A stretch of DNA of 64,000 bases. Source: Porphyridium purpureum. Taxonomy: Eukaryota; Rhodophyta; Bangiophyceae; Porphyridiales; Porphyridiaceae. Position 1 is the stretch's first letter, and the number at the start of each line of letters is the position of its first letter. Below are positions 1 to 64,000 of this stretch, piece by piece. The translations under genes and the position numbers were made by a program. A model generated the notes under the pieces. It saw only the letters and a list, made by a program, of their open reading frames with translations. It had not been told where the DNA came from and ran no database searches. The stretch covers positions 5,642,001 to 5,706,000 of the forward strand of contig VRMN01000001.1 in the NCBI GenBank assembly GCA_008690995.1. Direction: 5' to 3'.

Positions 1-64
1 GTGCAGCGCTGTGGGGGTTTGAATAGCAAAATAGACGCAGATTAGTAGGCGTGCGGGTGCGGGT

Positions 65-131
65 GAAAGGAGGGAGAGGGAAGAAGGGATAGAGGGGAGA
101 GAGAGAGAGGGAGAGGAGGGAGGAAGAAGGG
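65..131 (+). repeat. Purine-only tract upstream of the kinase gene
   Basis: All but one of these 67 bases are A or G, including a run of GA dinucleotides around 96-109. The tract lies in the leader or promoter region of the kinase whose start I place at 515. Nothing in 1-514 looks like a separate gene. The open frame that continues upstream of 515 encodes only low-complexity Arg/Gly/Ala-rich sequence. Such tracts can be nucleosome-poor or triplex-prone, but a regulatory role here is inference. Confidence 0.6.
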
Positions 132-514
132 CGGGAACGGTGGCGGGAATGGGTGGGGGTGTTGCGGGCTTTGAGGGCGGAGCGCAGAGGCGGGGAAGGA
201 GCAAGGTGTGGTCGGGGCGGGTTGCGCGTTCGTGCAGTGTGGTGCGCGCGCGGACGCGTGGGGTGGCGTGCTGGCTTATTGAACGCGCGGTCGCTTCGGG
301 GCGGATTTGCGCCGCGAGGAACGGAGCGGCTCGGCGAGCGGTCGATGCGAGCACGTGGCGCCGCGTAAGAGAGGGGCGTAGTTTGTGCGTGATACGGCGG
401 CGCGGGTCCGGCCCCGGGCGGGAGCGGCGTGGCACGGCGAGGGGATTCGCAGAGCGGCGGCGCGCGAGTGGGAAAGGCGGGAAAGCGGCCAGTGCGGGCG
501 GAATCGCTGTAGCC

Positions 515-2476
515 ATGGCAGCGCGCGTGGGCAAGTACTTGCTCTTCGAGACGCTCGGCGAAGGCGCGTTCGGCAAGGTCAAGTTGGGCGTGCACGAAGA
601 CACGGGCGAGCAGGTCGCGGTGAAATGCATGGACAAGGCAGATATCAAGGCGCAGGAAATGACCATGAACGTGCGCCGCGAGATCGCGATCATGAAGGCA
701 GTCAAGCATAAAAATATTGTGAACATGCTGCAGGTGCTGTCGTCGTCTTCCAAGCTGTACATTGTGATGGAGCTCGTGACGGGCGGCGAGCTGTTCACCA
801 AGATTCTGAACGAGGGCAAGCTGCCCGAGGACCTCGCGCGGTCGTACTTTCAAAGCGTGGTGGACGGCGTGGACTATTGCCACTCGCGGGGCGTGTACCA
901 TCGCGATCTGAAGCCCGAAAATCTCCTGATTGACGAGCGGTCGGGCGAGCTCAAGATCACGGACTTTGGTCTCTCGGCCATGAAGGGAACAGCCACGGCG
1001 GAGGAGCTCGAGCTTCTGCACACACAGTGCGGATCTCCGAACTACTGCGCGCCTGAAATCATCACCTCCGCCAAGAAGGGCTACAACGGCGTCATGGTCG
1101 ACGTGTGGTCATGTGGTATCATTTTGTTTGCGCTCCTCGCGGGTTACCTGCCGTTTTATGACGAGAACACGCGCAATCTGTACAAAATGATCCAGCACGA
1201 TGCCGTCAAGTACCCGAAAAAGTTTCCCTCCGCGGCGAAGGATCTTTGCGAGAAATTGTTGATCAAAGACCCGGAACGGCGCATTTCGCTAGCCGAGGTC
1301 AAGCAGCATCCGTGGTTCGTGCTGAATTACAAGGGAGATGGTGTGCTGAAGGGCGGGATCACGCCGGTCGGTGCGCCAGAAGTAAAGAGGGAGAAGCCAG
1401 TTCCGCCACCAAGTGCCGGTGGCGGCGGCGGCGGCGGCGGGGATGACGATGGGGACAGTGACGAGGAGAGGCAACAGCGCGAAGTGCTCAAGGCGGCGGT
1501 GTCCAAGCGTCAAATAGAGAATGCGGAGAAGAATAAGGCAGCCGAGAACAAAACGGCGGCGCCGAAAAAGCCGGCGGGTGCAAAGCAGGCGGCGTTGGCC
1601 GGCCGCATCGAGCAGGTGCTCGCACGCTACATGCACATCTTTGAAATTGACGAAAGTGGCATGCTGCAGCGCAGTAATAGTTTCCGGCAACAAGGCGCAG
1701 CAGGCTCAATCTCACGCGGGAAGAACATTGCGGCAGCAGCGTACATGATCATGCGCCAGCAACTGCAAAATCATAACGACGGGCTCGCGATCGACCTGAA
1801 CGAGGTCAACGATGGTACGCTCAAAGCGTTTGAGAACTTGCTCAACTTCTTGGAGAAGAAGAAGAACCAGGTTGGCGGAAAGGACTGGCTGACGCGGATC
1901 CCGCCCCTGTCAGAGGATGAGGCCGATCTGCTGGAAGCGATGTGCCAGATTCTGGAGCCAAATGACGCGGAAGACAATGTGCAAGACATTGCAAGCCCAG
2001 GCCCAGGCTCGCCGAACGCGTCTGGCCGCGTGAACGGGTCTGCGGGAGACCGATCATCGTACAGCAGTTTAACAACGGCAAACTCGAGCCAGCCGGTGAC
2101 GCCAGCCAAGAAAGCGAGCTCATCGCTGAGCGCAGGCTCAACGTCTGTGGCCGTGAAGAAGGAGAGCGCGCTGAAGAAGATCCTTGGCGTGCAGGGACAC
2201 TCGTACGAGTCTGACTTGCCTCCTGAGAAGGCTCTGCGCGAAGTTGGCAAAATTCTGACGCTTGCGGGCTACCAGGTCATGATGAAGCGTGGCGACGCCA
2301 CCAAGATGAAAGTGGAGCTCGACACGGGCGGTGGCGAGATGATGATCGCACAAATTGTCGCGCTGAAGAACAATCATGGCCGGTCGGATGTATCGTTCAA
2401 GCACTATAGCGGTAAGAAGGATGGCAAGTCTCTTGAAGATTTGTTTAGCATGATTGTGTCTAGAATTAACGCGTGA
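515..2476 (+). CDS. CIPK/SnRK-like Ser/Thr protein kinase
   Basis: This is a 653-residue protein of the CaMK/SnRK class. The glycine loop GEGAFGKV is near residue 15, the catalytic loop HRDLKPEN near 129, DFG near 149, and the activation segment CGSPNYCAPEI near 172. The stretch GYNGVMVDVWSCGIILFALL is very close to plant CIPK (SnRK3) kinases. A Gly run and an acidic stretch follow the kinase domain, then a long Ser/Ala-rich linker. The last 90 or so residues resemble the KA1/PPI fold at CIPK C-termini. CIPKs are normally activated by calcineurin-B-like calcium sensors through an NAF/FISL motif, and I cannot find that motif here. The start at 515 was chosen because the ATP-binding lobe begins directly after it, while the 125 upstream in-frame residues are low complexity. 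The gene is convergent with the SET gene. The kinase call is firm; the subfamily is moderate. Confidence 0.88.
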   Translation: MAARVGKYLLFETLGEGAFGKVKLGVHEDTGEQVAVKCMDKADIKAQEMTMNVRREIAIMKAVKHKNIVNMLQVLSSSSKLYIVMELVTGGELFTKILNEGKLPEDLARSYFQSVVDGVDYCHSRGVYHRDLKPENLLIDERSGELKITDFGLSAMKGTATAEELELLHTQCGSPNYCAPEIITSAKKGYNGVMVDVWSCGIILFALLAGYLPFYDENTRNLYKMIQHDAVKYPKKFPSAAKDLCEKLLIKDPERRISLAEVKQHPWFVLNYKGDGVLKGGITPVGAPEVKREKPVPPPSAGGGGGGGGDDDGDSDEERQQREVLKAAVSKRQIENAEKNKAAENKTAAPKKPAGAKQAALAGRIEQVLARYMHIFEIDESGMLQRSNSFRQQGAAGSISRGKNIAAAAYMIMRQQLQNHNDGLAIDLNEVNDGTLKAFENLLNFLEKKKNQVGGKDWLTRIPPLSEDEADLLEAMCQILEPNDAEDNVQDIASPGPGSPNASGRVNGSAGDRSSYSSLTTANSSQPVTPAKKASSSLSAGSTSVAVKKESALKKILGVQGHSYESDLPPEKALREVGKILTLAGYQVMMKRGDATKMKVELDTGGGEMMIAQIVALKNNHGRSDVSFKHYSGKKDGKSLEDLFSMIVSRINA

Positions 2477-2695
2477 AGCAGTCACGAGTTGGGTAAACTT
2501 TTCGCGCAGTTCTCACAACGAGCCTTTTGTTGCCCGTGCTAGTCACTGTACCTTGAAGAATGAGGCGCGAAGGAAGGAGAAAAAAAGCCATCGGGACGTG
2601 TGTGCGTGTGTTTGTCTCCCTCCCTGACCTTTTATTTCATTTTAATTTTCTGGGTTGAAAATGCGAGATGCCCACGGCGCTCTACGGTGCATACT

Positions 2696-4237
2696 TCATG
2701 CGCGTCCCGCGGTGGCCGAAAACATAAGACTGGGCCTTTTGCGCTCACGCTGCGTGTTTGTGATGGTGCGTTTGAGGATGCGCTTTTCTGCCCTACGCAG
2801 TTTGATGGCCCACTTCATATTCTGTGTCAACATGCTGTACAAGGAGCGGTCTCCCAGCAACGCTTCATCCTCCTCGATTGAATTTGGGTAACCCTCCAGC
2901 GCTGCCTCACACGCCTCGATCAGCGCAGCGGCCACGCTGTCCTCATTCTGCCGCGATACAAACTCGCCAAAATCGGCGTCCATTTCCTTTTCAGTCGCGC
3001 AGCAGAAACGCAAGTACTCAATGAGCTCCTTGGGATACCGATCCTGGAAGAGCGGAAAGCGCGACACGGTCGGCAGCCCCCAGTCGTCCAGCGTGTTGCG
3101 CTTGCGGTCATACAACGGGTCCTGTTCGCTCAGTGACACGCACAGTTCGACGGAATCGAAAGGGTTGCGCTCGACCACAAAGCCGTACAGTAGCAACAGT
3201 TCCGCGTTGCTCTTCTGGCCGTACGTCACGTAAACCTGTTCGGCCTGCTTGTAGTCCCGATCCGAGTAGAGCACCACAAACTCCTGGCGGTCAAACATCG
3301 AGCCGCCCTTGCGGCAGTCAAAGAAGCAAGCGCAGAAAGAGCTGTGGTTCATCAGATCAGCATAAGGCACGAGCGCCAATTCTTTCGTGCTCGGGAAGCA
3401 GATTGTGCGAGAAAACAACACGGCAAACGCCCAGTTCCAGTCTTGCTGCGACATGAAGGCCTCGCCGTTCCGAGCTGGAAAGACGTCGGCATGTTTCAGT
3501 ACAATATCTTGCATCACCATTTCATACTCGCGCACCAGCTTTTGCTTTAAACTCTCCGCAGCAATCAGCGTCGGCGAGCCGCGCAGAACCTGGCGGTCTT
3601 CTTCGCTCCAAAGGAACAAAGGGTTAAGCTCCTCCATGCTGGGAATGATGTCCAGGTACGGCTTGTAAAAGGAGCGGGCGCCCTTGGTGCTTTCGGTAAG
3701 CAGTGCAAGTGCAAGCGCAATAAATTCGTCGGTTTCGTCGGTGATGACATGCTTGCCCAGCAGTTGCTGTGCCGTACTTTTCGTGATCACGAGCGCCTTG
3801 GGGATCTGAAACAGCGCTTCGCTCTGCGTGATTTCACGCCGCGCCAGCAGTCCACGACCACTGGGCTCAAAGTCATCCGTGGTTTCATTGGAAATGACAA
3901 GCGAGTGCGGCGGAACGCCCCAGCCAGCACTGTCTGAAATATGCATACCGTTCTCACCCAGCCATTCCATCAGAGCGCGGTTCGCGGCGTCTGCTCGTTC
4001 TTTGGCGGACATGGGAGCATCTGCATTCGTGTCGGCATCGGCAGAAGAGCTATTGGCTGCAGATACTACAGGTACCATGTTCCGCAGCCTGCCGCCCTTT
4101 GCTCCACTCACGCGCGTCTCTCGCGCTCGGGGACGGTTGGCGCTACTCCGACGCGCCGGCGTCGCGGCACCGCGCTGCGCATTCAGCGCCGCCAGCTCGG
4201 TCAGCGCCGGCGCTGTGAAACATGGTGAGCCAGCCAT
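2696..4237 (-). CDS. SET-domain protein lysine methyltransferase, Rubisco LSMT-like, probably plastid
   Basis: The protein has 513 residues. After an N-terminal extension rich in Ala, Arg and Ser that looks like a plastid transit peptide, a SET domain starts near GRGLLARREI. It carries the cofactor motif DLMNHSSF near residue 296 and the tail motif YGQKSNAELLLLYGF near 347. A helical C-terminal part follows, resembling the Rubisco-LSMT substrate-binding domain. Family members methylate lysines on Rubisco large subunit, fructose-bisphosphate aldolase or other stromal proteins using S-adenosylmethionine; the substrate here is unknown. The frame is open up to 4351, but the ATG at 4237 gives the more transit-like N-terminus. 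GapN lies upstream on the same strand and the kinase gene converges from the left. The family is certain; plastid location is inferred. Confidence 0.87.
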   Translation of the reverse strand: MAGSPCFTAPALTELAALNAQRGAATPARRSSANRPRARETRVSGAKGGRLRNMVPVVSAANSSSADADTNADAPMSAKERADAANRALMEWLGENGMHISDSAGWGVPPHSLVISNETTDDFEPSGRGLLARREITQSEALFQIPKALVITKSTAQQLLGKHVITDETDEFIALALALLTESTKGARSFYKPYLDIIPSMEELNPLFLWSEEDRQVLRGSPTLIAAESLKQKLVREYEMVMQDIVLKHADVFPARNGEAFMSQQDWNWAFAVLFSRTICFPSTKELALVPYADLMNHSSFCACFFDCRKGGSMFDRQEFVVLYSDRDYKQAEQVYVTYGQKSNAELLLLYGFVVERNPFDSVELCVSLSEQDPLYDRKRNTLDDWGLPTVSRFPLFQDRYPKELIEYLRFCCATEKEMDADFGEFVSRQNEDSVAAALIEACEAALEGYPNSIEEDEALLGDRSLYSMLTQNMKWAIKLRRAEKRILKRTITNTQRERKRPSLMFSATAGRA

Positions 4238-4764
4238 AGTGCCCTGTGTGAGCGCGCCTCGTGGCCTAAACGCGAGCAGCCGCCGTCCTTCAAACCGTCG
4301 ATCCCCGTGCGTTTCGAGCTCGGAGCCGTCCTGCCGCAGTGAGCTCAACAAAGTCGATTGGGTACAGTGAGAGGTGCAGTCGCCTGACGAGCGAGTTGTG
4401 CAGCAGGAAGAGACAGGACTTGCCGGTCGTTCGTTGCTGGATGCCCTGACAGACCAGCCGCTCGATCACATGGACCATGGTCCACGGCCCGCGCATTTGG
4501 TCATCGTGGTTTCAAAGCCGGTGCTATGCGGCTCACAGTCCAGACGCGTGCGCCGTTCCGTTCGGTCTGTCGCTCGACCTGGCGACTTGAGAATGCGCTA
4601 AGCACATGTGCATTATTTACTTTGCTACCGCTTCGTGCCCCTCTCAAACTCGTTCATACTGCACTACAGTAAACGCACCGCTGATCTTTACCAAATTCTA
4701 CAGCAACAATAAAGGACATACACACACTATCTTCCGCTTTGCGCGTCCTCACACTTCATTGCCC
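4238..4764. other. Intergenic, upstream of the SET gene
   Basis: This region lies between the 3' end of GapN and the start of the SET methyltransferase, both on the minus strand, so it should hold the SET promoter. The first 114 bases form an in-frame extension of the SET reading frame and could be coding if the upstream ATG at 4351 is used. I see no RNA gene or repeat. Confidence 0.5.
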
Positions 4765-6297
4765 TTACGCCACCGAGTACGACGGCTCTGGCAGATTGAT
4801 GACTGTCGACTTGATCTTGGTCATGGCAAGCAGCGAATACTTGACGCCCTGTGAGCCAATGCCAGACTCCTTGGTGCCCTGGAAGGGGAAGTTATCTGGG
4901 CCGCGACTGGGCGCGCCGTTGATCTGGACCGTTCCTGCTTCCAGCCTGTCGGCAATTTGGATTGCGCGCTCCGCACCCTTAGTAAACACAGACGCCTGCA
5001 AGCCAAATTTGCACGAGTTGGCCAGCTCAATTGCCTCGTCAACGCTGGCCACCTTGACAAACGGCAGAATGGGCCCAAACTGCTCCTCGTGCGTGATGGT
5101 GGCGTCCTTCGAGACGTTCTCAATCACGACTGGCCAAATCAGGTTGTTCTCACGCTTCCATGGCGTCTTGGCGTGTGCGTTGCCACCCTTGGCCACTGCG
5201 TCTTCAAACAGAGACTGGATCCAGTCCGCCGATGACTTGGAAATGACCGCAGCAATGTCGGAATTGTCCTCTGGACGGCCCACGGTCAATGCCGCCACCT
5301 TGTCTGCCACCTTGGCCACGACCTCGTCGTACAGCGACTCCACGACGAAAACGACCTTGACGGCCGTGCAGCGCTGTCCCTGATAGCTGAATGCGCCCTT
5401 GACGATTTGGGACACGGTCAGCGCCACGTCGGCGTCTTCAGCCACGACGGCCGGATCGTTGCCGCCCAACTCCATCTGCATAGGGATCATGCCCGCCTTC
5501 TTGGCGACGCTGATGCCCGTCGAGCCGCCCGTAAACGAGGTTGCCGCTGCGCTCGGGTGCGTGGTGAGCAGGTCGCCGATCTCGCGGCCGCGGCCCGTCA
5601 CGAGACTCATGACGGCGAGAATGTCCGAGTCCGGGCCAAACTCGTCCACAAGGGCCTGGTGCACAGCAGCGCACAGCGACGCCGTGCTGGCAGCACCGGA
5701 CGACGGCGGCTTGACCATCGCAGCATTGCCCGCGGCCAGAGCCGGTCCGATCTTGGAGCCGGCCAAGTTGATCGGGTAATTGAACGGCGGAATGCACGTG
5801 ATGGTGCCCAGCGGGACCCGCTGCACGAGCGACAGCTTGTTGCGCCCATTGTGCGGGAACGCGTCGCTGGTGACCATCTCACCCACGGACAACACGCGGA
5901 TCGCCTCTTCGGCTGTGTACTCGAGCAGGTCCACAGTGCGGATGACCTCGTCCCGAGCTGCCTTGATCGACTTGCTCACCTCGGCCGTGATCACGGGTGC
6001 GATTTCGTCTGCGGCTGCGCGCAGGTACTGCGCGGCGTTCTTGAGAATTACTCCGCGCTTCCACAGCGGCACGCAGCGCCATTTCTTCTGCGCGGCCGTT
6101 GCGGCGGCAAACGCGGCGTCAATCTCTGCCGCGGAGCACGCCTGCACGAGCGACGCGACTGCCTCGGGCTCCTGCGGCTTGTACGCAGGAATGGTCTGCC
6201 CCGACGACGCCTTGATGTACTTGCCCGCGATCAGCGCGTAGTACTCGCCGGTGCCATCCACGTCGCGCGCGGCGTCCAGCCATTTGTGAGCACCCAT
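4765..6297 (-). CDS. GAPN: Non-phosphorylating NADP-dependent glyceraldehyde-3-phosphate dehydrogenase (GapN, ALDH11)
   Basis: The 510-residue protein belongs to the aldehyde dehydrogenase superfamily and matches the ALDH11/GapN branch over its whole length. It oxidises glyceraldehyde-3-phosphate directly to 3-phosphoglycerate and makes NADPH in the cytosol, bypassing phosphoglycerate kinase. Visible motifs are PPFNYPINLAGSKIGPAL, the cofactor-site FTGGSTGISVAKKAG, the general-base Glu in MELGGND near residue 275, and the catalytic Cys in GQRCTAVKVVF near 309. The C-terminal GTVQINGAPSRGPDNFPFQG is typical of GapN. The length fits plant and algal enzymes of about 500 residues. The ATG at 6297 was chosen because it gives the usual short N-terminus before the first conserved helix; 21 further codons are open upstream. 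There is no transit peptide, which fits a cytosolic enzyme. Confidence 0.95.
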   Translation of the reverse strand: MGAHKWLDAARDVDGTGEYYALIAGKYIKASSGQTIPAYKPQEPEAVASLVQACSAAEIDAAFAAATAAQKKWRCVPLWKRGVILKNAAQYLRAAADEIAPVITAEVSKSIKAARDEVIRTVDLLEYTAEEAIRVLSVGEMVTSDAFPHNGRNKLSLVQRVPLGTITCIPPFNYPINLAGSKIGPALAAGNAAMVKPPSSGAASTASLCAAVHQALVDEFGPDSDILAVMSLVTGRGREIGDLLTTHPSAAATSFTGGSTGISVAKKAGMIPMQMELGGNDPAVVAEDADVALTVSQIVKGAFSYQGQRCTAVKVVFVVESLYDEVVAKVADKVAALTVGRPEDNSDIAAVISKSSADWIQSLFEDAVAKGGNAHAKTPWKRENNLIWPVVIENVSKDATITHEEQFGPILPFVKVASVDEAIELANSCKFGLQASVFTKGAERAIQIADRLEAGTVQINGAPSRGPDNFPFQGTKESGIGSQGVKYSLLAMTKIKSTVINLPEPSYSVA

Positions 6298-8522
6298 CTC
6301 TCCACGTGACGCAGCAAGCCGTCGCGATCTACTTCCCCAAACCTCCAGACCGCCGCGCAACCTCGACGTCCGCAGCTACACAATGCGTCCCCACAACCCA
6401 CGCTTCCACACCTGCGCAACACCGCTTGGACGCGCGACCCGGCACGAGATTGCGGCCTATAAGCATTTCGATCACGCAGCCGCCAACTTCCACTTGGAAC
6501 GCTATGATAAATTCACCGCGTTTAGCTATGAACAAAAAACGCAGCGTGCAAACTCGCCGCTATGCGCAGGAGGTTCAGTGCCCCCAACTGTACTTTGGTC
6601 GTTCTGGTGGAACGCGCGCGTGGCGGGGAGAAACGCTGAGCGTGTGTTGCCCGTCAGACACAAACTTCTCTTTTGTGTGTTTGTCTTTACTTTGCATGAC
6701 GGACGATGACAAGGCTGGTGCGAGCAAGCGCGCCGCTTCTTCATCACCATTCTGCGCTTCACGTCTCGCGCGCCCGCGCGTCGCGTCGTTTGTGTTTCAC
6801 GATAAAATGTGCTCGAGCACGGTCGCAGTGCGGCGGTGCAGGTTGTCGCCAGGTGTCTGCACGTGAGAGAAATGCTCCTCGTGCCGAAATGGCGCGTGCG
6901 TAGGCGACGCTCCATGGAGTGGTGTCCGGATTTTATCCTCCAATGTCTCGAGTTTTATGTGCAGGTCTGGTTTCCCCGAGGAGGTTGTGCGCTGGATCTC
7001 AGCTCGAGACCAACTTGGCCACCGGCTGATTTGGTCCATGAAACACGCGAGTGTGCACCTGGACTCAAGTCGGTCAGCGGTTGAGCTGACGTGAGCGTCT
7101 GGCGGCCGCTGTTTTCCCTGCGCGCCTCGCGTGAGCAGGAGACCCTGGTGTGTCTTTTCCGGTACTGGTCCGAGGTTGTGTCGAACGAATTGTAGATTCG
7201 ATACTCTAGGGTCGAGGCAAGCCAGGCACGTGTCATTCATGCTTGGCGGACGACTTGCGCGTGCATTTGAGGTTAAAGGCATTGAGGCGGATTGCTCAAC
7301 TGCGCGTCATCGTTGCGTGGTGGTGGGATGCAGCGGTGAAAGCAATTCAAGTGAGAGCTGCGCGGTCGACGCGTGATTCGGACCGGCACAATGTGAATCC
7401 AGCCGAGTGTCAAGAAAGCGCCCGCCTTTTATAGAGAAGATTCATGTCGAGCCGGTCTGCAGCGCCACGCACGAAGGAGGAAAACAGGAGCACGGAGACG
7501 TGGGGGAGCAAAAAACCGGCGGAGAAGAGGAGAGGGGCCTTGCGCGCGTACGCTCAATCGGTCGACCCGCGTGTGCGTAAGATCTTGACGCAAGTGTACA
7601 TCTGTTCCACATGAAGGGGACAACCTTGCGGGCAAGCCGGCGTAGCCTGCGTGACGCGCACGTCTGCGACAAGTAGCGAATGAATAGGTACAAAGCGTGC
7701 AACCGCTCGCAGTTTTGTTCACCCGCAACGTAGGTCAGGGTCATCGCTTGGGTCGTGCACGGCTTTGGAACGGAAGCCGGCAGCGCCTGGAGCTCGATGC
7801 TTCGGGCTAGATCGCGCGCGGCAGCTCGATCTTCTTGCGTCCATGCTTTCCATTCCCACCAACGCTTGAGCCGTGGCGCAACGTGATCGCGCGCACGCGA
7901 GAATGCGTGTCACGATTCCACCGCCGCAGTGGGAAGCGGAACAAAAATATCCGCACGGTCACCAGGCGTTACGCGGAAATTGCCAAAAGTAACGCACTCG
8001 CTGATTTTTTTCTCCGCTCCCCCAAAGAGGGTTAGCAGCGCGTGCAGGCTGGAGATGTGGGTGGGACCGTGGCATAGGAACGCTGCGTGCGTTTTGCGTG
8101 TGTGCGTTGGCGCGCGAGGCTAGCCGAAGAAGCCACCTCCGCCGCGAAGCCGTTAAATCACATATCATGAGCTGAACGCGTCGCGTCTGCGATTGACGTA
8201 TGAGGCTCAGAGCGTGCGACTAGCTGCCGTCCCCGCATAGCGCGGATGGACATGTCTAGCAAAGTTGGCACGCTTTGTGAAGTCCTTGGTGATGTTGCGG
8301 CAATGAGGGCGCCTGAAGGCGCTCTCACCATCCGCAGCACAGGCTATTTATGTGCTGCAGTCGTCGCTGGTTATCAAGGATGCGAAGGTGGCGCGTCGCA
8401 ACACTGTCCCGCTAGAGCTGTGAGTGGCAGTTCGACGCGGGCAGCGCTCGGGGATTTTTCTGTCGCGCGTGTAACAAACACACCGGTGGATTGGATAGAA
8501 GCCGTGTCTGCCGAGAGACGCA
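6298..8522. other. 2.2-kb gene-free region between GapN and the NhaC antiporter
   Basis: This divergent intergenic region separates GapN (minus) and the antiporter (plus). Several short open frames exist on both strands, but none shows a recognisable domain or conserved composition, and they overlap each other as GC-rich DNA usually allows. I see no tRNA, no mobile element and no tandem repeat. It should hold two divergent promoters. A non-coding RNA or a short-exon gene cannot be excluded by eye, and it is unusually long for this compact block. Confidence 0.5.
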
Positions 8523-11051
8523 ATGGCGACCTCACTGGGCGCCTGGCAGGCAAAGCCTGCGCGAATGGGCGCTGCAGCTCTTGCGTTGGCACTGCTCGCC
8601 GCCATCTTTGTGGCGACCGCGAGCGCGACACCAATGGCAGAATTCGACGGCAACAAGCCCACAAACATCAAGGGCGTGGGCTTTGCCCTCAGCTTTAACC
8701 TTTTGTATCCAGCAAACACGGCACTCGACATGGAGGACAGCGTGCTGTACATGCGGGTGTGGATGGAAGGAAAACTCTTGCAGAGCACAACGATGGACGT
8801 ATTTGCAGATGGTGTGTTGGCCACATCCGGACAGGTGTCGGACGTTGTGGTTGACAAGCATGGTTGGGCCAACTTGGTACTCGAGCTGAGCTACGATGAG
8901 CAGTTTTCCGCGTCCACGCGCAGCGATTATGCTCAATGGGTGGTCACGGGCGGACTGACTGTGATTCCGCCACTGGTCACCGTGCTGGTTGCGGTCATCA
9001 CGCGCGAAGTGCTGTGGGCGCTGTGGATTGGCGTGTGGACCGCGGCGATGATCATCTACCAGGGCAATCCTTTGACCGCGTTCCTGCGCACGCTCGACAC
9101 GTACATGGTTGAGTCGCTCGGTAACATCGACCATGCCTTTGTGATTCTGTTCTCGTGGTTCTTGTCGGGACTGATTGCGGTGGTCAGCAAATCTGGCGGT
9201 GCGCACGGCATCGCCGGCTTGATTATCAAGACGATCAAGAACAAGCGAAGCGCGCAGCTCGCCATTTACTTCTTGGGCTTTGTTATCTTCTTCGATGATT
9301 ATGCCAACACGCTGATTCTGGGCGGCACCATGCGGCCGATTTCAGATATGTACTGGGTGGCGCGCGAAAAGTTTGCGGCTCTGGTGGACTGCACGACAGC
9401 ACCCATTGCCTCCATTGCGCCAATCTCGTCGTGGATTGGGTTTGAACTGGGTCTCATTCAAAGTTCGCTGGACCAGTTGGCGGCGCTCGGGTATGAAGGC
9501 TTGCCTTCGTCAGCGTACGACGTGTTCATCAACACGATCCCCAGTCGCTACTATCCGATGTACATGCTCCTGCTTCAATTCATACTGATCTTGAGTATGC
9601 GCGAGTTTGGGCCCATGCTTGAGGCCGAGCGCCGCACGCAGTACACGCATAAATTGAACCCCGATGGTGCGCGCCTCGAAGAGGTGGAGGTCGACACAAA
9701 GCTGGAGCCGGCGCATGACACGCCGCGCAGGTGGTGGAATGGCGTGGTACCCATTCTTGTGACGCTGATTGCAGTGCTTTTGGGTTTGCTTCTGACGGGC
9801 TACTACAGTGCCAAGGACGCCGGATTGGATATTACGGCGGCTAATATCTTTGGTGAGGGCGACTCTTACGGATCAATTCTGTGGGGTGCTTTCTTTGGCT
9901 CGATTGTAATCTGGCTCATGGCGCGGTTCCAGTACAAGAAGGACGGCGAAATGTTTAACCAGTTCAAGTACTGGATCCGCTTCAAGGCAGTGCCGCGCGA
10001 TGAGAATGGCAATAAGATTGCCGTTCCCATTATGGATATGTACGAGTCACTTCAGGTGTGGATTGAAGGTGTCAAGGGCATGACTGTGCCTGTGCTTGTA
10101 CTGATTATGGCCTGGTCTATTGGCCAAGCGATCCAAGATTGCGGCGCAGACGTCTTCTTTTCGTCTGCTTTGAGCTCAGACTCACTCGACTACCGCGCAC
10201 TGCCCACGCTCACCTTTTTGATCTCGGGTGTTATCTCTTTTGCGACGGGCACGAGCTGGGGCACCATGAGTATTGTGTTCCCGATTGCGGCGCCAACCGC
10301 TTGGATTGCGTCAAACGGAGACGAGAATATTTACTATTTAACCGTCAGCGCAATTCTTGCAGGCGCGGTGTTCGGAGACCACGCCACTGCCATTTCGGAT
10401 ACGACGATCCTGTCCGCCATGGCAAGCAAGTGTGACCTGCAAGCGCATGTGATCACGCAGCTGCCCTATGCGTTGTCCATGGGCGTCTTCTCTACTATTT
10501 TTGGCTATCTGTTGGCAGGATACGCGTACGATGCTTGGGTGGGACTGCTCGTAGGCTTTGCGGTGGTCATTGCGTTTGCGCTGTGCTTTGGTGTGCGCAT
10601 CGACCACCCGAACTCAAAGCAAGATTTGATGTCGATCTCGTCCGAGTTTTTCAGAACGAAACTGCTCAAGCGTGAACCGCGTGAGGTCACGCTCGTTCCG
10701 CCTTCCGACAAGGAGTACGTGGACATTTTCCGCGCCAACTTCTGGCGCGCGTCTGTGTTTGCCGACTTCTTCCTGTGTCGTGGCGAGCAGCAGGAAATCA
10801 ATGCGGAATACGCGGACGTCAAGGCCGTTGACGATATCCTTGACGATGGTTCGCCAGATCTGGAAGGCTCCACCTCTAGCAAGAGTGGTGAGCATGATGG
10901 CGAAGAGTCCACTTTGCTCCAACATGAAGGCGATGAGCCGGCCGCACCAATGGACGGCCGGGTCGGTCAAGATGCAGACTTGGTTCCTCCGTTCGATTAT
11001 GATGCCGATATGACGGTCGCTGCAACTGCTGTTGATGGACGTGCGGATTGA
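8523..11051 (+). CDS. NhaC-family Na+/H+ antiporter with signal peptide
   Basis: The 842-residue membrane protein begins with a hydrophobic stretch (about residues 15-36, rich in Ala and Leu and ending near ATASATP) that looks like a signal peptide. A hydrophilic region of about 100 residues follows, probably lumenal or extracellular. A multi-helix transporter core begins near residue 138. Core motifs such as GFVIFFDDYANTLILGGTM, the discontinuous helix region FATGTSWGTMSIVFPIAAP and AGAVFGDHATAISDTTILSA are characteristic of the NhaC / ion-transporter superfamily. Such proteins exchange Na+ for H+ and would serve pH and salt homeostasis. The soluble C-tail (residues 700-842) is acidic and probably cytosolic. 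The frame is intronless and open throughout. It converges on the ROMO1-like gene. Family assignment is strong; the membrane in which it sits is unknown. Confidence 0.92.
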   Translation: MATSLGAWQAKPARMGAAALALALLAAIFVATASATPMAEFDGNKPTNIKGVGFALSFNLLYPANTALDMEDSVLYMRVWMEGKLLQSTTMDVFADGVLATSGQVSDVVVDKHGWANLVLELSYDEQFSASTRSDYAQWVVTGGLTVIPPLVTVLVAVITREVLWALWIGVWTAAMIIYQGNPLTAFLRTLDTYMVESLGNIDHAFVILFSWFLSGLIAVVSKSGGAHGIAGLIIKTIKNKRSAQLAIYFLGFVIFFDDYANTLILGGTMRPISDMYWVAREKFAALVDCTTAPIASIAPISSWIGFELGLIQSSLDQLAALGYEGLPSSAYDVFINTIPSRYYPMYMLLLQFILILSMREFGPMLEAERRTQYTHKLNPDGARLEEVEVDTKLEPAHDTPRRWWNGVVPILVTLIAVLLGLLLTGYYSAKDAGLDITAANIFGEGDSYGSILWGAFFGSIVIWLMARFQYKKDGEMFNQFKYWIRFKAVPRDENGNKIAVPIMDMYESLQVWIEGVKGMTVPVLVLIMAWSIGQAIQDCGADVFFSSALSSDSLDYRALPTLTFLISGVISFATGTSWGTMSIVFPIAAPTAWIASNGDENIYYLTVSAILAGAVFGDHATAISDTTILSAMASKCDLQAHVITQLPYALSMGVFSTIFGYLLAGYAYDAWVGLLVGFAVVIAFALCFGVRIDHPNSKQDLMSISSEFFRTKLLKREPREVTLVPPSDKEYVDIFRANFWRASVFADFFLCRGEQQEINAEYADVKAVDDILDDGSPDLEGSTSSKSGEHDGEESTLLQHEGDEPAAPMDGRVGQDADLVPPFDYDADMTVAATAVDGRAD

Positions 11052-11505
11052 GCATCTAGCCTCCAGGATTCTCGAGGCTAGATGCGTGCTTCGGACCAGC
11101 CGGCTGGAAGCGAGAGAAGCTAGGCTTGCCTTCTCATTCCTTCTGTAAGCGCGTTGGTCAATGCAAAGTGGAACAGTAATTGAGAGTGCGTTTATGAGAG
11201 TAATAAATGTCCTATGGAGGTCTGTATACCTTGAACTATCGACTTGGTTCCTCTCACCTCGGGGATACCTAAGTTGGTTCCACTTGTAGAGTCGCTATGC
11301 AGCGCGGCGCTTCTTCAAAGCACGAACGAGACGAGCCACACAGACCTAGATCTATATATCGCAGCGTTGATCTCGGCGCTTGCCGCGATCTCAGCATTAC
11401 GTGGACGTCTAGAATCTTGCACACTGCGACAGGCTATAACATCTAGCGCGCTGCGGTACATGGATACATATCACACGGATGCCACGCAAACCGTGACCGG
11501 TCGCC
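11052..11505. other. Short intergenic region between convergent genes
   Basis: These 454 bases lie between the convergent 3' ends of the NhaC antiporter and the ROMO1-like gene. They should hold both 3' ends. I see no open frame with recognisable similarity and no repeat. Confidence 0.5.
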
Positions 11506-11766
11506 TCAGCACCCGCCACCGCGAACGAGGGTTCCGACTGCGACAAAGAGGCCGAACGCGACGCTTCCTCCGAGTGACTTGCGCAGCACAACGCCCACTT
11601 TCTGCGAGGCCGGAATCTCACGGTACCCCATAGCCTCCATGCCTCCGGCAATGGCACCGAACGTGAACCCGACCATTGCGCCCAGCTGCGCGCCGCCGGA
11701 GATCCGGCGCACACAATCCTCCACTCTCCGACTCACCATCGCCACGCGCCCACACCTCGCACCCAA
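11506..11766 (-). CDS. ROMO1/Mgr2-like mitochondrial inner-membrane protein
   Basis: This small protein has 86 residues. Two Gly/Ala-rich hydrophobic hairpin segments, around residues 22-42 and 62-82, with GAMVGFTFGAIAGGMEAMGY and LGGSVAFGLFVAVGTLVRGG, match the ROMO1/Mgr2 family (human ROMO1 is 79 residues and ends in a similar GGTFGTFMAIGMGIRC pattern). Mgr2 is a subunit of the TIM23 import channel and acts as a lateral gatekeeper; animal ROMO1 is also linked to reactive oxygen production. The N-terminal part has several Arg and no acidic residues until position 16, consistent with mitochondrial targeting without a long presequence. The overlapping minus-strand frame at 11,409-11,714 is a shadow. 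It is divergent from the MFS gene. Confidence 0.85.
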   Translation of the reverse strand: MGARCGRVAMVSRRVEDCVRRISGGAQLGAMVGFTFGAIAGGMEAMGYREIPASQKVGVVLRKSLGGSVAFGLFVAVGTLVRGGGC

Positions 11767-12883
11767 ACCGGTGCGCTTGGTCCTGCTAGCTTCCCGCGCC
11801 TGGATCAGCCTCGCGCGTCACAATACACTCGGTCGCACGGCTGCTGCCCGCTGCTTCACCAACCAGACACGCTCTCCACATCCACAACCAGCTCGTCCCT
11901 TCTCTGTAACCCCCCACGCGCTCTTTCCGCTTCTTCGTCGCCAGTGGTTTCTTGAGACACACTGTACTTAGTGTACCCACACTTGCGTTTTCCTATCCAA
12001 GTAACGCCGTTTTGTAGATGCGGTACGAGTTAATATTTAAAACACGGACTCCATCGAATTCGGGTCGAGACGTCAAAGTATTGAGGAATAACGCCGTTCA
12101 GCTTGTACCCGCGAGTGAATGGAAAGGAAGAGGGCGCGACACACGCGCGGGCTGAAACCGCCGCGGCGCGCGCTCAGATGCGATGAAGGATTCCCGCGTT
12201 TCTCGAAAGCACCTGTGCAACCAAGACAACACAGAGGCGGCTGGCTATGCGCCCAGACACGGCTGAAGCGGTCTTCCCACCTGCCTGCGATCGCGCGTGC
12301 GCCTCGCGCATTCCTCCGCGAAAGAAAGTCTTTGCGGCATGCATCGGTTAAGTGCGCACGCTCTCTGTCCGAACCTGTTTCTTATCGGCTCGGCTCATTC
12401 CAACAGCAGAGCAGAGGTACAGTGTGTTCAGTAGGTACACTCCGCTGTACCGCCGCGTTTCGGAACGCGCGACTGCGTGGTCCGGTAAAAAGGGGGGGGG
12501 GGGCCCAAGGCGGCGTTGGGAGCAGAGGGAGACGGGTGGTTGTGTGCTGTGGAGTGGCGTTGAACGACCGTCTGAGGGTGTGTGGGTGTTTGTGTGCGCG
12601 CCTGCTTATCCGCCAGACTCGCCGCGCGTCGGCTGCGTTTGCGCTCGCGCCGCGCTCCGCTGCTGAACGCCGCTGTGCGCGCCATCGACGTTGCGCGCGA
12701 GACAACACGGAAGAGCAACGCGCGCGCGCGCAGGAATGTGCTCGCGGCGCTCTGTTTTACCCAGCATCGGTTCGGTTGTCGCTTGCAAAGAAGGAGGGTT
12801 GGAGGGTTACGGACGGACGTGGCGCGGCGCTCGCGCGGTGGCGCTCACGTAGCTGTCTTGAGATTCAGCTCGCTGCGCACGCC
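11767..12883. other. Divergent intergenic region with a G12 homopolymer
   Basis: This 1.1-kb region lies between the ROMO1-like gene (minus) and the MFS transporter (plus). It carries a run of 12 G at 12,492-12,503 next to an A run, a typical length-variable site. The transporter frame is open back to 12,119, but the encoded sequence is Arg-rich and low complexity with no family signal, so I treat it as leader. I see no RNA gene. Confidence 0.5.
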
Positions 12884-14614
12884 ATGTTTTCGCGCGGCCT
12901 TTCGGTGTTTGTCTTGTTTAGCATCAACCTGCTGAATTACATTGACCGATGGACTGTGGCAGGCGTGCTGTCAGACATGCAGCTGCCGGAGAAGCACGGC
13001 GGGTTCGGCATTGGCGACGCCGAGGGTGGCCTGCTGACATCGGTGTTTATCCTTACGTACCTCATCTGCTCGCCCATTTTCGGCTACCTGGGCGACCGAA
13101 TGGACCGCAATAAGCTTATTTTTGTGGGCGTCACGGCATGGTCCTCCGCAGTTTTTTTAGGCTCATTCGCGAGCTCGTTCCGCACGTTTTTGGTCTGCCG
13201 CGCGCTGGTCGGGATCGGCGAGGCGTCGTATGCCAATGTGGCGCCGACGCTAATCGCTGACATGTACTCGATCGACGAGCGCACCAGAGTGCTGTCGCTC
13301 TATTTTTGTGCCGTACCGCTGGGCTCAGCACTTGGCTTCATCTTGGGAGGCCAAACGTCGCTCTACCTCAACTGGCGGTGGGCGTTCCGAATAACGCCCG
13401 GATTCAGCTTTGCCTTGGCTTGCGTGCTAGGCATCTGGCTCAAGGAGCCTGCGCGAGGCTCAGCCGATGGTCGCCTGAATCATTTCAGTGACTATGAAGC
13501 ACTTGACGTGGACGATGCCGATGCGCTCGACCACGACCAGGATATCGAGACACGCGGTGCGACGGAGGACGGCACTGACATCGTTGCAGGCCCATTACAG
13601 AGCGCCGATGGAGCTGCGAGCACTCCGCGCATCACATCGAAGCAGTTCTCGCAGCAGCAACCGTCCCGCCAGTCGTGGAGTGAGGATGTGCGGGAAATTT
13701 GGGGCGTGCGTTCATTCATGTGGTCTACGCTTGGGCTGACGTCCGTAACATTTGTGATGGGCGCGCTGGCACAGTGGGGTCCAACCTTCCTGCATCGCGT
13801 GGTTTGCACTGAGAGCGGGCAAGTTGGTCATGCGCTGTCGGCCTGCAAGAGCAATGTGAATTTGATCTTTGGGCTTATTTCGTGCGTGACCGGCATCTCC
13901 GGAACGTTTCTGGGCTCGTACTTGTCACGGCGCTATTCAACAGAACAGAATGCGGCAGACGCCGTGCTATGCTGCGTGGGCATGCTGATTGCCGCACCGT
14001 TCATCTTTCTGGGCGTGTTTGTGGCTTCGCAAAGCCTTCATGCCGCGTGGGCCATGATTTTTGTCGCTGAACTCGCGGTGGGCGTCATATGGGTGCCCGT
14101 CACGGCCATGCTGTTGTACGTCATCCATCCTTTGCAGCGCGCGTCGGCGTCGGGTATGCAGACCATGTTCAGCCATTTGTTTGGCGACGCGACCAGTCCG
14201 GTGCTGGTCGGATACATCGCGGATATGCTGCGGCGTGAGTTGGACGTCCCGCTGGCGCGTGCGCTGCAACTCGCCTTGTATCCGTCCGCGTGCTTCGCCT
14301 TTGCCGGAGCGCTGTGTTTCTTGGTCGCTGCTCAATTCCTTGCCGATGATCGCCGAGCGCAGAACTCTGCGCTTCCTATCAAAGTTCACGCAGTCTCATC
14401 TGCCAGCGCCTCGCCGACAGTCCATGTGCGCACTGTGACCATGGGTGCGAGCGGTGGCGCATCCCTCTCAACGCTGGTTCTGAGTCGCACGCAGAGCCCG
14501 GTGCCGCCTCGCAGAGTGCAGACCGCGGCGCTCTGTCCGCTGCTTCCGGCCGAGGACGCGCATCCGCTTGAATCGAGCATCGAGGCCGCGCCGAGCGAGC
14601 TGCGCCGAAGATAG
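12884..14614 (+). CDS. Spinster-like major facilitator superfamily transporter
   Basis: The 576-residue protein has the twelve-helix MFS layout. The first helix (SVFVLFSINLLNYIDRWTVA) is a Spinster/SPNS hallmark. MFS motif A appears as GYLGDRMDRNK near residue 66, and LVGIGEASYANVAPTLIADM is close to animal and plant Spinster proteins, which carry sphingolipids or lysophospholipids, often in endolysosomal membranes. Between helices 6 and 7, about residues 187-270, lies a hydrophilic acidic and Ser/Gln-rich loop. The second half includes GISGTFLGSYLSRRYS. The C-terminal 80 residues are soluble. The start at 12,884 was chosen because helix 1 follows at once and the 255 upstream in-frame residues lack structure. 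The substrate cannot be told from sequence. Confidence 0.9.
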   Translation: MFSRGLSVFVLFSINLLNYIDRWTVAGVLSDMQLPEKHGGFGIGDAEGGLLTSVFILTYLICSPIFGYLGDRMDRNKLIFVGVTAWSSAVFLGSFASSFRTFLVCRALVGIGEASYANVAPTLIADMYSIDERTRVLSLYFCAVPLGSALGFILGGQTSLYLNWRWAFRITPGFSFALACVLGIWLKEPARGSADGRLNHFSDYEALDVDDADALDHDQDIETRGATEDGTDIVAGPLQSADGAASTPRITSKQFSQQQPSRQSWSEDVREIWGVRSFMWSTLGLTSVTFVMGALAQWGPTFLHRVVCTESGQVGHALSACKSNVNLIFGLISCVTGISGTFLGSYLSRRYSTEQNAADAVLCCVGMLIAAPFIFLGVFVASQSLHAAWAMIFVAELAVGVIWVPVTAMLLYVIHPLQRASASGMQTMFSHLFGDATSPVLVGYIADMLRRELDVPLARALQLALYPSACFAFAGALCFLVAAQFLADDRRAQNSALPIKVHAVSSASASPTVHVRTVTMGASGGASLSTLVLSRTQSPVPPRRVQTAALCPLLPAEDAHPLESSIEAAPSELRRR

Positions 14615-15599
14615 TCGACAGTCGTCCGATTTGGGACGTTCGCGATGTCGCCGCCAGGAATCCTTGGCCAGGCCACAGAGCTGCGAAGCGTTTGTACATG
14701 TAGATATAGATGAAAATCAGAAAAGGGGCGGATCTATTCGGGCAAGATGATGTTCATTTCTTTCCCTGAGCGAAGTCGGTCGCAGAACAAAGGTCAATTC
14801 GTATTTCTGTCTGACGCATTCTGGTCCATTTGCCGCGAGGTGAAAGAGTGGCGTGACTGCTGCGCACGCATAACGTTCTGCTTGCGTCGCGACCGAGCAT
14901 CGCCGCAAACAAGCCATTGTCTCAAATTTCTATCCCTTGCACGCCGCGCGAGCAAAGACACGTCTGAAGAACGTTCTTTGTACGTGCGCCATTTTCTCCA
15001 TTCGAAATTCATGAGCAAGTCGATGCGCTTTGGCTAGCTGGTCAGGCGCAGCGGCGACCACGAATGCTGTCCCGCCGCGGCGCCGTGTATGTTCGTCATT
15101 TACGCCGCAGGCTATCCAGCAACACGCATACATGACGTTTTGGAGCTCCTGCTAGTCGGCCAACTATGACTCTCTTCTAGTTGAAAGATCGTGGCAACAG
15201 AGACACAGTCATACAGACAGACTGCAAGTGCCAATTTCGCCGTGGCGGTTCTTTCGCCCTGACTCTTCACATGCAGTGCCACGCCGCGCTGGCGCTGGCG
15301 CTGGCGAGCCATCCATATCGCAACCAACAGACCCGGACACGGCCTCTCACCTTGTCCACGAGAACGCAGGGCCCGACTGCGAACGTTGCGCGCCAACCAG
15401 AGTGCAGGTTGTTCAGATGGGATCACCGCAACCACTGCGGCAACGAGCACGACTGCGGCTGCATCTATAAGGTACAGTGATCGCCCCATATGGTACAGCT
15501 CGTTTCATTTCAAATTTTCAAAACGCGTGGTGCGGCTACTTGACGGCAGAGCTGCGATGCAGCAGACGCAGCGCCGCAACCGCTCCGACACGCGGCGCA
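14615..15599. other. Intergenic region before the kinesin gene
   Basis: These 985 bases separate the MFS transporter and the kinesin gene, both on the plus strand, and should hold the kinesin promoter. The kinesin frame is open back to 15,477 but the extra residues do not resemble kinesin. No other coding or RNA feature is visible. Confidence 0.5.
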
Positions 15600-18500
15600 A
15601 TGGAGAACCTCGTTCACTCGGAGCAGAGCGAGGAGGCCATTCGCGTGGCCATCCGCGTGCGCCCGCTGAATGCGCGCGAGACCGCCGCGCACCGGAACCG
15701 AAACAGCAGCAGTAGCAGTGTTGTCAATGGTGGCGTGACTGCAGGCGCAGAGAGCGGCAGCTCTGCGCTCTCTCTCAATGCGAATGGGGATGCAAGTGCT
15801 GCGCATGACTCCAATGTTGCGGCAGTGCCGCCGAGCTCGCTCGCGGCCTCGCAGTTTGCGTGGCAGATCGACCAGCACACGCTCACGCAGCGCGCCGCAA
15901 CGTCAGGGTCATCTACCGCGTCGCAACAGAGCTTTACCTTTGACCATGTTTTTGGACCAGACTCGAACAATGAGCAAATCTACAGCACTGCGGCTGCCCC
16001 GGTCGTTCAGTCATGCATTGCTGGGTTCAATGGTACGGTGTTTGCGTACGGCCAGACGTCATCGGGTAAAACGCACACCATGCTGGGCGACGCGAAGGAC
16101 CCGGGCATTGTGCCGCGGAGTATTCGGTACCTGTTTGAGCTGGTGGCACAGCAGCTGACGCGACAATTCCTGCTGCGATGCTCGTACATTGAAATATACA
16201 ACGAGAGCATTCGTGACCTGCTTGTGCCGGAGAATGATAACCTCAAAATACACGAGGACTTTTCCGGTCGCGTCTTTGTAGACGCCCTGCAGCGGCCTGT
16301 GACATGCGTGGAGGAGATTCTCCGCGTCATGAACGATGGCGAGAAGAATCGCACGTTTGGCGCAACCAACATGAATGACCGCTCGAGCCGATCGCACACA
16401 ATTTTCACGGTTTTTATTGAGTCGCGCGAGATGCCCAAGCAGCTAGAAGAGGAAAGTGAGCCGCAACCACACGAGCAGGAGCAGACCGGACTTTCGGTCA
16501 AGTCATCTACACTCAATCTAGTGGACCTTGCGGGTTCGGAGCGTGCCTCGTCCACCGGTGCCGAAGGATTGCGGCTCAAAGAGGGCGCACACATCAACAA
16601 AAGCTTGCTGACCCTGGGTAACGTGATTAACAAGCTCGCCGCAGAGACGAGTACCACACACATTCCGTATCGTGACTCAAAGCTAACAAGAATATTACAA
16701 CCGGCGCTGGGAGGCAATGCCAAAACTTCGGTCGTGTGCGCAGTCACGCCGGCGCTCCTGCACATGGACGAGACCGTGTCTACGCTCAAGTTTGCGTCGC
16801 GCGCGAAAAACGTCAAAAATCGTACGAGCTGTAATGAAATTCTTGACGACCGTGCCATGATGCTGCGATACAAGAAGGAGCTCGAAGCACTGCGCAAGCA
16901 GCTTGAAGGACAGGAAGGCAACAGAGGGTGCATAGATTCTGTCGCTGCTCAGGATGCGTCCAAGCCAAACGCTGCAGCGACAGAGTCGTCTGTTGATAGG
17001 CCGTCACCAGAGACCAAAGACGGACTGCAAATTGAACGGCTAGAGCAAGAACGCGAGGCGCACACCAGACTACGAGACGAATTCGCGTCACTTCAGGAAC
17101 GCCTTGAGCATGCCACGGTACGCTCACAAACACTTGAGCACGAGCTCACGCTTGCGCGTACGCAGTGCTTTGAAAGGCTTGTGAAAGCATCCTCTTCGCC
17201 GTCGTCATCATTTTGTCCACGAAAGCATGGTGATCAAAGCAAACGCGAACGGGTCGTACGCCGGCGTGCCTCATGTTCATATCCCGCTGGGCCAGGAGCA
17301 GGGCATTCAATCATGCGAGCAGGCGATACGACTGGCGTCGGCGCGCTGGATGTGATGCGGGCTGCGCAGCTCGTGCAAGCCGAGAAGCAGCGGTTGAACG
17401 CAGTGCTACAGTTTGAGGCGCTGCAGCAGGAAATTGCCCACTTGGAACATAGCGCAATTTCTGCCGAGCAAGAGATGCAGACGACGCGACAAGAGCTAGA
17501 GACTCTTCAGCGCGCATTTGCGCTGCAGGAAGGCCGTGCGATCATGCTAAACTGCGTGCACAACGCGATGCACTTGTGCGAGGATCGCGCGAAGCAGCGT
17601 CTCCAGGAAATCGTGCGCGACACGGACGAGCTCCATGCCAGGCACGCCAAGCTGGAACAGGCTCACCGCGCTGGCTCTGCTCCATTGCAGAAACGGCTCG
17701 ATAAGATGCAGGCGCGCGTGAACGAAACCGAAGCCAAGCTCAAGACGGCATGCGCAGAAAAGGCACGGTTGGTGTTGGAAAAGGCACAGCTGGATGGTGA
17801 GCTCAAAGTGGCCCAGAAGGACCTGCGGTCTAGCCAAGCCGCGCTGTCGAAAGTAAACCAACAAAAACACGTGCAGCGGCTGGAAGCACGAGCGATAAGT
17901 GCAGAGCAGGAGCGCGACGCGGTCACACAAGCACGCGAAGAGCTCAGCCAGCGCGTTGCAGACTTGGAAAGGCAGTTGCACCAAAGCATGACCAAATGCA
18001 GTGACACGCAGACCGAAGTGGTCAAGGCACAAGCAGAAGTGGATTCGATACGGGTACAGAGCGAGGCTCGCGGGCTCGAGCTAGTCAATCTAAGCTCGAT
18101 GAAAGAGGACGCCGACGCGCAACTGATTGACGCTTACCTCAAGCTCGAGCAGGCACAATCCGAAGTGGCAGCGCTCCAGCAAAACTTAGAGAAGTCGAGC
18201 GCTATCGGTGAGGCAGCAGTGCAGTCCGCGAATGAGCAGATGGCCAATTTAATCACAGAGTATGATCACAAAATGTCGAGGTTGCGTGTGGAATTGGAAG
18301 AGGCGAGCAACCAAACGGTCGCGATGCGTGCCGAGCTTGACGCAAGCATGGCGGCCGCGAGGCTTGCACAGGAACAGGTGAGAACATTGGCGTCTGACAA
18401 GGAGCGTACAGAGCAAGCACTGAACCTGGAACTAGACAAGACGCGCGCACATGTGTCTGAGTTGCGGGAGCAACTGCAAGCCAACTCGGAGGCCGCCGCC

Positions 18501-19292
18501 AACACTCAACATCAAACGCTCAAGTTGAGAGAAGAGCATCAAATCCTCTTGCAGACACTTGAAAAAGAGCTGGAAACCGCCAAGGAAGCAAACAGTATTC
18601 TGCGCAAGGAACTGCGCGACTGTGCAGATGCCTTGACAGACGCGCAAAAACAGGCGTCTGGTCAGCAAGCTCCACATGACAACATGGCAACACTTTTGAG
18701 AGAAAGCAAGGCTGCAAATGCGGAAAATTTGGGTAATCCATCGCAGATTCACGCGTGCCAAGCCAAAACGCATGCAATGCGGCTTGAGAAATCGTTGCGC
18801 GAGAATGCACTCCTTTTGGAGCGCAATGCGGCGCTTCAAGAGACGCTCAAAAGGCGCGACGATGTTGTGTGCGACCTCGAGAGCCAACTAGATGTTTACA
18901 TCGGCGAAGCTGGACGGCATGGCAAGCTCATGCGCAAGCTGGCGCGGCGCGACGCCGAAGTGCGGCGGTGGCAGGCAGAAGCGGCACAGCTGGAGCAGCA
19001 GTACGCGGCGATCTCGCAAGGTCGAGCGGTACTACAGATTCGCGAGAATGTTGTGACTCACGCGCAGCTGGAGCATCTTGAGCGCTCGCTGCACGACGTG
19101 AAGGAAGAGCTCGAGCAAGCGCGTGCCGAACGCGACCGGCTGCTCGCTGAGTCTCGCGAGCTTAGAAGCCTTATCAAGGAGCGCGACATTCAGCTGGCGC
19201 GCGCGACCAAGAAGATCCGCTCGCTCGAAGCCGTGACTCTCTCGGCCCCATGCGCGGCGGCGGCCGCTCCGGCTCCAGCGACCGCCATGTAA
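15600..19292 (+). CDS. Kinesin-7 (CENP-E-like) motor protein with long coiled coil
   Basis: The 1,230-residue protein has an N-terminal motor domain of about 410 residues beginning [14 protein letters not shown]. The nucleotide P-loop [10 protein letters not shown] lies near residue 150, switch I ([11 protein letters not shown]) near 260, and switch II ([11 protein letters not shown]) near 308. [22 protein letters not shown] and the neck [12 protein letters not shown] follow. [15 protein letters not shown] and IPRSI-type spacing favour the kinesin-7/CENP-E subfamily, plus-end-directed motors of kinetochores and spindle. A 60-residue Ser/Gly-rich insert sits between the first beta strand and the rest of the motor. 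From residue 430 to the end the protein is almost all coiled coil, with heptads rich in Glu, Gln, Ala and Leu. The ATG at 15,600 directly precedes the motor. It converges on SF3B6 with only 85 bases between. Confidence 0.93.
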   Translation: [1230 protein letters not shown]

Positions 19293-19377
19293 AATGTACA
19301 TACAGAAAAAGTGAATGCCGCATGAGATGCCGATTTTCCACCAGTGCTTCACGGCGGCATCGACAAAAGTGACTCAC

Positions 19378-19770
19378 TCACTCTGGCTGCGTTCGCGGTT
19401 GCCCGCGGCGCTGTGCGTACTCATCATCATAGTTCATTAGCGACAAGACAAGATACCGGTCAGCCACATTAAATCCCGAGAGCTTTTCGACGGCGCGTCG
19501 CGCATCCCGCGCAGACTCGTACACGACGTATGCGGTACCACGCGTCTGCGCAACACTGGCCATGCCCGCCCGAATCTGTCGCACTACCCCGTGCGCTCCA
19601 AAGATTGCGTACATCTGTTGCGCGTCCTCAGCCACGTCAAACGGCAGGTTGCGCACGTACAGGATGCGGCTCGCACGCTTGCCCGCCTTTCGCACCCCAC
19701 CAGCAGCGCCGCCACCACTGCGCCGCGACGATGGGTGCGGCGGGCGATCTCGTCCGGCCTCCTGGTGCAT
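19378..19770 (-). CDS. SF3B6: Splicing factor 3B subunit 6 (SF3b14/p14), RRM protein
   Basis: The 130-residue protein has a basic N-terminus of about 33 residues and one RNA-recognition motif. RNP2 is ILYVRNLPFD and RNP1 is GTAYVVYES. The segment LSGFNVADRYLVLSLMNYDD closely matches SF3B6/p14, the U2 snRNP subunit that contacts the branch-point adenosine and SF3B1. Length fits the family (about 125 residues). The reading frame stays open to 20,547, but those upstream residues lie antisense to the methyltransferase gene and have no family match, so the ATG at 19,770 is preferred. An SF3b subunit shows the organism splices introns, although the genes in this window appear intron-poor. Confidence 0.93.
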   Translation of the reverse strand: MHQEAGRDRPPHPSSRRSGGGAAGGVRKAGKRASRILYVRNLPFDVAEDAQQMYAIFGAHGVVRQIRAGMASVAQTRGTAYVVYESARDARRAVEKLSGFNVADRYLVLSLMNYDDEYAQRRGQPRTQPE

Positions 19771-19918
19771 GTCCTGTGCGCGCGTGGAACCGCACAACCG
19801 ACGCACGGGTAAACGGTGCCTCTTGGCAACTCGTGTTTCGCAAGCCTTTAGCTGCCGAAGGGAGAAGGTTTTGGCAAAGGCTGCGGGCATCTGGTATGCT
19901 GTGTACGTCGTCGCGAGA
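19771..19918. promoter_or_regulatory. Probable bidirectional promoter of SF3B6 and the N-terminal methyltransferase
   Basis: Only 148 bases separate the two divergent start codons, so both core promoters and leaders must fit here unless either gene uses a start inside its neighbour. No TATA element is evident. The assignment rests on geometry alone. Confidence 0.5.
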
Positions 19919-20842
19919 ATGGCGTCGGGCAAGGATACAGACGGCCGGAGGTACCGATCCCTCGGTGCGATGTGGAGCGCGCGCGTAGGCGGCGAAGAAG
20001 GCGAGGCGCAGTGGTATGCGTCCTCCAAGGAGTACTGGTCTCGGCAAGAACAGAGCATCAACGGCATGCTTGGCGGTTTGGGCGAGCTGCACGACACCGA
20101 CGTGGCCGGCTCATTGCAGTTTATACGTGACGTGTGCGCGCTTGAGACGGCCGACGTGCGTGTCCGTGCGGTGCGCACTGAGTTACTAAGCAGACTGTCG
20201 CGGCGTGAGAATGCGGAAATCGAGCCTACCACAGCTAGATCGCCGCGGTCACATGAGTCCACGTGTGCCGCTCTGCATGGCGAGCAGCGGCAGCTCATAG
20301 CGCTGGACGTTGGCTCTGGGATAGGGCGCGTGACGCGAGGCCTGCTGATGCAGGTATTTGACCTTGTGGATATGCTCGAGAGCAATCCCGAGTCGCTTGC
20401 GCACGCGCGCGAGCTTTGCAAGCGCGAAGGCAAGCTGAAACAGCTCGGTGAGCAAATGTGCGCTGGCATGGAGCAGCTTGGAGTCACCCATGAGGCACAG
20501 CCAGGGCCAGCCAAATACGATGCCATTTGGATCCAGTGGTGCGTCATCTATTTGACAGACGCTCACTTTGTGCGCTTCCTGCAGCAATGCGCGCGCAGCC
20601 TGAAGCCCGGTGGCGCAATCTGGATCAAGGATAACGTCGTCCTACGAGGTGGATTTGTCGTGGATAATTCAGACTCGAGCATAACGCGCACGGAGGCGCA
20701 GATGCAGCGCATTTTTCAGCAAGCCAGACTGCAGGTGGTGCTGCAGCGTCAGCAGCGGGACTTTCCAGAAAGCATTTTCCCCGTGATGATGTATTGTTTG
20801 CTCCCTGTTGACGCACACGAGATGCAAGCCACAGCTATATGA
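19919..20842 (+). CDS. Protein alpha-N-terminal methyltransferase (NTMT1 type)
   Basis: The 307-residue protein matches NTMT1/Tae1 across its length: WYASSKEYWSRQ and the turn INGMLGGLGELHDTD near the start, the SAM-binding loop LDVGSGIGRVTRGLL near residue 125, YDAIWIQWCVIYLTD near 200, and WIKDNVVLRGGFVVDNSDSS near 236. NTMT1 methylates the alpha-amino group of proteins that begin X-Pro-Lys after Met removal, for example RCC1 and some ribosomal proteins. Compared with the human enzyme (223 residues) it has a longer N-terminus and a hydrophilic insert at about residues 90-118 before the SAM loop. The gene is divergent from SF3B6. The start at 19,919 is preferred over upstream in-frame ATGs, which lie antisense to SF3B6; an internal ATG 17 codons on is possible. 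Confidence 0.92.
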   Translation: MASGKDTDGRRYRSLGAMWSARVGGEEGEAQWYASSKEYWSRQEQSINGMLGGLGELHDTDVAGSLQFIRDVCALETADVRVRAVRTELLSRLSRRENAEIEPTTARSPRSHESTCAALHGEQRQLIALDVGSGIGRVTRGLLMQVFDLVDMLESNPESLAHARELCKREGKLKQLGEQMCAGMEQLGVTHEAQPGPAKYDAIWIQWCVIYLTDAHFVRFLQQCARSLKPGGAIWIKDNVVLRGGFVVDNSDSSITRTEAQMQRIFQQARLQVVLQRQQRDFPESIFPVMMYCLLPVDAHEMQATAI

Positions 20843-21358
20843 CATGTACTGGGACTTGCAAGCGAATAGCCAAGTGAAGAGATAGGCTGTGCGCCCCGTC
20901 TTTTTGATTTGCGTACGTTTGCACTCGGAGAAGCAAAGCGTTGAACTGTTCCAGCCGATGTATGGCAGATGATACAACGCAGCGGCCCGTGCTGTGCCAG
21001 TACGGTGGCGGTAGGAGGAGTGGCATTTCTTTGGCTTTACCTGAAGACACGCGCGCTTCGCGCGCCGAGGGACGCGCTTGTGGCCGCAAGCGACCTCAGA
21101 TCCGAGAAAGGATTCCTCTCGCGCACACGCCTTGCAGCTGCTTGTATCGTTGCGCTGCCTGGTGCGCATAAGTAAACGGGCTTGTTTTATAGGAGGAACA
21201 AATGCGTGGTTGGGTTATTAGTGCGAGAAACGTCGGGGTGGTTAGAAGCGAGAAGGGCGTGCGTTGAGCGCGAAGTCAAGTGTGCGCGGCGCTCCGGGGG
21301 TGTGCGGGCTGTGGTTGGGTGGTGCGGGGAAGGGAAACGAAGGACGCGTGGCGGCGAG
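20843..21358. other. Intergenic region upstream of QCR9
   Basis: This 516-base region lies between the N-terminal methyltransferase and the QCR9 gene, both plus strand. The QCR9 frame is open back to 21,182, but the extra residues carry no family signal. No RNA gene or repeat is visible. Confidence 0.5.
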
Positions 21359-21595
21359 ATGGCGAGCGAGGCTCCGCGCTCGCGCGTGGGGAAGCCCACC
21401 GGGATGGTGGCGTTTCGCAACGGAATGTACAACATGTTCATGCGCCGCAACTCGACGTACATGACCATGGTGATTCTCGCCGGCTGGGCGGGCTCCACCC
21501 TGTGGACTAGAACGTTCGACACGATCTGGGAGACTCATAACAAGGGCAAGCTGTGGAAGGACGTCGTGCTTACGCTCCCACCGCCGGAGGAATAG
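21359..21595 (+). CDS. QCR9: Cytochrome bc1 complex subunit 9 (QCR9/UQCR10)
   Basis: The 78-residue protein has a short N-terminus, one transmembrane helix (STYMTMVILAGWAGSTLWTR) and the family signature FDTIWETHNKGKLWKDV, equivalent to the animal and yeast pattern ending INEGKLWKH. This small single-span subunit of respiratory complex III sits in the mitochondrial inner membrane next to the Rieske protein and cytochrome c1. The segment FRNGMYNMFMRRNSTYMTM before the helix also follows the family pattern (YSLLFRRTSTFALT in mammals). The start was placed at 21,359 so that length fits the usual 60-80 residues. Confidence 0.9.
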   Translation: MASEAPRSRVGKPTGMVAFRNGMYNMFMRRNSTYMTMVILAGWAGSTLWTRTFDTIWETHNKGKLWKDVVLTLPPPEE

Positions 21596-22827
21596 GCCCG
21601 CGGGCGTCGTGACCAAGAGAAAGACCGGACAGCGCAAGGTCCCTTGATGCACCGTCACGGTGACGGTGATGCACTTAGTTTTGTGGGTGCTCGGGTACGC
21701 GCAGTGCGCGATCTGTGAAGAAGCAATCGCGTGCTTGCGACACGTTGCGCTTGTCGCAGGCTGCTGCCGGTACGCGAGTGTTCTGTGTTGTCTGGCAGAA
21801 TGCACAGCACGCGCGGCCTCGGAGTGAGATATCCCTTTTGTCTGACTTTGCGTCATAGGGGCGCCGCGACGCGGGTGCTCTTAATCGACATCAAGTGCTT
21901 CTTCGGTCTACAGTAAAGTTGAAATACCTTCCGATCACGTTTCTCTTCACCATGACGGAAACACAATCAAAGAGGAAGGCCGTGCATGACGTGATTTTGT
22001 AGCAGCTGAGGTTCGAAAAGCGATCGCACGTGCGGCGCCTCTCGCGTTTAGGACGCCACGGTGGGTGTGTGGCGCCACGATCGACCTCGCGCCTCTGGCG
22101 CTGCGTATTCTTCTCCCGATCTACTTAGCAGAACGCAGGCATGGAAAGTAGGCTGCGCACTGACTCTAGCGTCGGATGGAAGGGCACTGGATGGTTTCCC
22201 GGGACGTGGATCACGATCTGCCGGTGTTTGGAGAGCCAGGCGCCTCGGATCGCAAACTCCCTCACAAGGAGCAACGACAAGCATGTGCTGCGTCATCTGC
22301 CAAGATCACTCACGCGCATGCATTGACCTTGCGGAACGATAAGACAGGAAGAACAAAGCGCAGTTGGTGCACGGGTGCTTTTCGGCGCCGCCACGAGCGA
22401 GAGTGCGCCGCAGCATACGATGTCTGCTCCGGGGCACCCGCGCTCGCCGGCGCCGAAAAGCACCCACCCGCTGCTTGCGATCACACTGAACGTCGTCCTC
22501 CCTTGACGGCATCAATCACGTGCACCGCACGCCACATCGCTCGTCCATGGAGCGCCCTTCGCAGGGCGGACGATCTCCTCCCTCTCCGTCCGATCCCAGC
22601 GTGTGTGCCGCCGTCACCCGCTTAACAGACCGCGCGATGCAGGGCAGAACCCTAATGGAGCTCGGCACTCACCCCGAGTCTCAGACCGCAGCCGGAGCCA
22701 CGGAACTTGTTGCGCGTGCGCGAGCGTGTGTTTGCGCGCTACGCTGGCGGCCGTCTGTGCTCAGACGCCACGCGCGATACCTTGCTTGCTTGCCTTGTTC
22801 TGCGTGTGATCGCAGCGAGTTGCTGCC
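21596..22827. other. 1.2-kb intergenic region
   Basis: The region between QCR9 and HUS1 (both plus) has several short GC-rich open frames on both strands, none with a recognisable domain. A short inverted repeat with arms like CACCGTCACGGTGACGGTG lies near 21,650, just after QCR9, and could form a hairpin in the 3' region. No tRNA or mobile element is seen. Confidence 0.45.
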
Positions 22828-23793
22828 ATGAAGTTCAAGGCACGGCTGCGACTGCAGGCGGTGCATGAACTAGTGCGCGTCCTGCAAGCGCTGGAAAAGA
22901 CCACCGAGCGCGACGTGGTGCTGCTGCTGGAGAACCCGCAAGCGGGCGGCGTCAAGCTGATTGTGCAGCAGCAACCCCACGCAGCCGGTGCGTTGGACGT
23001 GCACGTGCATTTCCAGCAGGCTCACCTTTTCGAGGACTACCGCATTGTGTCAAAGAGCGACGACACCATTGGGCTCAGTCTGGAAATTGGAGGCTTGCTG
23101 CGTGCTCTACGCTCAGCGCAGAAACACAGCGCGGAGCTCATGCTGGTCAAACTGTCCAAGAAAGATGTGGAGGTGCTTGCATTTGACATATACACCGCCC
23201 ACACGATGGCGTTGGCGCAGGATGTGCCCGTACGTGTGCTCAATGCCGTGCAGTTGAGCAATTGCAGTGCTCCAGCTTTACAGCGTGGCGCCGACTCCAT
23301 GGGCCTTTGGTTGCCGCCCGCGCTGATACGCCAGATGTATTTTAAAGCAGACAAGATGCGCGCGCTTGATTCTCCCATTCGCATTGAGTGCAAGTGTCCA
23401 AACCTAGCCGCGATGGGTGAGCTTGACCGCGCAAGTTCGCAGATCACGCTCGAGGTCGACAATGAACTCGTCAACATGCGCGCCACCTTTACAGAGCTGG
23501 AGCGCATGCGCGAAGACCCAGTCACCGAAGCGCAGGCGAACGTGAACGCAAACGATACTCATTCAGGTGAAAGCCAGCCAAACCCTCGTTCGGCGTTTGT
23601 GCAGCGAGATGTTGCCGTGGACGGGCGGTACTTTGCAAGGGCTCTGTACGGCTATCATATGATGATGGACCCGAATCGGATGGGCGCTGCGATGAGTACA
23701 ACCAGCACTCTGCTCTGCGGCTCTTTGTGTACGTGCAAGCTGAAGCCTTTCTATTTTTCGATTCTGCCACTTTTCCGGGGTCTTTCCCTTTGA
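22828..23793 (+). CDS. HUS1: Checkpoint clamp subunit HUS1
   Basis: The start MKFKARLRLQAVHELVRVLQ and the body match HUS1: the N-terminal PCNA-like half (LEIGGLLRALRSAQKHSAELMLVKLSKK), the link VPVRVLNAVQL, then the second half (ITLEVDNELVNMRATFTEL). HUS1 joins RAD9 and RAD1 in the 9-1-1 ring, which is loaded at damaged DNA to signal ATR. The open frame gives 321 residues. The last 30 or so, rich in Leu, Cys and Phe, do not look like HUS1. In another frame from about 23,691 to the stop at 23,814-23,816, the sequence reads HSALRLFVYVQAEAFLFFDS, which looks more like the final strands of the clamp. A short intron, a frameshift or an assembly error near 23,680-23,700 may therefore hide the true C-terminus. 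Confidence 0.85.
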   Translation: MKFKARLRLQAVHELVRVLQALEKTTERDVVLLLENPQAGGVKLIVQQQPHAAGALDVHVHFQQAHLFEDYRIVSKSDDTIGLSLEIGGLLRALRSAQKHSAELMLVKLSKKDVEVLAFDIYTAHTMALAQDVPVRVLNAVQLSNCSAPALQRGADSMGLWLPPALIRQMYFKADKMRALDSPIRIECKCPNLAAMGELDRASSQITLEVDNELVNMRATFTELERMREDPVTEAQANVNANDTHSGESQPNPRSAFVQRDVAVDGRYFARALYGYHMMMDPNRMGAAMSTTSTLLCGSLCTCKLKPFYFSILPLFRGLSL

Positions 23794-23816
23794 CTGGAAC
23801 TCGAATAGTATGCTGA

Positions 23817-24669
23817 CGGGCCAGTGCATATGTGTACACGCACTCGTGAATTGCGGTTTTATGTGTACATGTGCTTGTATTCATCTACGTGTGAATGTGT
23901 GTGTGTGTGTGTGTGCTTTCCATTCATTGCGGCTGACCGCGTGGCATACTCGCCGTTACTGATATTATCCCAAGTTCTTTGGAGCAACTGCATCATGGTC
24001 CATTTTCCATTCGAGTCCAAACTTGGCAGCGCGTCATACTACGTAAGTTGAGCTCGCACAACAGAGGTTCGCGGTTGAACTGGGTCGCTGGCAGGCTTGC
24101 TGGGATCATCGCGTGTCTCGCCAGGCTAGCGGGAGTGACGCATGACAGTGGCCTCGGACCATACCGCACTCGTCCTTTACATATATTTTACAGCGGTGGT
24201 CACGATGGCGGTGACCGAAGGACGTCAAATGATGAAATCAGTGACGAAACTGACGCAGATCTTTGCCTCCTTGACTGGTGCGTGTTTCTTTTTGTTTCTG
24301 TATGCTTTTTGTGAATCTTGTTTCGTTCTGGCTCGCCAGATTCCCTTGCTGCTTGTCGACTGATACTGCGGCCATTGCAGGCACGTCTGATCTGTTGGTA
24401 TGTTGGGCACAAGGCTATATTTTGAACACCGGTGACGAAGGGAACCCGGAGAAACATTCATTAAAGTTACCGCTCCTGTATAGAACATTCTAAGCGCATC
24501 GTATTACCATTTTGCTATAGCCGTGTGCTTTCTTGTTGTCAGAGACTTAAGTGTGTGCCTTTCTTTTCATCCTCTGGGTCACGCCTTCCCTTGGCCGAAG
24601 ACAAAATTGGAAACATGTACGCGTTTCCATTTGTACTTCCGCACGACCGCTATCGCATTGCTTCCACCA
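23817..24669. other. Intergenic region with GT microsatellite
   Basis: This region between the convergent HUS1 and DYRK genes is visibly more AT-rich than the coding DNA and contains a GT dinucleotide tract at 23,896-23,915. It should hold both 3' ends. I see no gene in it. Confidence 0.55.
23896..23915 (+). repeat. GT dinucleotide microsatellite
   Basis: Ten uninterrupted GT units, just downstream of HUS1, in a stretch already rich in GT and TGTG. It is likely to vary in length between strains. Confidence 0.9.
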
Positions 24670-27129
24670 TCACCGCAGCAGATCGGTGCGTGCGCGAAGC
24701 AAGGGCTCGCCACCACCACCGCCGTATCCGCCACGGAAACGCTCGCGGCGCACTTTGGTGTGCGTGCGTGCAGGATGTGCAGCGCGGCACCGTCCCACCT
24801 GTTCGATGTTCGCGACATCCAAGCCTGCTCTTTGCCTCGGAACCACAGAGCCATTCAGGTTGAATTTCACAACAAGCTTGGTGTTTACACCCGATGCGCC
24901 CACAGTGTGCTTCTTCGCTTCGACTGCCGAAACACGCGCACGGTAGATGTCTTTTGCGCACGTTGCGCCGGCGCGATTATGTGTGGAGCGGAGCGCCTGC
25001 TCGTAATTCACCTCGCGCGAGACAGCGGGCACACTCGGCGGCCTGTGCGGGTGCATATCCGGGCGAAACTTCCACGGGGGTGCCGAGATCCCAAACTTGG
25101 TCTGCCACTCTGTAGCAGTTCCAGAGCCATCGTCCTTATCCTGCTCGTACGCAGATACGCTTTGGTCGGTCTCATAGTCAGACACTGAGATGGAGCCCGA
25201 CGTACGCACCACTCCGTCCTTGGGTGTCCCAGTGCCCGTGTGGTCGGTACCAGATGATGCGTTGCTCCCAGAGCGCTCACTGCCCGCGATCAAAGATGGC
25301 TTGAGCAACGCGTCGTCACCGTTTTTCCGCTGCTTGATCCACTTGGGCGCGGGTGCCTGTCGCCCGCTCTCGCGCTCTCGCGTGTTGCCTACCGTTTCGT
25401 CTGCGTTGTCGGTGCCCGCACCGCCACCGTCATCCAATCGGCCGCCAGAAACTGCCCGTGAAATGAATGGGTGCTGTAGAGCCTCAGTAGGTGTAATGCG
25501 CTCTGCTGGGTCGTACGCGAGCATCTTGCCCAGCAGGTCGACCAGGCATCGCCGCGCCTGCACGGTGCCGGCTTCATTGAATGCCTTTTCTTTTATGGGC
25601 TTGTTCTCGATGAACGCTTTGATGCTTGTCGACTTGGGTACAAACTCAGGCTTTGAGCCAATGCCCTTACGAAGCGTGTACGGAATCGCGTTGCCGTCGA
25701 AGAAAGTCTCCCTCCCAGGCGCTTCGCGCAGCATGTTCGCCGGTGGCATCCCCAGCATTTCCACAATCAAGCACATCTGGTCCTTATGGTCCTTGCCCGG
25801 GAAAAGCGCAGCGCCCGTGTACAGTTCGGCAAGGATGCAGCCCAGGCTCCACATATCGATCTGCGTCGAATACGACGGGAAGCTCAGCAAGACCTCTGGC
25901 GCACGATAAAAGCGCGACTGAATGTATGGATCCATGCTGCTTGAGCTGGATACCTGGTGCGCGGAGCCAAAGTCAACTAGCTTAATCTGTGGCTTGGACG
26001 CATCCTGAAGCTTCACAACGAGAAGAATGTTCTCGGGTTTGAGGTCGCAATGGATAATATCGTTCTCGGGAAGCGCAAGAAACTGCAAACACTCGAGTAG
26101 CTGCTGTGCCACAGTCCTCACAAATTCGAGCGAGCAGCCGCGGAAACCCTTGAGCGCGAGATGATCGTACAAACTCGCATTGAGCAGCTCAAACACAAGG
26201 CACTGGTGCCCTCGATAGATGAACGTGTCGTACACGCGCATAATGTGGTGCTTGTCGTCTGGATCACATTCTTGCAGGAGCCGCGCCATGCGCACCTCCT
26301 CCTGAGATGTGTCGAAAAACGCCTTCTCCGACTTGATAATTTTGAGCGCCACACGTTTCCGGGTCAGCATGTCGTAAGCTCGCACAACCTGTCCAAAAGT
26401 ACCGCGCCCCAGCACCGATTCCATGACGTACCGGCCACGAAACACCTCGCCCGGAAGCACATAATAATCCGTGCTCGCATCGTCGTACATCTTCTGGTTG
26501 TAGGCCTCGGGCCCGCTGCGTTCGTGTCGCGCCTTCTTGCCCGAGCTATGCGGCATGTCAGCGGCCATGATCAAGGACGTCGATTTGCGCATGTCGTGCA
26601 ACCGTTCCACATACAGCTGAAAGTCCTCCATGAACGCAGAGCTCAGGCTGTTTTCGCGCGAGCCCAGTGAGCTTCCCACGCCGCTATTTGAGGCGGCGCG
26701 GTCCACAAGCGAAGTCACTTCGTTCAACCGTTTACCGCGCCGGATGTCCACAAAGGAGCGCCGCAAACCGTGCGTCTCAGCGACTGTGCTTGCCAGCGAT
26801 CCACTTGCGGTACGATCCGAAATACCCGTCGCGTCTCCTCCATGAAAGCCTTGCTGATGAAAGTTATCTGTGCTGCTGGGTGAGTGCTCCGCGTACTGCG
26901 TGCTCGATTGCGTGCGCCGAGTATCGGCAAACAGCTTGAGAGGAGCCGGGAGATTCCCCACACTGTCATCGTCCCCCGCGTCGAGCGTCAGAGCACCCAC
27001 GCCGGCCGCGGCCTGCGATCCGCTCGAGTCCTTCTTGTCGAGAGTTGGCACGAGCTTGACGCTGCCCCAAAAACTCGAAAAGCCCTTCTTCTTCTTGGGC
27101 GCAGTGCCCTTGCGCTCCAGCTCGCTCAT
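24670..27129 (-). CDS. DYRK-family dual-specificity protein kinase with long tails
   Basis: The 819-residue protein has a disordered N-terminal region of about 220 residues, then a CMGC kinase domain from about 225 to 570. The glycine loop is GRGTFGQV near 238, the catalytic loop is HCDLKPEN near 361 (the Cys in this motif is typical of DYRK), and DFGSAH comes at about 384. PYIQSRFYRAPEVLL near 402 contains the DYRK-type autophosphorylated Tyr. The first Tyr of the usual YxY pair is replaced by Asp-Pro. The C-terminal 240 residues are Ser/Thr/Gly-rich and low complexity. DYRK kinases autophosphorylate the loop Tyr during folding and then act on Ser/Thr, controlling growth, stress and cell cycle. 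The extreme C-terminus is repetitive and its true end less certain. The family call is strong; YAK1 versus DYRK2-like is not decided. Confidence 0.9.
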   Translation of the reverse strand: MSELERKGTAPKKKKGFSSFWGSVKLVPTLDKKDSSGSQAAAGVGALTLDAGDDDSVGNLPAPLKLFADTRRTQSSTQYAEHSPSSTDNFHQQGFHGGDATGISDRTASGSLASTVAETHGLRRSFVDIRRGKRLNEVTSLVDRAASNSGVGSSLGSRENSLSSAFMEDFQLYVERLHDMRKSTSLIMAADMPHSSGKKARHERSGPEAYNQKMYDDASTDYYVLPGEVFRGRYVMESVLGRGTFGQVVRAYDMLTRKRVALKIIKSEKAFFDTSQEEVRMARLLQECDPDDKHHIMRVYDTFIYRGHQCLVFELLNASLYDHLALKGFRGCSLEFVRTVAQQLLECLQFLALPENDIIHCDLKPENILLVVKLQDASKPQIKLVDFGSAHQVSSSSSMDPYIQSRFYRAPEVLLSFPSYSTQIDMWSLGCILAELYTGAALFPGKDHKDQMCLIVEMLGMPPANMLREAPGRETFFDGNAIPYTLRKGIGSKPEFVPKSTSIKAFIENKPIKEKAFNEAGTVQARRCLVDLLGKMLAYDPAERITPTEALQHPFISRAVSGGRLDDGGGAGTDNADETVGNTRERESGRQAPAPKWIKQRKNGDDALLKPSLIAGSERSGSNASSGTDHTGTGTPKDGVVRTSGSISVSDYETDQSVSAYEQDKDDGSGTATEWQTKFGISAPPWKFRPDMHPHRPPSVPAVSREVNYEQALRSTHNRAGATCAKDIYRARVSAVEAKKHTVGASGVNTKLVVKFNLNGSVVPRQRAGLDVANIEQVGRCRAAHPARTHTKVRRERFRGGYGGGGGEPLLRARTDLLR

Positions 27130-28212
27130 GCTCAGACGCCTTGCTCGACCGGCGCGGAGCGCTTACTTCTGGCACCTCCAAAAAAAGCAGGCGCTTGATG
27201 GGCGCCGAATGAGGCAGAAGATCAGTGACGGAGCGTGCGACGACTCGGACCGACGTCGTGCGTTCAAACCGAAGCGTGGTGCAATGTGAGAGCCTCAACA
27301 AGAGCGCTCGAATGCAACGCTCCGCCGTGCGGGGCACACTCCGGGACGGTGCGAGCGCGCGGCTGCACGAGCGACCGCGTCGCGCACCGTGCCACTTTCT
27401 TCCCCCCGGACCCCTTTGTTCCTCTGCGCGCAACGTGCTCCCTCCCCCCTCTCGCCCAATCGCATTCGCACCCTTTGCCATCCGAGCTCGCACACTGTCG
27501 CCTCGTCATGTGCTGCCCAAACCCTAGCGCTAGGGTTCCGGACAGCAGTACTCTAGGGTTAGATGGTTGCCCCAGGTGCAATTTCAACGTCTGAACTCCA
27601 GTTTTACAGTAAAAACGAGCGTTTTCATATAAAATCAATGTTTATCCCTTTTTTAAACATATTTTTGTCCCCCATGTCAGAGTGTGAAGATATCACTGTA
27701 CACAGCCACTTTATGCAGGAGCCGGAGCACGTGGGGTCGCGAACCGCGACGTGTCCTGCGGATGGCGCGAAAGGCGGAAAGGGTGCAACGACCCCTCGCC
27801 GTGCTGGCAGGGCGTCGCAACCCGTCCGGGCTGCCGTGCAATTACTCTCGGGGACAAGCACGTCCGCACATGCAGCGCGTGTTGCCTTCACCTGCCCTGC
27901 AGGGCACACCGTCGCATTATATAAAGAGCGCCTCGCCCCACGATTGCATGCGTAGGGCTTCAGTAAAGGAAGTAAGGTGAATACAGGAGAATAGCAGTCT
28001 TCACTTGCAAATCATCATGGCGCTCACCTTCGGTAACACCATCCCCACGGTTCTTTCGGGCATGCCTGTTCAACACAGAGGTATGCGCGAGCTTTTGCGG
28101 GACCTCCATGAGGCCATGAAGGGGTTCAGGACATGTGCAAGAAGACCAACACATCTGCTGCACTCGGGCACAAGATCGCGACCAAGTCCAGCGGCCGCAA
28201 GCATCGGAAATT
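27130..28212. other. Intergenic region between DYRK and the Tc1 transposase
   Basis: The first 400 bases probably hold the DYRK promoter and leader. A perfect 18-base palindrome of telomere-like units lies at 27,520-27,537, with another such unit at 27,553-27,560. From about 27,590 the DNA becomes AT-rich, and it may mark the left flank of the Tc1 insertion. I could not identify a terminal inverted repeat that matches the other side. Confidence 0.5.
27520..27537. repeat. Palindrome of telomere-like units, AACCCTAGCGCTAGGGTT
   Basis: The 18 bases are their own reverse complement and consist of two head-to-head AACCCTA / TAGGGTT units. A third unit, CTAGGGTTAG, follows about 15 bases on. In plants this unit (telo-box) is both the telomere repeat core and a promoter element of ribosomal and cell-cycle genes. 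It lies about 390 bases upstream of the DYRK start. A role here is inference. Confidence 0.7.
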
Positions 28213-29265
28213 ATGGCACCACGGCTCTCCGACTTTGAGAAAGGCCAGATTGACGTTCTGCACCGGCTCTTGCTGACGCCGCGGGCCATTGCAGCACGTC
28301 TTCGTCCGCGACCAGACAAGACTCGACCATCGTACAAGACTGTGGAGCGATTTTTTAAGAATCGAGGCAAGAAAAGGGTTTTCAAGAAGCCCGGACCGGC
28401 ACGGACAATATCGCCGAAATTGGAGCGTCGCCTGATTCGGCACGTCATTACGGATAGGTTGACGTCTGCACAGGCAGTGACGGAGCTGCAGCTTGCGTGC
28501 AGTGCGAGAACTGTTCGTCGTATCCTGCAGAGATCACCAGAGGTTCGTATTGTCGCGCAGAGGCGAAAGTTCTTCATTTCGGAAAAGAACCGAGTCAAGC
28601 GGCTTGCATTTGCTCGAGAATACGTTCAGAAGCCGCTATCGTTTTGGAAGAACGTCATCTTCTCGGATGAAAAGATCTTTCGGCTGGACGGGCCGCACGG
28701 GTACAACAAGACTTATCAGCGCACGCAAGGCCCTGAGCCCGCGCCAACCATGCGTCGCCATAGTGGCGGAGGATCAGCGATGGTTTGGGGTGCCATGCCG
28801 TCGCACGGACTGAGTACGTTGCATCGTGTTCAAGGCTCGCTGAATGCCGAGCGATATCGGCAGGTTATGCTGAACGTGATGATGCCCTGGGCACTGGAAC
28901 TGCCTTGGCGCCTTGATCAGCCGGATTGTCCATTCATATTTCAGCAAGATAATGCGCCCGGACATGCAGCGCTGAGCACGCGCGAGCTGTTTGACACGGT
29001 TGGAATCGCACTACTTGATTGGCCAGCGCGGTCGCCGGACTTGAATCCAGTTGAGAATCTGTGGGCGATCGTTTTTCGCCGTGTGCATTGGCAAGGACGC
29101 CAGTTTATGCGCCTCGATGACATGCTTCCAGTTATCTATGACTGCTGGCGAACGGAAGCGCCAAAGTATGTTGAGGTACTTTTCGAGAGCATGCCCCGTC
29201 GCCTGCAAGCTTGCACCGACGCCGGTGGCCGTCAAACCAAGTACCAGTTCCGTCACTACAGTTAA
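28213..29265 (+). mobile_element. Tc1/mariner-type DNA transposon, DD34E transposase, intact frame
   Basis: The 350-residue transposase starts MAPRLSDFEKGQIDVLHRLL (helix-turn-helix) and continues through the second DNA-binding region to a DDE catalytic core. The first Asp is in VIFSDEKIFRL, the second in IFQQDNAPGHAA, and the Glu is in WPARSPDLNPVENLW, with 34 residues between the second and third acids. That is the Tc1 DD34E signature. The frame is open from end to end, so this copy may be young or functional. It is open back to 28,135, but the ATG at 28,213 gives the usual transposase start. I could not locate convincing terminal inverted repeats or a TA duplication by eye, so the element's outer ends are not defined. 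A decayed relative lies at 49.8-50.9 kb. Confidence 0.93.
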
Positions 29266-29505
29266 ATCTCTTCTCATAAACGTACTTGTCCTCATCAACC
29301 TATTTCATTGTATTTCTTTTCTGCGGCCCTTCTCACAGGCGTCTCACTGTTCTACGATGCCTTTCTACGCCCTTACCGTTTTTCCGTGCCGCGGATTCGT
29401 TTCGAGCAATCAAAGAGGACGACGTCCTGGTAGAAAAGTTGAGTTTTTCACAAAAAAACCTTCATCTCACCGTCTGGGACAATTAACTTGGCCTGGACTA
29501 CAATT
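29266..29505. other. Spacer between the Tc1 gene and repeat A
   Basis: This AT-richer stretch should contain the right end of the Tc1 element. I see no gene and no clear terminal repeat. Confidence 0.4.
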
Positions 29506-29694
29506 CCGGGAAAAGTCCAAACGTTGTACGGTTGGCCCCTTAAAAGACCGAAAGACGCAGGTTCGGCCCCGTTTGGGACTAAAAACATGCAAACGTATAC
29601 AAATCATTCGGAACCAACTTTAGCAGAAATCACCTAGCAAAACAACACCGTTTCAGTGCCAAAAAGAATCAAAAAAGTTTCACAGCCGCACGAG
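29506..29694 (+). repeat. Dispersed repeat, copy A (left edge of the bacterial block)
   Basis: About 190 bases align closely to copies B (34,221-34,424, same direction) and C (40,561-40,756, inverted). Shared stretches include GGTTCGGCCCCGTTTGGGAC, TTCGGAACCAACT and AGCAAAACAACACCGTT. Copy A stops being similar right at CCGCACGA, where the mscS-like sequence begins. It may be part of an uncharacterised non-autonomous element or a solo terminal repeat. No protein was recognised in it. Confidence 0.8.
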
Positions 29695-30940
29695 CCAGGC
29701 GTTCATCGCGAGCTGATCCATTCTCTCGTGCGACCGTGGTACGTGCCGACGCTCCTGGTGATCGGCGCCTCACTGGCGGCGGCGTTCTTAACCGGCGACA
29801 GCGGCCGGGAGGCCTTCGACCACGCGATCATATGCGCTGTCTTATTGATGCCGGCGCTGGTGGCCACCGAATTTGATACGCCTGCAACGCGATCGGTTCT
29901 CTCGCACGCCACACAAATGTCGATACATTCGGCAGCTCCAGCATTTCGGCCCCGCGGTGGCCTATTTTATCGTCCAGTGCCTGTTCCCTGCGCCAGCGTT
30001 GCGGGTATGGGGGCTATAAGTGCTGGGTATCGGCGAGCCGCAAGCGTTCGGCCCGCGTGTTGACCATGCGCTGCTGGATATGATCCTGACCGGACTGATT
30101 GCCTGGCTGATTTAGATGTTTGCCGACAACGCCATCGAGCGGGCGCTCGACAGCGGCCCCGTCGGACAGATATAAGTCACAGCCAGGGCTCAGACCGTCA
30201 TGACCATGGTCAGCAACGCGGCGTTCTTCAGCATTGTCATCATTGCGGCGATCATCGGCCTGGCCAACCTGGGCGTCAACGTCACGCCGCTGCTCGCCGG
30301 CGCCGGGATCATGGGCGTGGCCGAGGGATTCGGCGCCCAGACGCTGGTGCTCGATATGATCACCGGTCTTTTCATCCTCATCGAGAACACCATGGCGGTG
30401 GGCGACTGGAATAAGATAAATGGCCTCCGGGGAGGCGTCGAAAGCCTTAATCTGGGCAGCGTGTACATGCGGGACATCGATGACACCGTCAATTCCATCA
30501 TCTTCAGCCAGATCTACTCGGTCCAGAACATGTCCCGCCAGTGCGGTATCGCGCTGCGCAAGATCCGCATTCCATACGACATGCCCATTGATCATGCCAT
30601 GACGCTGATGAGGGACACGGCGGAAGATCTGCGCAGGGACTCCGGCATGCACGATTTGATGTGGTGACCGCTGGGAATGCAGGGTATCCATGCTTCCGAG
30701 GACGGCTGTCCGATCCTGCGTATGCGAGTGCGTACCGCGCCCGTATGTCAGTGGAATGCCTTGCGCGCGTTCAGCCTACTGCTCAAACAGCGCACGGAGG
30801 AGCGGTATATCACCCTGGGCGCGCCGCGCATGAGCATCAGTGTGGAAGCGGGCGGTGGCCAGCACTATGATCGCCACGGCAAAGCAGAACCAGAAACGTC
30901 GAATAACGTCTCAGAGCCGCAGCCTGGGGTGGCGAGTTAG
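29695..30940 (+). pseudogene. mscS: Decayed bacterial mechanosensitive channel gene (mscS family)
   Basis: Two reading frames carry pieces of one bacterial-type MscS protein in the right order. The first piece (to about 30,063) has transmembrane sequence such as RPWYVPTLLVIGASLAAAFL. The second (30,200-30,667) has the pore and beta-domain core, with LLAGAGIMGVAEGFGAQTLV and FILIENTMAVGDW, the hallmark of MscS (AGIxGxAxGFGAQ...VGD). A third piece, 30,677-30,940 (RTAPVCQWNALRAFSLLLKQ), is the C-terminal domain. At least one frame change lies between pieces one and two, and an in-frame TGA at 30,665-30,667 separates pieces two and three. The gene looks prokaryotic rather than algal and is non-functional. 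It shares its block with a broken haemoglobin gene and an intact metE. Confidence 0.85.
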
Positions 30941-30991
30941 AAACCGTGCGAGCAGGCGACTGCGCTTGTTCGCCTGCCGCCGGTGTGCAGA

Positions 30992-31345
30992 TCACGCAAC
31001 CTCCTCGCGATAGCTCGCGATGATATCCATGAATTCGTTGACCTCCTGCCACGGTACGCCCACGCTCTAGAGCGTGCTGCGGATCTCGTGCGCAGTCACG
31101 TCGACTTCGTAGTTGCTGAGACCGAGATCACTGTGCGCCTTGAGCTTATCCTGGGCTGGAGAGTATCTCGGGCCGCTGCCGACCTCGATACTCCAGGCCG
31201 TCACCATGAACTCGTAACCCGCCTTGTACTGCTCGGCGAGAAAGCTCTTGAGTTATCATTGGCGTTGATAAACGTTCCTTTCTCGTGAACACTGTCAATC
31301 AGATCATCGGCCACGGTCGTGATCGCATTAACATCGCCCAACTTG
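30992..31345 (-). pseudogene. Decayed group 1 truncated haemoglobin gene, bacterial type
   Basis: Reading the minus strand gives DKLGDVNAITTVADDLIDSV, then after a frame change near 31,250 AEQYKAGYEFMVTAWSIEVG, then KLKAHSDLGLSNYEVDVTAH and VGVPWQEVNEFMDIIASYRE, ending at the stop 30,992-30,994. The order LGG..AI..VVDDF, then His near a short helix, then LGVP plus a C-terminal helix is that of group 1 truncated haemoglobins of bacteria. An in-frame TAG near 31,064 and the frame change show it is broken. No single intact frame spans it, which is why it is easily missed. It lies downstream of metE on the same strand. Assignment is by eye and moderate; block membership is firm. Confidence 0.6.
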
Positions 31346-31574
31346 TCACGGAATCTGTCTTATCATGTATCTCTCCACACATTCAGTGCTTTCAATTTTT
31401 ATCCTGTGTTTCCACGACTATCTGCCTACGCCTACTTGCCGGCAACGAATCTTCAACTCTCTAATGGTGCACTACCAAATAGCGAAAAATTTGGAATGCT
31501 GTCTTCGTTTGTTGGAGCAGTAAAAATGCCACTCGGGTCAGGTCCGAATGGCGCCAAGCCAAGAAGCCTCTGAC

Positions 31575-33860
31575 TTATCCAACGCAGATGGCCTTAGCCG
31601 CCCGCAGCTCGCGCGCCGCATCGACCATGTGAATGAGCGCCTGCTCGACCTCAGCCCAACCGCGAGTCTTGAGGCCACAGTCGGGGTTAACCCAGATTCG
31701 CTCGGGCGGCAGTACTTGAGTGGCCTTCCTGAGCAGGTCGACCATTTCCTGTGTGGCAGGCACACGCGGGCTATGGATGTCGTACACGCCCGGGCCAATC
31801 TCATTCGGATAGTTGAACTTCACAAACGCATCCAGCAGCTCCATCTGCGAGCGCGAAGTCTCGATGGAGATGCAGTCGGCGTCCATATCCGCGATCGCTT
31901 CGATAATATCGTTAAATTCCGAATAGCACATATGGGTGTGCACCTGGGTCTCATCAGCCACGCCGCCGGCAGTGAGCCGGAAGCTCGCAGTCGCCCACTC
32001 CAGATACGCCTTCCAGTCTGCCTGGCGAAGGGGCAGCCCCTCGCGGAAGGCAGCTTCATCGATCTGAATCGCAGCCAGACCGGCGGCTTCCAGATCTACT
32101 ACTTCGTCGCGAATGGCGAGTGCGACCTGCTTGACCGTTTCGGACCGCGGCTGGTCGTCGCGTACGAACGCCCATTCAACCATCGTCACTGGCCCGGTGA
32201 GCATGCCTTTCATGGGCTTGTCGGTGAGCGATTGAGCGTATTTGGACCATCTGACCGTCATCGGCTCGGGCCGGGACACGTCACCGAAGATGATGGGAGG
32301 CTTAACGTAGCGACTCCCGTAGCTCTGTACCCAACCGAACTTGGTGAAGGCATAGCCGGCGAGCAGCTCGCCGAAATACTCGACCATGTCGTTCCGCTCA
32401 AATTCGCCATGCACAAGCATGTCAAAGCCCATTTTTTCCTGCATCTTCACAGCGTCGACAATCTGCTGTTCGACAAACGCGTTGTAGCCAGCGTCCGACA
32501 GATCGCCGCGTTTGTGATCCGCACGTGCTTTGCGCACTTCGGCGGTCTGCGGAAACGAGCCGATGGTGGTGATCGGAAATGCCGGCAAGTTCAGCTTGCC
32601 GCGCTGTTTCTGCGCTCGCTCAGTATAGGCCGAATGACGCTTGTAGTCATCTTCCGTAACGGCCGCGACACGTTTTTTGACCGATTCGTCGTGGATGCGC
32701 GCCGAGTTGGCGCGGTCGACCATCGCCCGCTGGTTGGTAGACAGCACGGCCTGGTCGACGTTGCCGTCAACCGCTTGTGCCAGGAACACAATCTCGTCGA
32801 GCTTCTCTTCCGCGAAGGCCAGCCAGTTGAGAAACTCGTCGTCAAGCTTGGTTTCGCTGCGCAGCGTCACCGGCACATGCAACAGCGAGCAGCTCGGGCC
32901 GACCATGAGGCGATCGGACCCGAGCTTACTCCTGACCATATTCAGCGGACCAATGGCGCGCTCGAGGTTGGTTTTCCAAATATTTCGACCGTCTACGACG
33001 CCCACCGATAGCACAGTCTCGCCGCCCAGTCGGGTAGCCACGGTTTCGACTTCCTTGACGCCGCGCACCGCGTCAATATGCAGTCCAGCGACCGGCAGCG
33101 AAGTAAACAATTCAATGTTGTCACGCAGCTCGCCAAAGTAGTGGGCGACCATGATTTTAATGCCCTTGACCCCGGCCAGGGCGTCATAGGCTTTCTTGAT
33201 CACCTCGCGCTGTGCATCGTTTAGGTCCAGCGCGAAGATGGGCTCGTCGAGCTGCAGCCACTTGGCGCCGGCGGCTGCCAGCTTCTCAGCGATTTCCACG
33301 TAGACCGGAATCAGTTGGTCGGCCAGTGCAAACTTATCCAGGCCGGAATCGTCGGTCACCTTGCCCAGTGACAGATAAGTCGCCGGCCCCACCATCACCG
33401 GCTTGGTAATAATACCCTGGGCTTTGGCTTCTTCAAATTCGTCGAAAATCTTGCGACCGGCGAGCTTGAACGCAGTCTGCCGAGTGAACTCGGGTACGAG
33501 ATAATGGTAGTTGGTGTCAAACCACTTGGTCATCTCGCAGGCTATCGCTTCCCGCGTGCCACGCGCCATGTCGAAAGCAACATCAATCGTTGCATTGTTT
33601 CCATTCCAGGCGAAGCGCTCAGGTACGTTACCCACCAGACACGACTGGTCGAGCATCTGATCGTAGAACGAGAAATCGTTCGACGGGATCAGCTCAATAC
33701 CGGCTTTCTTCTGTTTTTCCCAGTTGCTGCGGCGCAGCTCGGCGCCGGTCGCCGCGAGCGAGGCGTAGTCGGCATCGCCTTTCCAATAGGCTTCCGTGGC
33801 CTTTTTCAGCTCACGGCGCTCGCCGATCCGGGGAAAACCGAGGTTGTGTGCAATCGTCAT
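31575..33860 (-). CDS. metE: Cobalamin-independent methionine synthase MetE, bacterial origin
   Basis: The 761-residue frame is fully open and full length for MetE (about 750-760). It moves a methyl group from 5-methyltetrahydropteroyl-triglutamate to homocysteine without vitamin B12. The N-terminal half starts NLGFPRIGERRELKKATEAY. The catalytic half has the homocysteine site FPITTIGSFPQTAEVRKAR, HGEFERNDMVEYF, the zinc ligands His and Cys in THMCYSEF and Cys in WVNPDCGLKTRGW, plus SIETSRS. The protein resembles proteobacterial MetE and has no transit peptide. The ATG at 33,860 was chosen because it is the family start and a Shine-Dalgarno-like AAAGG lies 9 bases before it. It sits between decayed bacterial genes and host repeats, so it looks transferred. 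Whether it is expressed is unknown. Confidence 0.95.
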   Translation of the reverse strand: MTIAHNLGFPRIGERRELKKATEAYWKGDADYASLAATGAELRRSNWEKQKKAGIELIPSNDFSFYDQMLDQSCLVGNVPERFAWNGNNATIDVAFDMARGTREAIACEMTKWFDTNYHYLVPEFTRQTAFKLAGRKIFDEFEEAKAQGIITKPVMVGPATYLSLGKVTDDSGLDKFALADQLIPVYVEIAEKLAAAGAKWLQLDEPIFALDLNDAQREVIKKAYDALAGVKGIKIMVAHYFGELRDNIELFTSLPVAGLHIDAVRGVKEVETVATRLGGETVLSVGVVDGRNIWKTNLERAIGPLNMVRSKLGSDRLMVGPSCSLLHVPVTLRSETKLDDEFLNWLAFAEEKLDEIVFLAQAVDGNVDQAVLSTNQRAMVDRANSARIHDESVKKRVAAVTEDDYKRHSAYTERAQKQRGKLNLPAFPITTIGSFPQTAEVRKARADHKRGDLSDAGYNAFVEQQIVDAVKMQEKMGFDMLVHGEFERNDMVEYFGELLAGYAFTKFGWVQSYGSRYVKPPIIFGDVSRPEPMTVRWSKYAQSLTDKPMKGMLTGPVTMVEWAFVRDDQPRSETVKQVALAIRDEVVDLEAAGLAAIQIDEAAFREGLPLRQADWKAYLEWATASFRLTAGGVADETQVHTHMCYSEFNDIIEAIADMDADCISIETSRSQMELLDAFVKFNYPNEIGPGVYDIHSPRVPATQEMVDLLRKATQVLPPERIWVNPDCGLKTRGWAEVEQALIHMVDAARELRAAKAICVG

Positions 33861-33869
33861 GGGTGCAGA

Positions 33870-33874
33870 CCTTT
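33870..33874 (-). promoter_or_regulatory. Shine-Dalgarno-like AAAGG before metE
   Basis: On the minus strand AAAGG ends 9 bases before the metE ATG, a normal bacterial spacing. This short match supports the chosen start and the bacterial origin, but it would have no role in a eukaryotic nucleus. Confidence 0.5.
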
Positions 33875-33948
33875 GACTGAAATCCACCAAACACCGACGA
33901 ATGCTTCCGCTCGACGCGCTACGACGCAGTCTACGGCGCCCTACGAAT

Positions 33949-33974
33949 GAAAAACTTTGATCTCAAAGTTTTTC
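33949..33974. repeat. Perfect inverted repeat, 12-base arms, 2-base spacer
   Basis: The arms GAAAAACTTTGA and TCAAAGTTTTTC flank the dinucleotide TC. The repeat lies 89 bases upstream of metE, where the recognisably bacterial sequence gives way to DNA with no detected similarity. It could be a bacterial terminator remnant, a hairpin at the junction, or a transposon tip. The structure itself is certain. Confidence 0.85.
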
Positions 33975-34220
33975 TTCCTCTCTGCGTCCCACCGTTCGCC
34001 GTCGCGATCCGGTTTTCCAGCGTAGGAGGCCTGGCCCGTCCACTTTTATATCCATACCTCCCGTGGAACCAGAGCCAACGAGAGGGGACAATTTCTTCTC
34101 TTGGGCTATATCGCGGCACGCATCGCCGCACACATCCCGAGATAGGTTTACTGGAAACCACGACAATAAGCCACGTGGAATCCTGAGAGAACGCCGGCAC
34201 GAGGACTTTCCGTGTCCCGC

Positions 34221-34424
34221 TCGGGAAAGGGATGGTGAGTTCAAATGTCGTTCGGTTGGCCCCCGCGAAGGACCGAAGGAGGCAGGTTCGGCCCCGTTTG
34301 GGACCAAGAACGTGCAAGCGTTCGCAAATCTTTCGGAACCAACTGTGGCAGAAATCGCCTAGCAAAACAACACCGTTGTAGTGCAAAAAAAAATCAAAAC
34401 GCTTCACGGCCGCACGAAGGTGTA
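34221..34424 (+). repeat. Dispersed repeat, copy B (right side of the bacterial block)
   Basis: This copy matches A (29,506-29,694) in the same direction and C (40,561-40,756) in the opposite direction. B and C share a slightly longer end, CCGCACGAAGGTGTA, than A. With A it brackets the bacterial block as a direct repeat. The short open frames across it are similar between B and C only because the DNA is similar. Confidence 0.8.
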
Positions 34425-34455
34425 CAGTTTTTGACATTCAATGTTTGAAGGGACT

Positions 34456-35248
34456 TGGAATTTCTCCCTTTCTGCTTTGTAACCGAATCAACAAAACCGG
34501 ACCGCTTCACCGATAACAGGAACTGGAAACCGCCACACCCCGGAAACTGACAAACCGATGACGAACCGACACACCGAAACGAACGGAAGGACAAGCAGGA
34601 CAATCAGAGAAAAGTGGCTAGAAAGGAAGAGAGGACAGAAAATTCAACTTATAGGGGACTACGAGAGGGAGTGGACCGGTCTTGACAAGTGAAGGGTGAT
34701 GGAAGGTACGTTTAAACCCCAGCTGCCTTTTTAAAAACACTCCAGACCGATATCCGCTCGCACAACACGCTAGCGTGCCTCTCCCGCAAATCCAACCCAA
34801 GTCTTCCAACGACTGCCTCAATCCAACTAACCAATTCTCTTTTTATTCTATTTGCCCTTACCTCTTCTTCTACCTTGACCTGGAAATTCCTGGGAACCAG
34901 CTTGCCCCTTCGTCCTTTTATACCCTTCGTCCTTGCTCTTTCCAGCAAGGACGGGAGAACAAATTTCTCCAACAGGACGAATTTCCACCACAGGTTTTGA
35001 TTCGTTCCACAACTCGCAACCACAGCCGGCCACGTATCCGGAAAATGGCCGGGAGGGCGCGTCAAGAACGAATCCAGAAGCTTCGGCCGGCCTTTGACCT
35101 TTGCACAAGGCCACACAAAACGACAATGACAAACATTTCGCAGGTCCGAGATCATCACGCTTCTCGAACAATCTTTCATCATAGAACTTTCTAGGGTTTT
35201 GTACTCAAAACCCTACGGCGTCTCTCGGGGCGGAACCCTAAAATTCCA
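34456..35248 (-). repeat. 3' LTR of the Copia element
   Basis: This 793-bp LTR lies at lower coordinates and is the 3' LTR because the element reads on the minus strand. Its termini form the short inverted repeat TGGAATTT / AAATTCCA. Near its upper-coordinate end it contains a hairpin made of TAGGGTTTTG and CAAAACCCTA (35,192-35,215). The last 11 bases overlap the end of the pol frame. Confidence 0.95.
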
Positions 35249-38200
35249 CGCTCCTCCTTCCGGTCTGAGGGACGCGTAACTTCTCCCAGCACTTAATGTG
35301 GCCCTCCGGAAATAAGGCCTTGGTCATTAAGTCCGCCACATTTTCGTCCGTCTTCACAAATGCCAGTTTCACAAGTTTCTGCTTTTCGCACACCTGATGC
35401 AACCAGGCCAAATCTGTTGCTCGGGTTATCGCCATATGATGCAACTTTGGCGAGTACCCCATCTCTATTGCTCGCATCACAGCTTGATTGTCACACATCA
35501 AAATCACCGAGAACTCTCCGTCACGTATACTTCGCAAGAAAGACAATGCAGGAAACAACGAGAGTTGCACAGTTTCCTCTAGGGCGGCCAGCTCCGACTC
35601 TGAAGTCGACGAGCTCACGAAACGCTGCTTTCTTGAAGACCAATCCACTAGGTACTTGTAATCTCCAGCAACTAAGTACGTTGCTCTTCCAGAAGTCGAC
35701 ACACGACTCTCTGGACAACCAGCAAAGTCAGCATCCGTGTATCCAAGAATGTTCACCATTCTGATGCCTTCCTTGAGATTCCCCAACACGTGATACTCCA
35801 ATGCTTCCCGAGGTGTTTTCAAATACTGCACGACTCGTACGAGCAGCCTTTCTGCTGCCACATTCCACTTGTCAACGTACCGGGCAATCATACCGACTGC
35901 ATACGCAATATCAGGTCGAACCGTTCTGGCGAGCCACATCAGCCTCCCGACGTGTTCTCTTACTTTCAAAGTCTTCCAGATGACTTGATAATTCAGAACT
36001 TCCTCGCCATCTAGCTTCTCAGATGGTGACTTCACGGCACGCAATACGCGTCTAATATCCTGCTCAAATTCCCGAATGACCACATCTTGATACTCTTGAT
36101 TCGCCAAACTCACGCTCCCATTTTTGAGGGAAATGCTCGTCCCCAGGAATCTCAAGGATCCTCCTTCCGTCAATAGTTCTGGTGCTTTTTCTATGAGAAA
36201 CTCTTGTTTCAATTCTTCGATGATTCCTGGGCGTTCCTCCTCTCGACAGGCTAATAGACCATCATCCACGTACAGAGCCAACAACGCAACTGACGAACTT
36301 GCAGCATTTCTCCGGACGTACACATTCTTTTCACCATGCACGAGCTTCCACTGGAACTTTTGCAATCTCCTCCGAGCATCTTGTGAGAAATCCGAGCCGC
36401 TCCTGGGCAAGCCATACAGCGCCTTTCTCAGCCTGACTACTGTGTCTTTTGAATCACAAATTTCACGCGGTAAGTATGCAAACGTAGGTGGCCCAGACAG
36501 GTCCGCATGGAGGTATGCCGAGCTGATGTCGAAACTAACAATCTGAAGGCCCAGAATTGCAGCCACAGCTATTATCATTCGGATAGCTGACAAACCAGCA
36601 GGCGTCTCATAATCAAAAATGTCATTCGTCGCAGCTCCATCGGACCCCCATATCCTGTTTCCCCCGGCCACCAAGCGGCACTTCACCTTGCGAAATTCTT
36701 CCGGCATCTCAGCAAATTTCAGACCGAAAATGAAATGTGTGCGTACGAAACGAGCACCAGGTTGCCTCCGGGCCTCCTCCAGCGTCAAGGGATTCTCATC
36801 CCATACCCCAAATCTCAGCATGGATTTGACTTCTTTTTCCATCGCGGCTCGTCCTTGCTCAGACGCTAACGCCGCTCCAGTTTTCAGCAAAGTCGTTAAG
36901 TTCAACTGTGGGATCGTCACTGGACCACCCGTGCCTGCTGCCCGTTCCTCGTCAACCACTCTCACTTTCAATGCCTCGATCTCTTTCTCAAGCTCCGCTT
37001 CTCGAGCTCTGAGAGCATCGATACGACGATCCAAGTCCTGCACCGCTTCAACCGCGGATGGTTCGTCCACTTCTGGCAACTCTTCCTGCTGGCTCAGGCT
37101 CACCATCTCTCGTTCAATTCCCTTTAAAGGGAACTCATGGGTAAATGCCTTAAAATCCTGAGTGCGAATTACTTTTGGGGTCTCACTCGTCCAGTCATCC
37201 CGAGGAAGCACCAAAATTGCCATCGGATGCTCTCCAACGCCGACGAGAATGCCAACTTTTCCTCGCGGTGCATACTTATTGTCAGGCTGATCATCTTTGT
37301 AGACCACCTTGCACCCGAATGGCAAACTAAGATTTCTCGGCGACCATTTTTCACCACGTCGTAATTCAAACGGCGTCTTTCCAGACTTCCTGCCCACGTG
37401 AAGTCTATTCGTCATGAACGCAAAATGCTGCGCGGCGTGCATGAACCAACGCTTCCCGAGTCCGGCCTGCACAAGATTCGCACGGATTCCCTGATTCAGC
37501 GTGTGGTGAAACCGCTCCTGTTCAGCATGACTGTTTGGCCTGTACGGAATCCCCACCTCGTGCTTTATGAGGTGTTCACGCACCAGTCTCCCCACATCTC
37601 CCTTGAACTCATTCCCATCATCCGTTCGCAAAACCTTCGGCCATCCTCTCCCGGCTTGCACACTTTTCCAAGCGTCCGCAACCGCCGTGTGGGTTTTCGC
37701 ACGTAGCCCCGCCAATGTCACCCATCCTGTGGCTCTGTCGATATGCGTCAAAATAAACTTTGAACCATCTACCGACTTCACATTTCGCCCAGGCTCCACC
37801 AAGTCAATTCCGACTTCATCATTGAATGACAATGCACTGACATCTTTCTCCAGCCTTCGGGCCGGGCGTCGCTTTATCTTCGCCACGACACACGTCTCAC
37901 AGTCTCTTTGCATAGGCATGTGAGTCAACTCGTGTTCCGAAGCAGCCACGCTCTGATTTTTCCCGTCAAGCTCGGGAACCACTTCTTCAACATTTTCCAA
38001 CGTGCATATTTCCTTCCCCTCGGGCCTCGTTTCCATCAGTCCCTTCTGCCAATCAATCTTAGGATTCACCATCTTGAGCCATTTCCACCCTAAGATGGCA
38101 TCCATACGAATGGGACCGATATAAAACTCGACGTTCCCTATCCAGAAACCGAGGTCCACCGCAAGCACAATGGGGCCGTGCACCTTCATTCTCTGTCCTC

Positions 38201-38402
38201 CCGCAAGCTCGACCATGCATTCATCGCAACTGGACTTTACGCTTGCGTCCAAGAATCGGGACCCCAGGAAATTATGCGACGCTCCACTGTCAATCAAGAA
38301 GTCGATTTTTGAACCACTCACTTTCCCATGTTTGTAGAAGAGCCTTGACCTCGCACCCTCGTGCGCAACACCTTCCACAACACCCATTACAGGAGGCTCC
38401 AT
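35238..38402 (-). CDS. Copia pol polyprotein (fossil element gene)
   Basis: The 1,054-residue open frame carries, in order, an aspartic protease (IDFLIDSGASHNFLG), an integrase with the zinc-binding His/Cys region (CETCVVAKIKRR) and catalytic core (LRTDDGNEF), a reverse transcriptase (LALYVDDGLLA) and an RNase H (GYTDADFAGCP). The integrase-before-RT order identifies Ty1/Copia. It belongs to the element at 34,456-40,212. Confidence 0.95.
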   Translation of the reverse strand: MEPPVMGVVEGVAHEGARSRLFYKHGKVSGSKIDFLIDSGASHNFLGSRFLDASVKSSCDECMVELAGGQRMKVHGPIVLAVDLGFWIGNVEFYIGPIRMDAILGWKWLKMVNPKIDWQKGLMETRPEGKEICTLENVEEVVPELDGKNQSVAASEHELTHMPMQRDCETCVVAKIKRRPARRLEKDVSALSFNDEVGIDLVEPGRNVKSVDGSKFILTHIDRATGWVTLAGLRAKTHTAVADAWKSVQAGRGWPKVLRTDDGNEFKGDVGRLVREHLIKHEVGIPYRPNSHAEQERFHHTLNQGIRANLVQAGLGKRWFMHAAQHFAFMTNRLHVGRKSGKTPFELRRGEKWSPRNLSLPFGCKVVYKDDQPDNKYAPRGKVGILVGVGEHPMAILVLPRDDWTSETPKVIRTQDFKAFTHEFPLKGIEREMVSLSQQEELPEVDEPSAVEAVQDLDRRIDALRAREAELEKEIEALKVRVVDEERAAGTGGPVTIPQLNLTTLLKTGAALASEQGRAAMEKEVKSMLRFGVWDENPLTLEEARRQPGARFVRTHFIFGLKFAEMPEEFRKVKCRLVAGGNRIWGSDGAATNDIFDYETPAGLSAIRMIIAVAAILGLQIVSFDISSAYLHADLSGPPTFAYLPREICDSKDTVVRLRKALYGLPRSGSDFSQDARRRLQKFQWKLVHGEKNVYVRRNAASSSVALLALYVDDGLLACREEERPGIIEELKQEFLIEKAPELLTEGGSLRFLGTSISLKNGSVSLANQEYQDVVIREFEQDIRRVLRAVKSPSEKLDGEEVLNYQVIWKTLKVREHVGRLMWLARTVRPDIAYAVGMIARYVDKWNVAAERLLVRVVQYLKTPREALEYHVLGNLKEGIRMVNILGYTDADFAGCPESRVSTSGRATYLVAGDYKYLVDWSSRKQRFVSSSTSESELAALEETVQLSLFPALSFLRSIRDGEFSVILMCDNQAVMRAIEMGYSPKLHHMAITRATDLAWLHQVCEKQKLVKLAFVKTDENVADLMTKALFPEGHIKCWEKLRVPQTGRRSVEF
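35249..35262 (-). other. Polypurine tract of the Copia element
   Basis: On the minus strand the purine-rich GGAAGGAGGAGCG directly precedes the 3' LTR, the expected place for plus-strand priming. It supports the LTR boundary at TGGAATTT. Confidence 0.7.
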
Positions 38403-38440
38403 TCCCCTCGAGATCTCCTCCTGTCTTGGCTCTCGAGGTC

Positions 38441-39388
38441 TTAGTTTTCCGGCTCTGGCGGACCACCTGCCAAGCGCTCCTTCAATTTAGGGCATTTGGG
38501 CTTAATGTGTCCACGTTCTCCACAATGGTAACACTTCACTTTGGTCTTGCCAGACTTCCGCTTGTCCATGGCTCCCAAATCCATTGGTGCGCTACCAGAA
38601 TGCGACGAGAACGCCCTGCTATGAGTCGATGACGAGTTCTTGATCACTTGACTCATATCTCCTCCGAACTTTGCAACCTGCTCAGCTGCCAACGCAACTT
38701 TCAGTGATTCTTCCAAGGTCCTTGTGTCCTGACGGGCCACCTCAATACGCAGTTTCTCCTTCAAGCCCAGCGTGAAGATGGTGTTCAGTTCTGCATCTGT
38801 CACATCTTCAACTGACAACGCTGTCATCCTGAGATTCTGCTCAAATTCTGCGACCGTCATTTTCCCTTGCTTCAACTGATACAGATTGGTGCGCGCTGTC
38901 AAATGCGCCTGCGGCGGCTCAAACGCTGTGCGCACGAAGTTTGCGAACGCATCCCATCCGGCCTCTGCAAGGCCCTTTCTCTGCTCCTCCGGACGAGCTG
39001 CCCAAAGCAGCGCTGCGTCCCTCTCGAAAAAGCGACTTGCAACAATCACTTTCTGCGAGTCCAAAGCATCTGCGGGCATGCAGATATCCAGGTCGCTCTT
39101 CATTCGCATCAGCCATTCATTGACAACGAGCTTGTCACGCTGACCATCAAACTTTCTCAAACTGCGCCCAATTAACGCGGCCATGGCACGATCGTTGTCA
39201 CCAGACCCAGACGCCACGGTCTGCTGGCGCAACAAAACTTGCATCATTTCATGGAGGTTACGATTCGCTTCCTGCACTTGTGCCATCATCATCTCCTGTC
39301 CCGCAATGCGCGCATGCAGCTGATTAGCTGCCTCAATCCATGCCGCATTCTCCTGCGGGACATTCATTTCCATTTCATGGCTTTCCAT
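38441..39388 (-). CDS. Copia gag protein (element gene)
   Basis: About 315 residues. The N-terminal part is helical and Gln/Met-rich. The middle matches the retrotransposon gag domain (RSLRKFDGQRDKLVVNEWL; TNLYQLKQGKMTVAEFEQNL). The C-terminus has one CCHC zinc knuckle, CYHCGERGHIKPKC. The frame opens a little further upstream into the primer-binding site, so the ATG near 39,388 is the likelier start. Confidence 0.9.
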   Translation of the reverse strand: MESHEMEMNVPQENAAWIEAANQLHARIAGQEMMMAQVQEANRNLHEMMQVLLRQQTVASGSGDNDRAMAALIGRSLRKFDGQRDKLVVNEWLMRMKSDLDICMPADALDSQKVIVASRFFERDAALLWAARPEEQRKGLAEAGWDAFANFVRTAFEPPQAHLTARTNLYQLKQGKMTVAEFEQNLRMTALSVEDVTDAELNTIFTLGLKEKLRIEVARQDTRTLEESLKVALAAEQVAKFGGDMSQVIKNSSSTHSRAFSSHSGSAPMDLGAMDKRKSGKTKVKCYHCGERGHIKPKCPKLKERLAGGPPEPEN

Positions 39389-39401
39389 TCTCTCCAAACA
39401 A

Positions 39402-39417
39402 CCGGGCGATGATACCA
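39402..39417 (-). other. Primer-binding site of the Copia element
   Basis: Read on the minus strand, TGGTATCATCGCCCGG starts two bases after the 5' LTR. The TGGTATCA core is the usual complement of the initiator methionine tRNA 3' end used by Copia elements. Confidence 0.75.
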
Positions 39418-39419
39418 CT

Positions 39420-40212
39420 TGGAATTTCTCCCTTTCTGCTTTGTAACCGAATCAACAAAACCGGACCGCTTCACCGATAACAGGAACTGGAAACCGCCAC
39501 ACCCCGGAAACTGACAAACCGACGACGAACCGACACACCGAAACGAACGGAAGGACAAGCAGGACAATCAGAGAAAAGTGGCTAGAAAGGAAGAGAGGAC
39601 AGAAAATTCAACTTATAGGGGACTACGAGAGGGAGTGGACCGGTCTTGACAAGTGAAGGGTGATGGAAGGTACGTTTAAACCCCAGCTGCCTTTTTAAAA
39701 ACACTCCAGACCGATATCCGCTCGCACAACACGCTAGCGTGCCTCTCCCGCAAATCCAACCCAAGTCTTCCAACGACTGCCTCAATCCAACTAACCAATT
39801 CTCTTTTTATTCTATTTGCCCTTACCTCTTCTTCTACCTTGACCTGGAAATTCCTGGGAACCAGCTTGCCCCTTCGTCCTTTTATACCCTTCGTCCTTGC
39901 TCTTTCCAGCAAGGACGGGAGAACAAATTTCTCCAACAGGACGAATTTCCACCACAGGTTTTGATTCGTTCCACAACTCGCAACCACAGCCGGCCACGTA
40001 TCCGGAAAATGGCCGGGAGGGCGCGTCAAGAACGAATCCAGAAGCTTCGGCCGGCCTTTGACCTTTGCACAAGGCCACACAAAACGACAATGACAAACAT
40101 TTCGCAGGTCCGAGATCATCACGCTTCTCGAACAATCTTTCATCATAGAACTTTCTAGGGTTTTGTACTCAAAACCCTACGGCGTCTCTCGGGGCGGAAC
40201 CCTAAAATTCCA
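39420..40212 (-). repeat. 5' LTR of the Copia element
   Basis: Direct repeat of 34,456-35,248 at a constant offset of 4,964 bases, with the same TGGAATTT / AAATTCCA ends. The near identity of the two LTRs implies a recent insertion. Confidence 0.95.
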
Positions 40213-40560
40213 CGAGGGAACTCTGACGTCACACTTGGCACAAGAACTCAACAGTTTCGCATCGTCATCGCGGATGGGCAAAGTTTGGGGAGCGACGGCA
40301 CAGTTTATGCACGTCAGGTGAAGCCGCGAGCAGAGCCTCTGCGTCAAACTCCCACATGCGGAACGGCATCATAGAGAACACCATCGAAGAATCGATTCCA
40401 CCTCTACATCGAGAGCCGCCTCTGGCCGGGAAGTCCTGGGCACCTTGTGCGCGCGCCGCTGCAGTCATTCCGATCTACGAGTGTGCAGAAGGCCGCCGCG
40501 AGATGTGCTGAGTGTGGCCGATGGATGTCCAGAGTTTGAAGCCAGAGTTCCTCTGAAACT
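40213..40560. other. Flank between the Copia element and repeat C
   Basis: Unique-looking DNA with short open frames on the minus strand, none recognised. It is the right-hand flank of the Copia insertion. Confidence 0.4.
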
Positions 40561-40756
40561 TTACACCTTCGTGCGGCGGTGAAACATTTTGATTCTTTTT
40601 GCACTACAATGGTGTTGTTCTGCTAGGCGATTTCTGCCAAAGTTGGTTCCGAAAGATTTGTGAACGTTCGCACGTTCTTAGTCCCAAACGGGGCCGACCC
40701 TGCGTCTTTCCGTCTTTTGCCGGGGCCAACACCACGACATTCGGGCTTTTTCCCGG
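40561..40756 (-). repeat. Dispersed repeat, copy C (inverted relative to A and B)
   Basis: The reverse complement aligns with copies A and B over about 195 bases, from the CCGGGAAAAA side to CCGCACGAAGGTGTA. It lies beyond the Copia element, so B and C form an inverted pair around that insertion. Two telomere-like units (CCTAGGGTT and CTAGGGTTT) follow at 40,794-40,820. Confidence 0.8.
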
Positions 40757-41080
40757 AGTAGTACAGTGGCATAGCTGTCCTTCTCTCTGTAAACCTAGGG
40801 TTCCTCTCAGTCTAGGGTTTCCCCTCCGCAGCTCGACAGGATCACGCGCGGCCGTGCGGTGTGGAGGAAAGCGGGGGCGAGAAAGTGGGGGGGGTTTGGT
40901 GGAATGCGGCAGGGGGTGGTAAATATCTCGGCGTGTTTGTGTGTGTTGTGAGAGTTGACGCGGGGTGAGTTGGTGGAACGGCGGGTGCAATCGCGGGTGC
41001 GAGAGACGCGTTGGTGCGCTTCGGTGGTAGCGCGGCGTGACGGTGGTTGTGTATTGCATGGACGGCGCACGCCCGTGCGC

Positions 41081-41824
41081 ATGGGCGGCGGTTGCGGGCC
41101 CGCGCGCCGCGGGCTGCTGCGCGCCTCGGCGCCCGGCCGCTCGCGACGGCGTGGGCGCGCACGTGCGCGCGCGCAGGCGGCTGTGCGGCGTCGAGTCGTG
41201 CTGGCCATGGAGGCTGATGAGACGCCCGCGCCGCCCAGCAAGGAGAGCGTGATGGAAATGATCCGCTCAGAGAACGGCGGGCTTCGCGCGCGCGCGGTGA
41301 ATCAGGCGCGGTTTCTGGATCCGCAGGAATGCCTCGACGTTCTGTTCGTGGGCGCCGAGGACAAAAACCCGCAGATTCGGTACGCGGCGGTCGCGCAGCT
41401 CGCCACGGCGTGCACCGCGGACCCGGAGCGCACGTTCGAGCTCGTGAAGCGCATCGTGCTCACAGACAAGGAGCCCACCGTGCAGGCTGCCGCAGCGGAC
41501 GTGCTCACCGGCCTTTCGCTTCCAGGCAGCTTTGAGCTGCTGGAGGAGATCTACAGCCAAACGGGCGACTGGATGCTCAAGTTTAGCATCATCTCAGGCC
41601 TGGGCGAAATGGGCGACCCGCGCGGGTATGAACTACTGCTCCGCGTCTTGGAGACCGCCTCAGACGATGAGCCTCTGCTCAAGGTGGGTGCGCTTGGCTC
41701 GCTGGGCGAACTGGGTGACCGCCGAGCCCTCCCTATGGTCGAAAAGTACATCGACCATCCAGACTCGGCAATCTCGGAGCGCGCCAAGGTCGCGCGCGAC
41801 AATCTGAACGCGATCCCGGAGTAA
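41081..41824 (+). CDS. HEAT-repeat protein, NblB/CpcE-like, probably plastid
   Basis: If the ATG at 41,081 is used, a strongly basic N-terminus of about 42 residues (Arg/Ala/Gly, ending RRRVVLAMEADETP) looks like a plastid transit peptide. The mature part of about 205 residues, from the ATG at 41,207, consists of alpha-helical HEAT-type repeats: IRYAAVAQLATACTADP, VQAAAADVLTGLSLPGSFEL, DWMLKFSIISGLGEMGDPRG, LLKVGALGSLGELGDRRALP. This form resembles NblB and the CpcE/PecE lyase relatives of cyanobacteria, and their plant and algal homologues, which act on phycobilisome or tetrapyrrole proteins. In a red alga a role in phycobilisome turnover or chromophore handling is plausible but inferred. 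The frame opens to 40,955. Start uncertain, HEAT assignment firm. Confidence 0.82.
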   Translation: MGGGCGPARRGLLRASAPGRSRRRGRARARAQAAVRRRVVLAMEADETPAPPSKESVMEMIRSENGGLRARAVNQARFLDPQECLDVLFVGAEDKNPQIRYAAVAQLATACTADPERTFELVKRIVLTDKEPTVQAAAADVLTGLSLPGSFELLEEIYSQTGDWMLKFSIISGLGEMGDPRGYELLLRVLETASDDEPLLKVGALGSLGELGDRRALPMVEKYIDHPDSAISERAKVARDNLNAIPE

Positions 41825-42881
41825 TTGAAGTGTTGTACGAAATGGCTAGGGATGGATGCGACGCAAATAGGTGCAAAGCGCAGTCGGGTGACCTAGCACC
41901 AGATCTTTATTAGTTAGACAGTCCATATAAAACAGCATTCTGGCCGAGTGCGCTGGCGCATGCTAATGCCATGGAGAGTACGCCACCACAACACCGACGT
42001 AGAAAGAAAGAGCCTGATACAGCTACAGTGCCACCGACTCGTTCCACTCAGACGCGTATACCTGCGTCCAAGTGTCAAACGAAGGCTGACATCCTTGAGT
42101 TCCGATGCAGTTCTTCATACCGAAACCATGCACACGCCCTGGCCAGCCAAGGAGGTAATGCCTGTCTCGGAAGTGCATCTATCGTCATCCAAGCGCGCTG
42201 ATCGTCGCATTCACGCCCCACTCCTTTTTCGCGCCATCCCGCAGAATTGTCACCGTGGTCACGCAACTGCCTGTGACGTCCCCTCAGCTCGTGCGCCAGC
42301 TCCCGGCGCGGATGTCCAATTTCCCTCGGCCGTCCAGCCGGAAAGCCCCGCTCCGGATTCGCAAACGCCGCCTCCTTTCCGTTTCCTTCCTTTTGGGTCG
42401 ACGTGCGCGGATGCGCGCGTGCCGCGGAAGCACAGTCTTATACTGCACGTCACGCGGCCGAGCGCGTGCGTTCCGCGTCGCGCACGAGCCTAGCGCAAGC
42501 GCGCGGCTCTCCTCCGCGCACAAGGACACGAAGCAGCCGCGCCACCAACGCGCTGCGGGTGTACAGTCTTGGCTGAATCGAAGCTTCTGGGCGCGCTGGC
42601 GGCGCGATTCGCGTGCGTGACGCGCCAGCCGACCTATTTGTTCACGCCCGTGTGTGTGCGGGGGGAAGGAAACTGGCGGGCTGCGTGGAGACGAGCAGGC
42701 GAGCAGGCGAGAGCGCGAGGGAGAACGGCAGCGGGCGGCGGCGGCAGCAGCGGCAGCGGCAGCAGCAGTAGCAGTGGTAGCAGCAGCGGGTTGGCTGTGG
42801 TTGGCAGTGGCTGTTGTTGCGGAGGACGCGCGGTTGGTGGTGGTTACCGAGGAAGCGCACGGCGGCGTTGGGGTTGCGGAC
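41825..42881. other. Intergenic region and Sti1 leader with GGC/GCA repeats
   Basis: The region between the HEAT protein and the Sti1 gene, both plus strand. Near 42,730-42,790 there is an imperfect run of GGC, GCA and GTA trinucleotides. It would encode poly-Ala in the upstream-extended frame but probably belongs to the leader. The long minus-strand frame across here is a shadow. Confidence 0.5.
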
Positions 42882-44249
42882 ATGGACGCCATGGCGGGCG
42901 GGGGCTTGTTTGGGCCAGATATGTGGGGCAAGCTGGCGACCAACCCGGAGACAGCGCCGTACCTGAAGGACGAGGCGTTTGTGGCCACGCTGCGTGACGC
43001 GCAGTCCGACCCGTCGTCCATGGCCAAGATGGCCAACGACCCGCGCATGCTGAAAGTGTTCAGCGTGCTGCTGTCGAGCATGGTGCAGCAGCAGCAGCAG
43101 CACACGCCAAACGGGTCGGCCGCGGCGGCGAGAGAAGCAGCACCCAGTGAGACAGCGCAGGTCTCGCAAAAGGCAAATCAGGCCTCTGAACATGACCGAA
43201 ACGTGCCGCGCGATGAGAAAAAGGCCAAGCCAGACTTTGAGCAGTACCCGGCCGACCAGAGGGCTCAGAAGGAGGCCGAGTGGGAGAAGGAAGCAGGCAA
43301 CAGCGCGTACAAGGCGCGCAAATTTGAGCTCGCGATGCAGCATTATAATCGCGCCATCGAGCTGCACCCGGAAAACGTGGGCTATCTCGTTAATCGTGCC
43401 GCAGTGAAGCTCGAGACAAAGGACTACGACGGCTGCATCGCGGACTGTGAGCTGGCCATTAAGAACAATGCGGAACAAAATTTGCGCACCGACTACAAGA
43501 TCATTGCACGCGCGTACGGACGTATTGGGACGGCGTACTCGAAACAGGGCAAGCATGAGCAGGCGATTGCGTTCTTCGAGAAGAGCTTGCTGGAGGCGCG
43601 CGACGACAAGATTCAGGATAAGTTGCTAGAGGCGCGACGTGCAAAGCGCGAGGCCGACGAGCATGAATACATTAATCCAGAGCTGAGCCAAGCAGCGCGT
43701 GAGAAAGGTAATGACCTGTTCAAGAAGGGCGACTACCCAGAGGCCATCAAACACTACACCGAGGCGATTCGACGTAACCCGAACGAGGCGGCTCCGTACA
43801 GCAACCGCGCCGCGGCCTACATGAAGCTTGGCGAGTTTCCGCACGCGATGAAGGACTGCGACAAGGCGTTGGAGCTGGACCCCAAGTTCCTGCGCGCCTA
43901 TTCGCGCAAGGCGTCAATCCACTTTTTCCTGAAGGAGTACCATAAGTGCATGGATATCTACCAGCAGGGCCTGGCGCTCGATCCGGAAAACCGCGAATTT
44001 CGGGACGGGCTGCGACAGACCATGATTGCGATTCAGCAGCAGCAGTCGTCTGGCGAGGTGGACGAGGCTCAGCTGCAGCACGCTATGGCCGACCCAGAAA
44101 TCCAAAGCATCATGATGGATCCTATGGTTCAGAATCTGCTCAAGTCGCTCCAACAGAACCCATCTGAGTTTACGAACGTAATGAAGGACCCGGTGATGGC
44201 GAAAAAGATCAATCGCTTAATTGCCGCTGGTGTATTGCGAACGGGTTGA
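42882..44249 (+). CDS. STI1: Sti1/Hop-like HSP70-HSP90 co-chaperone lacking TPR1
   Basis: The 455-residue protein begins with a DP1 module (LFGPDMWGKLATNP to MLKVFSVLLSSM, residues 7-66), then a Gln/Ala linker. TPR2A follows (KEAGNSAYKARKFELAMQHY, from about residue 141), then TPR2B (REKGNDLFKKGDYPEAIKHY, from about 276), and a C-terminal DP2 domain (ADPEIQSIMMDPMVQNLLKS). Carboxylate-clamp residues Lys, Asn and Arg are present in both TPR units. Hop normally has an extra N-terminal TPR1 that binds HSP70; none is encoded here or in the upstream frame, whose extension is poly-Ala. In Hop, TPR2A binds the MEEVD tail of HSP90, and TPR2B can also bind HSP70. The ATG at 42,882 lies just before DP1. 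Confidence 0.92.
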   Translation: MDAMAGGGLFGPDMWGKLATNPETAPYLKDEAFVATLRDAQSDPSSMAKMANDPRMLKVFSVLLSSMVQQQQQHTPNGSAAAAREAAPSETAQVSQKANQASEHDRNVPRDEKKAKPDFEQYPADQRAQKEAEWEKEAGNSAYKARKFELAMQHYNRAIELHPENVGYLVNRAAVKLETKDYDGCIADCELAIKNNAEQNLRTDYKIIARAYGRIGTAYSKQGKHEQAIAFFEKSLLEARDDKIQDKLLEARRAKREADEHEYINPELSQAAREKGNDLFKKGDYPEAIKHYTEAIRRNPNEAAPYSNRAAAYMKLGEFPHAMKDCDKALELDPKFLRAYSRKASIHFFLKEYHKCMDIYQQGLALDPENREFRDGLRQTMIAIQQQQSSGEVDEAQLQHAMADPEIQSIMMDPMVQNLLKSLQQNPSEFTNVMKDPVMAKKINRLIAAGVLRTG

Positions 44250-44627
44250 AACACAGGATCATGAGTGGCGGGGTGGCCGCGGAAGAATCGCTGGGCGCAT
44301 TCGTGTTTAGGCACTTCATGTAGTAGTAAATCATGCAACGACACCATGTGCAGCATTTATAGTGGACGAACTGTGGCTAGCAAAGGCTGAGCACGTGCTG
44401 GAAACGGGGGTGGACGCGCTCTGTAAGTGGTACGGTTTCCGTGCAAACACTTCGCAGATCAGCACAGCGCAGATACACTGATCGTCAAGCGAATGATGGA
44501 AGTGCGCCACAGTAGGTTTGTCTGAAGAGCATGACGCGTTTACTTCTCTGCCTATGAGACTTACTGCCGCATGTCTTGGTCCCACGTGGCGCGGCACAAA
44601 GTTCCGTCGTGAATCTGACCAACCGAT
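44250..44627. other. Intergenic region between convergent genes
   Basis: These 378 bases lie between the 3' ends of Sti1 (plus) and the PPR-like gene (minus). No gene or repeat is visible. Confidence 0.5.
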
Positions 44628-46952
44628 TTATTCTCGGCGCCTCGGTTCCACTGGAAATATGGAAGGATACTCACGATAATCATCCGAGTCTTCATCGTCA
44701 TCAGTGTCTCGCACGCGGGGCAACAACTCACCAAAGTAGCTTTCGGTATCGCCCAGACCCCAGTACTTTGGATGTTCCATGGAGTTTCCGAGATTCTCGA
44801 CGTGGCAAGCAGCGGTCTCAGCGGCCCACTTGTCCAATCGCCGGTCGGTGACAAATTTTCGCAGCAGTTGTGCAAATCTGCGCTTGAGCGTCGGCCATTC
44901 TCCCTTTTTGGTACCGACAAGTTGATCTGCCCAGACAAATATTTGGGTCAACTTGAGCGCTTCCAGTGGCTTGTAGCGCGCCTCGCTTTCGGATATGTAA
45001 ATACTCACCACTTGCTCGATAGAGGGAGGCTTGTCCAATCGAAGCACCCATCGCATATGAGACAAGGCCTCTCCCCACTCCCCTGCATGGGCGAATGCCA
45101 TTCCGAGATCCACCAGAGTGCGACCAATAGGTGCGACTTGCAGTTTTCGAAACTTATTTGCAATCCATGTGGGGCCTTCAACTCCGTCACAACCGTTTGC
45201 GCAGATGAGCGCGGCGCACTTGAGGAGCTCTGGGTCCACACGAACTTTTCTGGAAAAGGGCGTCGTGCGCAATCTCCGGAAAACCTTCAAGGCCGCAGTC
45301 GGCTTTTCATTTGCAAGGTAGCCACTCAGCACTTTGTGAAAAGTCGCTCCGTCTGGAGTGCCATGCACGTATATGAGCTCCTCAAAGGTGGATTCCATCA
45401 AGTCGGGTCGTTTGCACGCCGAAAAATGCTCAATCATGGCTTGGTATGCAAAGGAGTCAACACGATGTTCGCGTGCCTGACTAAGCCTTTTCACAGCCAC
45501 GATGACGTTCACTTTGCGACACGGGGTGGCCAAGTTCAGCAAATACGTGAATTGAAGTGGATGCAGGTATACGCCTTGCTTGCGAGCTCGTTGGAGCACT
45601 CGGACAGCAAAGGCCAGCCTTTGTCTTGCCGTGTTCTGGGTCCACTGAGGAGCCATGCGCAAGAGGAAAATAAGACTCATGAGATTGAATGACACGTCCG
45701 CCGCTTCATCCAGCATGCCTTGCACGCGCGCGAGCGATTGCCTACTATACAAGGCGCGTTTCAATCGCCCATTCAGTTCCATGGTTTCTGGCGGAATGTG
45801 TGCTCGGTCAGAGGCGTGCGCTGCATCTGCAGCTGCCCAGGACGGTCGATTACGCTCCTCAAGAATACCCACCACCGTTGACTGCAAGCCATGCTTCTCT
45901 ATTTGTGCAGCCACCCAAGTTGCCTCCTCTATATCATTTGTCACGTTGCAGATTCGTTCGCCGCATTTCAGCACGCTTGGATCCAGGAGAATGCGTCGGG
46001 GAAAGGATGGGGCACGCATTTTCTTCCACATCTGCATCGCGCGATCGCCTGCATCATTGACAAGAAAGCCCGTCAAGGCGCGAACAAACGTTTCGGCGTC
46101 AGTGAAACCATGCACGCGCAGAGACTCATGAAAGGCCTTTTCCATCAGATCAACCCGACCGCATGCCGCGTAGTGCGAGATGAGGCCCTTGTACGTGAGC
46201 GGTCGTATGCGCTGGCCGTGTTTCTGGATGATATTTTTGACCGCCGCAACCACATTTGCTTTGCGTCGGGCTCGTGCGAGAGGCATCAAGTGAGCCAGCT
46301 TGAACTCATCGACCAGCACGCCGTCACGAATGGCCTTTTGTAGGAGGCTGACAGCAAGCTTGAGCTTCGTGTGCGACATTTGCAGCGGCACCCTCCGAAG
46401 AATGCGGAGTATATAAAGCAGCGATGAATTATCGAATGGCACACCCTTCGCTTCGTCAAGAATGGCGCGGAAGATTTTCAGGGATTCCTGCGCTTCAAAA
46501 ACGAGTTGCAGACGCGTATTCAGCGCCTGTGTTTCTGGATTATCCGTTCTTTCATGCCCGGACGCACTCTCAGTCGGCTTCTCCAAGACTGCTTCGCTGT
46601 TGGACACTGGGAGGGTTGTCTCGTCAACGCCGTCGGCGGATTGAGATTGATGATATGCACTCACGAAGAGCCCCCTGAGCACTGGACTGTGCAAGCGAGC
46701 TGGCTGCTTCACCAATCCGCGTTGAATGCACGCGCGCGTACCAATGACCCGATGGCGTTGGAAACGTGCGGGCCAATCGGGACGGACTTGGTCGTGCAAG
46801 GACAGCGCCGTGCAAGTCTCGCGCGCACAGCGATGCAGCCGAGCACGCCTCACAGTGGCGCACAGCTGAGCTATTCTCGCGCGCATGCCTGCGCCTGCGC
46901 TGACGTTACACCGTTTCCCCAGCGGTGAAGGAAGATGTACGCAAGAACACAA
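44628..46952 (-). CDS. PPR-like helical-repeat protein with internal duplication, probably organellar
   Basis: The 774-residue protein starts with about 100 residues rich in Arg, Ala and Cys and poor in acids, which looks like a mitochondrial or plastid presequence. Two similar modules of about 200 residues follow, roughly 142-340 and 395-600. Each has a leading helical segment (NTRLQLVFEAQESLKIF; NGRLKRALYSRQSLARVQ), then a PPR-like unit (TYKGLISHYAACGRVDLMEK; AYQAMIEHFSACKRPDLMES) and an ending (LLDPSVLKCGERICN; RVDPELLKCAALICANG). A third, less similar helical region and an acidic tail close the protein. PPR proteins bind organelle RNA for processing or translation; RNA binding here is inference. 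A second ATG 22 codons in (46,886) also gives a good presequence. A paralogue starts at 63,117. Confidence 0.75.
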   Translation of the reverse strand: MCSCVHLPSPLGKRCNVSAGAGMRARIAQLCATVRRARLHRCARETCTALSLHDQVRPDWPARFQRHRVIGTRACIQRGLVKQPARLHSPVLRGLFVSAYHQSQSADGVDETTLPVSNSEAVLEKPTESASGHERTDNPETQALNTRLQLVFEAQESLKIFRAILDEAKGVPFDNSSLLYILRILRRVPLQMSHTKLKLAVSLLQKAIRDGVLVDEFKLAHLMPLARARRKANVVAAVKNIIQKHGQRIRPLTYKGLISHYAACGRVDLMEKAFHESLRVHGFTDAETFVRALTGFLVNDAGDRAMQMWKKMRAPSFPRRILLDPSVLKCGERICNVTNDIEEATWVAAQIEKHGLQSTVVGILEERNRPSWAAADAAHASDRAHIPPETMELNGRLKRALYSRQSLARVQGMLDEAADVSFNLMSLIFLLRMAPQWTQNTARQRLAFAVRVLQRARKQGVYLHPLQFTYLLNLATPCRKVNVIVAVKRLSQAREHRVDSFAYQAMIEHFSACKRPDLMESTFEELIYVHGTPDGATFHKVLSGYLANEKPTAALKVFRRLRTTPFSRKVRVDPELLKCAALICANGCDGVEGPTWIANKFRKLQVAPIGRTLVDLGMAFAHAGEWGEALSHMRWVLRLDKPPSIEQVVSIYISESEARYKPLEALKLTQIFVWADQLVGTKKGEWPTLKRRFAQLLRKFVTDRRLDKWAAETAACHVENLGNSMEHPKYWGLGDTESYFGELLPRVRDTDDDEDSDDYREYPSIFPVEPRRRE

Positions 46953-47796
46953 ATATCATTCGGGTCGAAGTTTGACACGCGCCGAGAAGGCGTTTCTGAC
47001 TCGGTGCTGTGGTGCTTTTTGCCAGATCCAGTTGTACTACTGAGAAACGCACGTTGTCCAACGGCAGACAAGCGCTTTGGCGAGATCGACAGCAATTGGG
47101 CGAGACGGCGATTCATCGGCGTGTTTGTTTGCACCTCGCGAGGCAGTGGCGCCACGCGCTGCACTCAGCAAATTCCGCGTTCTTTGCGCCGGAAAAAAAT
47201 GCGGTTCCGAGGGAGAAGCGTATCACGCGTACTCTTCACGCGCCCGGCATAATGTTGCGCGTGCGGCCAGACCAGCAAAAGCTGCACCAAGGCGAGCGCG
47301 CGCCGCCCGCGCTTGTCCAAACGGTTAACCGGCTTATTGGCGCCCGCCTCGCGGTTTCAGTTCAGGATTAATAAAGGGCGCATCGGCAGCTGGTCGCTTG
47401 TGCGATGCGGAGCGGCAGCGGCAGCAGAAGCGGCAGCGGCGGCGGCAGCAGAAGCGGCACAGGCAGCTGCGGCGGTAGTGGCAGCAACTGTCGGGCACGG
47501 GACTGGAGCCGCTTCCGAGCGTCTGAGTTGCGATTTCGCATGGACGTACTCACACGCTCATCGCATTGGGGTTTGCGCGTTTATCGGATGCGAGAAAGTG
47601 CGCTCGAGAAAGCTGAACACGGCAAACTGGCACGGGTAAGAAGACGAGCTGGAGCTGCAAGGTGACTTTCCTGCAAAAGGAAGCCGAGAGGCAGCCGTAT
47701 CCCGCAAACGATTCGCCCAAAAACTCGGTGCAGGGACCCCGGTACACCGATTGTGCGGACGCACGCTCAGACGTGACTTCGAGGCTATTCTTCTAG
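46953..47796. other. Divergent intergenic region with GGC/GCA trinucleotide repeats
   Basis: The region lies between the PPR-like gene (minus) and an unrecognised plus-strand gene. An imperfect array of GGC, AGC and AGAAGC units occupies about 47,405-47,490. Short frames across it encode only Ala or Ser/Gly runs. It should contain both promoters. Confidence 0.5.
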
Positions 47797-49500
47797 ATGG
47801 CGCAGCACGCCGGGGTTGATCTGGCCGTGGATGAACTCGGAGAAAGGTTTGAAACGCGAGTGGATGCAGAATGGGGCCGCAGGGCCTTTGGGCTGCCGCA
47901 GGGCTCTGGAGACTCGCGACTGTGGCCCAATCACAGCACTGATATTCGCTGTAGGCTCAGGGCCAGCCACAAGGACGCTACCGAACCGCAACGTAGCGCG
48001 GCTGCTGAGGAATCGGGCGATTGTGACTTTCTGCTACGCGAGTTTGGAGCCATTCACGTATACCACGTTTACTCTTTGCTTTTCGGAAACGAGGAGACAA
48101 TGCGTGGCTTGGGAGCTAGCAAAGCCTGGTCGTGGGGCACTTACGTTTCAGAATGGCTCAACCCACACGTGAGCGAGACACAAGAGCACGTGCGCCGCAC
48201 GCGCATCATTTTTCTCAGAGTGAAAAAAGCCAGCAAGGTCTACTTGGTATTCGCGGGCGTGGTCGGATTTAGGCTTATCGATCCCACAAAGTCTGATAGC
48301 GACCGTCGTCCGCGTCTGATTATTGACGTACTCATGCGCCAGCAGTTGCATCTTGATAATATTGCGTCAGTTGCTGTTGACGTCTTGAAAAAGGCTTTTA
48401 ATATCCCTAATCTTAACGAGCCGGTTCGCATCGGAGCAAATTCGCAGCACTGCTCAGCGGGCGCCATCGGCATGCCAGATATCCGGGATGTGAATTACCG
48501 GAAAGACAAGGGACAAGTCAGAGTTCCGATAGACCAACTCAAACGTGATAACGCACACCAACCTTTAGCATGGCAAAGCGTAGAAATTTGGTGCAGTACA
48601 ACCAACAGCAGAGCGTGCTTGTATTCGACTGCGCCAGGTGGCGCAGGGCGAAGTGTATCTATTCGCAAGAACTATCGCTTCGAATTCGTATTGTGCACGG
48701 ACCTGGAGCTGGATCGGAATACTCTCTATGCATTGGTTGTATATGACAAGAGCTTGGATGGCGGCGGAACGTCCAAGCTCTTGTGGATGCGCAACATCAC
48801 GACGGATCGGAATCCCTTTGATTTCTTTTTCACGCAGACTTGCTTTCAAATTTCGAAAGGCGGCAAAGGCTGGAAGCAAGTGTCCGATGATATAATGCAG
48901 ACGTCCGTGGAATACACGCATGCAAGAGGTCCAATCGAAGAGCTAAAAAATGCAGAATTTCACGTCTTGCTTTTGGATGTGTGCAAGAATGTGGTTTTGG
49001 TAGAGGGCACAGTGAGGACCAATCAGAGTCGTGCGAATCAGGCCGGCCCGTCGTGCGCAATGGTTGCTCAAACTGATGCGGCGAGGCTCTCTATGCCAAG
49101 AACGTGCGACTCTGGTAGGGACCAGACCTCCGGCGGTGAAAAACGACGACTTGCAGGCAAGAGCGCAAAGCGACGGCGGCGCCAAAGAAAAGGCAATGCC
49201 GTAGATGAGCCATGGTTGGATCTGAACGATCCAATCTTGCTGCCACCGCCGCCGAGAGACGAAAGTGATGCCAAGGGTGAGGACGTGCAAGGTAGCATTG
49301 GCGCTCAAAATGGAAAGAAGACGAAGAAGGCAGCGCATTGTGATTCGGATGGGAATCTTTTGCCATGCAGCGAAGACGAGGGCAACACTGATCAACTTTC
49401 CGGTTTACAGGATGACAGTGACGACCCGTTGGGTGACAAAATGAACAGGGAATTTGCCAAGCTCTCTCTGCATGGAAACAACTTTGAGGGGTATGCTTGA
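47797..49500 (+). CDS. Hypothetical protein with nuclear-type basic and acidic tail
   Basis: I do not recognise this 567-residue protein. Residues 80-400 look globular, with alternating hydrophobic strands (YHVYSLLFGNEE; VYLVFAGVVGFRLIDP; SVEIWCSTTNSRACLYS; YRFEFVLCTDLELDRNTLYA). Residues 430-567 are hydrophilic, with a bipartite basic cluster (KRRLAGKSAKRRRRQRKG, near 450) suited to nuclear import, and an acidic stretch near 520-545. The composition suggests a nuclear or nucleolar protein with a beta-rich core, perhaps a DNA- or RNA-binding fold, but I cannot name it. The frame is long and uninterrupted, and host-like neighbours support a real gene. It is divergent from the PPR-like gene, and decayed transposon DNA begins 340 bases downstream. 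Confidence 0.7.
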   Translation: MAQHAGVDLAVDELGERFETRVDAEWGRRAFGLPQGSGDSRLWPNHSTDIRCRLRASHKDATEPQRSAAAEESGDCDFLLREFGAIHVYHVYSLLFGNEETMRGLGASKAWSWGTYVSEWLNPHVSETQEHVRRTRIIFLRVKKASKVYLVFAGVVGFRLIDPTKSDSDRRPRLIIDVLMRQQLHLDNIASVAVDVLKKAFNIPNLNEPVRIGANSQHCSAGAIGMPDIRDVNYRKDKGQVRVPIDQLKRDNAHQPLAWQSVEIWCSTTNSRACLYSTAPGGAGRSVSIRKNYRFEFVLCTDLELDRNTLYALVVYDKSLDGGGTSKLLWMRNITTDRNPFDFFFTQTCFQISKGGKGWKQVSDDIMQTSVEYTHARGPIEELKNAEFHVLLLDVCKNVVLVEGTVRTNQSRANQAGPSCAMVAQTDAARLSMPRTCDSGRDQTSGGEKRRLAGKSAKRRRRQRKGNAVDEPWLDLNDPILLPPPPRDESDAKGEDVQGSIGAQNGKKTKKAAHCDSDGNLLPCSEDEGNTDQLSGLQDDSDDPLGDKMNREFAKLSLHGNNFEGYA

Positions 49501-49837
49501 CACCAATGTGAATAGCATGAGAGAACCGTAAACATTTGGACAAGAGCCGCACTTGTGCGCGAGAACGAGCAAGACAGTTGTACATCCCTGACCGTCTGAT
49601 TGTCTGCCGTGAAGAAGTGAAGGTGTCTCGTATCTAGTCCTGATTCTTTCGCCTAGCATAGTGCCCTTACGGATAGCTCGAATCCGCGGCGTGGAAAAAG
49701 GAGTAGAGGCGGGCAACCAGGTAAATTTACTGGGAAACAATGCGTGCGGTCATCGGCGGTAAATAGAAATGCTTTGACTTCCTGCTGTAAGGAACAAACA
49801 AGTATATGGGACGAGTTTTGGTTGTGGCATAGGGCTA
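49501..49837. other. Spacer before the decayed region
   Basis: These 337 bases lie between the hypothetical gene and the Tc1 relic. AT content rises here. No feature is recognised. Confidence 0.4.
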
Positions 49838-50855
49838 GTACTGCGTTTGGCGACCAGCAGAATCGATATAATGCTGCAGGTGACAGGGAATGCATTTAAC
49901 AAGGGTCTCCACAAACGCTTGCGCTTCCTTTCGCCAGCAGTTGTGGATAACCGGAGGCATATGCCCTATTCGCACAAAGTAGAGCTCTTGCCAGCGCATA
50001 CAGAGGGACACATTCGCCCACAAGTTCTCAATAAGATTAAAGTCCGGCGACCGCGTCGGCTAGTCAAGCAGCGCGATTCCGACCATGTCAAGCGTCTTGC
50101 GTGTGCCCAGCACAGCACGAGCAATTGCATCTTATTGCTGAAGTACCAATTGACAGTTGAGCGGGTTACGGCGCAAAGTCACCTTCAGTGCGCAAAGCAT
50201 CATGTTTTCCACTATGACCTGCCGGCATGATTCGGTATTTAGCGAAGTACGGGCACGACACAGAGCATTCAGTCTGTGTCACAATACGGTGTGCCAAAAC
50301 ATGACGGATCCCCCGCCGCCGTGGCGAAAAATGGTTGACTCGCGGTATGGGCCTAATGTGCGCTGGTACGTCTTGTTGAACCCGTGCGACTTGCAAAGCT
50401 GACAGATCTTCCAAAATGACAGCGACTTGTGAATACATTCTCGAGCAAATCCAAGGCGATTGACTTGGTCCTTTTTGTTTTGTTTTTTTGGATTGCAGAG
50501 CATTTACCTTTGCTCAAGAGCTCGAAGTTCTGGTGATTTGTCCCTTGCATGACGAACAGTCCTTGCCCTAAATGCAAACTGCAGCTCTGTGATTACGCGT
50601 ACAGGCGTCAACGAGTCAATGAGTGGATGCCTAGGCAGGCCAAAATCCAATTGAGGCAAAGTTGCCGGGGTTGGTCCGGGCTTCTTGACAACCCAGTTTC
50701 GATTTTATTTTCCTGAAATCGTTCCGCAGTCTGCATGATGGCTTAAGTTTGAATAACCGTAGACAGACGCGTTCTATACCTACGGATGACGTAGGATTTT
50801 TCCAGGGCAAAGCATCAATCTGCCCGTTGTGAAAATGAAAGATTCGTGCCGGCAC
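49838..50855 (-). mobile_element. Decayed Tc1-type transposase gene, relative of the copy at 28.2 kb
   Basis: Pieces in several frames match the intact Tc1 transposase in order on the minus strand. The N-terminus (FHFHNGQIDALPW) corresponds to LSDFEKGQIDVLH. The middle has QVNRLGFARECIHKSLSFWK and GFNKTYQRTLGPYRES, against GYNKTYQRTQGPEPAP. The C-terminus has PPVIHNCWRKEAQAFVETLV and DSAGRQTQY against DAGGRQTKY. The relic spans about 1,018 bases versus 1,053 for the intact gene, so it was once near full length. At least four frame interruptions are visible. It lies on the opposite strand to the intact copy and is clearly much older. Confidence 0.88.
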
Positions 50856-52150
50856 AGTTTTTCTTCTTGTTACTGCCCCACCGGGGTGAAAATGGTTAGC
50901 AATCTGTCTTACTTTTGCCCTTTCGCCCCTGATACCGTTTGCTCAATTTTTCTTTCTCTTTCCCCGAGGGTTTAAGCGTATGTCGCCATGTTTTAGCATG
51001 GACTTTTTTTCCCTTAATTATCAGCCGCACGAACAGTAGGACCAGATAAATGAGCGTGTGCCAAAAAGCGAATATAAGAATAAATTGTCCGAATGAAAGA
51101 GACGCGTTGGCGTGCTTGTATCTGTCACGCACCCACATGGAATCACAAAGGGGCCCACTAAAAAGCTTTCGTCTCTGAAAGTTGAAGATCCATACTTGGA
51201 CAGAAAGGTTTGAAAGAATGAATATACATGAGAACGCCCGCTTATCATGCACAAGTGAAGTTTCGACGTTTAAATACTCAGCAGAATATCCTCCGTCAAA
51301 AGGAGCGACGATTGCAGCTCAATATAAAAGTTGCCTGAACCGGACGTCAGGCCAGAAGAGCCTAGAGAAGAAGAGCCGCCTGGTCAATCAGCGCTTTTGC
51401 GAATGCGCTAGATTCCCAAGTAAACGCTTCTACGCCTGTCTCCTTCGAGATGCGCTCGAAGGGATCAACCGGGAATATTCGCTAGGATGCTCAAACGGTG
51501 CACGAGGTGGACACACCAAAACGTACGACACATTCAAAGAAGCCGTGTTGGACTCTACAAAGCAGGTCGACGTCAGTATGCTAGCCCCCATTCGCTCCGA
51601 ATGACGACGAGCCATTAATTCACACACACTAATTTTTCTTTTATTTCCAAACTGTCAGCCACCTCGGAAGCTTTACGCACGGCACCTAAAGGGTGCCGCC
51701 TTTTTAAGTGAAGACTATAACACAAGATGCAGCGGAACCGCCATTTTCCAGGCGTCCCCTCATGCGCAAGCCGCCGTACATCGAGCTTTTTCTCTACTCA
51801 AACATTGCACCATTCACCTCGTTGCTTCTTGATCAAATTAACGGAGACTTTCTCCGACGCATGGTTTGACAGACAATCTTTGCTGCTCACGTGCACAAAG
51901 TCCGCACAAGCATCCTCGGGTGCCTAGTTCAACCACTTCAAGCTGGTCTTCTGCATCTTGTAAAGATGCACCATCTTGTCGCTTCATCCATTTTCGGTCG
52001 CACTCAAAGCAGTCTTTTTGTCTGGATTTAAAGTCACTTTCGGTCACACGTGCTGCGACTCCTCGATAAATATATCTCGTGAGAATATGTGATACTGATC
52101 TGCTGTATGCGCCGGTCGTAAACCCGCTTCTAATGTTGAGATTACCGTCC
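50856..52150. other. Decayed region without recognisable gene
   Basis: AT-richer DNA with only short frames on both strands. The longest (51,182-51,604, plus) has no recognised domain, and its antisense is equally open over part of it. I see no clear repeats. It may contain further transposon remains that I cannot identify. Confidence 0.4.
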
Positions 52151-55100
52151 GGCTCAGCCGCCCACTTGACCAGTCAACTGGATGGTTCTTTTTACAGGTT
52201 CTGAGGAAGAATCAAATCCCACATGCCAAGCGCTCAGCCGCAAAGTTCGCGTCGGTTTAGTAGGCCTTAATGATTTTCCCGCCTTTCTGCTCTGGCCTTT
52301 TGAAAAAGAGCGCGGTCTCCGCCGACATACACAGATATTGTCGTACGCGCTCGAGTTTTTTTTTTTTTTTTTTCGCCTCTGGACCCCAACGACCTCAGCA
52401 TCGTACTGACAGGCCGAGGGGGTACGCGAAGTGTGGCCTGGTCCTTTGGGCCAATCGCAGCAGGCGACACCGTGTCCTTTCGCGTCCTGTTTAAATAAAT
52501 CAACTTTTAGATCTGATTCTGGTCTCACCGTGATGCGCGTTTATCTGGATCATTTATCATCATCTTCGAGAGTCACAAGTTTGACGTACTCTGACAAACT
52601 CCTTACCTAAGCACTGTTCCTTCCGTCCTCCGCAAACAGTCTGATTCCAAGGAAGCGCACAAGTTTCGTCTTGGTTGCGTCGTTCATGTATGTCGCTGCT
52701 CGCGATATGGCAAACACTGTCTTAATCTCGGAGGTCGCTTTCCGCACCGCACTGTATTCACCAAACAAAGCACCATCGTCTACATACAGCACGGTCCATT
52801 CTGATTTTCCCTCCCGGCTTCGGCATTTAATAAATATCCTTGTCAAAGACAAATTCTTTCGAGCCAAGGTTTTAAAGTAGCTCTCGCGCGTGCGAACCAC
52901 AAATATTGCATGACTTTGGCAAACCATACGCTACTATCGGTAGTCCTTGCATAAATGTTTGTCTTTTTCTTTTCTGGTTTATTAGAGCCGTCTTCTTCGC
53001 ACGGCCCTGGAATAATGGCACCACGACGCTCTGCAAATGAGGGTGAGCCCCAAAGACTTGTATGCACATAAATGCCTATATGAAGTCCTGCTTCTACACT
53101 GCAATTGTGCTGCAAGTCTGTCACGTTCATCGTCACCCAAAACCTAGGTTGCATTTCCCGCTCGAGCAGGTTCTCCGCCAACGCGCCATGCGCATCCTCG
53201 ACGTGATACCCCTGGTGAACGAAACATCATTTATGCCTACATGCGGTTAAGTTCAGCTCAGCATTCTTAATTCTGAAATTTATCACTAGCTTTTCAACTT
53301 GTGTGTTCCGTACGTTTTCACCAATGCTGCATATTCCATGTCCTTGTACAAGAAGAGCGCCCCTCATTGACCACGTTGGCTTTAATTCACGACCAAAAGC
53401 TTCGAGACCAACTTCGGTAGCCAGGACATGAGTGCTTTCGATGACGTCGTTCACCAGCAGCTTGTCCACTCATGCCACGATCCCGACAAAAGTATACGAA
53501 ATTTCTCCGCGCGCGCCGGAACGCGCCGTGCAGCTTCATCCACGAATTTTACCCTAGTACGTCGCAAGAATTAGCACTTGCTGCACCTGTGCTCGCCAAG
53601 ACCTTGTATCTCCAAGCCTAGCAGTACTAGTGTCTTTGCTCTCGAGTGCACGTCCTTTGCTGATTGATCGGCCAGCACGATTCCTTTTCTTCCACGACGC
53701 GCGACCATTTCGATCCTGGACGCGAGAAGCCTTTACTGACGGCAGCGCATTGCTGACCACTCCAGCATCCTTTGCTCGATCGGCCCTCTCGGTCTTATTT
53801 TCTACCATCCACGTTTTACTGGCCGCCGCAGCTGATGCCTTCTGCACTGCATTACTTAGAATACCGTCCGAGTCAGAACCTGCACGATCATCACTATCAG
53901 AGCTTGCCGCTACATGCGAACCGTCCTCATCAATGCTTGACTACAAACGCTTATTATCAGAGCTTGCCTCGTCCAAGACGCCTTGACCTCGAAAATACTC
54001 CTCTTCTGCCGATCTCAGCCCACATTTGTACACTGTAATGCTTTTGGCAGACGTTTATTCTCCTACGCCTATCTGGTTGCCGCCAGACACTAATCGGCCA
54101 CCGGTTGGATCAGATAGTTGAGCCGCTGTGTGACTACTTCGCTTGCAGGCCCCCGGATCCCTATCACAATCACAGGTGAGCCCTTGCGCTCACACTTTTC
54201 GGACGCCTCGTCGCACATTTCCACATTTTGGATCAAAGGCGAGATTTCAAGCGCGACCGACCTGGACGAGATTGTCGCTTGGGCTGAGGATCGTGCCGCA
54301 TATGCAAGCCATTTCGTCACCAGACCAGATTACACCAGAAGGTTCTGTAGCGTTGGGTTCAAGTCGCGCAGCAACCGTTCCCGCGCTTCATACAAGTTTG
54401 AAGGCCTCGTGAATCTGCGTGCGTGTAGTACCAGCTGGTTGAGCGACATGTCCTCAAGCATGATCTCAAATTCGCCGCAGCAGTCCGAATTCACAAGTCT
54501 GGTTCACCCGCACCCTCACTGCATTTCTTGAAACGCATGGGCCGCAGTCTTAGCAGACCTTTCCGGCAAGATTGACACCCACGCACCCAGCCTGTGTCTT
54601 CATCTCAGTCATCCATGAACCATCGTGCACCGCCCACACAGACGTCGGTCAGATCTACTACGTCTATGGAGGCCGCCATATTCAAATTGACGTGCTCCAT
54701 GTCATCGCTACTCCTCTGCATCGCACGCGGTCTCGAACCATTTTTCACCTTGAGCAGATGCTGCATTCCGATTCCGCCGGCAAATGGAAAATGTCTTGCG
54801 GCGGCGTTATCGACCGCGCTGCGTCAGTGCGCCATCTATCCAGCTACCATTTCCCAACATTTCAGCGTCTATATTGAGCAGTGCGATGTGACTGACCAAA
54901 AAACCATGCTTTCTGCACGCGTAGCAAATGTAAGCGGATTATCAGCTCGTGCTGAGCTGCATGCTCCAGGCAGAAAGCATAATTGTCTCATGCGCCAGGC
55001 ATCTTCAATGTCAAGCGCGTGCTCCCGATCCACTGGTTCACATTCCCATCCGCACGGCAGACGCCTGAAAAGATCGCAGTCCGATCCACAAATGCTTCGA

Positions 55101-56100
55101 TTCTCGTACAAAAAGCACGTGTCAAAAATAGCAATCGCATTGTGCTCATTCACCAACACATTCCGACGCACCAGCTTGTCACCCTTCTTGTCATGCAACT
55201 CGAGCTCCGCTCTAGTGGTTAATTCCGGACAATCTTTCATCCAATGTCAAAACGTTTTGCACTTAGCACACTGGTCCCCTTTCAAATGTTTAACGATCGA
55301 GATTGCGCCTGCGCCCTCTGTCATTAGTTGAGCTCTCGTTGCTTCGACCCAGCTTTCTCGGTTGTCCCAAGCTTCGTCGGAGCAGGCCCATGGTGCGACG
55401 ATAACTGAAGACGCTTTCGGATCGTTGCTGCTCGATCGGGATTCTAAATGGCACCAACGTCTCGAAAAAATACCAAGTCACCCAATCTAGTGGGGTCGTT
55501 TAACTCAATATAGATTCGCAAACCATCGTCGAGTCCACTTTTGTACTTGTTCAATAAGTTCGAGTTATTTTGTCTTCATTTCGCAAATACAACGATGTGA
55601 AGGTGTTGGCACAATGTTTTACGCCTGTATCAAGACGTTCGACTCTAACAAGCTCAGCCTGCGCTTGAGCGACCCGCTTCATCCGTTCAAATCGCGCTTA
55701 CAAAGCAGGGGAAAATCCTCAACAAGCTCCGGCTATTCTGTGAGCCGAATACATCACACCGCCGCACTTCTGCACAAAAAAAGACAGATACCTCTCAAAC
55801 GGCTTCCCTACACGCGCATCCCAAGATCCACCGAGCGCCTCAATATCTTCCACGTATGGTATAATCGGATGATCGTGCGCAGTCGAGATCCAAGTATTGA
55901 TCTGTATTTGGTCCCGCTCCCTGTCGTGTGTGGGCATAGTGGCCAGTACCAGCGTTCTCCTCTGCTGATGCTTAGTAGCCGCTAGTAGTGTGCGGACGTC
56001 TGACTGTCGCGCCAGATCCTGTTCTAGGCCTTCGATTCGCTCTTGCAATACTAGTAGGTCCACCCATTATTTAGCCTTGGCCCGCTCCATCAGGATTTCA
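52150..56100 (-). mobile_element. Old Copia-like LTR retrotransposon fossil 1
   Basis: Scattered minus-strand pieces keep the order gag then pol. Gag-like sequence lies near 55.7-56.1 kb, a CCHC zinc-knuckle region near 55.2-55.3 kb, and reverse-transcriptase sequence with the YVDD motif near 52.75 kb, with linker and possible RNase H pieces around and below. The element is heavily broken (many breaks) and clearly ancient. I could not find its LTRs, so the ends are approximate. Confidence 0.65.
52356..52373 (+). repeat. T18 homopolymer
   Basis: A run of 18 T between TCGAG and CGCCTC, inside the old retroelement region. It could be an expanded slippage tract or the trace of an inserted poly(A) tail. 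Confidence 0.85.
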
Positions 56101-56939
56101 AAAGGGAGAAGAAGGGTCGTTCACTGTCGTGCCGGTCCTTCTGCACCTCGTAGCTGTTGCTGCATCACGTGCCACCATTAGTGCGCTGCCGTCGCAGCAC
56201 GCACACGCGACTGCTCTTATTTCTGATCATTAATGGTAAAGCATCCGACCAAAATGCTGGCCTCGAAGCGCGACACAGTCCGGATGTTCCAGAAAACGAA
56301 GCTTTCCTTCTCAATTCAATTATTTATGAGCTTCACGTGGCAGTTTAAATCAATTTCAAGAGATGCAAGAGTGTCGCGGAGGGACGAGCGTGTCTCGCTC
56401 AATCAATGCTGTTCAAGGGTTTCTGCATAAGATTCCACATGGCCACGCTCTAGGGTTTTGATGAATTACACTAAACCGACGGCATCGCAAATGAACGCAA
56501 GGAATAGCAATAGATCGATAACCATTCAGACAGCTTGAGCAGCCGGGCTGATATCCATCGCATGGAGATTGATGGGATCGATCGACAGTGATGACCTTTA
56601 CGCTCGAAAGGTAATGTAAGTACCTAGCAACCTCAAAAAAATCAAAAACTTTACCCTTTCCGACTAGAGACATAAAGCTTGTTCCTTGTAAGCGTGGCCA
56701 GATACCAGCCACCCATCGCTCGGCGACTGCGTTTGCTTCGTCTGCTTACAATACACCCGTTCGTAACCCTGCGAGCGCGGGCGCACTTCGACCCGCCGAT
56801 TTGACTCCAAGTTTCAAAGCGTCAAGGCTGGAGCTGGCGGAAACTCTACACCCTGCCTTCGCTATCCCTTAAACCTATCTCTGGGACGGCCGCAAACCCA
56901 ACATAGACAGTCGCCGTTCACAACTGACAAAACCCGTTG
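56101..56939. other. Spacer between two retroelement fossils
   Basis: No gene is recognised. A telomere-like unit CTAGGGTTTTG lies at 56,450-56,460. The stretch may contain the 5' LTR of fossil 1 or host flank. Confidence 0.4.
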
Positions 56940-56949
56940 TAGAATCCAT

Positions 56950-57280
56950 CTTTCTCTCTTAACGGTTGCAACTGGTTTCCCTGTTGCTGAAAGGGACTAG
57001 ATTGCCGACGTCGACTAGAGATGATTTTCTCATAGCAAGTGTGTTTCTTTGTCTTTTTAGCACCGTTATTATTGATTCTAGCCAACCCGACACTGCGTCG
57101 AAACATGGCAGTCTCGCGCATTTGCTCGCACATGCTACGACCTCTCAGCGCGCATCGGGCTTCCGCGCTTTAGCCGGGCACAAAGCCATCTTTTGCCGTC
57201 CCTTCACTCAACACAGCGCGGTCGGAAACTTACCAACTTACAACACTCGCCCTTATTCTGTGAGCCTTATACATCTGCTT
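56950..57280 (-). repeat. Probable 3' LTR of fossil 2
   Basis: Shares the ordered words CTCGCGCA...TGCTACGACC and TTCAACACA-like sequence with 61,500-61,820. The match is by eye, diverged, and the ends are approximate. Confidence 0.5.
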
Positions 57281-60200
57281 GCTCGGACACGCTTGCTTTC
57301 ACAGCCTCTTCCAAAGACAAGTTGAGAATGCCAGATCGCAAAAAGTTGTGTAAAGCTCCGTTGGGTGTCATTTTGGTGAGTCCATCTGATATGTTTCCCG
57401 CGACTCGAGTCCAAATGACCCTATGAATTCCTCCACGGCTGAAAGCCGCGCACTGCACGACCAGGTCGATGGTAACGCGCTTCTGCGAATCAAGCTTCGA
57501 CGTCGCTATGGCGTCGAAGATGGAGCGACTGTTCTGCATAGATCTAGTGACACGTCCATCCCAAGGCTTTGCGTGTTTAGCTGCACGAACAAGGCAAAAT
57601 TCAGTCCTTCGGAAAAGCCATGAGCTCTACGGCGAGCAAAGAGCGGGAGACACTGCGCGCTGTTTTGGGCCCACGCCAAAGGAATAGCTTGCTTGCTAGC
57701 ATCACGAAGCACAAACACATGTGGAGATTGGCTCGTGAGGTTAACATTCCCGGAAAATCTAGCATCGGCAAAAATGTTAGGCCTTGTTCTTTCACAAAGT
57801 TTGGCAAGGAAACCGTTCCATTCCGGGTGCACATTACCATTTCACATATTTAATGCAATTCGTGTTCTTGGTCGATGGAGAAAAAGGCCTTGCTCATTAG
57901 CATGGCCATGACAGGGATAAATCTAAAATCTGGTCGTGTGGGGGTTGTGAGCCAAGGCAATTGGCCACGAAAAGTGCGAAGCTGATCGAATGTCGCGCGC
58001 GCATCTTGGTAAGGACCAAACCACCTGCAAATGCTTAATAATCAATACTTAGGTCGCCGTTTATGGTCATTTGGACGCTTACGCCCACAAACGAGAGACG
58101 TCCGCCGCAAGCAAGTGGCTACTGCGTCCGCATTTCAAACGATTCGGTAAGAAAAACGATGTCATTTTCGAGCAGAGGCCTACCAGCGCAGATTGTGTTG
58201 TCAGAAAAATTCCAAACAGATCGTACCCAAAATGAAACAGACGTGAGTTCGCCAAGGGCACTTGAGCAATATCGCGCAACCAGCTGTTATGGAAGCGTTC
58301 CAGTAGGTAGGAGCGCCCACGAGTCCGTAAACTGGTTTCGGAAGTTTCCGCAACCGCGAGTCTGTGCCGCTCTTCCATGCCCGTGGTGGTACGATGCACT
58401 CGTCGTGGTCAAGAGTAAAGGTTTTTACCAAGTGCCTGCGCCTCATCCATGGTCCATATATCAAGACCAATTGTCGCCTCGTTGGCTAGCGGTGAAATGG
58501 ATGGCACAGCACATCAAGTTTGCGCTTCTGGTACTTGTGTATGTTTGTCACGGTCAAGGTGGCCCAAGACTGTGAGTCCAGCCTTTCGCCGAGGGCCCAC
58601 GAAAGTATCTTTTGCCTTGAGGACCCACTTTGTGTGCAGCACATTGCCGCCAGTCGGTGCGCAATCTAACGGCAGGAACACCTTTCGCTTTTCAATTCCC
58701 TCCAGCTATGCTTGCTTGGGTTCGGCGTACAGTTCTTTTTCCGCACTTGACAGAAAGACATGTTGAAAGTAGATGTCAAGACGATGTGCTCCGGTTGTTC
58801 TTTCACGGAACAGACGTATGACAGTAACACTGGAATTCTGGCTTGAATTTGCTGGAGCTTGCACGGTGGCCATATCAGTGTTATTGTCAAGGACATTGAG
58901 CTTCAGGGGTCCTTCACACAGACGACACGTATATCTGTAGACTTTGACATTATCGCCTTCTTTCATCTGGCAGTTTGCGGGGTAGGATGCCGATAGAGCG
59001 TAACAAATCCGCTCGCCGGCAACCAGGATTTCATATTCTGGACGCGTGACTCTCACGAGTGGTAGCCGTGCTTTTTGATCAGGAGAACCCATCTTATTGG
59101 GGCCAAGCGGGATGCGGCCCATATAGCCAACCAGAAGCAGAGTGGTCACGACGCCCGCAGGATTCACGCAATCATTGTTTGCCTTGTGCGCCACAGCTAG
59201 TGCTAGATCTGGACCAACATCAGTGTGAGACGCACCAACCTTGTCGAGTATACGCTTGAGCAGTCTATTCGTGTATTCACGGCGGCCAAGTTGCCAAGGT
59301 GCCTCGATACCATTGCTTTTGAGGTGAACTCCTGCGCTGTACAACGTACTTGATAGTTTCACGTTCACAAATTTCTTTCCTACGTCAGCTCAACATTGCG
59401 GGAGCGCAGTTTTGTGACACACTCAACCTTCAATGAGGGCCGTGACAATGTCACGAACGTACTTCAATGAGAGACAAATCAACGATGGTACAGCTGGCAT
59501 CAAGGCATGTTTCCTGTAGCACAAGCCTTTTCTGATAAAAAGAGACGTCCCTCTGTACAGTTGCATTGAGTAATACGTCTTCCGGGAACCGGCCACGTAC
59601 TGCTGGGCATAAGGATTATTCTGTGCGCAATTCACACACTTCATAATTGGAGTGAGCACTATTCTTGAGCTTCGCCATCCCCGCGACTCGATTCTGAATC
59701 ATGTCTGGATTAGCCTTTTTCACATTCTGAAGTATGCGCTCCCCGAGATGTTCAAACCGTTTATGTAAATTGCTTTCTTCGGAAGCAGTGTACAATGTTT
59801 CGACTTCCTGCTTAACATATAAATGACCATCACGTCGGGTGAGTCCGATGCTTGGGTCTGTTTACAAGAAGTAGAGATGGACGAGACGTTAAGCGAAGTG
59901 TCGCCTTTCTCGTAGCGTCGTTTCTGAGAAAAAATTGGCAAAGGAGTGATGGCTGGATCATTAACCACATGAGGAGCGTACTCAAAAAATTGATGTTGGA
60001 CTGGCAAGCGAACGCGCACAATTCCGAGCGACGGAACTTGGTCAGAGCCGAAACAGAATGTGACCGCTGGACGTGGTAAAAGCTTCACCATATGTTTTGT
60101 GTAGTACGTCGCCAGTGACCTTGTTCCCACAATATATAAAGGAGCTCCAGTATTGATGCAGCATCGGACGGATAATGCTGCGGTCTGCACACCACGCGAC

Positions 60201-61499
60201 GACGCAAAACAGGTTGTCGGTACATTTTCCGCTTCGTTGTGTTCAATAAAAAGTGTATCAGCATAGAACTGTTGCTCTTGATCTGGCGGGAGATGAGAGA
60301 ATGTTCCTGGTCCGCCGTCGTTCTCGTCCAGGAAACCTAACCGCGCAAGATGAATACTAGTGCCGTCCGTTGCGACAAAGAATTATTGGAACAAGAAGTA
60401 TTCATTTTCGAAATTCTTGCGCTTACGCACTTTCGCTTCCTTTCCTTTGCGATTCTCGCGCTTTTGATCTGATCTGAAGTCCACAAGCTTTCGGCCGTCT
60501 GTACTTGCGAAGCAGCGAGTTTGAGACGCTGGACGGCTTCCGCTGACTTCTTTCGCGGATTTTAAATGAAAGATTGCTCACACGACTCCAGCAGCATACT
60601 CCGCGTGACGGCAAACAGTAAGCTCCGATCGAAGTGCATTTCGGCGGGCAGTTGCAAGTGCAGCTGCAGCGACTGTGCGAATAGGTTTTTTAATGCTTGA
60701 CATTAAGATAATCCTGGATATTCAGCGCGTGCGGACGCAAGCGAGAAATTTGTCGACTTCATTGAAACCGCATGCTGCACATCCGCGCCAATAAATTGAC
60801 ATAAAATATCATGATAAACGTCAAAAGCAGTGCGATGCCCGGCACGATGGCCAATATAATGAGGAAGGGCAAATCCACGCAAAATGATCTGGAAAAAGGC
60901 TTGAAGGCACGTCATAATCGACTGGTGCAGTCTCGCAGCATAGAATGAACGGAAGCCGTAGCCTCGCCAATTCTATCTGGCTAGAGCTGTCAAACTTGAG
61001 ATTCTTTTTGATGAGTTTAGCCAGCAAGAAAATATTTTCTGAATCTTGTCCGTTTCGCGCCACAGAAGGTTGCCGAAAATCTGGAGAACCGCATCATGGT
61101 ACCGCTTCTGTGGTCCGAGTTCGAGAGCTTGATGGTTTACGAGGAAAAGAGCCACGAGGCGAACCTTAACTATTTACATTTCGTCGAGTATTGAGTGCTC
61201 AAAGGTGCGGGCGAACTCCGACTGCATTTCATCTCCAGATTATGTTCCACCATTCCACGAAGTTTATTCCAGTCGCCGAGCAAGCGACTCCGGATCGCAT
61301 TGAAAGCTTCTCCCTTAGCATTTCCCAGGGCCTGCGGCACAATATCTCCTGCGTTTCCTTTGGTGCTTGTATTTCCCCGTGATCAGGTATTTGGGCTGGT
61401 CAGGCGACTTGGCGGATTGCTCGGCATGAAAAACAAAATCGGTTCTTCCGGAAGCTCGGATAAAACTGATCTCGCAAGTGTCGTAGAATCCGGCCTTCT

Positions 61500-61820
61500 C
61501 TCTTCACGATTACAATCCGTTCCTCTGACCGCTAATGCGGGGAAGCTTGCCGATTTCTATGTGAGCTGATTGATTCATGACACACATCTTTGTTCTTGTT
61601 CGTATCGCCATTTTGTTTATTTCATTTTATCTAAACCTGCCCCTGAATAAGGCAGGCTCGCGCACTTATGCGTCTGTGCTACGACCCCTTGCCGACCTTT
61701 GGGCAGGCTTTGCGCGTCACGTTTCCGCGCTTGGAGCGGGCTCGACCCCTTGTTTTCCGCGCCTGTTCGTTCAACACACCGCGATTGAAAATGTACGAAC
61801 TTCCTTCAAATCCACCTCAT
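61500..61820 (-). repeat. Probable 5' LTR of fossil 2
   Basis: Counterpart of 56,950-57,280. The two lie about 4.6 kb apart, a normal spacing for a Copia element. The divergence indicates an old insertion. Confidence 0.5.
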
Positions 61821-61860
61821 TTTACGATCAAGGCTGGGAGAGCGACGCCTTGGGCAGCTA

Positions 61861-63116
61861 AGCAAAGGCCTTAGTGTCGAGTTGAACCGGTCATTAATAG
61901 CCCCGGACAGAAAGAAAGACCGAAAAACCCCCAGAGCTCACCACATGTGCTTGACGGCACGAGGGATTGTTGCGGGGGGCTAGCGATTGGATCGCGGGTG
62001 CGTGCGCACCGAGCGATTGTACTAAGCTAACGTCTGAGGCCGTTTTGCGCCAGAGTCCCTTTTAATGATCTTCTTCTGCCAGTGCCTACTCTTCCTTCCT
62101 TCCCGTATTCTTGTCTTATAAGTATTTGGTGTTGGGTGGGTATGAGCTATTTGGCGGTACACCTCGCGTCACTTGTGACAGAACCGATTTGTGAGAGTTG
62201 TCCCCGCACGAGTCTAAAGCCACCAATCCTCCCAAATGTGGTACTGATCGACGGGGCAGTATAGATGAGAGTAATCGCGCCTCCCGGTGCGTCTATCGTC
62301 CCTAAAGCACGAGTCTCTTAAAAGACGTTTACTCGTAAGCAAACAAACAATCTCCAGTCTTTCCGATGCAATGCTACTTTGCCAACACCGCTGGCATTAA
62401 CTAAGGCCTGATACACTCGTGCTGAGCGCCAAAATCATGGATTTGACACTCAGTGGAAACGTCGCGTGGTCTAGGCCTTAAAAGGGAAGCAAAGTGCTTG
62501 AGATATTTGATCCCACACTGTCAAAGGTACCCGGTTTTGATTTCCAGCAGAGAGTAAATGATCCGCCGCCTCACCCCTGGTCTGCGAGTCTCCCGACAAG
62601 CGTGCCAGTAAGGTGGGAAGCGCAAGGTAATATCTGTCCTCTCGCGAGCAACAGAAGCCACAGAATGTATATTCTCTTCCACACAAAACATTTACTCTAC
62701 CTGTTCCGGTTTTCGCGAAGGTCTCGTTCCTTCGCCTTTCGGCACTCGCCTTTATACGCGACGCGAGGAGGTGTGGACGACACTGCAGGTGGGGGACACG
62801 GTGCAAAGAAGTTGGACACGCGCCACGTGCACAGGTACGCGTGTCCAAGCTATTCTCCAAAAATAGCTGTTCCTTTCAGATTATGCCGTGCTGTCCGCTC
62901 CAAACGCAGGAACGACAAAGTATTGCGCTGGAACTGCTTCGCGCCACTATCACACGTTTCGACAGATACTCCCATGCTGGTTACGCCATAGGTTATCTCA
63001 CACGGAGAGCGCAGCGCGCGCGGTGCGCGCGTCCTGATGCGGCTGTCATGCCGTGGCCAGTGACATGGGTGAGTCGGGCGTCACCAGGCGCGCGATGGAG
63101 GCAGTGTCTGCTGCGC
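61861..63116. other. Intergenic region before the right-edge PPR-like gene
   Basis: These 1.26 kb after the retroelement fossil hold short frames on both strands without recognisable domains. It should include the promoter of the gene starting near 63,117. No RNA gene is seen. Confidence 0.4.
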
Positions 63117-64000
63117 ATGCCCTGCTGGCGACGCAGCGGCGAGCGAGGTCCGCGCGGGGCGGGCGGTTCGCTCCTTGTTGTCCCCGGCTGTTTGCATGCG
63201 CGAATGTGCGTGATGAGCGTGAGACACTGCTCGACGACTCAGGATGTAGCTGCGCCGCCGCCTTCAAAGCGCGTGTCCCGGCGTGAGACGCATCCGCTTA
63301 CGCTCATCCTCATCGACAGGCTGAAGAGCGGCTTTGCGAAAAACAAGAATGAGCGCATCGAGGATCGCTTTGCGCGATGCTTGAAAGTGGCTCACAATGC
63401 GCCACTGGACAGGCGCGCGCTCGATTTGGTCCTGCTGATGGCCGAAAAAGCCGAGAACCGCTCGTTTCGTGCCAGGCTCCGCTTTGCCGTGAGGATGCTG
63501 CAAAAGGCGCGGCGAGATCGGCTGAGGATCCTCGCTCGCCATGCCAAGGAGGGAAGAAAAAAATTTCAAGGCGAGCGACTGCCACAAATTTACTCGAACA
63601 GCTTGCGGCGCCTGTACAAGCTGGCAGAGCCTCTGCGCAAAGTCAATGTGATCCTGGCGATCAAGAGGTACATTGAACAGCAAGAGGGAAAATCTCTCGA
63701 CGCGGATGCGTACCATCTCTTGATCGGCCATTTCGCAGCTTGCGATCGGCTCGATCTGGTGGAAATCGGTCTGCACGAGGCGTTGCGCGCTTGCAGAACT
63801 GTGAGCGCCGCCAGTTTCGCCCTCATCCTGCGCAACTTCTTGAACAGACAAGCGAAGGATAGAAACCATGACGCCGCCGAGCATGTGTGGAAGATGCTGC
63901 GCGCGCCCCCGTTTTCAGAATGCGTGAAGCTTGATGCGGACCTTATCAGATGCGGGGCATGGGTGTTCTGCTTTCGTGACGTGGATGACGCCGACGAGGC
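63117..64000 (+). CDS. PPR-like helical-repeat protein, paralogue of the 44.6-47.0 kb gene, cut by the window edge
   Basis: An open plus-strand frame runs from an ATG at 63,117 to the end of the window with no stop (294 codons). The N-terminal 60 residues are Arg- and Cys-rich and look like an organelle presequence. The rest parallels the PPR-like protein at 44,628-46,952. RLYKLAEPLRKVNVILAIKR matches its HLMPLARARRKANVVAAVKN, AYHLLIGHFAACDRLDLVEI matches TYKGLISHYAACGRVDLMEK, and VWKMLRAPPFSECVKLDADL matches MWKKMRAPSFPRRILLDPSV. The leading helical segment (RFAVRMLQKARRD) also corresponds. The two are clearly paralogues. ATGs at 63,204 and 63,213 are alternative starts. The long minus-strand frame at 63,264-63,884 is its shadow. 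Confidence 0.78.
   Translation, partial: MPCWRRSGERGPRGAGGSLLVVPGCLHARMCVMSVRHCSTTQDVAAPPPSKRVSRRETHPLTLILIDRLKSGFAKNKNERIEDRFARCLKVAHNAPLDRRALDLVLLMAEKAENRSFRARLRFAVRMLQKARRDRLRILARHAKEGRKKFQGERLPQIYSNSLRRLYKLAEPLRKVNVILAIKRYIEQQEGKSLDADAYHLLIGHFAACDRLDLVEIGLHEALRACRTVSAASFALILRNFLNRQAKDRNHDAAEHVWKMLRAPPFSECVKLDADLIRCGAWVFCFRDVDDADE

Follow-up and report, generated by a model that had tools for sequence, protein, structure and literature searches.

The cobalamin-independent methionine synthase MetE methylates homocysteine with methyl-tetrahydrofolate as the methyl donor, and a host that possesses it needs no B12 for methionine. A 2024 survey (PMC11439496) reports that METE proteins from Porphyridium and from Cyanidioschyzon group with bacterial ones, probably as a result of transfers, judges the Porphyridium transfer to be common to related strains, and lists P. 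cruentum as having METE and lacking METH. The bacterial origin of Porphyridium METE is therefore already published, and two reviews cite Porphyridium purpureum as being supplied with B12 by Halomonas (PMC5706373, PMC9323062). The gene that we describe here resembles the METE of that survey (PMC11439496) in being a complete eukaryotic METE that resolves with bacterial homologues; what it adds to the survey's passages on this transfer is genomic context, a donor group, and decayed neighbours. No description of a block combining mscS, globin, and metE was found in the literature passages searched. New here are the linked dead passengers, the donor group that they share with metE, and the internal neutral control that they provide.

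We analyzed a stretch of 64,000 nucleotides from the P. purpureum assembly, referred to below as the window, in which the block and its surroundings are arranged as follows.

29499..29693, plus strand: copy A of a host-type dispersed repeat, in which the shared sequence stops at the mscS remnant
29693..30942, plus strand: mscS remnant, corresponding to the latter half of a gene for a YbiO-like channel; four in-frame stops interrupt it, as does at least one frameshift
30995..31341, minus strand: remnant of a group 1 truncated haemoglobin gene, with one frameshift and one in-frame stop
31342..31574, no strand: low-GC stretch (GC 0.459) between globin and metE
31575..33860, minus strand: metE, intact, 761 aa, B12-independent methionine synthase by open reading frame, domain, and tree evidence
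33861..33880, minus strand: short metE leader resembling the bacterial leader of genome G844 by nucleotide alignment
34238..34430, plus strand: copy B of the host-type repeat
40556..40763, minus strand: copy C of the host-type repeat, a control copy distant from the block

The metE frame runs on the minus strand from an ATG at 33860 to 31575 and comprises 761 codons plus a stop, with no internal stops. Its product matched Meth_synt_1 (E 4.6e-123) and Meth_synt_2 (E 2.7e-154) in Pfam as well as the NCBIfam equivalog NF003556 (1142.5 bits versus a cut-off of 541), the scores from both collections exceeding their cut-offs. The motifs HTHMCYS, IETSRS, and NPDCGLKTR were all found, and the His/Cys/Glu/Cys set was recovered by motif as H643, C645, E667, and C728, which we take to be the zinc-binding residues. 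At the 3′ end the stop codon of the relatives is missing, and the window frame closes three codons later. At the 5′ end, alignment with G844 extends to 33880, i.e., approximately 20 bases ahead of the start, and the leader TCAAAGGTCT.CAC.C precedes the ATG in both sequences; among the three relatives compared, G844 alone matched the window in this leader. Antisense to metE, an open frame of 487 codons occupies 31548-33011 on the plus strand and is probably a by-product of codon bias. A short inverted repeat that looks perfect lies upstream of metE at 33949-33974.

Both neighbours of metE are broken. Homology to mscS starts within a few bases of 29693 and corresponds to approximately residue 432 onward of an 872-residue relative, only the second half being present; a 155-aa piece matched NCBIfam PRK11465 (YbiO-like) at E 1.7e-27. 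The window piece is thus like the YbiO-like channels of Halomonadaceae and of the gammaproteobacterial order discussed below (60-64% to its relatives), from which it differs in being a pseudogene, namely half a gene with stops and a frameshift. The globin remnant, queried as a read-through translation with X placed at the breaks, was 52% identical over 117 residues (E 1e-30) to WP_152477266.1, a Roseovarius plasmid protein annotated as a group 1 truncated haemoglobin, but it too is a pseudogene by virtue of its frameshift and stop. The globin pieces gave no Pfam matches, even at E 1, and no NCBIfam matches. Disabling mutations and loss of constraint were found in both remnants. No counterpart of the low-GC stretch at 31342-31574 was present among the 23 bacterial stretches. 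By homology and nucleotide matches, the earlier note was right to place an mscS, a truncated haemoglobin, and a metE of bacterial type side by side, to call the first two broken, and to describe metE as fully open over 761 residues with all its zinc ligands.

That note had also described host-type repeats and transposons on both sides, as was indeed observed. Copies A and B of a ~190-bp dispersed repeat lie in the same direction on either side of the block, and copy C is inverted; copy A ends approximately 12 bases before the equivalent end of copies B and C. A Tc1-like transposase frame lies to the left of the block and an RVT_2 (copia-type) element to the right, and in the assembly host repeats and genes border the block on both sides. 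The other frames of the window are eukaryotic, long, and single (kinesin, Hus1, STI1/HOP, kinases, and a Rubisco-LSMT-like SET protein). Of the block limits proposed previously (29695-33974), the right edge is too far out, since metE homology stops near 33880. Several features of these surroundings can be recorded in their own right. The Tc1-like transposase (28135-29265) is 376 aa long and has an inverted second copy at 50694-49835 that is 66% similar. The copia-type LTR element at 34453-40214, beside repeat copy B, has 798-bp LTRs that differ at one position and borders with an apparent 5-bp duplication, AGGGA; it is a recent insertion. A 95-base inverted repeat with 80% self-complementarity lies at 22373-22465, and scans of the whole window with Rfam and for tRNAs returned no matches.

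Given this setting, bacterial contamination or a chimeric assembly is a very improbable source of the block. Two of its three genes are decayed, host repeats abut it, and its DNA is at most 78% identical to any relative found. Moreover, a bacterial-type METE is common to related Porphyridium strains according to the 2024 survey (PMC11439496). Third-position GC points the same way: the value for metE (0.723) is under that of eight bacterial relatives (0.797-0.870) and within that of ten host frames (0.579-0.788). Base composition has not drifted alike across the block, since the main mscS piece is still high at 0.840.

The nearest relatives of all three genes are bacterial. At the DNA level, metE matched a bacterial relative at 78% over 2294 bases, i.e., the whole gene, the mscS remnant matched at 66-70% over 627-876 bases, and the globin remnant matched at 69-73% over 237-322 bases; each of these matches exceeds chance, and nothing above 78% was found for the DNA of the block in any relative. 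MetE matches at E 1e-150 occurred in 50 of 85 genomes of the gammaproteobacterial order that holds G436 and G832-G845, an order that we tentatively take to be Salinisphaerales. Full-length MetE of 71-83% identity was present in 14 of these 85 genomes, the next full-length match being 58%; the G436 copy itself is partial (71%), with only its C-terminal half in one frame. In MetE trees the window sequence nested within the group of this order with SH-aLRT values of 98 (9 rows), 96 (13 rows), and 100 (15 rows), these being quick searches over bacterial sequences plus that of the window, with support measured by SH-aLRT rather than bootstrap. The gene therefore lies inside a bacterial clade, as is expected of a transfer. 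It shares with the MetE genes of the order its full-length identity and, with G844, its leader; it differs from them in residing in eukaryotic DNA, in having lost the relatives' stop, and in having dead neighbours.

Other sources for metE were considered and set aside. A verrucomicrobial donor had been suggested by a first tree, which placed the window near Verrucomicrobiota (61-63%, the best among the matches listed), and was displaced because 30 of 240 Verrucomicrobiota had matches at E 1e-200 reaching at most 63%, versus 71-83% in the order of G436. Halomonadaceae carry metE at E 1e-255 in 100 of 151 genomes, but at no more than 60%, and the best plasmid match likewise did not exceed 60%. 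Five IMG/VR viral contigs (L143-L147) encode MetE relatives of 39-68%; the globin was not found in phage collections.

For the two remnants, relatives were again present in the order of G436: among the 17 genomes examined, MscS of 60-62% occurred in seven and globin of 55-59% in four, and relatives of all three genes were present in both G844 and G436. At E 1e-45, mscS was detected in three of 369 Gammaproteobacteria, one of them G436, and in a tree of 224 columns the window copy joined seven close rows of this order (SH-aLRT 95.5). Since this order contains relatives of every gene in the block, the most economical interpretation is one donor lineage.

A competing reading holds that at least two insertions took place, with mscS coming from a Halomonadaceae-like bacterium and metE, perhaps with the globin, from the order of G436, the pieces being joined in a repeat-rich locus. 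At E 1e-30, mscS was detected in 125 of 151 Halomonadaceae, which also provide the top identities (64-65% versus 60-62%), and forcing the window sequence to group with them cost 7.95 log units, an arrangement that passes the AU test (p 0.214). If mscS did derive from Halomonadaceae, mscS and globin would have different donors, since a search of 151 genomes of this family at E 1e-6 found no globin. The stretch without a bacterial match that separates globin from metE, and the lack of any relative with the genes adjacent, also speak for separate insertions; against them stand the occurrence of all three relatives in one order, the preference of the mscS tree for that order, and the similar fourfold-site divergence of the three genes (see below). 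We regard separate insertions as doubtful, and the phylogenetic check for one donor proposed in the earlier note has a divided outcome: MetE is nested as expected, and mscS groups with the same order at a strength that leaves Halomonadaceae acceptable to the AU test.

Gene order did not bear out the earlier suggestion of linkage between the genes in the donor. Each of the 23 bacterial stretches examined (12 around metE, 6 around mscS, and 5 around globin) contained one of the three genes, so that no two occurred together in any of them. More specifically, metE and mscS of G841 lie approximately 345 kb apart on one contig, globin and metE of G845 approximately 486 kb apart, and other copies are on separate contigs. 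In G844, metE and mscS lie on short contigs, of 9.4 and 13.3 kb, and linkage may for this reason exist in that genome. The order mscS-globin-metE of the window matches that of no relative known.

To compare metE with the remnants, we counted as unique changes those positions at which the window departs from a state shared by two relatives. The ratios of amino acid to synonymous codon changes were 67:125 for metE (757 codons; G844 and G837), 61:29 for mscS (215 codons; G841 and G844), and 16:9 for the main globin piece (61 codons; G843 and G844), the metE and mscS ratios differing at p 2.5e-7 (Fisher). The corresponding ratios on the relatives' own branches were 25:96 for metE (G844) and 5:19 for mscS. 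Since metE of the window has relatively more amino acid changes than the G844 branch (p 0.0075), its constraint is somewhat relaxed. The share of fourfold sites changed in the window was similar in all three genes (metE 71/301, mscS 15/70, globin 5/16; differences not significant, p 0.76 and 0.55); these samples are small and the values shift with the reference pair, ranging from 51/278 to 91/306 for metE, 9/47 to 16/54 for the first mscS piece, and 2/18 to 5/17 for globin. In contrast, of the positions that are invariant in the relatives, metE had changed at 6 of 424, mscS at 37 of 141, and globin at 27 of 81; the leave-one-out values for the relatives themselves were 1-16 of 425-440, 0-5 of 141-146, and 2-6 of 82-86, respectively.

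Pairwise NG86 dN/dS values tell in part against this contrast. For metE the value between window and G844 was 0.08, compared with 0.09 between relatives. The remnants had 0.30 (mscS, window-G844) and 0.25 (globin, window-G843), compared with 0.11 and 0.14 between relatives. Across pairs the mscS remnant ranged from 0.25 to 0.34, raised and yet not 1, as would be expected if the branch began in the bacterium; dS, at about 1, is also nearly saturated.

The earlier note had left two options, namely selection on metE or chance in a young insert. According to the latter, metE would be as unconstrained as its neighbours and simply not yet hit, and a lone open frame may survive by luck in such an insert. 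However, when G844 metE was given random changes at the rate and with the spectrum of the mscS remnant, it acquired a mean of 12.6 stops, and none of 4000 runs was stop-free, making chance a poor explanation; these simulations replace a Poisson calculation in which hand-set counts of 5 and 7 events gave 0.0017 and 0.0007 for no disabling event at all. The contrast between metE and mscS at invariant positions likewise counts against chance, and a nearest DNA match of 78% gives no support to a young insert. We therefore consider an unconstrained metE scarcely credible. Because fourfold divergence is alike in the three genes and only metE keeps its invariant positions, selection on metE after transfer is favoured, and of the two options it is the one that the data uphold.

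Should mscS and globin already have been pseudogenes in the donor, their decay would not date the transfer. The globin of G844 itself (L195) has an internal TAG, an observation that fits such a history and suggests that bacteria, too, may be able to do without this globin. Against it, the seven close relatives all have an open mscS frame, free of internal stops, the globin is open in three of four, and the change in mscS, at ~24% of comparable sites, exceeds what general knowledge would lead one to expect a bacterial pseudogene to survive. Prior decay in the donor is accordingly improbable.

Taken together, we consider it highly probable that the block is DNA from a gammaproteobacterium of the order of G436 in the host nucleus, of which two passengers decayed and metE was selected for B12-free methionine synthesis. 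The DNA of a bacterium from the order of G436 and G832-G845 would have reached the nuclear genome of the alga carrying metE, a truncated haemoglobin, and half an mscS, and would have ended up between copies of a host repeat. The globin and mscS, presumably of no use, would have decayed, and metE would have come under purifying selection because its product can make methionine from homocysteine and methyl-tetrahydrofolate without B12. We infer from the sequences that this was one event, that metE is expressed, that its enzyme is active, and that the benefit to the host is growth without B12. More tentatively, a single uptake may have been both the source of METE and the origin of two dead genes that serve as a built-in neutral clock, with pieces that lie far apart in the bacterium joined on entry; we put this forward as a possibility.

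Claims that a bacterial gene is under selection in a eukaryote usually cannot be set against neutral sequence that arrived with it. In the present case, constraint on metE is measurable against its passengers, because both lie within 2 kb and have similar fourfold divergence. The gene also bears on the live question of how far algae depend on bacterial B12: P. purpureum is cited as fed by Halomonas, in conflict with the presence of METE without METH in P. cruentum, and the locus makes that conflict testable. If the reading is true, a single uptake would explain why a textbook B12-consuming alga has METE without METH.
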